From NCBI GenBank assembly GCA_009758405.1, contig WSBC01000016.1, forward strand, positions 124,001-188,000: DNA of 64,000 nucleotides. Reading direction: 5' to 3'. Positions 1 through 64,000 of the stretch are shown here, piece after piece; position 1 is the first letter of the stretch; each line of letters starts with the position of its first letter. The translations under genes and the position numbers were made by a program. The notes beneath the pieces were generated by a model. The model saw only the letters and a program-made list of their open reading frames with translations. It was not told where the DNA came from and made no database searches. This stretch comes from Methanobacteriota archaeon (GTDB taxonomy: Archaea; Thermoplasmatota; Thermoplasmata; Thermoplasmatales; ARK-15).

Positions 1-90
1 TTTTTGTTTAATTTCCTATTAACTGCCTCAGCAAATGTCATAGGTATCGAAACTCTAAATAACAAAGGGTATATAATACCTTCTGAAAAA

Positions 91-1251
91 CTAAATTTTT
101 TCCCTTAATATCTCTGCTGCCTCCCTAACATCCTCTGTCTTCGTGCTAAAGGCAAACCTAATATGATTTTTTCCCCTTTTTCCAAAAACAGGCCCAGGGG
201 TACTACCTATGTTAGTCTTTTTAAGAATATACTCTGACATGGCCCATTCATCCCCTACCCCCTCTGGGAATTCCCTTATTCTTGCCCAAAGATAAAAAGT
301 ACCCTCAGGAAAAACTGGATCCAACATTCTGGATTCCTTAACTGCACCGTAAAAAATGTCCCTTCTCTTTTCATACTCTTTTCTCATTTCCTCCACAATC
401 TGCTGTGGGCCTGTTAATGCAGCAAGTGCACCATACTGTGTCACTGAGTTTACTCCGTTGATTGTTACCCTGAGCATCTTTTTCATCCTTTCCTTTATCT
501 TTGGATTTTCTGCATATACATATCCTACTCTAAGGCCACTCATTGCATAACTTTTAGACATTGAAAATATTGAAACTGTATTTTCATACTCGGAACCTGG
601 ACTAAAGTGCTCTCTTCCGTCAAAAATAACATCCTCATAGGCCTCATCACTAACAATGTAAATATTATTTTTTCCTGCAAATTCTATTAACTCCCTAATA
701 TTATTCCTTGAAAGTACCTTTCCAGTTGGATTATGCGGTGAATTTATGAAAATGACACTTGCATCCTTATGTTTCTCAAATTTTTCTATATTCTGGTAAT
801 CAAGGTAATGCATATGCACTACCCTACCACCTGAGAGTTTAATTATTTCATTTATCTCAGTCCACATTGGGTCTGGAATTATTACCTTAGAACCATCGGA
901 TAAGATTGATCTAAAAATTGAATAAAGTGCATTCATTCCACCATTTGTTACAAAAACATTTTCAGGTTTGGCATCCCTTATATTATTCTTTTTTCTTAAC
1001 TTTTCAGCAATTGCCTCTCTTAATTCAGGTATACCTGTGGAGTCTGTATAATGGGTTTTATTCTCTTTTAGTGCCTTGCACATTGCCTCTTTTACATGCT
1101 CAGGTATTGGGAATGATGGGTCGCCTGATTCCATCCTGTAAACCTTCTTACCCTCCCTTTGAAGTTTTAAAAGCTGATCCCTTATTTGGACAATTGCACC
1201 AAAGGATATTTCATCAACAATGTTCTTTTTTAAAATATTTTTTTTCATCAT
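91..1251 (-). CDS. PLP-dependent aminotransferase class I/II (aspartate aminotransferase-like)
   Basis: NSPHNPTGKVLSR, SDEAYEDVIFDG and SMSKSYAMSGLRVGY motifs. Confidence 0.9.
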   Translation of the reverse strand: MMKKNILKKNIVDEISFGAIVQIRDQLLKLQREGKKVYRMESGDPSFPIPEHVKEAMCKALKENKTHYTDSTGIPELREAIAEKLRKKNNIRDAKPENVFVTNGGMNALYSIFRSILSDGSKVIIPDPMWTEINEIIKLSGGRVVHMHYLDYQNIEKFEKHKDASVIFINSPHNPTGKVLSRNNIRELIEFAGKNNIYIVSDEAYEDVIFDGREHFSPGSEYENTVSIFSMSKSYAMSGLRVGYVYAENPKIKERMKKMLRVTINGVNSVTQYGALAALTGPQQIVEEMRKEYEKRRDIFYGAVKESRMLDPVFPEGTFYLWARIREFPEGVGDEWAMSEYILKKTNIGSTPGPVFGKRGKNHIRFAFSTKTEDVREAAEILREKI

Positions 1252-1289
1252 TTCTAAAAATTTGAAAATATATTTTAAACTTTCTAGGA

Positions 1290-1931
1290 TTATTTAAACA
1301 CTTTGTCTTTATTTTTTATACAATCATCCCTAACAATACATTCAGAGCAATTACCTCTGTAACAATTTTTCCCTATCTTATGAAGAAAATATTCATAAAT
1401 GGAATAGCTTATTTCAAATTCTCTATAGGAATAGATATTAAGTGAGAGGTTTTTCATCGCAAGGTTAGAATAATAGGAAGGCATAGGTCTTGCCTTCTCC
1501 CATACATCTACCATTTCCCTCATAAATATACCCAAAGTAACATCACCTATACCCTTGGAGAGTGATTTAAGTCTTTTAACAAGATCTTCAAAATTCCTAG
1601 ATTCTTCGTGAATTTTTTTGAGGCCTCCACTTTTAATTATATTTTCTGACATATTTATGATCTTAGTGGCGGTTTTAAAATCGTACCTTGTATATCCACC
1701 TGAATCAAGCAAATAAACAAGATGATCCCAACCTGCCCTGACAATTTTTTCTGGTGTGATTAAATCCTCTTTTTTAAATAAATAATAGGTTCTTGCTGCA
1801 ATCTCCTCAGATATCCTAGCACCAAAAAGTATCGATAATAGAAACCAGGGAAATGGTTCCACAGAAACATCAATATTAAATTTATTTGCATATGATATGG
1901 AATTTTTTATTATTGTTTCTCTAGTTAACAT
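1290..1931 (-). CDS. HhH-GPD/endonuclease III-like DNA glycosylase family protein, atypical
   Basis: Helix-hairpin-helix-like LSKGIGDVTLGIF followed by MVDVW, and C-terminal Cys cluster CYRGNCSECIVRDDC. Confidence 0.65.
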   Translation of the reverse strand: MLTRETIIKNSISYANKFNIDVSVEPFPWFLLSILFGARISEEIAARTYYLFKKEDLITPEKIVRAGWDHLVYLLDSGGYTRYDFKTATKIINMSENIIKSGGLKKIHEESRNFEDLVKRLKSLSKGIGDVTLGIFMREMVDVWEKARPMPSYYSNLAMKNLSLNIYSYREFEISYSIYEYFLHKIGKNCYRGNCSECIVRDDCIKNKDKVFK

Positions 1932-1984
1932 AATTTTTAAAACATTTCATTTTTTAAAATCTTTTCCATTTTAAATTCAAAATA

Positions 1985-1993
1985 TTTTTATAT
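1985..1993 (+). promoter_or_regulatory. Probable TATA box for guaB (TTTTTATAT), about 20-28 nt upstream of the ATG, suggesting a leaderless mRNA
   Basis: AT-rich TATA-like element ending about 20 nt before ATG at 2014, no Shine-Dalgarno. Confidence 0.5.
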
Positions 1994-2013
1994 GAAAAGT
2001 TATTATTTATTAT

Positions 2014-3465
2014 ATGTTTGTAGAAAAATTTCAAAATATTAGGCTAGGACTTACCTTCGATGATGTTCTTCTTATACCCTCCAAAACAAGGGTAGATCCT
2101 GTAGAAACAGAAATAAGGACTAAATTAACAAGAAATCTAGAGATAAATATTCCCATAGTTAGTTCTCCCATGGACACTGTTACAGGCCCAGAGATGGCCA
2201 TAGGCATGGCACACCTTGGAGGCATTGGTATTATACATAGGAACCAATCCATAGAGGATCAAAGGCTTGCAGTAAGGAGTGTCAAAAGAGAGGAAAGCCT
2301 GATAATAAGGGAGGTAATAACAATAGCTCCTGAAAACACAGTGGCTGAGGCAATAAAATTAATGGAGGAAAAGAGAATAGCTGGACTACCAGTTGTTGAC
2401 AAAGGAATTCTAGTTGGTATTATTACGGGCAGGGATGTAAGATTTCTAAAGGAGAAGGAAAAAAAGGTTAATGAAATAATGACAAAGAATCCAGTTACAG
2501 GAAAGGAGAATATTACTATAGAAGAGGCTATGAATATCATGCAGCAACACAGGATAGAAAAATTGCCAATAGTTGATAACTCTGGAAAACTTATGGGGCT
2601 AATTACTGCAAAGGATATAATCAAGAGACAGAAATATCCAAACTCAACAAGGGACAGTGAGGGAAGACTCAGGGTAGGTGCAGCAGTAGGACCCTTTGAC
2701 ATAAGAAGGGCAGAGATACTTGAAAAAGAGGGTGTTGATGTAATTGTAGTTGATACTGCTCATGCACATAATGTAAAGGTTCTTGAATCAATAAAGGAAA
2801 TGAGAAAAAGGATAGATGTTGATATAATAGCTGGAAACATAGCTACCGCAGAGGCTGCTAAAGATCTGATTTCAATAGGGGTGGATGCCCTCAGGGTGGG
2901 TATTGGCCCTGGATCAATATGTACTACAAGGATAATTGCTGGAGTTGGTGTGCCACAGTTAGAGGCAATATCCCAGGTGGCCGAGGTAGCCGATCCCCAG
3001 GGAATACCCATTATAGCGGATGGTGGTATAAGGTATTCTGGTGATATTGTAAAGGCCATAGCAGCTGGTGCAAATTCTGTTATGCTTGGAAACCTTCTTG
3101 CAGGTACTGACGAGGCACCAGGTCAGGAGATAATGATTGGTGGCAGAAAATACAAGTCCTACAGGGGTATGGGATCACTTGGTGTAATACAGAAGGGGAT
3201 ATCTGATAGATATGGAAAGATAGGTGAGTCAAAATATGTTCCAGAGGGTGTAGAGGGCGCAGTTCCATACAAAGGAAAGCTCGAGGGAGTAGTATTCCAG
3301 CTTATTGGTGGTCTTAAGAGCGGTATGGGCTATGTAGGTGCTTCAAACATAGATGAGCTGAGGAAAAATACAAAGTTCATAAGGATGACAGGGGAAGGAC
3401 TAAGGGAAAGCCACCCACACGATGTGACAATAATAACGGAGGTACCCAACTATCCCACTAGATGA
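2014..3465 (+). CDS. guaB: Inosine-5'-monophosphate dehydrogenase with CBS domains
   Basis: LTFDDVLLIP, two CBS repeats, GIGPGSICTTRIIAGVGVPQ, YRGMGSLGV. Confidence 0.97.
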   Translation: MFVEKFQNIRLGLTFDDVLLIPSKTRVDPVETEIRTKLTRNLEINIPIVSSPMDTVTGPEMAIGMAHLGGIGIIHRNQSIEDQRLAVRSVKREESLIIREVITIAPENTVAEAIKLMEEKRIAGLPVVDKGILVGIITGRDVRFLKEKEKKVNEIMTKNPVTGKENITIEEAMNIMQQHRIEKLPIVDNSGKLMGLITAKDIIKRQKYPNSTRDSEGRLRVGAAVGPFDIRRAEILEKEGVDVIVVDTAHAHNVKVLESIKEMRKRIDVDIIAGNIATAEAAKDLISIGVDALRVGIGPGSICTTRIIAGVGVPQLEAISQVAEVADPQGIPIIADGGIRYSGDIVKAIAAGANSVMLGNLLAGTDEAPGQEIMIGGRKYKSYRGMGSLGVIQKGISDRYGKIGESKYVPEGVEGAVPYKGKLEGVVFQLIGGLKSGMGYVGASNIDELRKNTKFIRMTGEGLRESHPHDVTIITEVPNYPTR

Positions 3466-4086
3466 TCAGAATAGCCCCTTTATACCCTCCACAATGAATT
3501 CTATGGACATTGCTGCAAGTATAAGACCCATTATCCTGGATATTACCTGGTTTCCTGTCTTTCCAAGATATTTGAAAAATATATCGGAAAAATATAAAAG
3601 GTAATATGATATTAGCATCACTATTACAACAGCAACAAAAATCATTGCCTGATCGATAATTGTGGCACTTTTTTCTGTCACATAAATGATAACAGTGGTT
3701 ATTGCCCCTGGACCTGCAAGTAGTGGGACACCAAGAGGTACAATTCCCACGGCCTCTCTCTCCTCAATCTCAGCCCTTTCAGATTCTGAAAGTCTTGATC
3801 TCGTATATTTTCCGTGCATCATATCAAAAGCAACCTTGAAAAGTAAAATTCCTCCAGCAATCTTAAAAACATCAACGTTTATGTTGAATATCATAAATAT
3901 GTACTTTCCGCCTATACCAAAAACAAAGAGTACTAGAGTGGCTACCAATATACTTTTTTTAAGTGTTTTTTTCTTTTCCTCTTTTGTATAGTTTGCAGTC
4001 ATTGTAGAGAAGAAGGGTATTGATCCAAATGGATTAACTATTGAAAATATAGCAACGAATGCGGAAAGGAAGAATATGAAATTCAC
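3466..4086 (-). CDS. MarC family integral membrane protein
   Basis: NPFGSIPFF and VPLGVPLLAGPGAITTVIIY motifs, multiple TM segments. Confidence 0.85.
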   Translation of the reverse strand: MNFIFFLSAFVAIFSIVNPFGSIPFFSTMTANYTKEEKKKTLKKSILVATLVLFVFGIGGKYIFMIFNINVDVFKIAGGILLFKVAFDMMHGKYTRSRLSESERAEIEEREAVGIVPLGVPLLAGPGAITTVIIYVTEKSATIIDQAMIFVAVVIVMLISYYLLYFSDIFFKYLGKTGNQVISRIMGLILAAMSIEFIVEGIKGLF

Positions 4087-4167
4087 AATTATTTAATTGA
4101 ATGGATCTATAAAATCTTTACCTTTATAAAAATTTTGTACAAAAAATCTAATATACTTTTAAAATAA

Positions 4168-5022
4168 TTGTATATCATAATGAGATTAATTTCGATTTTA
4201 CCAGCATTAATTCTATTCTCTTCCCTAATCTCTAATGCAAATTCTGGTTTTTTTTATTCAAACAATATTTCTTTTATTTATAATCAATATGGAGAAATAT
4301 CTAATCTTTCCTATGAAAATTCAATAATAATAAAAGAAATAAAATTTTCTGAAAAGATAAATGGAACATGGACAAAAGATCCTTTGGGAATGATTTATAA
4401 AAACAATCTAGTTAATATTAATATAAATAAAATTGGTGTTATAGATGTGAACACAGAGGGCATTTCCTTTGAAATTGATATTAATGATGGTATAAATATA
4501 ACAAGAGCAATAACATTTAATGGAATTATTTCTAAAATTTTTGTAATTAGGTTTTCTGGAAATTTTATTATTAATGGAGATGATATTATTTCATATTCAA
4601 GGGCCACAATTTTTCTTAATATTTCAGAAGATTTCCTAGATCAGGTTTCATCACCACAGGTGGGTGGTGTAATTTTTATCAATGGAACCACACATACAGA
4701 TTTTGTTTATGTAAATTATTCCTATTTTGGAAATATGGATTTTTCCTTTAATTTTAATGGTTCACCTAAATATTTTGTTTTTATATTCAATGGAAAAACA
4801 AATAATTTAAATGTTCTTTTGAATGGGAAGATTTATGAAAACTATACAGTAGAAAATGAAAATAATTCTACCATATATAAAGTACTTCTACCTCCTGGAA
4901 ACAATACAATATCATTTATTAAATCTGGTGGTTTACCAGCGCAAGATTTCATAGCATTATCTATTATTTCCTTAACATTAATAATAGGTATAATTATGCT
5001 TTATTGGGTGAGGAAAAAATGA
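4168..5022 (+). CDS. Exported, C-terminally membrane-anchored protein, unknown function
   Basis: N-terminal signal-like helix, many N-X-S/T sites, C-terminal TM helix followed by RKK. Confidence 0.6.
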   Translation: MYIIMRLISILPALILFSSLISNANSGFFYSNNISFIYNQYGEISNLSYENSIIIKEIKFSEKINGTWTKDPLGMIYKNNLVNININKIGVIDVNTEGISFEIDINDGINITRAITFNGIISKIFVIRFSGNFIINGDDIISYSRATIFLNISEDFLDQVSSPQVGGVIFINGTTHTDFVYVNYSYFGNMDFSFNFNGSPKYFVFIFNGKTNNLNVLLNGKIYENYTVENENNSTIYKVLLPPGNNTISFIKSGGLPAQDFIALSIISLTLIIGIIMLYWVRKK

Positions 5023-5759
5023 AGATCCTAACCATTTTTATTGTTTTATCCCTTATTTTACCATCCGGCTTTTCAATATCAGAAAACAATAATTATATTA
5101 AAATAGCTAACAATAACTATTCAATATTCTTAAGTAAATTTTATCCATTAATTATTATAAATGATTCAAGGGGGTCTATTGTGTTTGCAATCACAGGAAT
5201 AATAACAAATGAAGGTAATTATTACCAGCTCTTTAATATTTCATGGGAAAGACATTTTGAAGAAAAAAATTACCTTAACTATAGTTTATCCTCCATAAAT
5301 TCTGATACAAAGATGAGCTTCAATTTTATCATAAACTCAACATCAAACTCAATTAATATTTTAATTATTTTAAAAATTTCAAACTTCAAGGGAAAAAGCT
5401 TAGGTGTAGTGGAACATATATTAAAGAATTTAATACAGCTTAGGGACATTCAGAATATTGATAAAAACATGGATTATGAATTCAATCCTATGCCTGAGGA
5501 AAAAATGAATGTAAAGGATAATATTCATTATATACTTAGGAATGGCACATTCTATTCAAACAGTAACAATACAAACTCCACAAACCTAATGATATTTTCA
5601 CCTGTAAATGGCTCTATTGCAACCTTGATGTCCATCATTACACTTCCAGTTTATCATAATGTATCATACTCTTTTCCTTACCTTTATTCCTTTATTGGAA
5701 TTGTTATTGGAATCTCCATAATAGTATCAGGTGCCATAATATTGAGAAAAAGATCATGA
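5004..5759 (+). CDS. Exported, C-terminally membrane-anchored protein, unknown function
   Basis: Signal-like N-terminus, Asn-rich ectodomain, C-terminal TM plus RKRS; overlaps the preceding gene. Confidence 0.6.
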   Translation: MGEEKMKILTIFIVLSLILPSGFSISENNNYIKIANNNYSIFLSKFYPLIIINDSRGSIVFAITGIITNEGNYYQLFNISWERHFEEKNYLNYSLSSINSDTKMSFNFIINSTSNSINILIILKISNFKGKSLGVVEHILKNLIQLRDIQNIDKNMDYEFNPMPEEKMNVKDNIHYILRNGTFYSNSNNTNSTNLMIFSPVNGSIATLMSIITLPVYHNVSYSFPYLYSFIGIVIGISIIVSGAIILRKRS

Positions 5760-6266
5760 CTTCTCCCAAAACTCTATGAAACTATCCACCAAGATATCTT
5801 GGAAACTTCCCCTGTATTTTATTATTGTCTTTGCAATATTCTCTTCTTCTCTTACACGGTAGAAAATATAATTTCCATTCTCTATTTTCTCTAATATATT
5901 ATTTTTGACCAACTTTTTTATGTGATATGAAAGGGTAGTCCTTTTTAATCCTGTTTCCCTTTCAATGGATTCAATGGTCATTGCACCATTCTCTATTAGG
6001 CAAATGATTAATTTCCTAGATATTGGCTGTCTTAAATATGGAAGGTATTTTTTTTCCTCAGGATTTTCCATCGCCCTTGGGTAATATCTCTTATACCCCA
6101 TCTCCTCTCTGGAAATAATAAGGCCCTCCTTCTCAAGTACGTCTAAATGATATTGTAGATCACCAACGTTAAGATTCAGTTTTCTCAGTAATTCCCTAAA
6201 ATGAAGACCTGGGTTTTTTTCAATTGTTTCGTATATCTCCTTTCTTTTAAGTAAATCTCTGGGCAA
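5754..6266 (-). CDS. Transcriptional regulator with two winged-helix domains
   Basis: NPGLHFRELLRKLNLNVGDLQYHLDVLEKEGLI and AMTIESIERETGLKRTTLSYHIKKLVKNNIL. Confidence 0.85.
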   Translation of the reverse strand: MPRDLLKRKEIYETIEKNPGLHFRELLRKLNLNVGDLQYHLDVLEKEGLIISREEMGYKRYYPRAMENPEEKKYLPYLRQPISRKLIICLIENGAMTIESIERETGLKRTTLSYHIKKLVKNNILEKIENGNYIFYRVREEENIAKTIIKYRGSFQDILVDSFIEFWEKS

Positions 6267-6272
6267 TACTTT

Positions 6273-6506
6273 TCACCTTAGGACTATCACTAGATATAGA
6301 AATATAAGGACAAAGGCATCCAATGAGGGATAGATATAGAAGGGTAGAAGAAGAAGGTATGATATACCCTTCATAAAAAAAACTAAAAAAACAAATGTAA
6401 GAAATATGTATTTTTTCTCCCTCATCCTTTTCCAAGAGATCATGGAAACATAAATAAAGAATATTGAAAGTACCAGCACTACTCCAGCAGCTATTTCTTC
6501 AAGCAT
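6273..6506 (-). CDS. Small membrane protein
   Basis: Three predicted hydrophobic helices, directly upstream of the winged-helix gene on the same strand. Confidence 0.5.
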   Translation of the reverse strand: MLEEIAAGVVLVLSIFFIYVSMISWKRMREKKYIFLTFVFLVFFMKGISYLLLLPFYIYPSLDAFVLIFLYLVIVLR

Positions 6507-6574
6507 AATAAATTAAATATATTACAATAATAAAAAGTTTGGTAAAAGATTAATAGTGATTTCATATTTTTATT

Positions 6575-7891
6575 TTGATGTGGATTGGAATTGATGATAC
6601 AGATTCATCACAGGGGATGTGTACTACATTCCTCGTTCCGGAGATAATTTCATCACTTAACTATGACCTCATTGGATATCCTAGGCTGGTAAGGTTAAAC
6701 CCTAATATTCCATGGAAAACAAGGGGAAATGCTGCAATTGCATTCAAGATAGGTGAGGGTAAAGGGAAGTCTAAGAAAATAGGCGAATTCAGAGGCAGGG
6801 ATATATTATCTTTTCAATACGGTGAGGAAATCCCTACCACGGATATCCTTGATAAAATAAAAAAAATTGTTGAAAGGTATGCAATACTGGATGATAAAAA
6901 GACTGCTCCTGGTATAGTTATATCGAAGAAGAAAATTAGCGAATCTATTTATTGGAAAGCAGTAAGATCTGTTGTCTCCCTGGATTTTGTAATGCCATAC
7001 CTGAAAGGTCTTGATTTTTATGGATATAAGAGTAAAAGGGGCCTTATAGGTGCCGCAGCTGCAATCGCCTGGAAACCAAGGATAAAAACATATGAATTAA
7101 TTGCCTATCTACCAGAGGAGAAATGGCTCCAGGAAAGATACGTGGATGTTAATTCTGTGATTGAAATGGATAGTACTGTGAAGACTACATTCGAGAACTA
7201 TGACTATAGAAATAGGCATGTTGCAATAAAGCCTGAAACAAAGACACCTGTTCTATTTGGAATCAGGGGCACGGATCCCGATGATCTCGAAAGGGCAAGA
7301 AATATTGTTAAAAGTGATCCATACCTGGGATACATAATATTTGAAACAAATCAGGGGACAGACGATCATCTAGTTAGAAAAAATATTTCTGAGATAAAAC
7401 CCTATGATTCTGTGATTGTAAAAGGAACTGTAAAGACAAGGCCAAAAACCATTATTGGAGGACACTTGATATTCAAAATATTTGATGAAACGGGATCAAT
7501 AGAGTGTGCTGCGTATGAAAAGACTAAGGAGTTCAGGGAGATCATAAAAAAATTAATGCCTGGGGATGCAGTGATTGTTTATGGTAGTATTAAAAAATAT
7601 CCTAATACAATAAATATTGAGAAGATAAAAATAGAATCACTTGCCGATATTTATAAAAAGGAGATACCAAGATGCCCAGTATGTGGTAAAAAAATGGAAT
7701 CGGCGGGAAAGGGAAAAGGTTATAGATGCAGAAAATGTGGTACATTTAAAAGTGAACCAAATTATGTCAAAATTGAGAGGGATATTTCACCAGGTTTTTA
7801 CCAAGTACCGATAATAGCAAGAAGACACCTTTCAAAACCTATTGAATTTTTTCAGGTAGAATATATACAATCTTCCCATCTCCATTTCTGA
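6575..7891 (+). CDS. tiaS: tRNA(Ile2) 2-agmatinylcytidine synthetase
   Basis: WIGIDDTDSSQGMCTTFL, RLVRLNPNIPWKTRGNAA, OB domain and C-terminal zinc ribbon CPVCGKKM...CRKC. Confidence 0.95.
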   Translation: MMWIGIDDTDSSQGMCTTFLVPEIISSLNYDLIGYPRLVRLNPNIPWKTRGNAAIAFKIGEGKGKSKKIGEFRGRDILSFQYGEEIPTTDILDKIKKIVERYAILDDKKTAPGIVISKKKISESIYWKAVRSVVSLDFVMPYLKGLDFYGYKSKRGLIGAAAAIAWKPRIKTYELIAYLPEEKWLQERYVDVNSVIEMDSTVKTTFENYDYRNRHVAIKPETKTPVLFGIRGTDPDDLERARNIVKSDPYLGYIIFETNQGTDDHLVRKNISEIKPYDSVIVKGTVKTRPKTIIGGHLIFKIFDETGSIECAAYEKTKEFREIIKKLMPGDAVIVYGSIKKYPNTINIEKIKIESLADIYKKEIPRCPVCGKKMESAGKGKGYRCRKCGTFKSEPNYVKIERDISPGFYQVPIIARRHLSKPIEFFQVEYIQSSHLHF

Positions 7892-8672
7892 TTATTTTAC
7901 CACTAACACCATATACCTCAACGATAGAGTTTTCATTTATAACTTTATCAGGTGGTCCAATGGAAAATATTTTACCTTTTGATAATAAAGCCACCCTGGT
8001 ACAGTATCTTACTGCCATATTAACATCATGCATGGTTAAGAGTATTCCTCTACCTGTTTTCCTAATATTTTCAATCAATTCCATAATCTCTACCTGAAAT
8101 TTTAAATCAAGATTGGACGTGGGCTCATCCATCAAAAGTATTTCGGTATTCTGGGCTAGGGCCCTTGCAATAAGCATTCTCTGTCTTTCCCCGCCTGAAA
8201 TCTCCCTTACGGAATGTCTTGAAAGATTATTTATGCCTGTTGCCAACATCGCTTTTTCAATTAAATCAAAGTCCCTCAATGTTAATGTATCAAAGAATCC
8301 AATATATGGATACCTTCCCATAGCTACCATATCATAAACAGTAAAATCAAATCCTGCCCCAAGATCCGATGGAACCATGGCTATTTTTCTTGCCAATTCC
8401 TTCCTTGAATATTTTTCAATCTCTTTCCCGAGTATTTCTATTTTTCCCTCCTTCTTTTTCAATATACCACCAACAAGTTTTATAAGTGTTGTTTTACCAG
8501 ATCCATTGGGCCCAAGAATGCCCAAGATTTCACCTCTATTAAGGACAAAACTTACACCGTCTATTACATTAAAATCACCGTATGAAAATTTAAGATCCTT
8601 AACACTGATCAAAATTTCACCCCCAGTAATTTCTTTCCCTGACAAGGAGGAATAGGAATACAGGGACACCAA
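7839..8672 (-). CDS. ABC transporter ATP-binding protein (cobalamin/Fe3+-siderophore type)
   Basis: Walker A GPNGSGKTT, signature SGGERQRM, Walker B ILLMDEPTS. Confidence 0.92.
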   Translation of the reverse strand: MVSLYSYSSLSGKEITGGEILISVKDLKFSYGDFNVIDGVSFVLNRGEILGILGPNGSGKTTLIKLVGGILKKKEGKIEILGKEIEKYSRKELARKIAMVPSDLGAGFDFTVYDMVAMGRYPYIGFFDTLTLRDFDLIEKAMLATGINNLSRHSVREISGGERQRMLIARALAQNTEILLMDEPTSNLDLKFQVEIMELIENIRKTGRGILLTMHDVNMAVRYCTRVALLSKGKIFSIGPPDKVINENSIVEVYGVSGKIIRNGDGKIVYILPEKIQ

Positions 8673-9606
8673 TCATTGATGTTACTATGCCAACAGGTAA
8701 TTCCTCTATTATGCTAATGGACCTTGATATTGTATCAGCAATTACCATATAGGATGCACCAATGAAAATTGCAGATGCAATTAGGTGCCTGTTTTTTGGT
8801 CCTATTAATATTCTTACAATATGTGGTATCACAAGACCTACAAAACCTATTATTCCAGAAAATGCAACACTGAGCCCAGTTATTAGGGAGGCTAGAATGA
8901 AGAATATTACCCTTACCTTTTTAACATCAATACCAAGTGAATATGCATGATCCTCCCCCAGCATCATTGGATCTAGATCAAGTGACATTATACCTATTAT
9001 TGCAATTGTAGGAATTGCAACAAAAAACATTATATAAACCTCAGTCCAGGTAGCACCACTAAAACTACCCATAAGCCAGTAAAATACGGTAAGAAGATCC
9101 TTCCCAAGTAGGTATAGTAATAAAGAGACAAATGCACTTAAAAATATTGAGGTACCGATTCCTGCAAGAAGCATATTTTCACTTTTTAAACTACCTGAAA
9201 TGCTTGAAATTAGAAGAACAATCAATGTTGTTAATAGGGCCCCAACAAATGCAAATAATGGTAAGAAAAATATGCTGATATAAAAGAATCCGAAGAACAT
9301 GGATATAGTTGCACCCAATGCAGCACCTGAGGCAGTTCCTGTCACATAAGGATCAGCAAGTGGATTACGGAATAGACCCTGCATCACTGCACCAGAAACA
9401 GTTAATGATGCGCCAACAATTGCGGCAAGCAATATTCTCGGCATCCTGAGCTGCCATATTATTATTGAATAAACATCATTACCTGGATGAAATAGTTTTA
9501 CCATTACACTAATAAGTGGTATTGAAACAGCACCTATTTCTAGAGAAAAGACAATAGAAAAAAAGAATAATACAATTGAAATTATTAATAATAATCCACT
9601 TTTCAT
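8617..9606 (-). CDS. FecCD/BtuC-type ABC transporter permease
   Basis: RMPRILLAAIVGASLTVSGAVMQGLFRNPLADPYVTGTASGAALGA; GFVGLVIPHIVR. Confidence 0.93.
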   Translation of the reverse strand: MKSGLLLIISIVLFFFSIVFSLEIGAVSIPLISVMVKLFHPGNDVYSIIIWQLRMPRILLAAIVGASLTVSGAVMQGLFRNPLADPYVTGTASGAALGATISMFFGFFYISIFFLPLFAFVGALLTTLIVLLISSISGSLKSENMLLAGIGTSIFLSAFVSLLLYLLGKDLLTVFYWLMGSFSGATWTEVYIMFFVAIPTIAIIGIMSLDLDPMMLGEDHAYSLGIDVKKVRVIFFILASLITGLSVAFSGIIGFVGLVIPHIVRILIGPKNRHLIASAIFIGASYMVIADTISRSISIIEELPVGIVTSMIGVPVFLFLLVRERNYWG

Positions 9607-10172
9607 TTTTCATTGCACCTTATTTCATTTACCATATTTTCGATGAAAATTTTTAAAACACCATCGGCCTCGTTCATTACGCTTAAAAGCATTTCTCTTC
9701 CCTCACATTCTCTTCTTTTGTATGGCCTAGTATTTTGGATTTTTCTATACAATACTCTTGCCTCTTCGGCTTCTTTAAATTTTTTTAGCTTCGAGGCTGC
9801 AGCTGCCAATGATATCCATCCATATGCATATTCGGGTTCAATCTCAACAAATTTTTTGAAGAGTGAATATGCCATCTCAACCCTACCCAATTTCATAGCG
9901 GCCCATCCGGCCCAGAGTGATGATGATTTATTATCCTCTATTAAATGGTATTTCAGGGCATTTTCATATGCCCTTTTACTGCCTTCAACATTACCCTGTC
10001 TTTCCAGGCAGTTGGCCAGGCCATGCCATAATGATGCCATATCAGGTTTTATTTTCAAAAGTATAATATATATTGCAGATGCCTCCTCATACTTTTTTGC
10101 ACAGATTAAACCCTCTGCGACCTTGTAAAGATCTTCAAAGTTAAGAGGCATAAAAAAGATTAAATAATTCAA
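9603..10172 (-). CDS. TPR-repeat protein (start probably at the internal MPLNFEDLYK)
   Basis: TPR-like helices: ASLWHGLANCLERQGNVEGSKRAYENAL, AGWAAMKLGRVEMAYSLFKKFVEIEP. Confidence 0.75.
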   Translation of the reverse strand: MNYLIFFMPLNFEDLYKVAEGLICAKKYEEASAIYIILLKIKPDMASLWHGLANCLERQGNVEGSKRAYENALKYHLIEDNKSSSLWAGWAAMKLGRVEMAYSLFKKFVEIEPEYAYGWISLAAAASKLKKFKEAEEARVLYRKIQNTRPYKRRECEGREMLLSVMNEADGVLKIFIENMVNEIRCNEK

Positions 10173-10203
10173 GTATATTTACCTTTTGTAAAGTAAAGTT
10201 GAG

Positions 10204-11181
10204 GTGAAAAAAATGAAGAAAACTTTAACAGTATCCATAATAGTTGTGCTTGTTATTGCAAGTTTTGCTGCAGGATACGCACTAAACATATCTATTAACT
10301 CTAAGCCCTCCACCACTTCAGGAATTACTGTTCTGGATGATGATAATAATATTGTTACAGTACCACAGCCTGTAAATAGAATAGTCTCTCTAGCACCCTC
10401 ATGTACAGAGATCGCTTTTGCCTTAGGTCTTGGAAACAAAGTGGTGGGTGATACAATTTACGATGATTTTCCAAATGCAACTAAGAATATAACAAAGGTG
10501 GGAGGACTTACTAACATATCTGTTGAAGATATAGTTGCATTGAAACCAGATCTTGTTCTTGCATATCCACTTAACTATCAGCAAGGTATTCAAAAATTAA
10601 AATCCCTTGGAATTCCAGTTCTTATCCTTGATCCTAAGAACCTGCAGGGTATACTTCACGATCTAATTCTTGTTGGATATGTAACAGGAACATATTCAAA
10701 TGCAACAAAATTATCCAGCATGATAAACTCATGGCTTTTTTCACTTTACAACGTTACATCTACAATTAACAATAAATCAAAGGTTTTCTATCTTGGTTGG
10801 TATCCTGAACTTTGGACTGCGGGAGAGGATACATTCATTAATGAAATGATCGTTCTAGCTGGCGGGATTAACATAGCTTCAGGTGGATATTCATGGTTCA
10901 TAATGAGCAAAGAATATCTTTTAACACAAAACCCTCAATGGATCATAATTTCCCAGTATCAAGAATCACTCATTCCACAGATAGAGAATGATTCATCCCT
11001 TTCTAATATTACTGCAATAAAGGAAAGAAATTTCATAGTTTTGAATGATTACCTTTTGCAGCAGCCTGGACCACAGATATTCATAGGAGTGGAATTACTT
11101 TTTGAGACACTTTATCCAAATCTGAAAAATGAAATTCCTCAACTAACATTGCAGGAAATTTTTCCAGGATATAATTCATGA
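10204..11181 (+). CDS. Corrinoid/iron ABC transporter substrate-binding protein
   Basis: Signal anchor, NRIVSLAPSCTEIAFALGLGNKVVGDT, preceding GAGGTGA Shine-Dalgarno. Confidence 0.9.
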   Translation: MKKMKKTLTVSIIVVLVIASFAAGYALNISINSKPSTTSGITVLDDDNNIVTVPQPVNRIVSLAPSCTEIAFALGLGNKVVGDTIYDDFPNATKNITKVGGLTNISVEDIVALKPDLVLAYPLNYQQGIQKLKSLGIPVLILDPKNLQGILHDLILVGYVTGTYSNATKLSSMINSWLFSLYNVTSTINNKSKVFYLGWYPELWTAGEDTFINEMIVLAGGINIASGGYSWFIMSKEYLLTQNPQWIIISQYQESLIPQIENDSSLSNITAIKERNFIVLNDYLLQQPGPQIFIGVELLFETLYPNLKNEIPQLTLQEIFPGYNS

Positions 11182-11876
11182 CCAGAATTTACCACATAAC
11201 AAAATTTTCCGATTCCTCTTCCTATATTTTTTTTTATGGATGTAACTGGAACTGCGATTTTTGCATACTTAAAAAATACAGGTTTGATATTCACTGGTCT
11301 ATAAATCAGAAGAATTTGGAGATAAAATTTTTGGATTTAAATGATGTAATAAATATTCTTTTTAAAAATGATATAAGAGAAGTGTTTTTGGGCGGTGGTG
11401 AACCAACACTTGATAATTCTTTACCCTTCCTGTTGAAGATTTTGAAGGATAAAAAAATAAAAATAAATACCCTTACCAATGGAGAATTATTGACAAAGGA
11501 AATTGTTGATCTTTCTGATAGAATTGCATTCAGCATAAAATCCGTGAATGATGAAATACACAAAAAAATTGTTCATCGATCAAATAAAAAATCGCTTGAA
11601 AATCTGGAAAAACTTTACAATGAAAAATTTACATTTGAAACAGTTTATTTAAAAGAACTTGGTTGTAAAAATGTTTATGAAATTGCACAGTTCCTTGATT
11701 CTATTAAAAATAATCTCAGTCTAAGGGTTGATCCACTGATACCTGTAAACGAAAAATTCCAGAGACCTGATATAAATGATGTTGATAATTGCATAAAATA
11801 CGTATCTAAAAATTCAACGGTTAAGATTTATAGGATAATAGGTTCAGGTAAAAATGCAAAAGTGCTTTATCCATGA
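11178..11876 (+). CDS. Radical SAM protein
   Basis: CNWNCDFC (C-x3-C-x2-C), GGGEPT motif; overlaps both neighbouring corrinoid genes. Confidence 0.9.
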   Translation: MTRIYHITKFSDSSSYIFFYGCNWNCDFCILKKYRFDIHWSINQKNLEIKFLDLNDVINILFKNDIREVFLGGGEPTLDNSLPFLLKILKDKKIKINTLTNGELLTKEIVDLSDRIAFSIKSVNDEIHKKIVHRSNKKSLENLEKLYNEKFTFETVYLKELGCKNVYEIAQFLDSIKNNLSLRVDPLIPVNEKFQRPDINDVDNCIKYVSKNSTVKIYRIIGSGKNAKVLYP

Positions 11877-12769
11877 ATAATGAAATCCTAGTATTGGTAA
11901 TTGCGCTGATAATTGATGCAATTGGCGAATATCCGAACAAAATTCATCCTGTTGTTTGGATAGGAAAAGTAATAGACTTCTTTGATAAAAAAAGGAAAAG
12001 GAGATCTAAATATATTGAATTTTTTGAAGGTGTTTTACTCTTCATTTTTTTATCTATAATATTTCTAGTTCCCATGATTATAATATTAAAAATAATAAGG
12101 AATGAGGTGATTATTTATATTTTATTTCAAGCCTTTTTCTTGAAGGCATCATTTTCAATAGGTTCACTGGTGAGACATGTGAAAAATTGTGAAAAAGAGG
12201 ATATTAATGAATTAAGAATAAATGTCTCCAAGATTGTAAGCAGGGAGGTAAAAAATTTAGATAAAAGTCATCTATATTCTGCAGCTATTGAAAGCGGTGC
12301 TGAAAACATAGTGGATTCAATAGTTTCACCATTATTCTACTTTCTAATTTTTGGTGTACCGGGTGCGTTTTTCTTCAGAATTGTAAATACGCTGGATGCA
12401 ATGATAGGCTATAGGAATGAAAGATATGAATACTTTGGAAAGTTTTCCGCAAGGATGGACGATATATTGAATTTCATCCCTGCAAGATTAACTGGTCTAA
12501 TTTTATCGATCTTCTCACCAAGAAGGGTATTTAAAAATTTGAAAAAATATGCAAAATTAAAAATTAATGGAATGTATACAATAGCATCAATTTCTGCAAT
12601 ATTGGATGTTACATTGGAAAAAATAGGTTACTACAGAATAGAAGGGGGAAGAGATTGTACTTTAAAGGATGTATCTAAAACAATTAAATATATATTATAT
12701 ACAAGCGTTATTTGGCTTGTAATTGTAACGGTGGTGATGGTGGAATATGGTTTACCATGGTGGAGCTAG
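11873..12769 (+). CDS. cbiB: Adenosylcobinamide-phosphate synthase
   Basis: IDAIGEYPNKIHPVVWIGKVI, AAIESGAENIVDSIVSPLFYF, RNERYEYFGKFSARMDD. Confidence 0.95.
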   Translation: MNNEILVLVIALIIDAIGEYPNKIHPVVWIGKVIDFFDKKRKRRSKYIEFFEGVLLFIFLSIIFLVPMIIILKIIRNEVIIYILFQAFFLKASFSIGSLVRHVKNCEKEDINELRINVSKIVSREVKNLDKSHLYSAAIESGAENIVDSIVSPLFYFLIFGVPGAFFFRIVNTLDAMIGYRNERYEYFGKFSARMDDILNFIPARLTGLILSIFSPRRVFKNLKKYAKLKINGMYTIASISAILDVTLEKIGYYRIEGGRDCTLKDVSKTIKYILYTSVIWLVIVTVVMVEYGLPWWS

Positions 12770-13715
12770 GGAGAATGAAATAGGTTTAATAGATTTCTCA
12801 TATTCTGTAAATCCCTACAGACCTCCATTTCTAAAAAGACTTTTGAATTCAGATTTAACTGTTTATCCATACTGTGAATCACTTGAGGAAAAGTTAAAAG
12901 AAAGATATAAGATAGATGAGGAGGTGGTAATAGGTGCAGGTATTACTGAACTTCTTTATATGGTTTCATATGCTTTAAAGAAAAAAAGGGCGATGTTTAT
13001 GTTACATACATATGGTGAATATGAGAGAATGGCTGATCTATTTGGAATGAAAAAAAATTTCATAAAGGATATAGATCCCGATTTAACAAGCTTTAAAATA
13101 GAGAATGGTATTGTATTTTTTGCAAATCCCAATAACCCTACTGGGAAATATTATAGGAATATTGAGGAACTTTTTCAGATTGCTGAGAGAAATAATTCAA
13201 TTGTAGTTTTGGACGAGGCATTTATCGACTTTTCTAAATGGAAAACAACCTATTACCCAGACAATGCAATTGTTCTTAGAAGTTTTACTAAATCCTTTGG
13301 ATTACCAGGGATAAGGGCAGGTTATGCTTTTGGAGATAAAAAAATAATAAAAAGAATGAGGGATTTTAGGATGCCTTGGTCCTTAGGTGTGCTTGGGTGT
13401 AAATTCATTGATTTCGCTATTAAAAATGATTATTTCTTAAAAATTTCAATAGAAAAAATTTGGAAAGAAAGAGAAAGAATTGAAAAATTGACCGGTTTAA
13501 AAACACATGCTAACTTTTTCCTTGCAGATGCTGGATTTCCTGGACTTAGGGAGATTCTAAAAAAGAAAGGAATTCTGGTTAGAGATTGTTCATCCTTTAA
13601 ATTACCAAATGCAATACGTTTTTCAATTAAAAAAAGGTATGAGAATGATTTATTGTTAGAGGAATTAAAAAATTTTGATTTGAAGATTTTAGAGGGTTTA
13701 AACTATGAAATATAG
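12747..13715 (+). CDS. PLP-dependent aminotransferase fold protein, probable L-threonine-O-3-phosphate decarboxylase
   Basis: NPNNPTGKYY, DEAFIDF, RSFTKSFGLPGIRAGYAFG; position between cbiB and cbiP. Confidence 0.85.
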   Translation: MVYHGGARENEIGLIDFSYSVNPYRPPFLKRLLNSDLTVYPYCESLEEKLKERYKIDEEVVIGAGITELLYMVSYALKKKRAMFMLHTYGEYERMADLFGMKKNFIKDIDPDLTSFKIENGIVFFANPNNPTGKYYRNIEELFQIAERNNSIVVLDEAFIDFSKWKTTYYPDNAIVLRSFTKSFGLPGIRAGYAFGDKKIIKRMRDFRMPWSLGVLGCKFIDFAIKNDYFLKISIEKIWKERERIEKLTGLKTHANFFLADAGFPGLREILKKKGILVRDCSSFKLPNAIRFSIKKRYENDLLLEELKNFDLKILEGLNYEI

Positions 13716-15138
13716 ACCTATATTTATAATGGGTACATCTTCGGGTGCAGGTAAAACCACTATTGTTACTGCCCTTTGTAGAATTCTAACCAGAAGGGGT
13801 TTGAATGTTTCGCCATTCAAGGCTCAAAATATGTCATTAAATGCAGGCGTTGGGATAGGGGGGGAAATGGCATATGCTCAGGTTTTACAGGCCAAAGCCT
13901 GTGGAAAGGTTCCAGATGTTAGGATGAACCCTGTTTTATTGAAGTCGGAAAAGAACAGAACTCAGGTAATAGTCAATGGAAAATACTATGGTACCTTTGA
14001 TGCGAAGAATTATATGAACTCAGACAAGGATATTTTATTCAAAATAATTTTAAATGATTTTGAGTATTTAAGCAAAAAAAGTGACCTTATCATAATTGAG
14101 GGGGCAGGATCTCCAGCTGAAATAAACATTAAAAATGATATTGCAAATGTAAGACTTGCAAGAGAGATTAGCTCAAAAAATATACTTGTTTCTGATATAG
14201 ATAGGGGAGGGGCATTTGCAAGCATTGTTGGTACTGCAGAACTTATAGACAAAAATTTCTTTTCAGGATATATATTCAATAAATTCAGGGGGGATATTGA
14301 ACTTTTAAATGATGGATTAAAATTTTTAAAGGAAAAATACAATTTAAAACATTACGGCACAGTACCATATTATGAAAACTGTTTACCCCAAGAGGACTCG
14401 CTATGGTCCTGGAATGGGAAGGGTGGTAAAATTAAAATTTCAATAATAAAATTGCCTCACATTGCAAATTCAACAGATTTCCAAATATTTTTCAAAATAA
14501 GGGAGGTTGGTGTCAATTTTGCATCTTATCCGGAGGAATTGGATGGTGCTGATGTAATAATAATCCCTGGAAGTAAATTAACAGCTTATGATCTTATATA
14601 TCTTAAAAGAGAGGGTTTTGAAGAAAAAATAAAGGAATTGTATAAAGATGGTACAAAGATTGTTGGAATATGTGGGGGATACCAAATGCTTGGAAAATAT
14701 ATAATTGACTATTATGAAACAAAAAGGGGGAGGATAGAGGGACTAGGGATCTTAGATTCAAAAACAATTTTTGACAAAAGAAAGATTGTTTCTTTGCTAA
14801 AAGGTAAAATTTTGCATCAAGAATTTTATGGTCAAGGGATCACTGGTTATGAGATACATCTTGGCAGAACCATTTCCAAAAAACCCTTCGCCTTAATATA
14901 TAATGAGAATGGAAGGGATGTGGAGAGGTTTGATGGGAGCTATGAAAAGAATGCATTTGGAACATACTTCCATGATCTTTTTTATAATACTAATTTCCTA
15001 ACAAAATTCCTAAACTCTATAGCAAAAGAAAAGGGTATAGATAAAATCAATTTTTATTACAGCCTTGAAAATGAAATTAATAAGCTGGCAGATTTCTTTG
15101 AAAGGTATTTAGATATTGATTCCATTTTAAATGATTAA
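13705..15138 (+). CDS. cobQ/cbiP: Cobyric acid synthase
   Basis: MGTSSGAGKTTIVTALCRIL, FKAQNMSLNAGV, IIIEGAGSPAEIN, GICGGYQMLG. Confidence 0.96.
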   Translation: MKYRPIFIMGTSSGAGKTTIVTALCRILTRRGLNVSPFKAQNMSLNAGVGIGGEMAYAQVLQAKACGKVPDVRMNPVLLKSEKNRTQVIVNGKYYGTFDAKNYMNSDKDILFKIILNDFEYLSKKSDLIIIEGAGSPAEINIKNDIANVRLAREISSKNILVSDIDRGGAFASIVGTAELIDKNFFSGYIFNKFRGDIELLNDGLKFLKEKYNLKHYGTVPYYENCLPQEDSLWSWNGKGGKIKISIIKLPHIANSTDFQIFFKIREVGVNFASYPEELDGADVIIIPGSKLTAYDLIYLKREGFEEKIKELYKDGTKIVGICGGYQMLGKYIIDYYETKRGRIEGLGILDSKTIFDKRKIVSLLKGKILHQEFYGQGITGYEIHLGRTISKKPFALIYNENGRDVERFDGSYEKNAFGTYFHDLFYNTNFLTKFLNSIAKEKGIDKINFYYSLENEINKLADFFERYLDIDSILND

Positions 15139-15729
15139 TTATTTATTCCATTGTTTTATGGCCATATTCATTAATTTCAAAATTCTTTTAGAAAGCTCCC
15201 TTCCATTTAAAGTGGCAAAACCACAAAACTGTTTTTCCTTTTTTTCATTGAATGAAATCATAAATGAATCTGAGGGAGTCCCAACACCGTTTCCAGTTTC
15301 CATTAATGAATATACCTTTGTAGATATTGCAACATTCAATAAATCCATTGCACAGGCAAAATTTACATTATCCTTTAAAAGTATAACTATGTTTATTGTC
15401 ATTGACTTTTTACAACTTCTAGCCGGTATACAAATATGTCCTAATCCTAAAGTTATTAAGACAAAAAATTTTTTATCATCTATATAAAATAAATTATCTT
15501 TCAAGTTCACTGCAGTCAAAAATCCTACAAAATTTTTTAAATTATTAGATTTTTCAAAGTTACTTGCTATAACGTATGGATTTTTATTAAAATTTTTGCT
15601 CACTCTCAATATAAAAAAACCATTTCTTCTTCCATAGCCACCCCTATAGAATGATGATGATATTGTGATAAAACTTTTATCAAAGGAGCCCACTATAAAA
15701 TCCTCATTTTTTTCCAATAAGACTCCCAT
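15139..15729 (-). CDS. cbiZ: Adenosylcobinamide amidohydrolase
   Basis: SSSFYRGGYGRRN, VGFLTAVNL, MTINIVILLKDNVNFACAMDLLNVAISTKVYSL, GNGVGTPSDSFM pattern; context. Confidence 0.75.
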   Translation of the reverse strand: MGVLLEKNEDFIVGSFDKSFITISSSFYRGGYGRRNGFFILRVSKNFNKNPYVIASNFEKSNNLKNFVGFLTAVNLKDNLFYIDDKKFFVLITLGLGHICIPARSCKKSMTINIVILLKDNVNFACAMDLLNVAISTKVYSLMETGNGVGTPSDSFMISFNEKKEKQFCGFATLNGRELSKRILKLMNMAIKQWNK

Positions 15730-16678
15730 AGATCTCCTCTACCTTTTTTACAATCAAATCAGCACCTATTCCTTTACTTTCGGAAATAAATACAGATCCA
15801 CCAGCACCAACTCCCTCCTTAACTACGCCCCTTTCATAATCCCTGAGCCCCTGATATTTAGATCTTGAAAAATTGAGGTTTGCTGCATAAAAGTTAATAC
15901 CTATTTCTTTCGCAGTTTTTTCAAAGGTGGCAGTTTTATCATTCAATACATATTTTGTTGTAAGTATTTTTTCAGGTTTAACCCCAGTTTCTTTGAGAAG
16001 TGCTGCAACCGCAAGCATCTGTGTACCGCCAGCCAGATAAATTTTACCTTTATATCCATGTGAAAAACCCATAATGAATGCCATCATTGGATCACCAAAT
16101 TCTTTTAGAGCTTCATACCAGTCATAAGGTATATTTTTTCCAACTCTTTCTAGGGCCTTTCTCACTATCTCTTTTTTTAACTTAAGTGGATTTTCCTTTG
16201 ATGCTGATGATACATTTGAATCATATCCAAGGGAGGTTAAAACTGCCTGTGCTGTGGTTGTACCTCCTGGAACGCTCTCTCCAATAAAAACCTCACCAAT
16301 CAAATTTGATAATTCCTGACCAAAAATTTCTGATGCTTCAAGTACTTTTTCTAGTGCTGGGAGTGCTGTTTTTTCAGCAATGTTGTTACCTGGTGTCTCA
16401 GTAATGTTTACAAATGGGATTTTCGGTGCTAATAAAGTACCAGATCTTACTACAATCAATGGAAAATTTGATAAAATTTTTGATGCCTTAGTGATTACTC
16501 CAGGTGTAGGATGTCCTTCAGGCGTTACAGGGATTGCATCAATGGATAAAGGACGAGAATAAAATAAAAACTCTGCGTCTGCAACTGGAGTATATTTAAT
16601 TAATTCTGGATTTTCACCTGCCACAGTAATTCCAGGTATCGACGATACAAAGGTATTTGATATTACAAGTATGAACAT
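15704..16678 (-). CDS. cobT: Archaeal nicotinate mononucleotide-dependent phosphoribosyltransferase (CobT-like)
   Basis: ITPGVGCPSG-region counterpart (IPVTPEGHPTPGVITKA), GESVPGGTTTAQAVLTSLGY, YLAGGTQMLAV. Confidence 0.88.
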   Translation of the reverse strand: MFILVISNTFVSSIPGITVAGENPELIKYTPVADAEFLFYSRPLSIDAIPVTPEGHPTPGVITKASKILSNFPLIVVRSGTLLAPKIPFVNITETPGNNIAEKTALPALEKVLEASEIFGQELSNLIGEVFIGESVPGGTTTAQAVLTSLGYDSNVSSASKENPLKLKKEIVRKALERVGKNIPYDWYEALKEFGDPMMAFIMGFSHGYKGKIYLAGGTQMLAVAALLKETGVKPEKILTTKYVLNDKTATFEKTAKEIGINFYAANLNFSRSKYQGLRDYERGVVKEGVGAGGSVFISESKGIGADLIVKKVEEIYGSLIGKK

Positions 16679-16720
16679 AATTAAAGCAAATTTGAAATAG
16701 ATAAACTGTATTTTAATTTT

Positions 16721-17443
16721 TTGATGAATACAAGACCAATGCTCTCATTGATTTCATTCTTTACGAAAATTCCAGCACAAGGCTCACTTGAAAAGGCATC
16801 AAGAGAAACATTCCTTTTGCCATTAATTGCTCTTATAATATCAGTACCTGCTGGGTCAATATTCTATATTTTTATTTTTTTACCCTCACTAATAAGGGCC
16901 CTATTTGGAATAATAACCATATATGTAATAAATGGACTCATACATATTGATGGTCTAGCGGATTTTTCCGATGGCCTAATGACAAAGGGATCAACCGAGA
17001 AGAAAATAAAAGCAATGAAGGATGTTAACACAGGTATAGCAGGAACATTTTCTGTAGTCATAATAATATTAATTGAAATATTTTCACTTTACTCCCTTCG
17101 AACTTCTCTTTTCAATATATTTGGGTTTTTCATAATTTCAGAATTATCTGCAAAATTTTCTATAATGGGTGGTTTAATGAATTCACCTAGGGGTGAAGGT
17201 CTTGGATCCCTTTTCCAAAGGAATTTTAAATGGTGGTTTATTCCTCTAGGAATTATTTTGACCTTACCTTTAATTTTTGCATTTCAATTTTACTATTTTA
17301 TTTCTTTCCTTGGTTTTCCTGTTTCTATATTAATTTCATATATATCTAAAAAGAATTTTGGTATGGTAAATGGAGATTGTATAGGTGCTATGAATGAGAT
17401 TGCAAGGTCAATTACAATGGTGGTGTTATGCTTGGTATTGTAA
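16721..17443 (+). CDS. cobS: Adenosylcobinamide-GDP ribazoletransferase (cobalamin synthase)
   Basis: LISFFTKIPAQGS, NGLIHIDGLADFSDGLM, KIKAMKDVNTGIAGTF, NGDCIGAMNEIARS. Confidence 0.95.
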   Translation: MMNTRPMLSLISFFTKIPAQGSLEKASRETFLLPLIALIISVPAGSIFYIFIFLPSLIRALFGIITIYVINGLIHIDGLADFSDGLMTKGSTEKKIKAMKDVNTGIAGTFSVVIIILIEIFSLYSLRTSLFNIFGFFIISELSAKFSIMGGLMNSPRGEGLGSLFQRNFKWWFIPLGIILTLPLIFAFQFYYFISFLGFPVSILISYISKKNFGMVNGDCIGAMNEIARSITMVVLCLVL

Positions 17444-17925
17444 TGGCAGGTGGAAAAAGCACAAGGATGGGAACTGAAAAACAGATGATTATGTTTAAGG
17501 GAAAAAGGTTGTTAGACATAGCCTGTGATGCAGTCAAAGGAGCAGGTTTAATTTGTCTAGTAGCAATTTCAAAAAATGCACCATTAACAATGAAGTATGC
17601 TTTGTCAAAATTTAACTGTATAATCACTCCAGGAATAGATTATTCCTATGATATATCATACATATTAAATATTCTTGATTCTCCAATACTAACAGTTCCA
17701 TCCGATCTTCCATTCCTAGAGGAGAATCACATAATAAAAATGTTAAAAAATTTTACTGGAAAAAGTATGGCCGGTGTGGTCCTCAATGAAAATAATATAG
17801 TTTATACAGGGATAAATATAGTTTCAAACACAACCTTTGATATACTCTATTTTTTCGATGACCTAAAAATCTCTGTAAATCTAAATAGTAATAAGGATTT
17901 AATTAAATTAAAAAATTTCATTTAA
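17428..17925 (+). CDS. cobY: Adenosylcobinamide-phosphate guanylyltransferase, archaeal CobY type
   Basis: GIVMAGGKSTRMGTEKQMIMFKGKRLLD nucleotidyltransferase motif; adjacent to cobS. Confidence 0.88.
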   Translation: MLGIVMAGGKSTRMGTEKQMIMFKGKRLLDIACDAVKGAGLICLVAISKNAPLTMKYALSKFNCIITPGIDYSYDISYILNILDSPILTVPSDLPFLEENHIIKMLKNFTGKSMAGVVLNENNIVYTGINIVSNTTFDILYFFDDLKISVNLNSNKDLIKLKNFI

Positions 17926-18535
17926 GAACTTTTTTTGTCTTTATATACCAGAGGTAAAGGTCAAGTCTTGCAAGATCTAGTCCCGCTTTTTCCGCAATAC
18001 CATACAAAATCTTTTCAAGTTCAGTATAATTTTTTTCTGTTACTTTTTTTTCATTTGTAAGACCATTTTCTTTCATTAAATTAAAAATATGTTTATCTAT
18101 TATAGCATAATCCTTGTAACCAACATTTCTAAGAAAATGTGATGCCTCCTTATATCCAATTCCAACTATGTTTTTTACTAAAAATTCCCTCCTTTCCTCT
18201 TTTTCCAAGCTTAAAATTATTTTTTTTATGTTTCTTGAATAATTTCTATTTTTTACAATGTATGCAGCCCTGGTCTTGTAAAATCTATATCCAGATTCCT
18301 TAAGACGGCGTGATAAACTTTCTTCATCTAAATTTGCAAACTCTTCCGCACTAATTGAATTTTGAACTTTTATTCCCATCTCTGCTGATGTATTGGCTGT
18401 GAGTATACAAAAGCACAGCTCATGATACCAGGTAAGATCATCCTTCTCCTTCATAGATTCAAATTCCTTTATTCTTTTTTCTACCATTACTCCAATCTCT
18501 TTTTTCAATTCCTCGATTATGTTTAATAAATGCAT
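17918..18535 (-). CDS. ogg: N-glycosylase/DNA lyase (archaeal Ogg2 family 8-oxoguanine glycosylase)
   Basis: CFCILTANTSAEMGIKVQNSI, GIGYKEASHFLRNVGYKDYAIIDKHIF. Confidence 0.93.
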   Translation of the reverse strand: MHLLNIIEELKKEIGVMVEKRIKEFESMKEKDDLTWYHELCFCILTANTSAEMGIKVQNSISAEEFANLDEESLSRRLKESGYRFYKTRAAYIVKNRNYSRNIKKIILSLEKEERREFLVKNIVGIGYKEASHFLRNVGYKDYAIIDKHIFNLMKENGLTNEKKVTEKNYTELEKILYGIAEKAGLDLARLDLYLWYIKTKKVLK

Positions 18536-18661
18536 TGTACGTGCAAATGTAACTTACCAAAAAAATTTTTGGATAAAATGGGAGTAAAGTTCAAATATGA
18601 TGTTTTAATCAACCAATCCCGTATAAACCTGGAGGTGAAAATAACATGGAGGTTGTTGAAG

Positions 18662-19054
18662 ATGGCCGTTGGGATTCATATAATCGCGGACTTTTACGGC
18701 GTCGATAAGGATAAGATAACATATGTAGAGCAGATTAAACCTATTTTTGAAGAAACCGTTAGGTATGCCGGTTTGACAAAAATTTCTTCAGACTATTATC
18801 AATTTAAACCAAAGGGATGTAGCGGTATTGTTTTGATAGCCGAATCACATCTTTCATTTCATACCTGGCCTGAACACGAGCTTATTACACTTGACATATA
18901 TACCTGTGGGGATCCAAAGCAGGCATACCTTGCACTTGAATTCCTTGAAAGAGCACTGAGTCCAAAAAAGACTTCACAAATGATTATTGAAAGAGGAACT
19001 GAGGTTCAGGAAGAGAATGAAAAAAGCGATCCATTGAAGGTAGTGAATTATTGA
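18662..19054 (+). CDS. speH: S-adenosylmethionine decarboxylase proenzyme (provided ORF over-extended upstream)
   Basis: [15 protein letters not shown] start; [23 protein letters not shown]. Confidence 0.92.
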
Positions 19055-19055
19055 A

Positions 19056-19601
19056 ATGTTCACAATTATTCCAAGTAAGGTTTTTTTTACAAAGGGGGTA
19101 GGAAGACACAAGAGTAGGCTAGGATCCTTCGAGCAGGCATTGAGGGATGCAGGGATAGCACAGTTTAATCTTGTAGAGGTAAGTTCAATATTTCCACCAA
19201 ATGCAGAAATAGTTACAAAGGAGGAGGGACTGAAATATCTGAAACCTGGTCAGATTCTATTTGTTGTTCTAGCAAAGAATTCAAGTGATGAATATAACAG
19301 GCTAATCTCTGCGGCGGTGGGTCTAGCCATCCCCAAGGACAGGAACCTATATGGTTATCTAAGTGAACATCATTCATTTGGAGAAACAGATAAGGTGGCT
19401 GGGGAATTTGCAGAGGATCTTGCCGCTGAAATGCTTGCCTCTACAATGGGAATTGATCACCACCTTATTTGGGATGAAAATTCTCAAAACTGGAAACTTG
19501 ATGATAGAATTCTTCTTACACAGAATATAGCCTCTAGCGCAACAGTTGAAAGATCAGGGGAATGGACCACCGTTATTGCTGCTGCTGTACTGATTCCTTG
19601 A
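19056..19601 (+). CDS. pdaD: Pyruvoyl-dependent arginine decarboxylase
   Basis: [45 protein letters not shown]. Confidence 0.95.
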
Positions 19602-20468
19602 TCTTGTAGCCAGGTTATGTGCCATATTTAGTATACCAGATTTTATAATATCTTTACCCAATTCTATGGATTTTTCCAAGGAAATTAGGTTCCCTGGGGA
19701 AATATGGTATTTCCCAATTTTCCATCCTACCTGTAAACCATTAAGGTATATCCTCCCTTCAATTATTTCGCCTACCAGCCTTGACTTAGCAATACCCAAC
19801 GATGGTACATTTTTCAATATTCCCACATAGGTGGCAAGACCGATACCTCTGGGATGAAGTATTCCCTGGCCATCAAGGACATAAAGTGCTTCTTCATCTA
19901 TTGTTCTTATTATTGCCCTACCTTCCCTGTAGGAAAGATATGTGGGTATATATGGAAAATCAACATTTGTAATCTTCACATATTTTTTAAGAAGTGAAAA
20001 ATTTCTATCAACCACAATTGAGGATATGAAGGCATTCCTACCTTCGTAGGATACATCAATAGCAACAATTTTATCAAAATCTCTATCGTTCAAAGAAATT
20101 TTCTTTTTAATATTTTCTTCCTCTTCCCAAAGTTTCTTTAGTGGATAGTTTGATTTGAAATCGTTGAACCTTATTTTTGCAAAATCTTTTATTTTTCCAT
20201 TTATTATTTCTACCCCTTCATTCCTTAAAATCTCAATTTTTTTAATTATACTCTCAGGATGGGTAAAACCGCCTAAACTCCCATCTGACATTACTACCCT
20301 ATGGCAAGGTATTTCCATGGGTTTGGGATTTTCTGAAAGCATCTTTCCTACGGCCCTGCTTGCCACTATATCACCTAGCGCCAAGGCAAGATCACCATAG
20401 GTTGTTACCCTGCCTTTAGGTATCTGCTTCACGAGTGAATAGAATTCATTGTAGAGATTTATTTCCAC
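19554..20468 (-). CDS. O6-alkylguanine-DNA alkyltransferase-endonuclease V fusion protein (start probably GTG at 20468; ORF track runs to 20552)
   Basis: N-terminal [13 protein letters not shown]...IPCHRVV (AGT active Cys) and C-terminal VAIDVSYEG...[11 protein letters not shown]...[22 protein letters not shown]...GIAKSRLVG (endonuclease V). Confidence 0.95.
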
Positions 20469-20520
20469 ACCTCTTAAGATATAAAATGGTTTAAATAACT
20501 TTATCCTATTTTCCAAATGT

Positions 20521-20763
20521 ATGATAAAATTAAAGATTACCATAGGGTACAAGGAAGGTGTAGAGGATCCTGAAGGACTTGCCGTGAAGAATAGTCTTAA
20601 ACTATTGAATTTTGGTAATGTAAATTCTGTAAAGGTGCTAAAAGTATATGAGATTTTGATAGAGGATACAGAAGATGCAAAGAAAGAAGCTGAGGAAATG
20701 TGTGATAGATTGCTTGTGAACCCTGTTATCCACGACTACAGAATAGAGATGGAGAGAGTATGA
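20521..20763 (+). CDS. purS: Phosphoribosylformylglycinamidine synthase subunit PurS
   Basis: Small protein overlapping purL start; GVEDPEGLAVKNSLKLLNFGNVNSVKVLKVYEI. Confidence 0.95.
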   Translation: MIKLKITIGYKEGVEDPEGLAVKNSLKLLNFGNVNSVKVLKVYEILIEDTEDAKKEAEEMCDRLLVNPVIHDYRIEMERV

Positions 20764-23072
20764 TTGAAAGAATGGATGAAAGGTATCCTGTTTACAGGAT
20801 AAGAGTAAGGGATATGGATGAATCGCAGCTTATGGAAATTAGCAAATCCATGGGCCTTGCACTTAATAGGGAGGAAATGCTAAGGATAAGGTCCTATTTT
20901 AGAGATCTTGGAAGAGATCCTACGGATGTTGAACTACAGGCAATTGGCCAGGCTTGGAGCGAACATTGCTGTTATAAAAGCTCTAAATATGTTCTAAAGA
21001 AATACATAGTAGGCATAGATGCACCTCAGGTATATCTTGTAGGCGAGGATGCTGGTGTTGTGGAATTTGATGATGATCATGTTTATGTCTTTAAGATGGA
21101 AAGTCATAATCATCCGAGTTTTGTTGAGCCCTATGGTGGTGCAGCTACTGGAGTTGGGGGTATAATAAGAGATGTTCTTTGTATGGGGGCAAAACCAATT
21201 GCACTTGTAGATTCTATATTTTTTGGAAGACTTGATTATCCCTATGAAAATCTACAAAAGGGTACAAAACATCCAAAATTTTTGTTCAATGGTGTTGTTG
21301 CTGGAATAAGGGATTATGGAAACAGGGTTGGTATACCTACCATATCCGGAATTACATACTTCAATAATTTCTTTCTTAACAATATTCTTGTTAATGTTGG
21401 TTGTATTGGAATATGCAAAAAGGATGATGTTATACATAGTAGGGTAAATAAAGTGAATGAGAACCTTGTACTTGTAGGTGGAAAAACAGGTAGGGATGGT
21501 ATACACGGCGTAACTTTTGCAAGTAAGGTTTTTGATAGGGAGGAAAATGTAGAAAGAACTGCTGTACAGCTTGGAAATCCCATAATAAAAGAACCATTGA
21601 TACATGCTGTTCTTGAGGCCGTGGATGAAAAAATAGTAGATGGTATGAAAGATCTTGGAGGTGGTGGACTATCAAGTGTAGTTGGGGAAATGTGTTTAGC
21701 AGGAGGTGTGGGAGCTGAGGTATTTCTTGAAAAGGTACCACTAAAGGAAAGTAATATGGCACCATGGGAAATATGGATAAGCGAATCACAGGAAAGGATG
21801 ATGATAGCTGTTTCTGATGAAAATCTACAAAAACTCATGGATATATTTAATCACTGGGGTCTGGAGGCATCTGTAATTGGAAGAACCATAAAAGAAAAGG
21901 TGCTAAAACTATATTACAATGGCATTAAAGTAATGGATCTAGATCTTAGTTTTATCACATCAGGTCCTGTGTATTGTAGACCTTACAGGATAAAATACCC
22001 ATCCCAGGTGATCTTAGACACCATACCCCCTGAGCCATCCTATAATGAGATTTTTGACAAGATAATTTCTCATTTAAATGTAAAATCAAAGTACAGTGTA
22101 TTTAGTCAGTATGACCATGAGGTGAAGGGCAACACCATAATTAAACCACTTAATGGGAAAATTGGCATGGGAACACATAGTGATGCAAGTGTTATAAAAC
22201 CCCTAGAAAATAAATATAGGGGTCTGGCAATAACATCCACATCAAATCCAATGTTAACATCCCTTGATCCATATTGGGGTGCAATGTCAATATTTGATGA
22301 GGCTGTAAGAAACCTCGTTTCTTCAAATGCAATACCCCATTCAATGGCTGATAATCTTAACATGGGAAATCCTGAAAACCCTGAGGTAATGGGCCAGCTC
22401 TATGAGGTGGCAAGGGGTCTTGGTGAGGCTGCCAGGGCACTGGGTATTCCCTATGTTTCAGGTAATGTAAGCCTTTACAATGAAAATAATGGGGTTTCCA
22501 TACCACCTACACCCACGCTAATGGCTGTGGGTATTGTTAAGGACATTAGAAGGGTGATAACTACGTCATTTAAGGGATTTGGAAACCCAGTTTATTTGAT
22601 TAATGAGACTAGGAGGGAGATGGGTGGATCCATTTATTATGATATCCTTGGAATAGAGAGTCACATTGTACCAAAGGTAAACCTTGTGGAACTCAGGGAA
22701 ATTTCATCAATGATCTTGAAGGCTATGGGAAAAAGGTACATAAAATCTTGTCACGATATATCTGAGGGGGGATTGGCTGTGACCCTTGCAGAGATGTCTA
22801 TGGGTACAGGTATTGGAATAGATGCGGATATTTCTTCAATTGAATTTATGAGGTCTGATTTTAAATTATTCTCTGAATCAAACACTAGATGGGTAGTGGA
22901 GATAGATAGGGATTATGAAAATGAATTTTTGAATTTAATGAATGGCATAAAGATACATAAAATTGGATATCTGAATGATAATGGAATTTTAAGAATAAGG
23001 GATGGAAGGAGAAATATTATAAAGAAAGATGTTGAATACATAAGAGATTTATGGGGTGGTAGTATTGAATAA
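20760..23072 (+). CDS. purL: Phosphoribosylformylglycinamidine synthase subunit PurL
   Basis: QAWSEHCCYKSSK, KMESHNHPSFVEPYGGAATGVGGI, HDISEGGLAVTLAEM. Confidence 0.98.
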   Translation: MIERMDERYPVYRIRVRDMDESQLMEISKSMGLALNREEMLRIRSYFRDLGRDPTDVELQAIGQAWSEHCCYKSSKYVLKKYIVGIDAPQVYLVGEDAGVVEFDDDHVYVFKMESHNHPSFVEPYGGAATGVGGIIRDVLCMGAKPIALVDSIFFGRLDYPYENLQKGTKHPKFLFNGVVAGIRDYGNRVGIPTISGITYFNNFFLNNILVNVGCIGICKKDDVIHSRVNKVNENLVLVGGKTGRDGIHGVTFASKVFDREENVERTAVQLGNPIIKEPLIHAVLEAVDEKIVDGMKDLGGGGLSSVVGEMCLAGGVGAEVFLEKVPLKESNMAPWEIWISESQERMMIAVSDENLQKLMDIFNHWGLEASVIGRTIKEKVLKLYYNGIKVMDLDLSFITSGPVYCRPYRIKYPSQVILDTIPPEPSYNEIFDKIISHLNVKSKYSVFSQYDHEVKGNTIIKPLNGKIGMGTHSDASVIKPLENKYRGLAITSTSNPMLTSLDPYWGAMSIFDEAVRNLVSSNAIPHSMADNLNMGNPENPEVMGQLYEVARGLGEAARALGIPYVSGNVSLYNENNGVSIPPTPTLMAVGIVKDIRRVITTSFKGFGNPVYLINETRREMGGSIYYDILGIESHIVPKVNLVELREISSMILKAMGKRYIKSCHDISEGGLAVTLAEMSMGTGIGIDADISSIEFMRSDFKLFSESNTRWVVEIDRDYENEFLNLMNGIKIHKIGYLNDNGILRIRDGRRNIIKKDVEYIRDLWGGSIE

Positions 23073-23868
23073 CGGCGGTATAAGGGTAGCTGTTTTGAGG
23101 ATGGAGGGTACAAACTGTGAAGAGGAATCATTAAATTCAATGAAAAACGTGGGTGCAAATTCTGAATACGTACATATAAGGGATTTGATAAATGGTAAAA
23201 AGAATATACATGATTATCACATGCTTTTTTTCCCTGGAGGCTTTTCCGGCGGAGACTATGTAAGGGCTGGTGCAATATTTGCCTCAATGATTAAAGGTCC
23301 TTTGCTGAGGGAGATTGTAAAATTTATTGAGGATGAAAAGGTGGTTTTGGGGGTTTGCAATGGATTTCAGGTTCTAGTTGAACTCGGTCTTTTGCCAGGA
23401 ATAGGTGGTGTAATGAGTGAAAAACCCCAGGCTGTTCTTGCACCCAACATATCCAACAGGTTTGAATGTAGATGGGTATATGTCAAAATTGAGGAAAACA
23501 ACTGTAAATTTATAAAATATAAAAAAGGGGATTTAATTTCTTTGCCCATTGCACATGCTGAAGGAAGATTTATGCTTCCCCTAGACAGGGAGGAGGAATA
23601 TCTTCAAGATATGATCCATAAAAAACAGATTGTTATGAGGTATGCTGACAGCAGTGGTAATTACTCGGGTTATCCATGGAACCCAAATGGATCTATTTAC
23701 AACATAGCCGGCATTTGTAATGAAATTGGAAATGTTTTTGGGCTGATGCCCCATCCAGAAAGGGCCTTTTTCAGATATCAGCACCCAGAATTTACAATAA
23801 ATGGTGGAAAAAACTATGGAAAAAATGTGTTTGAGGGAATAATGGAATATTTGAATAAAAAATTTTAA
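23056..23868 (+). CDS. purQ: Phosphoribosylformylglycinamidine synthase subunit PurQ
   Basis: VLRMEGTNCEEE, FPGGFSGGDYVRAGAIFA, LGVCNGFQVL, LMPHPERA. Confidence 0.97.
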   Translation: MVVLNNGGIRVAVLRMEGTNCEEESLNSMKNVGANSEYVHIRDLINGKKNIHDYHMLFFPGGFSGGDYVRAGAIFASMIKGPLLREIVKFIEDEKVVLGVCNGFQVLVELGLLPGIGGVMSEKPQAVLAPNISNRFECRWVYVKIEENNCKFIKYKKGDLISLPIAHAEGRFMLPLDREEEYLQDMIHKKQIVMRYADSSGNYSGYPWNPNGSIYNIAGICNEIGNVFGLMPHPERAFFRYQHPEFTINGGKNYGKNVFEGIMEYLNKKF

Positions 23869-23945
23869 AAGAAAATATAAGATGTGCATTAACATATCAA
23901 TAGGTTTAAATATCCAAATATTCATAACTTTATTCTGGTGATCCC

Positions 23946-25544
23946 ATGGAGGAGAAAACACAATACCAGGATAGTAAGCACTATAAAAAAGAAGTGGGTT
24001 TCTGGGGCAACGTAATGCTCAACGTGGGAGCCATGATAGGTTCAGGGATCCTCCTTTTACCATTTGTCACAAGCGCCTATGCAGGACCCTATATATGGAT
24101 TTCTTGGCTGATAGCTGGATTCCTCGTTCTTCCAGTGATATTGGTTTACAGTAAGCTCATAGAGATGTATCCTGTGACTGGAGGTATGTCAAGGTATCCT
24201 TATTATTCCCATGGAGGTTTTACATCATTCCTCGCATCCGTGAACTCAATATTCTATTATTCTCTAATAATAGTTCCAATAGAGGCACAGGCAACTGTGA
24301 GATATCTAAACCTTTTCTGGCCAGTATTCCTTACATCAAGCGCTGCACCAACAGCCATAGGATATCTTACTGAGGTTATAATAGTAATTATCATAGCATT
24401 AATAATATACTTCGGAATAAAATGGGTATCAGGGACAAACTTTGCATTAACATTGATTAAGTTGTTATTAGTGGTGATGTTCGGTCTAATCATGATATCT
24501 TTCTTCTGGTCACCTACAAACTTTACTGATCCAAAGATTGCATACCTACCAAAGGGGATTCCTGGAATATTCGCGGCTGCAGGTATGAGCATCTTTGCAT
24601 ATATTGGATTCAGAAGAACAGCAATATACGCTGGAGAGGCAAAGGATATAAAGGCATTGAATAGAACAGAGATTGTCGCATGGGCAATAGTCATCGTAAT
24701 ATATGTTTTCATGACAATAGCACTGATAGGTGCAATAAACTGGGATAAACTAGCACCTATAGCGCAAAAGCAGGGAATTAACCTTTATCCTGGGAACTGG
24801 GAAGGTATTGGAAATCTGAGTGGTCCTTTTGCGGCAATGGCCCTTGGATTTGGCCTTATATGGCTCTACTATCTCTTCTTGCTGGATGGAGTTATTTCAC
24901 CTAATGGTGTGAGCATCGTTGAACTCGGTGGTGTTCCAAGACTGTTTTATGCAGCTGCAAAAACAAAGTATATGCCAAAGGCACTTATGAAGGTCGATAA
25001 AAAAACTGGCACACCTGTCTGGGGACTTGTAGTATCAACTGTGATAGGGATAGCATTTCTTTTCCTTATACCACTTTATAGCCAGTCTGTTGATGTACTC
25101 ATTGCAGGATCAAATATACTATTTGCAACAGGACCTGCAGCAGTAGCGGGCGTGTTAGCGAGAAAGAAAATAAAGGCACCACTATATCTTTGGGTGATTG
25201 GACCAATAGCAATGATATCAAGTAGCTTAATATTCTATTGGTCTGGTTTCCCGTATACTCTCTATGGTGTTATAGCACTTTTCATACTCATACCAATGTT
25301 CTACTATTATGTAAGGAAGGGCGAGGCAAGGGCAGACTGGAAGAACGGCTTATGGTACATCGTTTACATAATTATAATGGTGGTGATTAGTTATATCGGT
25401 GATAAGACCTATAGTGGACTTGGAATCCTATCATTCCCTTATGATTTCTTGGTTATCATAATAGTTGCAATAATATTCTACTACTGGGCAATGGTATCAA
25501 GACTTGATGTTGATCCTGAAGAGGCAGCTGACGTAGAAGAATAA
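23946..25544 (+). CDS. APC family amino acid permease
   Basis: NVGAMIGSGILLLPF; about 12 TM segments. Confidence 0.9.
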   Translation: MEEKTQYQDSKHYKKEVGFWGNVMLNVGAMIGSGILLLPFVTSAYAGPYIWISWLIAGFLVLPVILVYSKLIEMYPVTGGMSRYPYYSHGGFTSFLASVNSIFYYSLIIVPIEAQATVRYLNLFWPVFLTSSAAPTAIGYLTEVIIVIIIALIIYFGIKWVSGTNFALTLIKLLLVVMFGLIMISFFWSPTNFTDPKIAYLPKGIPGIFAAAGMSIFAYIGFRRTAIYAGEAKDIKALNRTEIVAWAIVIVIYVFMTIALIGAINWDKLAPIAQKQGINLYPGNWEGIGNLSGPFAAMALGFGLIWLYYLFLLDGVISPNGVSIVELGGVPRLFYAAAKTKYMPKALMKVDKKTGTPVWGLVVSTVIGIAFLFLIPLYSQSVDVLIAGSNILFATGPAAVAGVLARKKIKAPLYLWVIGPIAMISSSLIFYWSGFPYTLYGVIALFILIPMFYYYVRKGEARADWKNGLWYIVYIIIMVVISYIGDKTYSGLGILSFPYDFLVIIIVAIIFYYWAMVSRLDVDPEEAADVEE

Positions 25545-25553
25545 ATTTTTCCC

Positions 25554-25589
25554 TTTTTTATATATTTATTATTTTTTATATATTTATTA
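25554..25589. repeat. Perfect 18-bp tandem duplication TTTTTTATATATTTATTA x2 in a convergent intergenic spacer
   Basis: Read directly at 25554-25571 and 25572-25589. Confidence 0.9.
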
Positions 25590-26637
25590 TAATGAACATT
25601 ATTATAAAGATAGGTATTCCAATTGGAATAGCTATTTTTGCCCATTCCTTAAATGATATTTTATGAGTATAGGCTATTACAATGTTAGGTACATTTCCAG
25701 GTATAAGAAGACCCCCGGATATTAAAAGGGATATTAGAAATGATTTTATTTGCAATAAACTCATGCTTGGTGTGATTATTGCCGCAGTTAATGTGGCATT
25801 GTCGAGAAATGCTGAAGTAAGTCCAAAAAAATACATCAATTGAGGAGATATTCCTATTATATAATTTTCAACAATTAATGTAAATGACGAGCCCAGTAAT
25901 GTTAAGGAAAATACAAAAATGTATATCTTTACTGCCCTTAAAATGGATTCCATATATGTTGGCCTTTTGAAATCGTTTCCTTCATTACTTAATATTTTCT
26001 CCTTCTTCATAATGTAATATGAAATAAAGGAGAGTAGAATTATAAGTGGGAATATATACACAAAAAGTAGCCTCATTGGAAAAAAGAAATCCGCATGATA
26101 AGGAGGTCCTGATAGCTTTAAGACGAGAATTGTTGATAATGGCTCTCCCAATGGTGTAAGGCTTGCACCTAAACCAATTGAAAATGCTGCCAAAACAAGA
26201 CTTGTATTTTTTATTTTTCTTTCAACGGGAAAAACCCTTGATATCTCGGATATAATTACAGAGGAAACTATTGCCGATATTACACTGCTTCCAATACTCA
26301 ATAAAAATATAAACAATGAAAATAAAAGAGGAATTCCAATTTTCCCTTCTATTTTTTTAATAGCGCTTTCCAAATTTCCCATATATTTAGTGAATATTAA
26401 TCCTGCGATTAACACTACCTGAAATATACCAATTGGTAGCCCATGAATAAAAACAGGAGATTCCAATGCCTCCAAAAAAAGGTTATAATTGAGAGATCCA
26501 GAAATGATTGAGGCAATTACCCCCATTACCAAGAAAAATATCTCAAGGTTTTTCTCAATTTTACTTGAAACAACTGGCATTATTAAAATTAATATTAATA
26601 TTGCAAGTAATAAATACAGAATCAGCGATTGGGCCAT
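25576..26637 (-). CDS. DUF1646-like cation transporter family membrane protein
   Basis: Polytopic; internal GLGASLTPLGEPLSTILV motif typical of ion-transporter superfamily. Confidence 0.7.
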   Translation of the reverse strand: MAQSLILYLLLAILILILIMPVVSSKIEKNLEIFFLVMGVIASIISGSLNYNLFLEALESPVFIHGLPIGIFQVVLIAGLIFTKYMGNLESAIKKIEGKIGIPLLFSLFIFLLSIGSSVISAIVSSVIISEISRVFPVERKIKNTSLVLAAFSIGLGASLTPLGEPLSTILVLKLSGPPYHADFFFPMRLLFVYIFPLIILLSFISYYIMKKEKILSNEGNDFKRPTYMESILRAVKIYIFVFSLTLLGSSFTLIVENYIIGISPQLMYFFGLTSAFLDNATLTAAIITPSMSLLQIKSFLISLLISGGLLIPGNVPNIVIAYTHKISFKEWAKIAIPIGIPIFIIMFIIINI

Positions 26638-26717
26638 TGGTTCTTAAATTAAATAATTTGATATAAAACCATCGATTAATTTTATTAGATAAAATATTAT
26701 ATTATTAATTTAAAAGA

Positions 26718-28226
26718 TTGATTTTATTATCAAAATCTTTAAATTTTTTCCTGTATAATAGATATAGATTCATGAATCTATTAAATGAAAAAAAATACCC
26801 TCTTGAATATTTCCAAAAAAAGAGGAACTATCGATGGTATATTTTGTTAGTGGTTCTTTTGGGTGCATTTATGTCTGCACTAGACCTAAATTTAATGAAC
26901 ATGATCAATCCTGTGTGGAGTAAAATTTATAGGCAACAACTCTCATATGTTGAATGGGCAACGCTGGGATATCAACTTACACTTACATCTCTTCTACCTG
27001 TCCTAGGAAGAATTTCAGATATTTTTGGAAGAAAGATGTTCTATAATGTTGGCTTTTTAATATTTATAATTGGCTCAGCAATGGTGGGTATTGGATTTTC
27101 TCTTGAATGGATAATATTCTGGAGAATTATTCAGGCCATAGGCGCAACATTCCTGCAGAGTAATAGTATTGCAATAATTTCAGCAAATTTCCCTAGCGGT
27201 GAGAGAAGTAAGGCCATTGGTATCCAGGGTGCAGTTCAGGCAACTGGAATGGCCCTTGGCCCTACATTTGGTGGATTCATTGTGCAGTATTTTTCATGGA
27301 ACCTTGCTTTTTACATAAATGTACCCATAGGAATTTTGGGAACTATTTTCGCCCTTTTAATAATACCTGAATCAATATCGGAGGGTGAAAAAAAGAGGAT
27401 AGATTATGTTGGTGCATCTTTATTTACATCATTCCTTGGAATTTTTCTAATTAATTTTTCAATGAGTACAAATCCTGGATATCCCTTTATCAATGAGATT
27501 ATTTTATATTCCTTATCTATAATATTTTTAATTTTGTTTATTATACATTCGTTAAGGTTTGAAAACCCTATTATTGACATTACCCTATTGAAGGACATAC
27601 CCTATCTGTCGGGGAATTTTTCTGGTATGCTATCCTATTTAATAATCGGGGGAACAATGTTTATAGCACCCTATTATATGGAATATGGTCTTCATTATTC
27701 ACCTTCACTTTCTGGAACAGTCTTGGTAATAATTCCTGGATTTATGGGTATAGGAACACCAATTAGCGGCTTTATTTCTTCAAGGGTAGGTGCTTATAAA
27801 TTGACCTTATTAGGATTTTCCCTCATAACAATTTCTTCATTTTTAATAAGTACCTTAAACTCATCTTCAAATCTACTCACAATTTTCATTTATTTTGCAA
27901 TGATGGGCTTTGGAATGGGTATATTTACCGCACCAAACAACAGCTCCATAATGGGTATGGCCCCTGCTGGTAAACTTAGCATGGTAGGTGGGTTTTTAAA
28001 CATGATGAGAAGTATGGGATTAATACTTGGGGTAAGTACATCTACATTCCTTTTAGAATCCATAGCCCCTATACAGGTTCTAGTTAGTTCCCCTCTTCTG
28101 ATTTCATGGGCCTTCGATAGAACAATGATTGTATTATTCATTTTTTCCATATTAGGTTTTGTACTTACAACAATTAAGAAGAAGGAGACTAAGGAGAAAT
28201 TTATTACATTACCAGAGATTGGTTAA
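26718..28226 (+). CDS. MFS drug-resistance transporter (DHA2/EmrB-QacA type)
   Basis: SALDLNLMNMINP, LPVLGRISDIFGRKMFYNVGF, GALGPTFGGFIV-like motif C. Confidence 0.9.
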   Translation: MILLSKSLNFFLYNRYRFMNLLNEKKYPLEYFQKKRNYRWYILLVVLLGAFMSALDLNLMNMINPVWSKIYRQQLSYVEWATLGYQLTLTSLLPVLGRISDIFGRKMFYNVGFLIFIIGSAMVGIGFSLEWIIFWRIIQAIGATFLQSNSIAIISANFPSGERSKAIGIQGAVQATGMALGPTFGGFIVQYFSWNLAFYINVPIGILGTIFALLIIPESISEGEKKRIDYVGASLFTSFLGIFLINFSMSTNPGYPFINEIILYSLSIIFLILFIIHSLRFENPIIDITLLKDIPYLSGNFSGMLSYLIIGGTMFIAPYYMEYGLHYSPSLSGTVLVIIPGFMGIGTPISGFISSRVGAYKLTLLGFSLITISSFLISTLNSSSNLLTIFIYFAMMGFGMGIFTAPNNSSIMGMAPAGKLSMVGGFLNMMRSMGLILGVSTSTFLLESIAPIQVLVSSPLLISWAFDRTMIVLFIFSILGFVLTTIKKKETKEKFITLPEIG

Positions 28227-28333
28227 AATTCTTTTGATATAATGCAAAAAAATCAGAATTTATCATATGATTTAATTTTTAAAAAGAAATAATTAAATAA
28301 GAAAATTCAACAAATTTTTTAATGTATTATGTT

Positions 28334-28633
28334 CTATTCTTCCTTAGGCTGATCCATTATTATCTCTATAATATAACCATTTATAATTGCATTAACAATT
28401 TTTGCCCTTCCCCTCTGTAAATCTGTCCAAAGCGTCTTTCTTGATATCCCCATCCTTTGGGCCGCCTCTTCCTGCGTAAGATTTTCAAGATCTACAAGCC
28501 TCAAGGCTTCAAGTTCTGAAAGGAATATAAATACCTTTCCCGATGGTGGCCTACCCAATGGCCCGAACGATATTGATGTGGGGCTAATACTTATCCATCT
28601 CCTGCCCCTTCTTCTTCCTCTCCACGGCATCAT
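28334..28633 (-). CDS. DUF134 family predicted DNA-binding protein
   Basis: LSELEALRLVDLENLTQEEAAQRMGISRKTLWTDLQRGRAKI. Confidence 0.88.
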   Translation of the reverse strand: MMPWRGRRRGRRWISISPTSISFGPLGRPPSGKVFIFLSELEALRLVDLENLTQEEAAQRMGISRKTLWTDLQRGRAKIVNAIINGYIIEIIMDQPKEE

Positions 28634-28715
28634 ATTTCAAAATAAATAATGTAATTATTTAAACTCTTTTTAGCAAAAATTTTATATTGACGAAACAATA
28701 AACCATTGATCATAG

Positions 28716-29198
28716 ATGGATTTGCTTGAAACAATATCGGTAAGTAAAATAGTAGGTCTCGTGGAAAGGGTAAGTGATCTTAAAGGACCAGAAGATCTTG
28801 CTCAAATTGACGATGATCTTGGAATTGAGAAATCCGAATTTTTTAATATAGTGGATGATGCAGAAAGACTTGATCTAGTGAAGGTCGTTGAGGGTAATAT
28901 ACAACTAACAGATTTTGGAAAAAAGTTTGTTAACTCTGGAATAAAGGAAAGGAAGATTCTTCTTGAACAAAAGTTAAGAAATATTGAGCCTTTTAAAACA
29001 CTGCTTTATTTACTCGAGAAGGACAAGGATAAAAAAATTAAGAAGGACAAATTTATTGAATTAATAAAGACACATTTCTACACAACGGATCCTGAAAAAA
29101 TATTCCAGGTTTTTGTAAACTGGGGCAGATATGCAAAGTTGATTGGATATAGTATAGATACTGACGAAGTATACATTTATGGGGAATCTGAGAAATGA
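28716..29198 (+). CDS. Stand-alone protein resembling the AAA-associated C-terminal domain of NitT/TauT-type ABC ATPases
   Basis: ISVSKIVGLVERVSDLKGPEDLAQIDDDLGIE...LDLVKVVEGNIQLTDFGKKFV. Confidence 0.7.
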   Translation: MDLLETISVSKIVGLVERVSDLKGPEDLAQIDDDLGIEKSEFFNIVDDAERLDLVKVVEGNIQLTDFGKKFVNSGIKERKILLEQKLRNIEPFKTLLYLLEKDKDKKIKKDKFIELIKTHFYTTDPEKIFQVFVNWGRYAKLIGYSIDTDEVYIYGESEK

Positions 29199-29482
29199 TT
29201 TTTTAAAATCATTTAAAACTTAATTCCCATCAGTTTTATAAATTATTTATATATATATTCATTATGAATCCTAGACCTTTTGGTCATTAAAATCTTTTTA
29301 ATTTTTTTTAGTGATATCCTTTTATTGCAAGATTCACCAATAATAAGGTCAAATAAATAAGATTAAATAAAGACCCTTTAATTTCTTTTAAAATTAATCC
29401 AATTTTTCTTTAAATTTCTCAAAATTTAATACGCTGAAAAATGTTTAATATTAATTTGTATTACCCTAAACAGTGATATAAA

Positions 29483-30394
29483 TTGCCCCAATTTGAATAT
29501 TTAATTAAAAAACTTGATGAAAAAAAGAATGAAATAGATAGGGCTATAATGGACTATATAAGAAAAAAATACGATGGGGAATTATATGAACTGGTAGAAT
29601 ATGCCGTCGGGGATGGAAAAAGATTGAGAGGGATAGTTTTATTATTAATTTCTGAGGCACTTGAGGGGGAACAAAAAAAGGCCTTGAGATTGGCTGTGAG
29701 TGCTGAATTGGGTCATTCAGCAAGTCTTGTTCATGATGATATAATTGATAGAAGTGTGGAAAGAAGAAAAAAGCCTACCCTATGGAAAAAATATGGAATG
29801 GAGAAGGCTGTAATCATTCCTCACATTTTAATTTCTGAATCACTCGAGATAGCAAGAAGAGAAGGCGAAGAATTCTTTAGGGTGGGACTAGATACATGGT
29901 CTAAGGCTTCAATGGGAGAATACCTTGATATACTTGCAGAGGATAAAAATAAATGGCCAGATATAAATTATAGAGAATTGATTGCACTCAAAAGTGGTTC
30001 ATTATTCGAGGGAGCGGCAGAAATAGGTGCTCTAGTATCAGGGAAAAAAGAATATTTTATGGATGCAAAAAAATATGGAATGGCGCTTGGGATTGCCTAT
30101 CAATTTTCAGATGATCTTGTAGGTTACATTAACTCGAATGAAGAGGGTGGAGGAAGCCAAAGTCTTTTTTCATATTATATAAGGAATGAGATTGGTGATT
30201 CTAAGGACATTGGTTTAATTCTAGGGTTTTTCATGTTCAATATTATGAAGGAGTTTGAAACAATTAGAAGATCTAAATTATTTGAAAAAAGTGAATATTT
30301 AAAACTTTTCCCAATATTCTCAATTCTTGAAATAATGAAGGAAAATTCAAGTCTTTATGACCTTCTAAAGAATGTTCTAGAAAATTACTTTTAA
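29483..30394 (+). CDS. Polyprenyl synthetase family protein, divergent
   Basis: GDGKRLRG, SLVHDDIIDRSVERRKKPTLWKKYG, AYQFSDDLVGY; TTG start. Confidence 0.85.
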   Translation: MPQFEYLIKKLDEKKNEIDRAIMDYIRKKYDGELYELVEYAVGDGKRLRGIVLLLISEALEGEQKKALRLAVSAELGHSASLVHDDIIDRSVERRKKPTLWKKYGMEKAVIIPHILISESLEIARREGEEFFRVGLDTWSKASMGEYLDILAEDKNKWPDINYRELIALKSGSLFEGAAEIGALVSGKKEYFMDAKKYGMALGIAYQFSDDLVGYINSNEEGGGSQSLFSYYIRNEIGDSKDIGLILGFFMFNIMKEFETIRRSKLFEKSEYLKLFPIFSILEIMKENSSLYDLLKNVLENYF

Positions 30395-30436
30395 ATTTTC
30401 AAAATATTTATTTTATTGATTCCCATTAATGATTAC

Positions 30437-32044
30437 ATGAAGCTTATAGTTGTTACCGGTGGTGTAATTTCAGGTCTTGGTAAAGGAATTACTACTTCAA
30501 GTATAGCAAAAATACTGCAACAAAAGGGCTTGAAAGTTAATGTTATAAAAATTGATCCTTATATCAATTACGATGCTGGGACAATGAATCCCTATCAACA
30601 TGGTGAAGTTTTTGTTCTTGATGATGGTACTGAGGTGGATCTTGATTTAGGAAATTATGAAAGATTTCTAGATATACCATTAAATGGTGAAAATAATATT
30701 ACAACAGGCAAGGTCTACAAAACAGTTATAGAGAGAGAAAGGAAGGGAGAATATCTTGGTAAAACTGTACAGATTATACCGCACATAACGGATGAGATAA
30801 AAAGAAGAATCTACAGGGTGGCAAAGGGTTCGGGTGCAGATGTTGTTCTTGTGGAGGTGGGTGGCACAGTGGGTGACATAGAATCAATGCCTTTCCTAGA
30901 GGCCTTGAGACAAATAGGCAGGGAGTTGGGTGAGGGAAATAGACTCTTTGTTCACACTACCCTAGTGCCTATACTTGACGTGGTTGGTGAACAGAAGACA
31001 AAACCAACACAACACAGTGTTAAGGAGCTTAGGGCAATAGGAATTTCACCTGATATTATAGTTGGTAGGTGCAAAGTTCCATTAACACAGGAAACGAAAG
31101 AGAAAATTTCAAATTTTTGCGATGTACCTGTTGAGGCAGTGATCAGTGCACCAGATGCAAAGACCTCGGTCTATGAGGTACCAATGTTGTTTGAAGAACA
31201 GAATTTGAGTGAATATATATCAAAAAAACTGAAAATTGACGGAAGAAAACCAGATTTAGTGAAATGGAAGGAATTTGTTGAAAGGCTCGAAAATCCTGAT
31301 GATGAGGTGACAATAGGTGTAGTTGGTAAATATGTAAATCTAAAGGACTCATACTTAAGCCATAAGGAGGCATTTATACATTCATCCGCATTCTTGAAGG
31401 TAAGGATAAACATTAAATGGATTGATTCTGAAAACCTAGAAAATGGGAGGGAGGATCTAAGGGGTTTACATGGCATTTTGATCCCTGGAGGTTTTGGGGT
31501 TAGAGGTACAGAAGGTAAGATAAAGGCTGCAAAGTATGCCAGAGAAAATAAAATTCCATTTCTTGGTATATGTCTTGGATTCCAAATGGCAGTTGTGGAA
31601 TTTGCTAGAAATGTTCTTGGATATGAAGATGCCAATAGTACTGAATTCTTCCCTGATACAAAACATCCTGTAATTGATTTATTACCTGAACAGAGGGGTG
31701 TGAATGAGCTAGGTGGCACGATGAGATTAGGATCACAGAAGGTTTTGATCAACGAGGATTCAAAGGCCTATAAACTTTATGGTGAGAGAATAATTTATGA
31801 AAGACATAGGCATAGATATGAGGTAAACGAATCTTATATAAATGAAATTGAGTCACATGGAATGAGATTTACTGGAAAGGATGAAACTGGAAGAAAAATG
31901 GAAATATTTGAGCTTGAAGATCATCCATTTTATATGGCAAGTCAGTTCCATCCTGAATTTAAAAGCAGACCATTAAAACCATCCAGACTTCATCTTGGCT
32001 TAGCAATGGCAGCTTTGGAATACAAGAGGTCTCATACATATTGA
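30437..32044 (+). CDS. pyrG: CTP synthase (start likely 30437, [17 protein letters not shown])
   Basis: [63 protein letters not shown]. Confidence 0.98.
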
Positions 32045-33144
32045 GAGTATATTTCAAGCAATTTTTCGACACTTTTTTCCCAGGTATAAGAGGAGGCTCT
32101 TTCTTTTGATCTTAAGGAAAGCTCTTTTCTTAAATTTTCATCCTCAATAACATTAATGATTGATTCCTTTAATTTTTCAAGATTTTTAGTTTCAACAAGT
32201 ATGCCCGTATCATCTACAATTTCAGGAATAGCTGTATTTTTATAGGCCACCACTGGAACACCTGCAGCCATGGAATTGAGAATTGAGATACCAAAACCTT
32301 CGTTTAAACTTGGAGCCACATAAACATCAAATGCTGAAATATAATATGGTAGGATATCATCCTCAACCTTTCCTGCAAATATAACATCTTTAATGGAATT
32401 ATTTTCAATAAGAATTTTTTTAACAAAATCTGTATTTCCCTTGATACCTGATGTTGATATATCAGGTTCTGGGCCTACGAAAATGAGTATGGCATTAGGA
32501 ATTTCTTTTTTTATATCCGCCCAAATTTTTGCAATATCCTGAGGACCTTTTCCCATAGACATCCTACCAATAAATCCAATCACTTTGCTATTTTCATTTA
32601 TTCCAATTCTTTTTCTTGCAATTTCCTTAGGTGGAAAATAATTATATTCAACTCCGTGGGGAACTACATATATTTCTTTTTTTACCCCCATATCAAGCAA
32701 TCTTGACCTTGTAAAATTGCTTGGTACAATATAAGCAGAACAATCAGCATTAACTAAATATCTTTCCATTTTTGAAAAAATTTTTGAAACTGACCATCCT
32801 GTAAATTCTTCAAGTTGCTCACCATAAACACTATGAATATGCTTAATTACAGGAGTATCTCTTAATTTTTTTTCAAATCCAAGAATTGGAAATGAGAGAT
32901 AGGAGTGTGTATGTACAATTTCAAAATTTTTGGTATATAATGAGGAAAATAGTAGCATATATTTAGGAACCCTGAAAAATCTAACATTTTCAATTTCCTC
33001 TTTAGATTTTGATCCCTTTATTAAGGATGTTAGTATTGATACATCATTACCTCTATTTGCAAGAAGTGTGGAATATTTCCAAACTACCCTTTCCACACCT
33101 CCCAAATGAGGCGGTGCCAGATCCGAGATCTGTAGAATTTTCAT
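32032..33144 (-). CDS. Glycosyltransferase family 4 (GT-B)
   Basis: [48 protein letters not shown]. Confidence 0.92.
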
Positions 33145-33738
33145 TTAGCCTTTAAGGCCCCTTGATTTCCTAAGACCTCTTCCTTTTTGGCCTGCAGATG
33201 TTTTTCCCCTGAAAACCCTTCCCTTTTGATTCCCTATCCAGGAAAGATTTTTATCATTAAGAATTGCAGGATGATTCCTATCAACAAGTATAACTTCATA
33301 ATATTTGTAAAGTCCATCTTCACCCACATAGTAAGAATTAAGTACCTCCATATTCGGATACTTTCTTGCTACTCTTTCCTCAGCAATCCTTTTTGTGCTT
33401 TTTTTCATTGTTATCTTTAAAATTCCTCTTCTTTTTGGTCTTCTCCCCGCCCTTATTGCAGGCTTATTAAGGCCTCCTCTTCTTACCCTTGCCCTCACAA
33501 TAATTATTCCTTGTTTTGCCTTGTATCCGAGTGCCCTGGCTCTGTCAAGCCTTGTTGGTCTTTCAATTCTTACCAAGGCCGGTCCCTTTCTCCATTCAAT
33601 CATTCTTTGCCATTGCAATTCTCCTAAAAATCCTTCCCTTGGCCTTTTCCAAATCTCGCCTATGAAATCATACATATTTTTTACCATATTTCTCACCTTC
33701 GGGCTTCTCCAAGGAACATCGCCCTTTTTTAACTTCAA
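33145..33738 (-). CDS. rpl15e: 50S ribosomal protein L15e
   Basis: [34 protein letters not shown]-terminal [12 protein letters not shown]. Confidence 0.97.
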
Positions 33739-33870
33739 TATTGTAAATTATAAAAACTTTTTGAAAGAGTAGCCTAGTTGTGATATCCTAAAATTATTTC
33801 GGAAAATCACAAATTTTTAAAAAAATTTAAATATTTTATATATATAACACAAATTAGTAAATTTATAAAG

Positions 33871-34101
33871 GTGATTAAAATGGCTGATGAGACACTTACA
33901 CCCAACGCAAAAAAAGTATATGAGGCTATGAAAAAGCTAGGTGCGACATCTGAAGATAAGCTAAAAACAGCAGATGATATAATGAAGGCTGCAAGTATGG
34001 GAAAAGGAATTGTAAACAATGCCCTTCAGGAATTGATAAATAAAGGGTATGTTAAAAGGATTGCAAGACAAAAAAGTGCGGGTTATTATCTTCTTAAATA
34101 A
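33871..34101 (+). CDS. Small winged-helix DNA-binding protein
   Basis: TPNAKKVYEAMKK...IMKAASMGKGIVNNALQELINKGYVKRIARQKSAGYYLL; strong TATA-like element and AAGGTGAT Shine-Dalgarno upstream. Confidence 0.75.
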   Translation: MIKMADETLTPNAKKVYEAMKKLGATSEDKLKTADDIMKAASMGKGIVNNALQELINKGYVKRIARQKSAGYYLLK

Positions 34102-34105
34102 TTTC

Positions 34106-35848
34106 CTAAATGCCCCAGAAAGGCTTTTCCCTTCTTTTTATTGATATTATTTCATTCAGCGTCTCATTCTCTTCATATGTAAGTTCTAGATTTTTTAATT
34201 TTTTCACGTCATTTTCACTTAGATCTGAATATATTATATCTCCAGGTTGAACATTTCTTCCTACAACAGCTTCTGATATAGATACAGCAACCTCCTGCCC
34301 CATTATTGCCTCTTTAAGAGTCTGATCCTTATCCCTAATACTTTTTATTGTACCCAAAGATTTTCCTTCAGAATTCATAACAGGTAAATCAGGTTTAATT
34401 TTACCGGCAAGAACTCTGACACCAACGATAGCTGGTTTAGAGGTCCTAAATATATAATTTTCAAGTATTTTTAATTTTACTGGGAAGTTTATTTCAGACC
34501 TTTTTTCTTCTTCAATCCTTTCTTTTTCTTTTTCAATCGTTTCCTTGTATTTATCAATTAGTTCATATAGAACCTTACCTTCTATAATTTTCACACTTGT
34601 TCCTGATACTATATCCTGTGGTGCCTTAACGTTGTATGCAATTATTATCCTATTTAGCTCATTTTGAGTTGTTTCTGCGTCTACCACATCCCTTTTTGTA
34701 ACATCACCTATTCCTGCCTTTTTTACAGGAACTCCTAAGAGACTTAGTTCATAATAAAGTGCTTCAAGTGATCCCTTAGCATCTGCCTTTATTACTATAC
34801 CATCCTCAGAAAGATCAATGGCAAGTTTTGATTCATCCCTTATTTCATTTATAATATGTTCCAAATTCTCTATATTAGCAACTTTAACTATACCACCGGG
34901 AATTACATCATCAATATCCGGAGCTGCAATTTTTATTCCGGCCGCAGCACTTACCTCCTTCACCTGTATAAAGGGATCTCTTGGATCCCTTATCTCATCT
35001 AGAGGCCTTGGTTTTAGAAGTATTTTTACTTTAGTTATTACAGGCTTATTTTTACCAGAAACTACTATCGTATCACCTTTCCTTATGGTACCCTCATATA
35101 ATATGACATCGAGTGTCTTACCTAAACCCTTTTCTTCCTTTATTTCAAGGACTGTACCCACACCAGGTCCCTCTTCGGTTTTTAATTGGTTCTCAAGATA
35201 CCTTTGGGAAAGCCCTATTAGAACTAGAAGGAGGTCTGCTATACCTATTCTTAATTTTGAACTAACTGGAACTATTGCAACGTTCTTTGTAAAATCACTT
35301 ATTCTGTCGTACCTCTCAGAGGAAAAGCCATGGTTAAAAAGTTGTTCTGAGATTGTATATATGGATCTATCCAGTTCTTCTTTAACAAAATCTTTTTGTT
35401 CCGCTATTGCCTGGACAAAGGGCTTATTCTGTGAATTTCTCCAGCCATCAATAAGATCTATTTTTGTAGCTGCTATTACAAATGGTGTCTTGAACTTTTT
35501 TAGAATATTAAGGCTTTCAACCGTCTGCTGCATCACCTTTTCTCTAATATCAACAACAAGTATTGCAATGTCAGATAAAGATCCGCCCCTTGCCCTTAAT
35601 GTTGTAAATGCCTCATGGCCTGGGGTATCTATAAAAAGGAGCCCAGGTATTTTGAATTTTCTCTCTTTAATTAAACTACCGCATATTTCATAGATCGTTT
35701 CTATTGGCACCTCTGTGGCACCTATATGTTGTGTTATACCTCCATGTTCCTTTTTGGCTATAGATGTGCCCCTAATTGCATCTAACAATGATGTTTTACC
35801 GTGATCAACATGTCCAAGTACACCTATAATAGGCTGTCTTATCTTCAT
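34106..35848 (-). CDS. infB: Translation initiation factor IF-2 (aIF5B)
   Basis: IIGVLGHVDHGKTSLLDAIRGT, FIDTPGHEAFTTLRARGG; archaeal IF5B length, no intein. Confidence 0.97.
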   Translation of the reverse strand: MKIRQPIIGVLGHVDHGKTSLLDAIRGTSIAKKEHGGITQHIGATEVPIETIYEICGSLIKERKFKIPGLLFIDTPGHEAFTTLRARGGSLSDIAILVVDIREKVMQQTVESLNILKKFKTPFVIAATKIDLIDGWRNSQNKPFVQAIAEQKDFVKEELDRSIYTISEQLFNHGFSSERYDRISDFTKNVAIVPVSSKLRIGIADLLLVLIGLSQRYLENQLKTEEGPGVGTVLEIKEEKGLGKTLDVILYEGTIRKGDTIVVSGKNKPVITKVKILLKPRPLDEIRDPRDPFIQVKEVSAAAGIKIAAPDIDDVIPGGIVKVANIENLEHIINEIRDESKLAIDLSEDGIVIKADAKGSLEALYYELSLLGVPVKKAGIGDVTKRDVVDAETTQNELNRIIIAYNVKAPQDIVSGTSVKIIEGKVLYELIDKYKETIEKEKERIEEEKRSEINFPVKLKILENYIFRTSKPAIVGVRVLAGKIKPDLPVMNSEGKSLGTIKSIRDKDQTLKEAIMGQEVAVSISEAVVGRNVQPGDIIYSDLSENDVKKLKNLELTYEENETLNEIISIKRREKPFWGI

Positions 35849-35893
35849 CTCCCTTCGTAAAATATGTGATATTTAATTAACTTTTCTTGACCT

Positions 35894-36619
35894 TTATTCT
35901 TCTATCCTCGGTGCCAGAAGGAATATGCCATTTCCCTTACCATCAGAGAATGTAAATTCAATTTTAACAGGGTAATCTGTTCCAAGATTGACTGTTACAT
36001 ATTCAGAATTTATTGCCTTTATGAACCTAAGAAGGTAATCAACAGGATAAAGACTTTTTACCTCTGAATCACATTTAAGTTCCTTAAGGAGATCCTTTGG
36101 TATTATTAACTTAGTTGAGTCTTCATCTCCAGTTGAATAAAGCCTGAACTCCGTAGGTGTTATGTGAAGGGTAATGTTATCAGAGATATTTTCAGCCACT
36201 TTTATACCTCCTGCAAATTGGTCTGTAGGCACAACTGCCTTTGCAGGTAGTCCTAGAGAAGGTACCTTTGGAACAGTTATACTAGAAGGATCTATTGTTG
36301 ACATTGTTCTACTAAGATAACCAACTGTAAGAAGAAGCTTTGAATCATCCTTCTTTATTTCAATAACATCACTTGAACCTGTATTTTTAAGAAAATCTTT
36401 TATTTTTTCAAGATCTACCCCTACCTCTGTCTCCTCATCAAGCTCATATTCAAGAAATGCCTCTTTGTTCAGATCCAGAACTATCATAGCCACATGAGCA
36501 GGATCTACGCACTTTACGCTAAGTCCCTTCTTTGTAAATTCAAATTTTGCCTCTGTGACTAACGTAAGTAGCAAATCAGTTATCTCCTTGAGATCCCTAA
36601 CATTCATCTTTACATCCAT
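35894..36619 (-). CDS. pcn: DNA polymerase sliding clamp (PCNA)
   Basis: GLSVKCVDPAHVAMIVLDL, PVDYLLRFIKAI, PVKIEFTFSDGKGNGIFLLAPRIEE. Confidence 0.97.
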   Translation of the reverse strand: MDVKMNVRDLKEITDLLLTLVTEAKFEFTKKGLSVKCVDPAHVAMIVLDLNKEAFLEYELDEETEVGVDLEKIKDFLKNTGSSDVIEIKKDDSKLLLTVGYLSRTMSTIDPSSITVPKVPSLGLPAKAVVPTDQFAGGIKVAENISDNITLHITPTEFRLYSTGDEDSTKLIIPKDLLKELKCDSEVKSLYPVDYLLRFIKAINSEYVTVNLGTDYPVKIEFTFSDGKGNGIFLLAPRIEE

Positions 36620-36670
36620 CTATGATCACAATCTACTATATTTAATAAGGATATAATAAAACTTTCTTGT

Positions 36671-37918
36671 TCAAAATACCCTTTGAAATTTTTTCCTATC
36701 ACCCTTAATTGTTGCATCAAGACCCATCTTTGCTGTAATATCGTTATCGTATCTGCTAGGATCCAAAGAACTTCCTCTCTCTTTAATTATTATCAAATCC
36801 CTATCGGCCTGAAATCTTGTTGCAATCGCCCATTCAACCTCTTCCATATTTTCTATATTTATATCATCGTCCACTACAACAACATGCTTCATACTTTTGT
36901 GCCCTTTAAAGGATGCAATAATAGCCCTTCTTCCATCGTCATCCCTCAATTTTTTAATTTTTACTACACCATGTAGCCAGGAATTACCACCGTAGGTAAG
37001 TCTTACATCAATTACATCAATTCCCTCCTTTTTTATTTCATTAAATATGGTAGGTTCCCTGGGCATTCCCATAAGGTTGTAATGTTCATAGCCTCCAGGT
37101 AGCAAAAGATGAAAAACAGGATCCCTGTTTGTATACATTGAGTCGAATATTGCAACTGGCTGATTTTCTTGCATATCATATGTCCTGGTAATATCTAGAA
37201 ATGGTCCTTCAACTGGATATTTTTCTTTTGTTATAACGCCATTAAAAATATACTCAGCCTCAAAGGGAACAAATATTCCATTATCCATCCTTACCATCTT
37301 TTCTCTTTCCCCTAGGGTTTTTTTACGTATTGATGATGCAATTTTTGATTCATCTATCCAATAATCAACAGATGTTGCTGCTGAAAGAAGAAATGTTGGA
37401 AAAGCACCAATTACCAGTGAAATTTTAAGTTCCTCGCCAGCAGCAATCGCCTCATTATACATTCTAAAAAGATCGCGTGGTACTAGCCTTATAACTGCCT
37501 TTTTATCACCTATAATCATAAAACGATGGAATGAAACATTTCTCTTTTTACCATATTCTGAAAAAACTATTCCACTTGTAATATAATTGGATGCATCACC
37601 CTCAAAATATCTAGGTATAGGTAATTCTAAAAATGAAAAATCATTATTTTTAATAAAATTTCCATCTACCACGTCATAATCCTCTGGCTCATTAATTGCC
37701 TCTACTAATTTTTTAATTATATCCTTTGTTTTTAGTATTTTTTCAAAATTTTTCCTATCTGCCCATAGATTTCCAACGGCCTCAAATCCATCTAAATTCT
37801 TGAAGTATACAGGCCTTGTTGGATATTTTAAAAGATATTTTGTTACTTCCAATTCCTTGCTAACTTTTTCTTGAATATGTACAGTATTTTCTAAATTCTT
37901 TAATATTTCTTTATACAT
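36671..37918 (-). CDS. UbiD family (de)carboxylase
   Basis: NVSFHRFMIIGDKKAVIRLVPRDLF, VRLTYGGNSWLHGVVKIKK, VVVDDDINIENMEEVEWAIATR. Confidence 0.9.
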   Translation of the reverse strand: MYKEILKNLENTVHIQEKVSKELEVTKYLLKYPTRPVYFKNLDGFEAVGNLWADRKNFEKILKTKDIIKKLVEAINEPEDYDVVDGNFIKNNDFSFLELPIPRYFEGDASNYITSGIVFSEYGKKRNVSFHRFMIIGDKKAVIRLVPRDLFRMYNEAIAAGEELKISLVIGAFPTFLLSAATSVDYWIDESKIASSIRKKTLGEREKMVRMDNGIFVPFEAEYIFNGVITKEKYPVEGPFLDITRTYDMQENQPVAIFDSMYTNRDPVFHLLLPGGYEHYNLMGMPREPTIFNEIKKEGIDVIDVRLTYGGNSWLHGVVKIKKLRDDDGRRAIIASFKGHKSMKHVVVVDDDINIENMEEVEWAIATRFQADRDLIIIKERGSSLDPSRYDNDITAKMGLDATIKGDRKKFQRVF

Positions 37919-37980
37919 ATCTTTAATAATAGATTATTACTTAATATTTTTATTCATGATGTACATTGCGTAAAGACATG

Positions 37981-38586
37981 GTTAATATAGGAATACTAAA
38001 CATCCAAGGGGATGTATCTGAGCACGCTGAAATGGCAAGAAAGGCATTAGAGGATCTTGGTTTGCAGGGTAATGTAATATATGTTAAAAGTTTATTTGAT
38101 TTGGAAAAGATAAATGGTTTAATAATCCCAGGTGGTGAAAGTACAACAATCTCTAGACTGTTAAAAACAACAGGTCTGTTTGAAAAAATAAGGGAAAGGG
38201 CACTAAAGGGGGACCTAGGAATTATGGGCACTTGTGCAGGTACTATAGTAATCTCAAAGGAAACTGGAGATCCAAGAGTATTACCAATGGGTATTATTGA
38301 CATAGAAATTAAAAGAAATGCATATGGAAGACAATATTCATCTTTTCAGGTTATGTTAAAAATTAAAGGATTGGATAAACCTTTCCCTGCCGTGTTCATA
38401 AGGGCCCCTATCATAAAAAATGTATCTAATGATGTAGAGATCATGGCAACGTACAGTGATGATATCGTTTTTGTTAAAAAAGGAAAAATTTTTGCATTGA
38501 CCTTCCATCCAGAACTCACCAATGATAATAGAATTCATAGAATGTTTATAGAGAGGGTGGGGGGTATTTCGAGTGGAAAAGAATGA
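37981..38586 (+). CDS. pdxT: Pyridoxal 5'-phosphate synthase glutaminase subunit
   Basis: MVNIGILNIQGDVSEH, LIIPGGESTTISRLL, GTCAGTIV, FHPELTND. Confidence 0.95.
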   Translation, partial: VNIGILNIQGDVSEHAEMARKALEDLGLQGNVIYVKSLFDLEKINGLIIPGGESTTISRLLKTTGLFEKIRERALKGDLGIMGTCAGTIVISKETGDPRVLPMGIIDIEIKRNAYGRQYSSFQVMLKIKGLDKPFPAVFIRAPIIKNVSNDVEIMATYSDDIVFVKKGKIFALTFHPELTNDNRIHRMFIERVGGISSGKE

Positions 38587-38616
38587 TTTATATCATAATA
38601 AATAATATCTTATCTG

Positions 38617-39732
38617 GTGATAAACATGGCAAAAAAGACACCCCTTTATGATGAGCACGTAAATCTTGGTGCAAAGATGATAGAGTTTGCAGGATTTTTA
38701 ATGCCATTAGAATATACAGGAATAATAGATGAACATCTTAATGTAAGGAAAAATGTTGGTATTTTTGATGTTTCACATATGGGTGATATTGTTATAGAGG
38801 GAAAGGATAGTGAAAAGTTTTTAGATTACTTATTACCAACTAAGGTATCAAGTATGCAAAATTTGGAGGCAAAATATTCCGCATACTTAAATGAAAAGGG
38901 AATAATGTTAGATGATACTATAGTATATAAGGTTAATAGTGAAAAATTTTTATTAGTACCTAATGCAGCAACAGCAGAAAAAATATATAAATGGATACTT
39001 GATAAATCTTCAGGATATAACATAAAGATTTATGATAGATCATTATTATATAGTAGTATAGCAGTTCAGGGACCAAAGGCTATAAAATTAATGGAAAAGT
39101 TAACTAAATACGATTATTCTAAGATGAAAAGTTTTACCTTTGATTTTATTACTTTCATGGACATTGAAAATAGAGGGGATAATTTTATACCATATGGAAA
39201 AATATTTGTTTCAAGAACAGGATATACAGGAGAAGATGGTGTTGAATTAATATTCCCAAATGAATATGCTGTTGAAATATGGCAATCATTGTTAGATTAT
39301 GGAAAGGAATTTGGAATAAAACCTTGTGGTTTAGGGGCTAGAGACACGTTAAGAATGGAAAAGGGTATGTTATTGAGTGGTACAGATTTTAATATGGATA
39401 GGACTCCAATAGAAGCATCAATAAGCTGGATAATTAATTATGATCATGATTTCATTGGTAAAGAGGCTTTGTTAGAAATTAAAAATAAGGATCATGAAAT
39501 ATTTCGTGGATTTAAAATGCTAGAGCCAGGAATACCTAGACATGGATATAATATATATAAGAATGAAAATAAAATAGGGATAATTACAAGTGGTACCATG
39601 TCTCCCTCTTTAAAAGTAGGAATTGGATTAGGTTATGTTAAAAAAGATGTAAAGGTAGGAGATATTGTATTAATAGATATAAGAGGAAAAAAAATGAAGG
39701 CAGAGGTAACAAAACCAAAAATACATCCATAG
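38617..39732 (+). CDS. gcvT: Glycine cleavage system T protein (aminomethyltransferase)
   Basis: TPLYDEHVNLGAKMIEFAGFLMPLEY, RTGYTGEDGVEL, GLGARDTLRMEKGM; GGTGAT SD. Confidence 0.95.
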   Translation: MINMAKKTPLYDEHVNLGAKMIEFAGFLMPLEYTGIIDEHLNVRKNVGIFDVSHMGDIVIEGKDSEKFLDYLLPTKVSSMQNLEAKYSAYLNEKGIMLDDTIVYKVNSEKFLLVPNAATAEKIYKWILDKSSGYNIKIYDRSLLYSSIAVQGPKAIKLMEKLTKYDYSKMKSFTFDFITFMDIENRGDNFIPYGKIFVSRTGYTGEDGVELIFPNEYAVEIWQSLLDYGKEFGIKPCGLGARDTLRMEKGMLLSGTDFNMDRTPIEASISWIINYDHDFIGKEALLEIKNKDHEIFRGFKMLEPGIPRHGYNIYKNENKIGIITSGTMSPSLKVGIGLGYVKKDVKVGDIVLIDIRGKKMKAEVTKPKIHP

Positions 39733-39751
39733 GAAATAGGGGGGTCTGGCT

Positions 39752-39979
39752 GTGAAACTTAAAACAAAAAATAAAGAGATAGAAAGGGATGTAAATCCCT
39801 GTAAAATGGCTGAAGAACCTCCTACTTATGGAATACCATTGAAAATATCAGATAATTTATGGCCTATAATAAAAGAAGAAAAGGAATTTTATTTAGAAGG
39901 TAAAAAATGCAAGGTATTGCAAGAAATAGATATTGGAGAAAATACTTGGTTTATATTCGAAATTTTAAACAATCTTTAA
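39752..39979 (+). CDS. Small hypothetical protein
   Basis: ORF 75 aa directly downstream of gcvT. Confidence 0.45.
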   Translation: MKLKTKNKEIERDVNPCKMAEEPPTYGIPLKISDNLWPIIKEEKEFYLEGKKCKVLQEIDIGENTWFIFEILNNL

Positions 39980-40207
39980 TTTTTTCCTTATTTTGTCTAC
40001 TTCATCTTTAGAATAATAATTCTCTAATTTAATATTCCTATCAAATGATCCCTCACTTTTCTTTTCAAATACATAAGAAAGATAAATAATTATTTCATCC
40101 CATGTAAGATCTGCCCTTTCAAGTTCCTGTATAATATGAGAAGATACCTTATTTAGTAATTCTTTCGTCCCTTTTTTTATTCCTATGGAAGCCCAATCCT
40201 GCCCCAT
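39965..40207 (-). CDS. Small hypothetical protein
   Basis: ORF 80 aa, plausible composition: MGQDWASIGIKKGTKELLNKVSSHIIQELERADLTWDE. Confidence 0.45.
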   Translation of the reverse strand: MGQDWASIGIKKGTKELLNKVSSHIIQELERADLTWDEIIIYLSYVFEKKSEGSFDRNIKLENYYSKDEVDKIRKKLKIV

Positions 40208-40356
40208 AATTTCCGTATTATTTTTCTGTATTTAAAAATTATCATTTTAAAACATGGAATTTCTTAAAGAGAAAAAATAATTTTTATTTTCTAAATTAAT
40301 TAAAGGAAATTTTTTTATTCCATAAACCTTAACTTAGAAAAGAGTGAAAAAAGATT

Positions 40357-40605
40357 ATGAAAATATTAATAAATATATTGAATGGAAAAAGTAATATTCA
40401 GGAGGAGATGGTGGCATTTAATTTTTCAATTAATAGAGTAAAAAATACAAATGAAGAAATTGAAATGCTATTTCTGGATCAAGCGGTGCAGGCATTGAAT
40501 AGGAAGCAGGCAAATTTAAAGCAAATCAAGGAACAAATAGATAAAGTTAAGGAGGTAAGGATAAATATAAAGACATTTTCAGTTATCTTAAAAATTAAGG
40601 ATTAA
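40357..40605 (+). CDS. Small protein, possibly a truncated DsrE-like domain
   Basis: MKILINILNGKSNIQEEMVAFNFSINRVKNTNEEIEMLFLDQAVQAL resembles a DsrE-type N-terminus but lacks the C-terminal half. Confidence 0.4.
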   Translation: MKILINILNGKSNIQEEMVAFNFSINRVKNTNEEIEMLFLDQAVQALNRKQANLKQIKEQIDKVKEVRINIKTFSVILKIKD

Positions 40606-40701
40606 CATCTGAATATATATCCCCAGAGATTATGTTCTGGGTAATGTGGAAACAAATAAAAAATTGAAGAGGGTTCTATAGTTATATCCTTCTGATGGAA
40701 T

Positions 40702-41479
40702 ATGTTTGAAATAACATATTTGCAGATGGTTCTTTTCATTATTTCTGGTCTAATAGTTGGTTTTTCACTTGGTTTAATTGGGGGTGGTGGATCAATTTTT
40801 GCAATTCCTTTACTAATATATTTTGTTGGTTATGATCATCCTCACATTGTAATTGGAACTACGGCTTTAGCTGTTAGTATAAACGCATTTTTGAATATAA
40901 TTCCTCATGCAAGAAAAAACATGTGGTATTTAAAAAGGGAATAATATTTAGTATTCCAGGAATATTTGGAGTGCTAGTTGGTGCTGAGCTAGGCCTCTTA
41001 AAACCTTGCAAAAAATTGCTTTTCATATTTGCAATATTAATGATTATAATAGCAATCTATATGCTAAAAAGAAAATATACAAACGAGTCAGAAAATCCAA
41101 CATTAAAAGAATCTTATCCAAAGCATCTAAGTATTGGTTTTATTGTTGGTTTTTCATCCGGATATTTCGGTATAGGGGGTGGTTTTCTTATTGTTCCAGG
41201 ATTAATATATTCAGCTGGTTTGAATATAATTCAGGCTGTAGGGACCTCTCTAATTTCAGTAGGTTTATTTGGTTTTGTTACAGCACTTCGATATTCTTTG
41301 AATGGTGATTTAAACTTATTAATTACGTCTTTATATATTGCTGGAGGTATATTAGGTGGTTGGATTGGGACTACTTTGCAACCAAGGTATCTAAGAGAAC
41401 ATTGACAAAGATTTTTGCAATTAAAATTATTTTAGTAGCAATATATATGATGTATATGAATTTTACAGCATTTTTTTAA
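40702..41479 (+). pseudogene. TauE/SafE family transporter with two apparent frameshifts
   Basis: GLIGGGGSIFAIPLLIYFVG then frame change near 40932-40936 (A run), GYFGIGGGFLIVPGLIYSAG, second frame change near 41375-41377 (T run) restoring ATKVSKRTLTKIFAIKIILVAIYMMYMNFTAFF to stop at 41479. Confidence 0.8.
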
Positions 41480-41585
41480 AAATTTAATTCTTATTTTTTG
41501 CAATAGTTATAAAATTTATAAAAATTATAATTTTTATAAAATAAAAATTATATATTAGAAAATAATTACATAAATGGGTGATAGA

Positions 41586-41930
41586 ATGAGATTATTGATA
41601 TTGATTTTTATCAGTCAAATGATTCTTTTTGGCACAACCAATACAGTGACTGCAAATATGGGGACATTCACAATTCACCAAAACTTTACAAATGCAACAC
41701 AGGATCTGAAAAACATGCTTTCAAGGCTAACATTTGTAGTTAATTCTATTGCAATATCAATACTTTCCATAATGTGGATATGGGAGGGAGTTTTCCTTTT
41801 CTTACATAAGGATGACAGAGAGGGGATGCTTAAATTTAAGCATGATCTTCCAACAATGATAATTGCATCTGTAATTATACTTGGTGCATCCATAATAGTA
41901 AACATTATCGGATACATAGCGCACGGGTGA
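41586..41930 (+). CDS. VirB2/TrbC-like (CedA1-like) pilin candidate
   Basis: GGTGAT SD before ATG 41586; signal-like N-terminus plus two TM helices separated by a short charged loop (FLHKDDREGMLKFKHDLP). Confidence 0.6.
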   Translation: MRLLILIFISQMILFGTTNTVTANMGTFTIHQNFTNATQDLKNMLSRLTFVVNSIAISILSIMWIWEGVFLFLHKDDREGMLKFKHDLPTMIIASVIILGASIIVNIIGYIAHG

Positions 41931-41934
41931 AAAT

Positions 41935-42966
41935 TTGTTTGATATAGGTCAGATTATTAATGCCGTACTTACGCAACTTTTATTTTCATTGAATTTACTT
42001 TTAATTTCTGGTATAGGAATATTATGGCAATTCTTCATATTCCCTTTTTTAAATCCCAATTTTTCATTTCCATACCCTCTTGAAAATGGAGATATACCAT
42101 CATTAAAGCCTGTATGGATACCTGGAAATTTTTTACCTGGTTATCAGACCTACGCTCAAATTGGTATGGATTTTTCAGTAAATATTAGCGTGATTTTCTT
42201 AAATTATATTGTTGCCCCATTCTTTTCCATTTTTTTAATAGTTGCTGCATTTACATATCTTTTTAAGCATACATTCTTTGGTATTGAGAGGTTTAGGGAT
42301 TATATTCCAAGGATTTTCTTAGGAATTGTACTTGCCTATTTATCCATATTCATTGTTGATGCATTTTTCTACATTTCAAGAACAATATATTTTTTTATAT
42401 ATTCTGGATTAAATATTGTATGGAACGGAAATCCTTCACCATATCAAGGTATTTCATCTCTCCAATATTGGCCATGGAACTATTTCTTAAATTTTAATCT
42501 TTCAACATATGGAACAAATGGATTATTGGAGTTTATCATATTGCTTGGATTGTTATCATCAATGCTCATTTTTACAATTCTTCTAGTGATGAGAATTGTG
42601 TGGATTTATTTTCTAATAATTATACTTCCATTAGCATCTTTATTTTTAATGCTTCCCCAAACTGAGAATTTAGGAAAATCAATATGGCTATCTTTTATTG
42701 ACAAAACTTTTGAAATAGTGTTTATGGGAATTGTTATACTATTTCTTGGTTTTATTATGGACCCCCTTTTTTGGACAGCAATATTTCTTGTTGCATCTTT
42801 TGTTCCAAGATTTATGGCGATTTCACCTAGGGTAACAGGTACAGTTTCCATAAGAAATTATTTACCAAGAATTCTCATAGGTGAAAAGATTGTTGATGCA
42901 TCAAAAAAAGCTGTAACGGGAGGTACAGGTATTAATTTACTTCCAAAGTCGGGTGGTGGAGGATGA
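41935..42966 (+). CDS. VirB6/TrbL/CedA-like polytopic membrane protein
   Basis: 343 aa with many TM helices, TTG start coupled to previous gene, located between pilin-like and PrgI/VirB4-like genes. Confidence 0.6.
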   Translation: MFDIGQIINAVLTQLLFSLNLLLISGIGILWQFFIFPFLNPNFSFPYPLENGDIPSLKPVWIPGNFLPGYQTYAQIGMDFSVNISVIFLNYIVAPFFSIFLIVAAFTYLFKHTFFGIERFRDYIPRIFLGIVLAYLSIFIVDAFFYISRTIYFFIYSGLNIVWNGNPSPYQGISSLQYWPWNYFLNFNLSTYGTNGLLEFIILLGLLSSMLIFTILLVMRIVWIYFLIIILPLASLFLMLPQTENLGKSIWLSFIDKTFEIVFMGIVILFLGFIMDPLFWTAIFLVASFVPRFMAISPRVTGTVSIRNYLPRILIGEKIVDASKKAVTGGTGINLLPKSGGGG

Positions 42967-43700
42967 CTATTACTGTTGATCTTCCTGAGCCTCTTAGTTT
43001 TGATAGTTACCTTTTTAACCTATCCTTTTCACAGCTAAGCAGAATAATAATATACAGCATACCTTTAGTATATTTTGCACTTATTTTTTCTCCATACCTT
43101 TTTTTGATTTTACCTCTTCCATATTTTATTATGAAAATAAAGTTATATGGTTTAGACCCAGACCTATTTCTTTTCAAATATATCAAGTGGAGATTTTCAA
43201 AAAAGGTATATAGCCCAGATGAGATAAAAAATAAAATATCAACAAAAATTGAGGGTAAATTTTTGTCCTGGATGGAGGGTTATCTGGGTGCAATAGAGGT
43301 AGATGGAATTGGAATAGAGTTCTATGATGAGGAATCGAAGAATTTTATATATAATAAATATAATGAATTCTTAAATGGTCTTGATTTCCCTATATCAATT
43401 TATATCTATTCCATAAAGAATGAAACAAGTGAAATTGATTTTGATACGAGTAATACGCTTTCAAGGATTGTGGCAAGTCAAAATAAGCTTATTAAAGAAA
43501 TTTTAAAGAATATATCAAGAAAAAAATTCTTAGTTTTGATATCTCTGAAATATTATGAGGTAGGTGTGCTAAATGCACAACATGAAAAAATACTTGAAGA
43601 TAGAATAAATTATGTGGAAGATAGCCTTAGAGATATGGGATTGAATTGTAAAAGGTTGAAACCTAACGAATTAGAAAAAATAATTGGTGAAATTCTATGA
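42963..43700 (+). CDS. PrgI/VirB3-like N-terminal membrane domain fused to a soluble domain
   Basis: VDLPEPLSFDSYLFNLSFSQLSRIIIYSIPLVYFAL...LYGLDPDLFLFKYIKWRF, then about 150 aa soluble. Confidence 0.6.
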   Translation: MTITVDLPEPLSFDSYLFNLSFSQLSRIIIYSIPLVYFALIFSPYLFLILPLPYFIMKIKLYGLDPDLFLFKYIKWRFSKKVYSPDEIKNKISTKIEGKFLSWMEGYLGAIEVDGIGIEFYDEESKNFIYNKYNEFLNGLDFPISIYIYSIKNETSEIDFDTSNTLSRIVASQNKLIKEILKNISRKKFLVLISLKYYEVGVLNAQHEKILEDRINYVEDSLRDMGLNCKRLKPNELEKIIGEIL

Positions 43701-43984
43701 AAGAAAATGATTTCCTATGGGTACTCTTATCCTCATTCATTGTTTCTACATTGATTCTATATTTTAGTCCTGATCTCTGGGGTTGGGCCATAATAAATAT
43801 AATTGCATTTATATATTACTTAATAATTATAAAGGAATACAAATGGATCCTTACATGGTCTATACCTTTTATATTAATTTATATATTTTCAAAGAACATA
43901 TTTTTTATTCTACTGGAATCAACCCTTTTATTTATTATATTTTTAATAAGGGGGGAAAAGAATGTATTCAATAATATTTGGTAA
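43697..43984 (+). CDS. Small polytopic membrane protein in the VirB4 operon
   Basis: 95 aa, several hydrophobic helices, 4-bp overlap upstream and 23-bp overlap downstream. Confidence 0.55.
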   Translation: MKENDFLWVLLSSFIVSTLILYFSPDLWGWAIINIIAFIYYLIIIKEYKWILTWSIPFILIYIFSKNIFFILLESTLLFIIFLIRGEKNVFNNIW

Positions 43985-45593
43985 AAGGCATTTTGTTACA
44001 AAAAAATATAACTATATGCCTATTTTTGTTGAAGAACTTCCAAAGACTGTTAAATTTGGATTAATGGAGAAATTTATAAGATCGGATAAATGGGTTGATT
44101 TGTCGATTCACATTTCCCCTTTGGAAGATGACGTAATAATGAAGATACTTGATTCTGACAATGAAAGACTAAATGCAGAGATTTCAGAGGGAAAAATACT
44201 TTCATCAAGATACAGAAAAATAATAAGAAAGCTTGAAAGTCTGAAAGAAATTCAAGATTATATAATATCAGGCAAAGGGCATATCTATGAATTTTCATTA
44301 TTTTTATTTCCAAAAGGAATTAATTTTAATCAAAGTGAAATTGTTTATAATGAAATTTCACATGAAATGAGAAGGTTTATTTTTAAATTTTATAGACCAT
44401 ACTATAGGCAAGAAATAGCATTAAAGAATCTTTTACCAACGGGTGAACATATCCCAGAAAAACCACACTATTTGCATACTCATGGCTTATCAGCATTTTT
44501 TCCTTTTCTTTCAGATTATATTGAGATGGAGGGTGGAATATTTTATGGTATTAATGAAAGGAATGGTTCCCCAGTGTTTTTAAACAGATGGATTTTTCCA
44601 TCTTCTCATTATATAATTACAGGCACTACTGGCTTTGGTAAATCATATTTTGTAAAACTAATGATATTAAGAGAGGTGATCAATGACCCTTCCTTGAGAA
44701 TATTCATAATAGATCCCATGGGCGAATATTCATCACTTGTAAAGCTACTAGGGGGCACAAATGTAAAGGTTGGTGAAAAGGGAAGTGAAATAAATCTTTT
44801 GGATCTGCAGGGAAATAGGAACTTCAGGGAAAAGGTATCAAGGCTAAGGAATATATTCTCAATAATTTTGAATCTCAATAAGAATGAAATGGCAATATTA
44901 GATTCCATTCTGACCTCACTTTATATAAAAAATGGAGATCCAAAGATATCCGACCTTTTGGATTTACTTAAGGAAGAACAGGGAGGGGACCTCTATTATT
45001 CAATGGAAAGATTATTTACCGGGTCTTTAAAGAACCTTAATTCTGAAACAAGGGTAAATTTAAACAGAAAAATAATTTCATTTGATCTTTCAAATTTAAG
45101 TGATGAATATTTAACACTTTATATGGCTATAATTCTTGATCACATATATGGTAAAGTATCCATGGACTATGAAAAGAAGCTAGTAGTGGTTGATGAAGCA
45201 TGGAAATTATTAAAAAATGAATATTCTGCAATTTTTATTGATTCAATGTTCAGACATGTTAGAAGATGGAAATGCGGAATGAATGTAATATCCCAGAAGG
45301 CTGATGATTTTTTAGAAAATCCCTATGGTAGATCTATGGCCAATAACTCACTCTTTCATATAATTTTTAAGCATCCATCAATAAATGAGAGTGTAAGGCA
45401 TTTCTACAAATTAAATTCAAAGGAAGAGGAATATATCATTAATGCAGAAAAACCAAAAACAGGAAAATTTTCACAGGCATATTTCATTTCACATCCTCTT
45501 AGGTTTCCACTTAAGGTAGTTTCAACCCCAGAAGAAAATATTTTTATTACAACAGATCCAGATGAATTGAGGGAAATAGAAAAATTAATATAA
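43962..45593 (+). CDS. VirB4/TraC-type (CedB-like) ATPase
   Basis: Walker A GTTGFGKSYFVKLM, IFIIDPMGEYSSLVKLLGG, Walker B KLVVVDEAWKLL, RHVRRWKCGMNVISQKADDFL. Confidence 0.9.
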   Translation: MYSIIFGKRHFVTKKYNYMPIFVEELPKTVKFGLMEKFIRSDKWVDLSIHISPLEDDVIMKILDSDNERLNAEISEGKILSSRYRKIIRKLESLKEIQDYIISGKGHIYEFSLFLFPKGINFNQSEIVYNEISHEMRRFIFKFYRPYYRQEIALKNLLPTGEHIPEKPHYLHTHGLSAFFPFLSDYIEMEGGIFYGINERNGSPVFLNRWIFPSSHYIITGTTGFGKSYFVKLMILREVINDPSLRIFIIDPMGEYSSLVKLLGGTNVKVGEKGSEINLLDLQGNRNFREKVSRLRNIFSIILNLNKNEMAILDSILTSLYIKNGDPKISDLLDLLKEEQGGDLYYSMERLFTGSLKNLNSETRVNLNRKIISFDLSNLSDEYLTLYMAIILDHIYGKVSMDYEKKLVVVDEAWKLLKNEYSAIFIDSMFRHVRRWKCGMNVISQKADDFLENPYGRSMANNSLFHIIFKHPSINESVRHFYKLNSKEEEYIINAEKPKTGKFSQAYFISHPLRFPLKVVSTPEENIFITTDPDELREIEKLI

Positions 45594-45611
45594 GGAATCC
45601 TATGTATCAAA

Positions 45612-46568
45612 TTGAAATTTCAGGTGGTTCCGATGAATAAAAAATTAGATGAGGACCAGATAATTAAGTGCCCTGAATGTGGATCAACACATTTTATAAT
45701 TGATTATGAAAGGGGAGAAATGATTTGTCAAAATTGTGGTTTTGTAATTGAGGATTCATTTATTGATCAGGGCCCCGAATGGAGGGCCTTTGATAGTGAG
45801 CAGGAGGAAAGGAGGGCCCGAACAGGTGCACCAATGACATATTTAAGTCATGATAAGGGTCTTGCCACAGAGATATCATGGTCAAATAAGGATTCATATG
45901 GAAAAAGGATACCACATAGAAACAGGGCCCAGATATATAGGGTAAGGAAATGGCACCAGAGGATCAGGGTAAGCAATTCAGCTGAAAGAAACCTTTCAAT
46001 AGCTTTACAAGAATTAAATGCAATTTCTAGTAAAATGGGTATACCAAAGGATATAAGGGAAACGGCTGCTGTTATTTATAGGAAGGCTGTGGAAAAGAAT
46101 TTAATTAGGGGAAGAAGTATAGAAAGTATAGTAGCTGCAAGCATTTATGCCGCCTGCAGGCAGGTAAATATGCCTAGGACACTGGATGAGGTGGCAAAGG
46201 CAGCAGAAATTAGCAAGAAAAAGATAGGTAGATCCTACAGACATTTAACGAAAGAATTGAAATTGAATCTAAGACCTACACTTCCAACATCCTATATAAA
46301 TCAATTCTGTAGTAGGCTTAACCTTGATAAAACTGTACAGGACGAGGCAGAGAAAATAATAAGGAAGGCAGGGGAAATGGGAATAATTTCTGGTAAGGGA
46401 CCTACTGGTGTGGCCGCCGCTGCTATTTATATTGCCTCCACATTGAAAAATCAGGTAAGAACACAAAAGGAGATAGCTGAGGTGGCTGGCGTTACAGAGG
46501 TAACAATCAGAAACAGATACAAAGAGATATCAAAATATCTAGGTATAGAACTTGAAAATGAAGATTAA
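45612..46568 (+). CDS. tfb: Transcription initiation factor IIB
   Basis: [29 protein letters not shown], two cyclin-like repeats. Confidence 0.97.
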
Positions 46569-46604
46569 ATAAAGATTATATCCATTGATGCTATTACGTA
46601 TAAT

Positions 46605-47924
46605 ATGATTACACCAAAAGAAGTTCATCAGGTATTGGGGAAAAGGATACTTGCTGATGGTTTTGATATGGTACTTGACCTGGAAAGGAGTAAAGGTGCA
46701 TGGATTTATGACTCTAGGTATGACAGAAAATTTTTGGACTTTTTTGGATTCTTTGCAACAAATGCAGTTGGTATGAATCATCCAAAGATGTTCGAACCTG
46801 AATTTTTAAAGAAGATTGAAAGAGCTGCAATTAATAAGCCAACAAATAGTGATGTTTATACTGTTGAAATGGCTGAGTTTGTTGAAACATTATCAAATAT
46901 AGCCACACCTCCATATATGAAATATTTCTTTTTTATTGATGGTGGTGCTCTTGCCGTTGAGAATGCACTTAAAACCGCCTTTGATTGGAAGGTAAGAAAA
47001 AATTTCAGAAAGGGATATAAAGAGGAAAGAGGCTATAAAGTTATACATCTCAGAGAGGCATTTCATGGAAGGTCTGGATATACACTCTCATTAACAAATA
47101 CATTTGATCCAAGGAAAACACAGTACTTCCCAAAGTTTAACTGGCCCAGGATTACAAATCCAAAGATTACATTTCCTCTTAACCAGGAAAATAAAAAGAA
47201 GGTGGAAGAGCTGGAGAAAAAAAGCCTGGAAGAGATGGAAATGGCAATTAGGGAAAACCCTGATGATATAGCTGCATTCATCATGGAGCCAATTCAGGGA
47301 GAAGGTGGTGATAATCACTTCAGGAAGGAGTATTTCAAAGAGGTAGAAAAAATAACAAAAAAGAATGAAATTATGTTCATTGTTGATGAGGTCCAGAGTG
47401 GTATGGGTATAACAGGGAAATGGTGGGCACACGAACATTTTGATGTTCAGCCCGATATTATTGCCTTTGGTAAAAAGTCACAGGTATGTGGAATAATGGT
47501 GGGTCCTAGGGTTGATGAAATAGAGGACAATGTTTTCAAGGTATCAAGCAGGATAAACTCAACATGGGGTGGAAATCTTGTAGACATGGTGAAATCAAAG
47601 AAGGTTCTTGAGATAATACACGAGGAAAGGCTACTTGATAATGCCACAAAGATGGGTGAGCAATTTATAAAAGGTCTTATGGAAATGCAGGAAAGATTGC
47701 CTAACTTGATTTTCAACGTAAGAGGTAGAGGTTTAATGGATGCTTTTGATCTCAAGGATACATCAACAAGGGATAAGGCATTTGATGAAATATACAAGAA
47801 TGGCCTTCTAATGCTCAAAACAGGTGAAAAGGGAATAAGGTTTAGACCACCATTGATAGTAGGAATAGAAGAGGTAAACAAAGCATTAGAGATAATAGAA
47901 AAATCCCTCAAAAATATTTATTAA
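46605..47924 (+). CDS. lat: Class III aminotransferase, probable L-lysine 6-transaminase
   Basis: FFATNAVGMNHP, AFHGRSGYTLSLTNT, EPIQGEGGDNHFR, FIVDEVQSGMGITGKWWAHEHFDVQPDIIAFGKK. Confidence 0.88.
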   Translation: MITPKEVHQVLGKRILADGFDMVLDLERSKGAWIYDSRYDRKFLDFFGFFATNAVGMNHPKMFEPEFLKKIERAAINKPTNSDVYTVEMAEFVETLSNIATPPYMKYFFFIDGGALAVENALKTAFDWKVRKNFRKGYKEERGYKVIHLREAFHGRSGYTLSLTNTFDPRKTQYFPKFNWPRITNPKITFPLNQENKKKVEELEKKSLEEMEMAIRENPDDIAAFIMEPIQGEGGDNHFRKEYFKEVEKITKKNEIMFIVDEVQSGMGITGKWWAHEHFDVQPDIIAFGKKSQVCGIMVGPRVDEIEDNVFKVSSRINSTWGGNLVDMVKSKKVLEIIHEERLLDNATKMGEQFIKGLMEMQERLPNLIFNVRGRGLMDAFDLKDTSTRDKAFDEIYKNGLLMLKTGEKGIRFRPPLIVGIEEVNKALEIIEKSLKNIY

Positions 47925-47925
47925 G

Positions 47926-48987
47926 ATGTTTCCAAGAATCAATATTTATTTGGATAGAATATATCAAAATGCAAAGAAATTAAAGGGTATATTAAATACA
48001 ATTGAAATAATGGGTGTTACCAAGGGTGTATGCGGCGATCCATTTATTGCAAAAGAGATGCTAAAGGGTGGCGTGGATTACATTGGGGATTCAAGGATTG
48101 AAAATATAATAAAAATGAGGAGGAAAGGAATCGAATCAAAGATATTCCAAATTAGATCACCCCAGTTATCGGAAATAAGAAAAACAGTAAAATATACAGA
48201 CGGAGTGTTTATTTCAGAAATTAGTATAGCTAAGGCAATTGCTGAATATTCAAGGTTAATTGGTAAAAAAATAGGAATTATTGTGATGGTGGAACTCGGG
48301 GATTTAAGGGAAGGTGTAATGCCCGAGGATGTTTTGAATTTTATAAATGAATCCAGGAATTACGGGGCAGAGATTCTTGGAATAGGAACAAACCTTGGTT
48401 GTTTTGGCGGTGTAGTTCCTACAAAAGAAAAGATGGAGGATCTTTTGAAAATAAAGGAAACTCTAGAATCGCACGGGATTGATATCAAAATAGTTTCTGG
48501 TGGAGCCACTGATACAATTTCATTGTTTGAAAAGGAAATTATTCCAGGCATAAATCAATTAAGGATAGGTGAGGCAATACTTTTAGGTAATGATACTACG
48601 GGAAACAGGAGAATAGAATACCTGAGGCATGATACCTTCACAATAGAAGCAGAGATAATAGAGCTTAAGGAAAAGCCATCAATTCCATACGGTGTTATCG
48701 GAAGGGATGCATTTGGAAATATCCCCCATCATATAGATAAAGGAAAAAGAAAGAGGGCAATACTGGCCCTTGGAAGGCAGGATGTTGACATTGAATCACT
48801 CATACCAACTGAGGGAGGTCTGGAGATATTAGGTGGTAGCAGTGACCATATTATCATTGATGTAACGGATAGCCAAAATAATTACAAGGTAGGAGATAAA
48901 ATATCATTCTATCCATTATATCCAAGCCTATTAAAAGCAATGTGTTCCAAAGGTGTTAAAAAAAGATACATTAAAGAAACCAATTAG
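47926..48987 (+). CDS. Alanine racemase-fold PLP amino acid racemase (ornithine/lysine racemase-like)
   Basis: GVTKGVCGDPFIAKEMLKGGVDYIGDSRIENI, VSGGATDTISL, INQLRIGEAILLGND. Confidence 0.85.
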   Translation: MFPRINIYLDRIYQNAKKLKGILNTIEIMGVTKGVCGDPFIAKEMLKGGVDYIGDSRIENIIKMRRKGIESKIFQIRSPQLSEIRKTVKYTDGVFISEISIAKAIAEYSRLIGKKIGIIVMVELGDLREGVMPEDVLNFINESRNYGAEILGIGTNLGCFGGVVPTKEKMEDLLKIKETLESHGIDIKIVSGGATDTISLFEKEIIPGINQLRIGEAILLGNDTTGNRRIEYLRHDTFTIEAEIIELKEKPSIPYGVIGRDAFGNIPHHIDKGKRKRAILALGRQDVDIESLIPTEGGLEILGGSSDHIIIDVTDSQNNYKVGDKISFYPLYPSLLKAMCSKGVKKRYIKETN

Positions 48988-49050
48988 TCTAAACAAAGTA
49001 AAAAGTTTATTAAATATTTGAATTTGATTCCCGTTATTTCTTGAAAATTA

Positions 49051-49971
49051 TTATAAATAATCAACCACGCCGGGGATCCTAGGGAAAAGCTGAACGTTCG
49101 CCACATTTTTTTCTCCAGCTATCCATGCCAAAAGCCTTTCAATTCCAATCCCCGCACCTGCACAATCCTTTAATTCTCCATTCTTCGATAGATCTAAAAG
49201 TACCATAAAATTCTCCTTATTTATCCTATCTCTTACCATCTTTTCAATGATTCTATCATACAATATTTCTCTTTTTGAGCCTGAAAGAACCTCACCAATA
49301 CCTGGGAGATATAAATCATAGTTATCCCATTTTCCAGTTAATGGATCCTGATAATCATAAAACTCCCGGGGTATATTTTTTATCCATACAGGACATTCTA
49401 TTTTATTTGCCAGTATTTGCTCCCATTCCCTTCCATAAATAGATTCAATATCCATGGAATCATAGGTTTCCCATTTTTCTTTTATACATTCCATTTCTTT
49501 TCTATAGATTCCATTTTCCATTAAATCAATAAATAATTTTTTCAAAATTCTTTCAACAAAAGAAATTATATCTTGGGATTTTGCATATCGGACTTCAAAA
49601 TCAAGCTGTGTGAATTCATATAGATGTTTTCCAGTATTTTTTCTTTCAGGCTTTTCAATCCTTAAATTCGGTGAAAATGTAAAAATTTTATCGGTGAAAA
49701 GGGATACAGCAATTATTTTATGCACAATCATACTTTGAGTGATCCTTACCTTTTCCCCATAAATTTCAAACTCCAGTCTTTTTTCTATTGAAGCACCCGG
49801 ATCTGGCCAAAGAGGATCGGTTACCTTAGACGTAATGACTGGTAAAATCCATTTAAAACCTTCTTCTAGAAAATAATTTGAGAGTTTTTGCAATATAAGA
49901 GATTGTAAATTTACAATCCTCTCCTTATTTTTAATGTATACATACTCATTTTTAAGGGGTTTTTGTTCCAT
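49051..49971 (-). CDS. Archaeal asparagine synthetase A-like (AsnRS paralogue without anticodon-binding domain)
   Basis: Class II aaRS catalytic core: motif 2-like KHLYEFTQLDFEV, motif 3 GAGIGIERLLAWIAG; no N-terminal OB domain. Confidence 0.85.
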   Translation of the reverse strand: MEQKPLKNEYVYIKNKERIVNLQSLILQKLSNYFLEEGFKWILPVITSKVTDPLWPDPGASIEKRLEFEIYGEKVRITQSMIVHKIIAVSLFTDKIFTFSPNLRIEKPERKNTGKHLYEFTQLDFEVRYAKSQDIISFVERILKKLFIDLMENGIYRKEMECIKEKWETYDSMDIESIYGREWEQILANKIECPVWIKNIPREFYDYQDPLTGKWDNYDLYLPGIGEVLSGSKREILYDRIIEKMVRDRINKENFMVLLDLSKNGELKDCAGAGIGIERLLAWIAGEKNVANVQLFPRIPGVVDYL

Positions 49972-50106
49972 ATTTAAGGTTAAAAAATATTATTTTATAA
50001 TAATTTTCTTTAAAAAATTAACAAAATGTTAAAATTTAATTTATAAAATAAACATATAATCAATCAATAGAAAAACTTAAAAATTAAAACTCTTTAAAGA
50101 AAACAT

Positions 50107-50580
50107 ATGGAAATTGACAAAAAAGACATAGAAATTTTAAGGGTGTTATCAAAGAATGGAAGGGCTCAAATAAGTGAGATCTCCAAAGAAACAAATATTC
50201 CAAGAATTACTGTTTATAATAGATTACAGAAGCTTTTCAAAGATAATATAATAAAGAAAATAATACCATTATTAAATTATAAGAGCTTTGGTCTTAATGT
50301 AACGGCGTTTGTTCTTGTGGGTTTTTCTCCATCATTTAAGGTTTCACAGAGGGCTGTGGCAAAAAAGATTTCTGTTATGAAAAATGTTGAGGAAGTACAT
50401 ATAATAGCCGGTGAATGGGATCTATTGGTTAAGGTAAGGGGAAAAACAGTGGAGGAAATAGGCGATTTTGTAGTTGAAAAATTGAGGAACATAGAGGGTG
50501 TAGAAAATACAATGACCATAGTTGTTTTCGAAACAGTTCTGGATGAACCACTCGATATTGAGAATATAAGATATGATTAA
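50107..50580 (+). CDS. Lrp/AsnC family transcriptional regulator
   Basis: DKKDIEILRVLSKNGRAQISEISKETNIPRITVYNRLQKL plus RAM domain. Confidence 0.95.
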   Translation: MEIDKKDIEILRVLSKNGRAQISEISKETNIPRITVYNRLQKLFKDNIIKKIIPLLNYKSFGLNVTAFVLVGFSPSFKVSQRAVAKKISVMKNVEEVHIIAGEWDLLVKVRGKTVEEIGDFVVEKLRNIEGVENTMTIVVFETVLDEPLDIENIRYD

Positions 50581-51211
50581 GTTAGTGGCATTTGATATGG
50601 ATGGTGTCTTGACAAAATGCAGAAGTAGCTGGTATTATATTCATAAATATTTTGGTACAGATAATTCTGAGAATATTCGTTTGTTTAATGAAGGAAAAAT
50701 AGACTATCCTACATTTATGTACCTTGATACTATGCTATGGAAACTTAAGGATAAAAATTTAACAAGGGAAAAACTTTCAACCATATTTGATAAAATGGAA
50801 TTAATGAAAGGGGCTAAGGAAACCGTTCAGACATTAAAATCTAAAGGGAAGATACTTGTTGTTATTACAGGGGGACTGGATATTCTTGCCGAAATTGTAT
50901 GCAAAAAGCTTGGAATAGAGATATACTATGCAAATGGCCTTGAGACAGATGAAAAAGGTTTGATAACAGGAAAGGGAATAGTCAGAGTGGATCCATATAG
51001 AAAGGATCTAGTGCTCCAAGAACTTATGAAAAAGTACTCAATAAAGAGGGAGGAAGTGGCTGCTGTGGGTGATGGCGAAGTGGATATTCCAATGTTCAGG
51101 ATTGCAGGATTAAGCATCGCATTCAACCCATTCACTGAAGATGTTAGGAGTAATGCAAATATAGTTATAAACAGTGATGATTTAAGAACAATATTGAATT
51201 ATATACCATAA
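50573..51211 (+). CDS. HAD family phosphatase, SerB-like
   Basis: AFDMDGVLT, VITGGLDILAE, VGDGEVDIPMFRIAG. Confidence 0.9.
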   Translation: MIKLVAFDMDGVLTKCRSSWYYIHKYFGTDNSENIRLFNEGKIDYPTFMYLDTMLWKLKDKNLTREKLSTIFDKMELMKGAKETVQTLKSKGKILVVITGGLDILAEIVCKKLGIEIYYANGLETDEKGLITGKGIVRVDPYRKDLVLQELMKKYSIKREEVAAVGDGEVDIPMFRIAGLSIAFNPFTEDVRSNANIVINSDDLRTILNYIP

Positions 51212-53145
51212 ATTTTTCCAGAATCTTCAAGTAAAACATATCCAGGGTATTTCTCCTTAATAATTTTTTTGATATTTTCAGATTTTAGAAAATCAATGAT
51301 ACTCTTTACATTTGTATTCTCAAGGGAATTTATATCTATAAGGAGATCATATTTTTCAACATTAAGGGGAATAAAATCTAGATCGTAAAGATATGCATAA
51401 TATTTAAGTCCAATACCTGCATCTGCCCTTCCTTGATATACAGCTGATGCAACTGATGAATGTGTTTTCCCCTCATACATATATCCCTTTATCCCCTGAA
51501 TTAGATAATCAAAATCCATCCCTTTATTAAATGCAATTTTCTTCAGATAAAGATCAAGAAGAGATCTCGTCCCTGAACCTTTTACCCTATTTATTATTGT
51601 AACATCGCTCCTTAAAAAATCTTCTATTTCAAAAATATTTTTTGGATTACCTTTTTTAACTATTATACCCTGTTCTCTTCCATAACCTCTTACAATTACA
51701 GCCTTACCCTTTAGCCCAAATTTTTCAATAAATGGAAGGTTATATTCTCTACTATCCTCATCCACTAGATGCGTGCCTGCCATGTTTGCTTCACCCCTTT
51801 TTACCGCATACCAGCCTGCCGTTGAACCCACCTTAATATATTTGACATTACTACCTATTATATCCTCTAATAAAGGACAGTGACTTCCTATTATTGTAAG
51901 ATCAGGGACCTTTGCAAGGTTAGAAAATAACGTTATATCAACTAATTCATTTTCATCAACAAAATTAGTTCCCTCATTTATGTTCATTATTCCGTCGGCA
52001 TAAAGCATAGTGGAAACCGATCCAGAATTTCCGTAAACTGGATATACCCTGTATTTTCCGTTTCTTGAAATTATGCTTACAGGTATAAATTCACTGAAAT
52101 TTTTGGAGGAATTAACTCTTACTGCAAGTTCGCCTCTTATTTTTTGTGGGCTATCATTGATTCCAGACATCATTGAGATAATCCTTCTAACAAAGAATTC
52201 GAAGGCTACAATAGAAGAAAATGGAAATCCAGGTAAACCAAAAACAAGCTTTTGATTGACAATTCCTGCTATTGTTGGTTTTCCAGGTTTAATTTTCAGT
52301 CCATGAACAATAAGTTCGCCCATATCTCCAATTACCCTATAAATTACATCCCCTTCCCCCGCCGATGTGCTACCTGATGTAATTACAATATCATTTTCTT
52401 CCAGTGCTTTTAATATAATGTCCCTGATGCTGTTGTAATCATCCTTAACTATTCCATAGTAATTTACATTTACCCCCAATTCCTGCAACCTTGCACCTAT
52501 TGAATACTGATTTATATCAAATATGTTTCCTGGTGGTAATATTTCTCCTGGCTCAACTATTTCATTTCCTGTGGATATTATACCCACATTTAATTTTTTA
52601 AATACATACACATATTTGAAACCGAGAGAAGCTAGCACAGCAATATGTCTAGAGCTTATTACTGTTCCTTTTCTCAGTGTAGTATCTCCCATCATTACAT
52701 CCGATCCTGCAAAGGCAATATTCTCTCCAGAGGAAACAGATTTATAGAAAATTACCTCATTTTCTGTCCTTTTTGTGTATTCCACCATTACAACCGCAGT
52801 TGCACCCTTTGGAATTGGAGCACCTGTTGAAATTTCAGCACATTCACCCCTTTCAATATAAAATTCAGGGATTTTACTAACTACAGATTTTCCAATAATT
52901 TTTAATTTTAAAGGGTTTGATTCATCCGCACCTACCAAATCAAGATGATTTACTGCATAACCATCCACTTCAGATCTATCAAATGGTGGTGAGTCCACCA
53001 TTGCAAAAATTTCTTTTGAAAGAACCCTTCCAAGAGCCTGTTTTAAGTGTACACTTTCCTCCCCCTTAGGTTTAATTAATCCATACTTTTCTTCTATTTT
53101 TTTTATTGCTTCATCTATTGATAGGAGCTGATGAAAAATTTTCAT
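51199..53145 (-). CDS. moeA: MoeA fused to a periplasmic-binding-like (COG1910-type) domain
   Basis: DSPPFDRSEVDGYAV, TSGSTSAGEGDVIYRVI, C-terminal ANMAGTHLVDEDSREYN...VKGSGTRSLLD. Confidence 0.93.
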   Translation of the reverse strand: MKIFHQLLSIDEAIKKIEEKYGLIKPKGEESVHLKQALGRVLSKEIFAMVDSPPFDRSEVDGYAVNHLDLVGADESNPLKLKIIGKSVVSKIPEFYIERGECAEISTGAPIPKGATAVVMVEYTKRTENEVIFYKSVSSGENIAFAGSDVMMGDTTLRKGTVISSRHIAVLASLGFKYVYVFKKLNVGIISTGNEIVEPGEILPPGNIFDINQYSIGARLQELGVNVNYYGIVKDDYNSIRDIILKALEENDIVITSGSTSAGEGDVIYRVIGDMGELIVHGLKIKPGKPTIAGIVNQKLVFGLPGFPFSSIVAFEFFVRRIISMMSGINDSPQKIRGELAVRVNSSKNFSEFIPVSIISRNGKYRVYPVYGNSGSVSTMLYADGIMNINEGTNFVDENELVDITLFSNLAKVPDLTIIGSHCPLLEDIIGSNVKYIKVGSTAGWYAVKRGEANMAGTHLVDEDSREYNLPFIEKFGLKGKAVIVRGYGREQGIIVKKGNPKNIFEIEDFLRSDVTIINRVKGSGTRSLLDLYLKKIAFNKGMDFDYLIQGIKGYMYEGKTHSSVASAVYQGRADAGIGLKYYAYLYDLDFIPLNVEKYDLLIDINSLENTNVKSIIDFLKSENIKKIIKEKYPGYVLLEDSGKIYGI

Positions 53146-54401
53146 TTTCCCACCTCTGGAGGCTGGGTTAAAATAACATCTACATATTCACCCTCCTCAA
53201 AACCTTCTGAGTTCTCATCAACAACAAGAATGCCATTGGCCTTGGTAAGTGTTGATAATATTCCTGATCCTGTCAATCTCAATGGCTCAACATAATATTC
53301 ATTATTAATTCTTTTTACCACTACCCTAACAAAAGATTTCGTACCTGCCTGGTTTGGCAATCTCATCGTTAGCCTTCCCTTTACAATAGGTGTGGGATCA
53401 ATGGTAGTACCATAGAATTTTTCAACGAATTCTTTAAGAAAAATATTAAATGAAATATATGCTGCAACTGGAAACCCTGAGATCATTAATATTGGAATAT
53501 TTCCATTGAAGGCAAAGCCTGTTGTTCTTGCAGGTCTCATTGAAATTCCATGAACAATTATCCCTGGACTTGTAATTGATTCCAGTAAATCTGGTACAAG
53601 ATCATGCTCTCCAACACTAGTTCCTCCAGTTATTACCACCATATCCGATTTTTTTAAAGACTCAATGATCTTAGTTTTTATCATTTCAGGATCATCAGGA
53701 ACAATTCCCATATCAACTGGGATAAGACCAAAATCCTTTATTAGGGATAATATCATTGGTCTTGTAGAATCTATAATACCTTCCATATCTTCATCAATAT
53801 CATGAATTTCACTACCCGTTGCAATAACTGCTATCCTTGCCTTTACATAGACATTGATCTTTTTTATTCCAAGGGATAATAAAGCTCCTATATGGAATGG
53901 TTTTATCTTTGTTCCTCTTTTAATAACTAGATCCCCCTTCCCAAAATCCTCACCTTTTTTTGATATATTCTGTAAAGGAAAACATTGTTTGTAAACAATG
54001 AGTTCATCACCATCAACTTTGCAATCCTCCGCCATCAAAACACAATCAGCACCATCCGGTACATAGCCTCCAGTAAAAATTAAAACTGCTTGATTTTTTA
54101 TTATTTTTCCATTGTATCTTTTATCTGCATAAACCTTCCCCACAATCTTCAATTGAATTGGATTGTTTGGAGAAGCGCCACTAACATCAATTGATCTTAC
54201 AGCGTAACCATCCACCACCGATCTATTTTCGTATGGTAAATCAATAGGAGAAAATAGGTCCTCAGATGAAATTCTACCCAGGGAATCTTTTACATCGATG
54301 TATTCAATTAAATTGCAAATTTTTATATTTTCCCTAAATTTCTTTATAGCTTCATCAAGACTAATGAAATCCTTAAATCCATACATCACTCTTCTATTCA
54401 T
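53142..54401 (-). CDS. moeA: Molybdopterin molybdenumtransferase MoeA
   Basis: LPYENRSVVDGYAVRSID, FTGGYVPDGADCVLMAED, ITGGTSVGEHDLVPDLL. Confidence 0.93.
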   Translation of the reverse strand: MNRRVMYGFKDFISLDEAIKKFRENIKICNLIEYIDVKDSLGRISSEDLFSPIDLPYENRSVVDGYAVRSIDVSGASPNNPIQLKIVGKVYADKRYNGKIIKNQAVLIFTGGYVPDGADCVLMAEDCKVDGDELIVYKQCFPLQNISKKGEDFGKGDLVIKRGTKIKPFHIGALLSLGIKKINVYVKARIAVIATGSEIHDIDEDMEGIIDSTRPMILSLIKDFGLIPVDMGIVPDDPEMIKTKIIESLKKSDMVVITGGTSVGEHDLVPDLLESITSPGIIVHGISMRPARTTGFAFNGNIPILMISGFPVAAYISFNIFLKEFVEKFYGTTIDPTPIVKGRLTMRLPNQAGTKSFVRVVVKRINNEYYVEPLRLTGSGILSTLTKANGILVVDENSEGFEEGEYVDVILTQPPEVGK

Positions 54402-54439
54402 AGAGATAAAAAATAGTAAGGATTAGATAATTTTTATCC

Positions 54440-56041
54440 TTAAAGCATCTTTTTAAGCTCTTTTTTGTCAATTTTATTAGTACTTGTTTTGGGAAGATTA
54501 TCCATGAAAATTATATCATCCGGTATCCACCATTTCTGTATCCTTCCTGTTTCAACAAATTTCATCAATCTTTCAATTATATATTCCTTGGATACCTTAT
54601 TCTTTAATGTAATAAATGCGATTGGTCTTTCACCCCATTTCTCATCTTTTTTCCCTACTACCGCAACCTCACCAACCTCAGGTATTTCAGAGATAATATT
54701 TTCTAGAACAAGGGATGGTATGAACTCACCACCGCTTTTTATTGCATCCTTTTCCCTATCTACAATATGGATGAAGCCTTTACTATCTACTACCGCAAGA
54801 TCACCTGTATGAAGCCAGCCATCACGCCATAGTTCCTCAGTCTTTTCAGGATCAAGGTAGTATTCATCAGTCAACCATGGAGCCCTTACAATTATTTCCC
54901 CAATTGTTCTACTATCCCATGGAACATCCTTTCCAATAGAATCAACTACCCTTAAATTTACAAGAACTGCTGGTCTTCCAGTACTTATCATATAATCAAA
55001 TCTTTCTTCCTTTGAGAGTGAATTAATTTCTTCTGTAAAGGTTGCAGCTGTAAGAAGTGGACAGGTTTCAGACATACCATATGCACCAACAGTAATAATG
55101 CCGAATTTTTCAGCCATTTTTGCAAGACCTCTTGGAAGGGCCGCACCTCCTATTACTACTTTCCATCCCTTCAAATAACTTGCATAATCCTCTACCTCAG
55201 GATGGGTTAAAATCATATAAAGTATACTAGGTACCATATGTGAAAATGTTACATGCTCTTTTTTTATAAGTTCAAGGATCCTTTTTACATCATATCTTCC
55301 AGGTAGTACATATTTATGCCCGGTCATTATTGTAAGATATGGTACACCCCAGGAATGTACATGAAACATTGGTACTAGGCCCATGAAAACATCCTTTTCA
55401 TTTATATTAAGGGGTGAATATGAAAGACCTACAGCAAGAGCCTGAGCATGTAAAACCAATTTTCTATGGGTAAATGTAACACCCTTTGGAAGACCTGTAG
55501 TTCCAGAGGTGTAAAAAATTGTAGCAGGCGTATTTTCATCTATATCTGGTGGATCAATTGGCTCTGAAGATTCCAGCATCTCATCATAATTGTAATGATT
55601 TTCTAGGGAGGTTCTTATTTCTCCCTTTTCGTCTGAATATATTATCCAGCCCTTTACAAAATCGAATAGTTGTGCTGATCTTTCAATCATTGGAAGGAAC
55701 TCGTCCCTTACTATGACGAATTTATCTGCAGCGTGCTGCATGGTATAAAATATTATCTCTGGAGGATATCTAATATTCACAGTATGTAATACAGCCCCAA
55801 TCATTGGTACCGAAAAATAACTTTCCATGTAATGATTTGTATCCCAATCTAGAACTGCTACCTTATCACCCTTTTTTACACCTATCTTTAGAAGTGCCGA
55901 AGAAAGCCTCCTTACCCTGTCATAAAATTCCAAGTATGTAAATCTTTTAAGATCCTGATATACAATTTCCTGATTCCTAAAGCTCCACAGAGATGGTGGA
56001 AAAATGTTGGCAATGTTTAATTGAAAATTTTTTTCATTCAT
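54440..56041 (-). CDS. AMP-dependent acyl-CoA synthetase (long-chain fatty-acid--CoA ligase)
   Basis: TIFYTSGTTGLPKGVTFTHR, GAYGMSETCPLL, WLHTGDLAVVD. Confidence 0.95.
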   Translation of the reverse strand: MNEKNFQLNIANIFPPSLWSFRNQEIVYQDLKRFTYLEFYDRVRRLSSALLKIGVKKGDKVAVLDWDTNHYMESYFSVPMIGAVLHTVNIRYPPEIIFYTMQHAADKFVIVRDEFLPMIERSAQLFDFVKGWIIYSDEKGEIRTSLENHYNYDEMLESSEPIDPPDIDENTPATIFYTSGTTGLPKGVTFTHRKLVLHAQALAVGLSYSPLNINEKDVFMGLVPMFHVHSWGVPYLTIMTGHKYVLPGRYDVKRILELIKKEHVTFSHMVPSILYMILTHPEVEDYASYLKGWKVVIGGAALPRGLAKMAEKFGIITVGAYGMSETCPLLTAATFTEEINSLSKEERFDYMISTGRPAVLVNLRVVDSIGKDVPWDSRTIGEIIVRAPWLTDEYYLDPEKTEELWRDGWLHTGDLAVVDSKGFIHIVDREKDAIKSGGEFIPSLVLENIISEIPEVGEVAVVGKKDEKWGERPIAFITLKNKVSKEYIIERLMKFVETGRIQKWWIPDDIIFMDNLPKTSTNKIDKKELKKML

Positions 56042-56094
56042 AAACTTTTATTGAAATTCTTATTAATAAAATTTATCTAATTTTACACATTTTT

Positions 56095-56583
56095 TTAAAT
56101 TCTTATTTTTGATGAAAAATCCTTTAATTTCATTTTTAGTACACACACATTTTCTAGATCCTTTTCCTGTGGAATTTCCGAATTCTCCCAATCATTAGGA
56201 TTAAATTTTTTGGCCATTTGAATGAAAAAATTAAGTTTCTCATTTTTATCATTAACAGGTTCAAATTTTCCAAAAATAATCGAAGAACTATAGTTCATAG
56301 AATAATCACACAATTTTTTTGATATTACTGGATTTCCGGGTATGGTTATGCTTACAGATGCTTCAACTCCCTGACTTAATATTTTAATTATTCTTGTTTC
56401 ACAGGATCCATGAATGTATATGTATTCATCTATTCTTGTAAAGTTCATAGGTATTGAAAATGGAGTACCTTTTTCACAAAAGGAGATTGTGCAAAATAGC
56501 GAGTTATCTAATATTTTATACAAAGTTTCCTTATCATAATGTGCTCTTTCTTTATACCTTCTAACTTCTATTGAGTCTTTCAT
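56095..56583 (-). CDS. Pyridoxamine 5'-phosphate oxidase-fold flavin-binding protein
   Basis: FCTISFCEKGTPFSIPMNFTRIDEYIYIHG. Confidence 0.8.
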   Translation of the reverse strand: MKDSIEVRRYKERAHYDKETLYKILDNSLFCTISFCEKGTPFSIPMNFTRIDEYIYIHGSCETRIIKILSQGVEASVSITIPGNPVISKKLCDYSMNYSSSIIFGKFEPVNDKNEKLNFFIQMAKKFNPNDWENSEIPQEKDLENVCVLKMKLKDFSSKIRI

Positions 56584-56692
56584 ATGATTAATTCACCTCT
56601 TTTTACATTTTATTTAATAATTTTTTGTAAGCGTTAAGGATAATTCCTAAACAAATTCACTTATAGATAAATATTACTATGGAAAATTTGAA

Positions 56693-56728
56693 TTGTTTAG
56701 TCCCGTTTTCTTTGACCATATAAAGCTT
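56693..56728 (+). repeat. Left terminal inverted repeat of IS
   Basis: See element. Confidence 0.85.
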
Positions 56729-56738
56729 ACTATTATTT

Positions 56739-57714
56739 TTATCTTTCCACATTTATTTCACCTTCCAAATTTCTATAAAAATTTCCTAGAATACTTTCTT
56801 CAGGCAATCTACTCCAGAATGCCTCCTCTGGCGTTTGCAAGTAACGTTTTGTATCTAAGCTTTCATGATATCTCCTTTTATTATACCAGTCCACAAATTC
56901 TTCAAACGTGTTGAAATCCTTTCTATGCCTCATACAAATCAAACCATTTCTCCAACTTTCCATTGGTTTGAGGGTGGTGGGATCTTGATACTATATGCAT
57001 TATTCCTTTTTCTTTGATATATTTTTCAAAATTATTATTTGCTTCATTGTTCTTGTCTCTTTTATTTGCATAAAATTGTGATCCTCTATCTGTTAAAATC
57101 TCACTTATTTCCATAATGTGTGAATATTCTTTTAAAACATTATCCATCAATTTTATAACGTGTTCCTGTTTTTCATTTTCAAATTCACCACCAGTTAATA
57201 TCTTTCTTGATGCATCATCCATTACTACGCATACCTCCTTGCCATTATATTCGGAGGTATGCCAATCCAAATGCAATAATGAGAGTAAATGTTTCCTTTC
57301 ATACCTTATCCATTTCTTTCTTGGCCTTTTCTTCTTTTCGTTCTCCTTTGCCATATTATTTTTCAGCAGAATCTTATGAATCCTGTTATGTGGTATATGT
57401 ATTCCATAATCCTGATCCAATATTTTCTCAAGTCTCCTTGCTCCCACTCTCTGATCTTTATATGCCCGTATTACAATTTTTTCCTCATAATCCTTAATTT
57501 CCTTCATTCTTCTTCCTCCATTTTTAAGTAATAATTTTTCACCAGTATCCAGGTAATACATCCAGACCCTTTTCACTGTAGATATGCTTATCTTTAAGTC
57601 AATTGCTATTTGTTTGTTACTTTGTCCCCTTTTCTTAGAGTTAATTATATACGTAATCTTGCGTGATGTAAGTTTCCGATTGCCCATATCTGGCCACAAG
57701 CTTTTTATGGTCAA
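56739..57714 (-). pseudogene. DDE (rve-type) transposase, IS481-like, split by a frameshift near 56935
   Basis: HTH SNKQIAIDLKISISTVKRVW; LLHLDWHTSEYNGKEVCVVMDDASRKIL; TDRGSQFYANKRD; HHPQTNGKLEKWFDLYE then frame switch to RHRKDFNTFEEFVDWYNKRRYHESLD. Confidence 0.85.
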
Positions 57715-57733
57715 ATATTTCGGGACTATACAA
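57698..57733 (-). repeat. Right terminal inverted repeat of IS
   Basis: See element. Confidence 0.85.
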
Positions 57734-57783
57734 CTAGGCTCAGATGTAAAAAAATTTAAATTTAAAATAGTTCATGGTAAAAC

Positions 57784-59454
57784 ATGGTTGAAATACATGC
57801 TCCTAGAGGAAAAGAATTGAATACAAAAGGTTGGGGTCAAGAAGCAGCTTTAAGGTTGATGATGAATAATCTTGATCCAGAGGTAGCAAAGGATCCTGAC
57901 AACCTCATTGTATATGGAGGAAAAGGAAAAGCTGCTAGAAACTGGGATGCATTTTATGAGATAGTAGAAATACTTAAAGAAATGGAAAATGATGAAACTC
58001 TTTTAATACAATCTGGGAAGCCCGTGGGTGTTTTCAAAACATCCGAAGATGTACCTAGGGTATTAATAGTAAATGCAATGATTGTTCCAAGGTGGGCCAA
58101 CGATGACATTTTTTGGGAGCTTGAAAGGAAGGGTCTTACCATGTTTGGTCAAATGACAGCAGGCTCTTGGATATACATTGGAACACAAGGAATTTTACAA
58201 GGAACCTATGAAACATTATCTGCACTTGCAAGGAAGGAGTTTGGAAAAGATTCATTGAAGGGTAAATGGGTTCTCAGTTCCGGTCTAGGAGAAATGGGAG
58301 GAGCACAACCTCTTGCAATAAAGATGAATGAAGGTGTGGGTATAATAGTCGAGGTGGATGAAAGGAAAATAGAGAGAAGGATAAGGGGAAAATATCTGGA
58401 TATGGAGGCAAAAAATTTAGACGAGGCCTTAAAAACAAAGGATGAGGCTATTGCTGAAGGAAGGCCATTATCTATAGGCCTACTTGGAAATGCTGCCACA
58501 GTTTACCATGAATTAATGCAAAGGAAAATAGTTCCAGACGTTGTAACTGATCAGACTGCTGCTCATGATATTAATATTGGATACATACCTGAGGGATATA
58601 CTGTAGAAGAGGCAATGAAAGCCACCAAGGAAAACCATGAAAAATATATTAAAGATGTTTATAAATCAATTGTAAAGGAGGTAAAGGCAATTTTATGGTT
58701 CAAGGAACATGGAGCTAAGGTTTTCGATTATGGAAATAATTTGAGGACAAGGGCCAAAGAGGGCGGATTTGAAAATGCCTTTGAAATTCCTGGCTATGTT
58801 CCAGGTTATATTAGGGATCTATTTGCCATAGGTTCAGGACCCTTTAGATGGGTGGCCTTATCAGGAGATCCAAATGATATATATGCAATAGACGATGCTA
58901 TAATAAAGAATTTTTCAAGGGATGAACATCTTGTTAAATGGATAAAGCTTGCTAAGGAAAATGTAAAGTTTCAGGGTTTACCAGCAAGGATTTGTTATGC
59001 ATCCTATGGCGAAAGGGAAGAAATTGGTATGCTCATTAATAATCTTATTAAGGACGGTGTAGTCTCTGCACCCGTTGCCATAGGAAGAGATCACCACGAT
59101 ACTGGAAGTGTAGCATCGCCCTTCAGAGAAACTGAAGCGATGAAGGATGGTAGTGATGCTATTGCCGATTGGCCAATATTGAATGCACTTTTAAATGCAA
59201 TTTCCGGTGCTACATGGGTCTCAGTGCACCATGGAGGTGGTGTAGGAATAGGCAACTCTATACATGCAGGTTTTGTTTTAGTTGTTGATGGTACAGAGAA
59301 GGCAGAGAAAAGGATTAGGAAAGTCCTTAATGCCGACCCAGGTTTAGGGGTAATAAGACATGCGGATGCGGGATATAGATCTTCAATGGAACTAATAAAG
59401 AAGGGTGTAAAGTTCAAGGTACCTAAAATGGTAGGAGTTAACAAGCCATTATAA
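57784..59454 (+). CDS. hutU: Urocanate hydratase
   Basis: [58 protein letters not shown]. Confidence 0.97.
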
Positions 59455-59488
59455 AATCTTTTTATCTTTAAACACATTACCCTTTAGG

Positions 59489-61018
59489 ATGAAGCTTGTT
59501 GAATGTGTCCCAAATTTTAGCGAGGGGAGGGATCGTAAAATAGTTAATGAAATAGCGAGGGCTATTGCATTTCACGAATCCGTAAAAATACTTGATATGG
59601 AAATGGATCCTGATCATAACAGAAGTGTTATTACCTTTGTAGCACCAATTGACATTGTTTCAGAGGCGGCATTTAGGGGGATACGTAAAGCGGCTGAACT
59701 AATTGATATGGATAGTCATAAGGGTACTCATCCAAGGTTTGGGGCAGCAGATGTAGTACCATTTATTCCACTTTATGATACTACCATGGAGGAATGCGTT
59801 GAGATTGCAAGAAATCTTGGAAAAAGGGTAGGTGAGGAACTTGGAATACCTGTGTATCTTTATGAAAAGGCTGCCTTTATTGATTGGAGGAGAAATCTTC
59901 CAGACATAAGGAATGAAAAATTTCAGTATGAGCAGCTTAGGGAACATATAAATGAAGAAAAGTGGAAACCAGATTATGGGCCACAAAAGGTTGGTAAGGC
60001 GGGTGCAACAATTATAGGTGCCAGGGATTTCCTAATAGCATTTAATGTAAATTTGAATACAAAGAACATTGAAATAGCAAAGAAGATTGCAAGGGACATA
60101 AGGGAAAGGAATGGTGGTCTAAAAAATGTTAGGGCTTTGGGATTTGATCTTAAAGAAAGAGGTTTAGTTCAGGTATCTATGAATCTTATAAACTACAAGG
60201 AAACTCCAATAAACAGGGTTTTTGAGTTAATAAAATCAGAGGCTGAAAGGTATGGAGTAACAATTGCAGGTAGCGAGGTTGTAGGTCTAATACCATTGGA
60301 TGCGCTTGTACAAGTGGCCGATTTCTATCTTAGATTGGAAAATTTTTCATCTCAACAAATTCTTGAAAAAAAGATATGGGAAGGTGATGAAAAAATGTTG
60401 GAAAATATGAGTATAAGGAAGTTTTTAGAAGAGCTATCCAGCAGTTCTCCCACCCCTGGTGGCGGTGCTGCCAGTGCACTTGTGGGAAGTATAGCAGCAT
60501 CATTGAGCAGTATGGTGGCAAATCTTACCATAGGGAAGAAAAAATACCAGGAAGTCGAGTCTGAAATGAAAGAAATAGCAAAAGAGGCAGTAAGACTAAG
60601 AGATGAACTTTTCTTGATAGTGGATGAGGATGTAATGGTCTTCAACAAGATTATGGATGCACTTAAACTCCCAAAGGAAACAGAAGAGCAGGTAAGGTTA
60701 AGGAAGGAGAAAATAGAGGAGGCAAGTAAGGAGGCATGTGAAGTCCCATTAAAGACAGCAAGGCTCTGTTTAGAGGTAATGAAGCTAGCCTTCAAGGTTA
60801 CTGAGAAAGGGAATAAGAATGCAATATCTGATGGTGCCTGTTCTGCTTATTTTGCACATTCAGCCCTTCAAGGGGCATTATTAAACATAAGAATTAACCT
60901 TAAAAATATTTCAGATGAAAACTATAAAAAAATGATGCATGAAAACATCCAAAATTTAATAAAAGAATCATCTTTCATCCTAGAAAAAGTTGAAGAAAAA
61001 ATAAATGAGGTGATATAA
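59489..61018 (+). CDS. ftcD: Bifunctional glutamate formiminotransferase / formiminotetrahydrofolate cyclodeaminase
   Basis: VECVPNFSEGRD, GTHPRFGAADVVPFIPL; C-terminal FLEELSSSSPTPGGGAASALVGSIAASL. Confidence 0.95.
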   Translation: MKLVECVPNFSEGRDRKIVNEIARAIAFHESVKILDMEMDPDHNRSVITFVAPIDIVSEAAFRGIRKAAELIDMDSHKGTHPRFGAADVVPFIPLYDTTMEECVEIARNLGKRVGEELGIPVYLYEKAAFIDWRRNLPDIRNEKFQYEQLREHINEEKWKPDYGPQKVGKAGATIIGARDFLIAFNVNLNTKNIEIAKKIARDIRERNGGLKNVRALGFDLKERGLVQVSMNLINYKETPINRVFELIKSEAERYGVTIAGSEVVGLIPLDALVQVADFYLRLENFSSQQILEKKIWEGDEKMLENMSIRKFLEELSSSSPTPGGGAASALVGSIAASLSSMVANLTIGKKKYQEVESEMKEIAKEAVRLRDELFLIVDEDVMVFNKIMDALKLPKETEEQVRLRKEKIEEASKEACEVPLKTARLCLEVMKLAFKVTEKGNKNAISDGACSAYFAHSALQGALLNIRINLKNISDENYKKMMHENIQNLIKESSFILEKVEEKINEVI

Positions 61019-62653
61019 ATGGAACTTAAGCCAATCATTGAAATTGCGAAAATGGCAGGACTTGAGGAAAATGACATAGAGCTTTATGGAAAGTATATGG
61101 CAAAGGTATCTCTAGATGTATTAAAGAGGTTAGAGAAAAAGAAAAAGGGTAAAATGATACTTGTAACTGCGCTTACACCAACACCTGCAGGTGAGGGAAA
61201 AACAACAACTTCCATAGGATTAACCATGGCAATAAACAAAATTGGAAAGAAAAGTATACTTGCATTGCGTGAGCCTTCCTTGGGACCCGTGTTTGGTATA
61301 AAAGGAGGTGCCACGGGGGGTGGAAAGTCCACTGTACAGCCAATGGAGGAAATAAATCTTCATTTCACAGGAGATTTTCATGCAATATCTTCTGCCCATA
61401 ATCTACTTTCTGCTATGATCAATAATCACATTTATTATAATTTAAAACCTGAGATAGACCCGAAAAAGGTTGTTTGGAGAAGGACAATAGATATGAATGA
61501 TAGGGCCTTGAGGCAAATAATAGTGGGTATTGGAAAGGGAAATGGTGTTATGTATGAAGATGGATTCGATATAGTACCTGCAAGTGAGATAATGGCCATA
61601 ATGGCGCTCAGTCTTGATTACAAGGATATGAAATCAAGGCTAGAAAAAATAATTGTTGGTTTTACCAGGGATAGAACACCTGTTTATGCAAAGGATATAA
61701 AGGCATCCGGCGCAATGGCAGCCCTTTTAAGAAATGCATTGAAACCAAATCTTGTACAGACATCAGAGAATACCCCAGTATTTGTTCATATTGGGCCATT
61801 CGGTAATATTGCACACGGAACAAATAGCATTGTAGCTGATAAAATAGGTCTAGGTCTCTCAGATTATTTTGTGGTGGAAACCGGTTTTGGATCGGATCTA
61901 GGGGCAGAGAAATTTTTTGACATAGTCACCAGGATAGGTAATTTTGCACCGAATGCTGCTGTTGTTGTTGCATCTTTGAGGGCAATAAAGCACCATGGTG
62001 GTGCAAAGGATGTTACAATTGAGGACGTTGATTCTGTTAGGAGAGGTTTTGAGAATTTAAGATTCCATATTAACAATGTAAGAAAATTTGGAGTTGAACC
62101 AGTGGTTGCAATAAACAGATTCAAAAGCGATACTAATGCAGAGATAAGGGCTCTTGAGGAAATGCTTGAAAATGAAAAAGTAGAATGGGCATTATCAGAG
62201 GTTTTTGAAAAAGGAAGTGAAGGGGGAATAGAACTTGCAGAGAAGGTAATTAAGGTGGCAGATTCTCATCCTGATGTAAAAATAAATTATGTTTACGAAA
62301 TAAATGATCCTGTACAGGTAAAGATAGAGAAGATAGCAAGGAATGTATACGGTGCTAAGGAAGTAGTATTTACAAAGGATGCGCTTGACGATCTAAAGCT
62401 AATAAAAAAGATAGGGATGGATAATGCCTTTGTATGTATGGCAAAGACTCAGGCATCAATTTCAGATGATCCAAAGGCACTGAATGCCCCCAAAGATTTC
62501 ACAGTAACTGTAAGGGAAATTAGGATTTCCTCAGGATCTGGGTTCGTAGTACCAATACTTGGGGAAATAATGACAATGCCTGGGCTCTCGAAGGAACCTG
62601 CCGCCTACAATATTGACCTGACAGATGATGGAAAGATAGTGGGGTTGTTCTGA
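61019..62653 (+). CDS. fhs: Formate--tetrahydrofolate ligase
   Basis: LTPTPAGEGKTTTSIGLTMAI, REPSLGPVFGIKGGATGGG, INLHFTGDFHAI. Confidence 0.97.
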   Translation: MELKPIIEIAKMAGLEENDIELYGKYMAKVSLDVLKRLEKKKKGKMILVTALTPTPAGEGKTTTSIGLTMAINKIGKKSILALREPSLGPVFGIKGGATGGGKSTVQPMEEINLHFTGDFHAISSAHNLLSAMINNHIYYNLKPEIDPKKVVWRRTIDMNDRALRQIIVGIGKGNGVMYEDGFDIVPASEIMAIMALSLDYKDMKSRLEKIIVGFTRDRTPVYAKDIKASGAMAALLRNALKPNLVQTSENTPVFVHIGPFGNIAHGTNSIVADKIGLGLSDYFVVETGFGSDLGAEKFFDIVTRIGNFAPNAAVVVASLRAIKHHGGAKDVTIEDVDSVRRGFENLRFHINNVRKFGVEPVVAINRFKSDTNAEIRALEEMLENEKVEWALSEVFEKGSEGGIELAEKVIKVADSHPDVKINYVYEINDPVQVKIEKIARNVYGAKEVVFTKDALDDLKLIKKIGMDNAFVCMAKTQASISDDPKALNAPKDFTVTVREIRISSGSGFVVPILGEIMTMPGLSKEPAAYNIDLTDDGKIVGLF

Positions 62654-62656
62654 AGA

Positions 62657-63220
62657 ATGAAGGTATTTGTAGTTGACAATGGAGGGCAATGGACACATAG
62701 GGAATATAGGGTCTTAAAATACCTGGGGGTAGAGACAGGGATCATTGAAAATACAACACCCCCAGAAAAAATCTTAAATGAAGGAATTGATGCTCTTGTG
62801 CTTTCAGGGGGTTCTCCGAGCATTTCTTTTGAATCCCACAAGCTGGGCAGGCTAGGTGATTATATGGATCTTGGAATACCAATCCTAGGTATATGTGTTG
62901 GTGCACAGTTCATAGGATTATATTATGGTGGCAAGGTAGGGCCTGCAAATATTCCTGAATATGGAAAAACAGAGATAAATGTGATAGAAAAAGATGATTT
63001 ATTTTTTGGCCTGCCAGACAAATTTTACGCTTGGGAAAGTCATAATGACGAAGTAAAGGAACTTCCCCCAGATTTCCAATTGCTTGCAAGCTCCAAAAAT
63101 TGCAAAATTCAAGCATTTAGGCATAAAAATAAAAAGATATTCGGTGTTCAATTCCATCCAGAGGTAGAAAATACAGAATATGGAAAAGAAATATTTCAGA
63201 ATTTTCTAAAAATAATTTAA
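62657..63220 (+). CDS. guaAA: GMP synthase glutaminase subunit A
   Basis: VDNGGQWTHREYRVLKYLGV, LVLSGGSPS, GICVGAQFIGLYYGG, GVQFHPEVENTEYG. Confidence 0.95.
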   Translation: MKVFVVDNGGQWTHREYRVLKYLGVETGIIENTTPPEKILNEGIDALVLSGGSPSISFESHKLGRLGDYMDLGIPILGICVGAQFIGLYYGGKVGPANIPEYGKTEINVIEKDDLFFGLPDKFYAWESHNDEVKELPPDFQLLASSKNCKIQAFRHKNKKIFGVQFHPEVENTEYGKEIFQNFLKII

Positions 63221-63289
63221 ATTTTACATAAATAAAAAATAACATAAAAATTTAAATAAAGGATTGATCATTACTATAATGGGATAAAT

Positions 63290-63556
63290 ATGTTAACTGA
63301 AGTAACTGAACTCATTGGACTTGAAATATATACGGATAAAGGATATTTGTTGGGGACAGTTGAGGATGTTTCTATAGATGTTGATCAGCAGGTTACATAT
63401 GGTCTTTATGTATCAAAAACAAATCCACTCCTAGTTGAGGATGGAGTTCCAGTTCTAGTACCTTTTAGGTGGGTTAAGGCCGTAGGGGATATAATAATCA
63501 TGAAGAAATTTCCCCAATTTGTATCTCTTAGTACTGGTGAAAAGAAAACTGAATAA
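63290..63556 (+). CDS. PRC-barrel domain protein
   Basis: LIGLEIYTDKGYLLGTVEDVSIDVD...VLVPFRWVKAVGDIIIM. Confidence 0.85.
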   Translation: MLTEVTELIGLEIYTDKGYLLGTVEDVSIDVDQQVTYGLYVSKTNPLLVEDGVPVLVPFRWVKAVGDIIIMKKFPQFVSLSTGEKKTE

Positions 63557-63559
63557 AAA

Positions 63560-64000
63560 TTACTTAAGAAAATATTTTTTAATTTCTTCATAAACAGGAC
63601 CATCTGGTTTTAGTGTACTCTTATAAAGTGAAAAATGGTCTATAGGATAAATCCCGAATTCTGTATTTTTAAATGCTTTTAAGTCCTCCGAAAGATTTGA
63701 AATTTCCTTTAGTCTTCCTATGGTAAGATGTGGAGAGAACCTTTCTTCATTGTAAAAAGAAAGTTTATCTGAAACCTCATTACCTAATTTATTTAGTTCT
63801 TCTGAAATAATACCTATCCATAATACCCTAGCCTTTTTTTCATTTGGAAATGCTCCTGCACCTTTTAACATTAAGCTAAATTGACTTATTTTTATGCTTG
63901 AAAGAATAGAATCAATCTTTTCCAATTCACCCTCATCAACTTCTCCTATGAATTTTAAAGTAATGTGAAGATTTTCAGGTTCAACGAGCTTGATTTTGTA
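63560..64000 (-). CDS. thpR: RNA 2',3'-cyclic phosphodiesterase (2H family), truncated at window edge
   Basis: HITLKFIGEV (read beyond the ORF-track start to the window edge) and HLTIGRLKE, the two HxT motifs. Confidence 0.92.
   Translation of the reverse strand, partial: YKIKLVEPENLHITLKFIGEVDEGELEKIDSILSSIKISQFSLMLKGAGAFPNEKKARVLWIGIISEELNKLGNEVSDKLSFYNEERFSPHLTIGRLKEISNLSEDLKAFKNTEFGIYPIDHFSLYKSTLKPDGPVYEEIKKYFLK

Follow-up and report, generated by a model that had tools for sequence, protein, structure and literature searches.

The cluster and its five products

The 64-kb window analysed here comes from a 1.3-Mb archaeal genome that is 89% complete (G000), to which the MAG Aciduliprofundum sp. 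ARK-15 is the closest of the named relatives. At 41586-45593 the window holds five same-strand genes, A to E, arranged head to tail with overlaps or gaps of a few bases (Table 1), and all five reading frames lie as a first-pass annotation of the sequence had described them. An apparent AT-rich promoter region lies upstream of the Shine-Dalgarno-like GGTGAT. Gene B starts with TTG, and a GGTGA sits at the stop of A. The B/C and C/D junctions are both ATGA overlaps, and D and E overlap by 23 nt. A TFB gene starts at about 45633, downstream of E; a functional tie between it and the operon was considered and dropped, since in relatives TFB does not adjoin the operon.

Four of the five genomes in the window's family (f1) have the genes in the order A-B-C-D-E. 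Identity between G000 and the ARK-15 MAG is 74-81% for A, B and E and 47-50% for C and D, with dN of 0.13-0.41 and mostly saturated dS across all five genes. Because dN lies well below the (saturated) dS, all five genes are judged to be maintained. Their conservation as proteins, together with the gene order shared by four of the family's five members, argues that the cluster is not a chance run of open reading frames (ORFs).

Table 1. Features of the cluster (positions within the 64-kb window)
Feature	Coordinates	Strand	Basis
Shine-Dalgarno-like GGTGAT just before the ATG of A at 41586	41575..41585	+	Read from sequence
A: VirB2/TedC-like pilin, 114 aa	41586..41930	+	N-terminal signal, two TM helices; T4SS_pilin, TrbC and Mbov_0395 family matches
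B: VirB6/CedA-like polytopic pore protein (putative), 343 aa	41935..42966	+	6-7 predicted TM; TrbL/VirB6 matches in 4/36 members
C: PrgI/VirB3-like TM segment plus first part of VirB4 N-terminal domain, 245 aa	42963..43700	+	Profile matches
D: membrane protein, 95 aa, 3 predicted TM	43697..43984	+	Counterpart fused to VirB4 N terminus in G096
E: VirB4 ATPase (rest of N-domain plus motor), 543 aa	43962..45593	+	Profile matches, Walker motifs

The first-pass annotation had named a lack of structural similarity of the pilin-like and polytopic proteins to VirB2 and VirB6 as counting against its reading; comparison by sequence profiles was supportive, weakly so for the pore protein B. Product A had been described as a signal-bearing, pilin-like protein with two transmembrane (TM) helices, and family-level matches are consistent with a VirB2-like pilin. 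A cleavage-like site between VTA and N, read by eye, follows the N-terminal signal. A alone matches T4SS_pilin weakly (E 0.007); among 32 members of its family, 28 match this profile (best 1.7e-8), 9 match TrbC/VirB2 (9.9e-10) and 24 match Mbov_0395, a pilin-like conjugal transfer protein of a mycoplasma integrated conjugative element (ICE). A PDB profile search with the pilin alignment returned nothing relevant, CedA1 and TedC included, and an hhalign comparison of the pilin with a haloarchaeal ORF was negative. Comparison with hhalign lent no support to pilin-pore homology of the kind reported for CedA1 and CedA (probability 2%).

The VirB6 assignment of B is the weakest of the components by sequence. 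B alone matched no profile, and the best TrbL/VirB6 match in its family reached 1.6e-4. With hhalign, the B family aligned to a haloarchaeal plasmid protein of a type IV secretion system (T4SS) at 5.8e-4, against 0.33-0.51 for unrelated membrane proteins; the pore alignment gave no match to two other plasmid candidates, a VirB6 search of plasmids gave none either, and a PDB profile search with the pore alignment returned nothing relevant. AlphaFold models, made from two-sequence alignments only, had a mean pLDDT of 45 for B and 37 for C, too low for fold comparison. The assignment is supported by the constant place of B between pilin and VirB4, so the polytopic VirB6-like protein of the earlier annotation may stand, the profiles pointing weakly in the same direction.

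E was correctly recognised as a VirB4 ATPase. It matches the NCBIfam VirB4 CD1110 family at 1.7e-62 and the solved VirB4 4ag5 at 1.5e-14, and carries a Walker A motif (GTTGFGKS) at residue 221 and a Walker B motif (LVVVDEAW) at residue 407. The annotation of C as a PrgI-type membrane protein needs enlarging: the PrgI match is there, weakly (0.029), but C also supplies the opening portion of the VirB4 N-domain. It matches the Mbov_0397 VirB4 model (NCBIfam VirB4_plasma, NF045975) at 3.3e-12 over model positions 35-274, and E takes up directly after this stretch, at positions 303-652 (8.9e-49). The soluble part of C also aligned with an unnamed ORF that directly precedes virB4 on a Pontibacillus plasmid (hhalign 4.3e-10); hhalign of C against a Finegoldia PrgI was negative. 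Several other genera, among them G034, G082, G210 and G122, encode C and E in a single fused gene. On a 669-position model built from eight such fused proteins, the window's C covers positions 9-191 and its E 225-665, from which C and E are read as the two parts of a divided PrgI-VirB4, with D lying between them. The 95-aa membrane protein D is present as annotated, and in G096 its counterpart is fused to E.

Distribution, inheritance and mobile relatives

Distribution was counted as genomes with a match to the VirB6 (B) family profile. The profile is present in all five genomes of the window's family, in 90 of 117 genomes of the order and in 162 of 400 genomes sampled from the class, in the two larger sets nearly always once per genome. 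Among the high-quality genomes of the order it was found in 45 of 51, and five of the six lacking it belong to a single family, f2; outside f2 the figure is 40 of 41. A pilin-domain gene, VirB6 and VirB4 stand on one strand in 45 of the 46 genomes whose loci were read, which answers the call of the first-pass annotation for a synteny check across the Thermoplasmatales. The exception is G096: its C and D-E genes share a contig, and its VirB6 is on a different one, directly preceded by the gene of a 657-aa secreted protein and with no recognisable pilin beside it.

Phylogenies point to vertical inheritance. All six families of the order are clades in the VirB4 tree and five of six in the VirB6 tree; the tree of the translation factor IF2, used as a species marker, likewise recovers the families as clades. 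Mantel correlations with IF2 were 0.81 for VirB4 and 0.62 for VirB6 overall, and 0.89-0.97 within families f3 and f4. Within f1 (n=5), the VirB6 correlation was significant (r 0.95) and that of VirB4 was not (r 0.37, with G348 on a long branch). In f1 and f4 the system has diverged more than IF2, as expected of a vertically inherited gene that evolves faster.

Chromosomal neighbours, named mostly by sequence reading, are also retained. The gcvT side is common to G000, G270 and G198, topoisomerase VI adjoins seven of seven f4 loci, a region with a thioesterase and ribose-5-phosphate isomerase (rpiA) recurs across many f3 genera, and purS-purL lies close by in both f1 and f3. Patchy occurrence limited to mobile islands, which the first-pass annotation had named as counting against its reading, is therefore not what was found: the system is present in every genome of the family and most of the order, in fixed neighbourhoods.

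Mobilisation genes were searched for with one family model each, PF03432 for relaxases and PF02534 for VirD4-type coupling proteins (T4CP). No relaxase was found in the genomes of f1 or in the f3 and f4 genomes tested, and no T4CP in G000, in agreement with the earlier observation that neither is encoded nearby. Weak T4CP/P-loop matches in f1, f3 and f4 proved to be HerA orthologues, as did a second VirB4-like match in G000; apart from the HerA matches, one TraD-like protein is encoded on a small contig of G096. No integrase is linked to the cluster in G000, the sole integrase-family match being on another contig, and no tRNA gene was found within the window. Since neither T4CP nor relaxase was found in G000, at 89% completeness and with one family model each, the system is not classed as conjugative.

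These negatives are informative, because the same searches detect a T4CP and a relaxase-like ORF in f2, the family that we take to be Aciduliprofundum. Two of its genomes, G357 and G013 (presumably A. boonei), have a genuine T4CP (1.5e-25) with an adjoining relaxase-like ORF, whose match falls short of the curated threshold (E 0.005 and 0.002 in G013 and G357); both genes lie on the replicon or contig that also holds virB4. In f2 the system is patchy, occurring in 5 of about 18 genomes, and is accompanied by large Ig-domain and pilin-fused surface proteins. Between G206 and G174 it is 97.2% identical in nucleotides, compared with 74.4% for their IF2 genes, which indicates recent transfer. Given the mobilisation genes and transfer in f2 and the negative searches in f1, f3 and f4, two lifestyles of the same machine, mobile and domesticated, appear to coexist in one order.

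Proposed function and alternatives

The cluster probably serves as a housekeeping apparatus that transfers DNA between cells. DNA import or exchange is the best-supported function by parallel with Ced and Ted, which are relaxase-less VirB2/VirB6/VirB4 systems (PMC9905601; PMC11868833). We consider it moderately probable that this is a minimal, chromosomally domesticated monoderm (MPF-FATA) T4SS, kept vertically in the Thermoplasmatales, that moves DNA between cells of the same species, most likely inwards. The domesticated, relaxase-less T4SS in Thermoplasmata put forward in the first-pass annotation is supported by the distribution, the trees and the fixed neighbours; import of DNA would be its presumed task. 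It is proposed that C and E jointly make one VirB4 N-domain, and that a hexameric C/E motor would sit under pore B, anchored by the PrgI segment of C and by D. Pilin A would form a thin pilus of the VirB2/TedC type joining two cells, and the motor would move (single-stranded) chromosomal DNA between same-species cells to serve repair and recombination, with import, as in Ced, the likeliest direction. Import is favoured over export because the system, like Ced and Ted, lacks the donor-side loading parts, relaxase and T4CP (PMC9905601, PMC11868833).

The same machine might instead export chromosomal DNA or work both ways, by relaxase-less conjugation or distributive transfer. CedA1, CedE and UpsC of Saccharolobus affect export as well as import (PMC11868833), and parts of mycoplasma ICEs, which reside in wall-less cells, are among the bacterial profiles closest to A, C and E (PMC12857230). 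The window's genome, however, yielded neither a T4CP nor a nickase that could load donor DNA, and we judge export or bidirectional transfer unlikely. It is likewise rather unlikely that DNA is not involved, with A forming an adhesive filament or the machine exporting proteins. Chromosomal T4SSs without MOB genes have been proposed as protein exporters (PMC3158045), and the surface proteins of f2 and the secreted protein before VirB6 in G096 would suit such a role. Yet most f1, f3 and f4 loci have no linked candidate effector or adhesin gene, protein-exporting T4SSs mostly keep a T4CP (PMC12102498), and conservation of pore and motor along with the pilin seems to go beyond the needs of a pilus alone.

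An ICE or its remnant would account for the gene order, which resembles that of conjugative plasmids, and for the T4CP and relaxase-like ORFs of the f2 relatives; A. boonei has been reported as carrying the only archaeal ICE (PMC3158045). The window's family, however, has no relaxase and no linked integrase, the window has no tRNA, and no relaxase was found in the f3 and f4 genomes tested. All five genes are maintained, the system is almost universally single-copy and its trees are congruent with IF2. The linked integrase or att sites and the sporadic distribution that mark an ICE were thus not found, and for the window's locus this reading, to which we give very little credence, is largely refuted. 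The first-pass annotation had itself named a linked relaxase or integrase as the observation that would point to such an element.

A broader form of the DNA-import reading, for which the case seems to us evenly balanced, is that the system is a core organ of genetic exchange throughout the order and represents one more domestication, a euryarchaeal one, beside Ced and Ted, with the Aciduliprofundum-type mobile sister showing what was lost. A 2023 paper stated that, Ced and Ted apart, no conjugation apparatus had been reported as domesticated for DNA transfer (PMC9905601), and a core system in cultured genera (Thermoplasma, Ferroplasma) would extend it to another phylum. Populations of Ferroplasma are mosaic and highly recombining (PMC2704941), for which an order-wide exchange organ would provide a testable mechanism. 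Mobile and domesticated versions in one order would make the transition traceable, and a minimal T4SS of three to five proteins would be of use for structural work.

Relation to known systems

A counterpart has been noted before. Among the genomes compared, G067 is, we presume, C. divulgatum S5. The Cuniculiplasma genome paper lists CSP5_1185-1189 / CPM_1190-93 as type IV secretion components (PMC5155288), a cluster of VirB4, a multipass protein and membrane proteins that is apparently orthologous to the window's. There the genes are annotated as secretion components only, with no link to DNA import, distribution or origin, and it was the sole paper found to name these arCOG families. No literature tying Thermoplasmata to DNA exchange of the Ced/Ted type was found in a search that left subscription journals and preprints outside its scope, so that priority is uncertain.

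MPF-FATA conjugation systems contain the same families in a similar order (pilin, VirB6, PrgI/C-like protein, VirB4), and the nearest profiles are those of the mycoplasma ICE (Mbov_0395 pilin, Mbov_0397 VirB4) and of CD1110-type elements. The features of such a T4SS are present in the cluster: a VirB6-like polytopic pore, weakly so for the window's B taken alone, a VirB3/PrgI-like anchor adjoining VirB4, and a VirB4-family ATPase with Walker A and B. Unlike these systems, that of the window has no detected relaxase, T4CP or wall hydrolase and is vertically inherited at fixed loci.

With Ced and Ted it has in common a pilin, a pore and an ATPase encoded on the chromosome with no relaxase, vertical inheritance and core-gene status. 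Ced of the Sulfolobales (CedA, CedA1, CedA2, CedB, CedD) comprises the same functional set, and its VirB4 N-domain has likewise been proposed to extend over two polypeptides, CedB and CedD (PMC11868833). The system is nevertheless not Ced itself, because E belongs to the VirB4 clade, with CD1110 as its best match, and scores 56 bits on the CedB equivalog model against a cut-off of 700; moreover, the window's split separates N-domain from motor and not two ATPases. A second, CedB-like ATPase is present in f4 genomes. Ted of the Thermoproteales (TedC pilin, TedA VirB6-like, TedB VirB4-like), known here by description, belongs to another phylum. The window differs from it in having a PrgI/VirB3-like segment, a split VirB4 N-domain, the extra membrane gene D and a compact operon without HerA/ParA neighbours. 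Ted is likewise a chromosomal, relaxase-less set of VirB2, VirB6 and VirB4, and the likeness extends to a pilin with a cleavable-looking signal and an ATPase of the VirB4 clade rather than of the CedB type.

Upstream flank and divergence of the operon

In G000, the genome that holds the window, the interval from the gcvT block to the operon contains a TauE/SafE sulfite-exporter gene and an 82-aa ORF, neither of which is found there in G270 or G198. The TauE/SafE gene is broken, with its ORFs in different frames. When the window operon was compared with that of an ARK-15 MAG, a dN of 0.41 was obtained for the coupling proteins C (PrgI/VirB3-like with the first part of the VirB4 N-terminal domain) and D (the small membrane protein), against 0.13-0.16 for the pilin, pore and ATPase, making C and D ~3 times faster.

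Coordinates of operon-associated features
Feature	Locus	Positions	Strand	Remark
TauE/SafE gene	window	40702-41479	+	Pfam match positions 2-59, then 63-215
82-aa ORF	window	40357
C and D	window	42963-43984
C and D, ARK-15 MAG	L036	11478-12487
f2 pilin expansion	L041	13826-18685
f2 pilin expansion	L040	690-6678
f3 two-TM ORF	L122	6739-6930
f3 two-TM ORF	L123	6405-6659
f3 two-TM ORF	L126	6504-6758
f3 two-TM ORF	L127	6686-6946
f3 two-TM ORF	L129	6217-6456
f4 second ATPase	L046	11505-13544
f4 second ATPase	L047, L060-L063, L077

Variation in gene content and order

The f2 elements (apparently Aciduliprofundum) show an expansion of the pilin domain, with several proteins of 320-405 aa carrying it; in G357 these also adjoin a large Ig-domain surface protein. 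The system of G096 is split over two contigs, one with C and a D-E fusion (E being the VirB4 ATPase) and the other with VirB6 (L038, L059). Inspection of the latter locus revealed no recognisable pilin beside VirB6; the gene just before VirB6 encodes a secreted protein of 657 aa that has a TM segment at its C terminus. A comparable gene order, running from a small ORF or pilin through a larger membrane or T4SS protein and a PrgI or C-like ORF to virB4, occurs on Finegoldia, Pontibacillus and haloarchaeal plasmids (L137, L138, L139, L140), where most of the genes are annotated as hypothetical.

Accessory genes beside virB4

Of the six f15 loci, five (L048, L049, L074-L076) have a member of one gene family next to virB4, and the single member checked was assigned by Pfam to the N4/N6 DNA methylases. 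Many f3 genera carry a convergent small two-TM ORF at the virB4 3' end, possibly a candidate CedA2-like accessory. In f4, a second ATPase of 677-700 aa overlaps the virB4 3' end in 7/7 loci. Because its best NCBIfam match is CedB (1.4e-8), f4 may use a two-ATPase, Ced-like version of the system.
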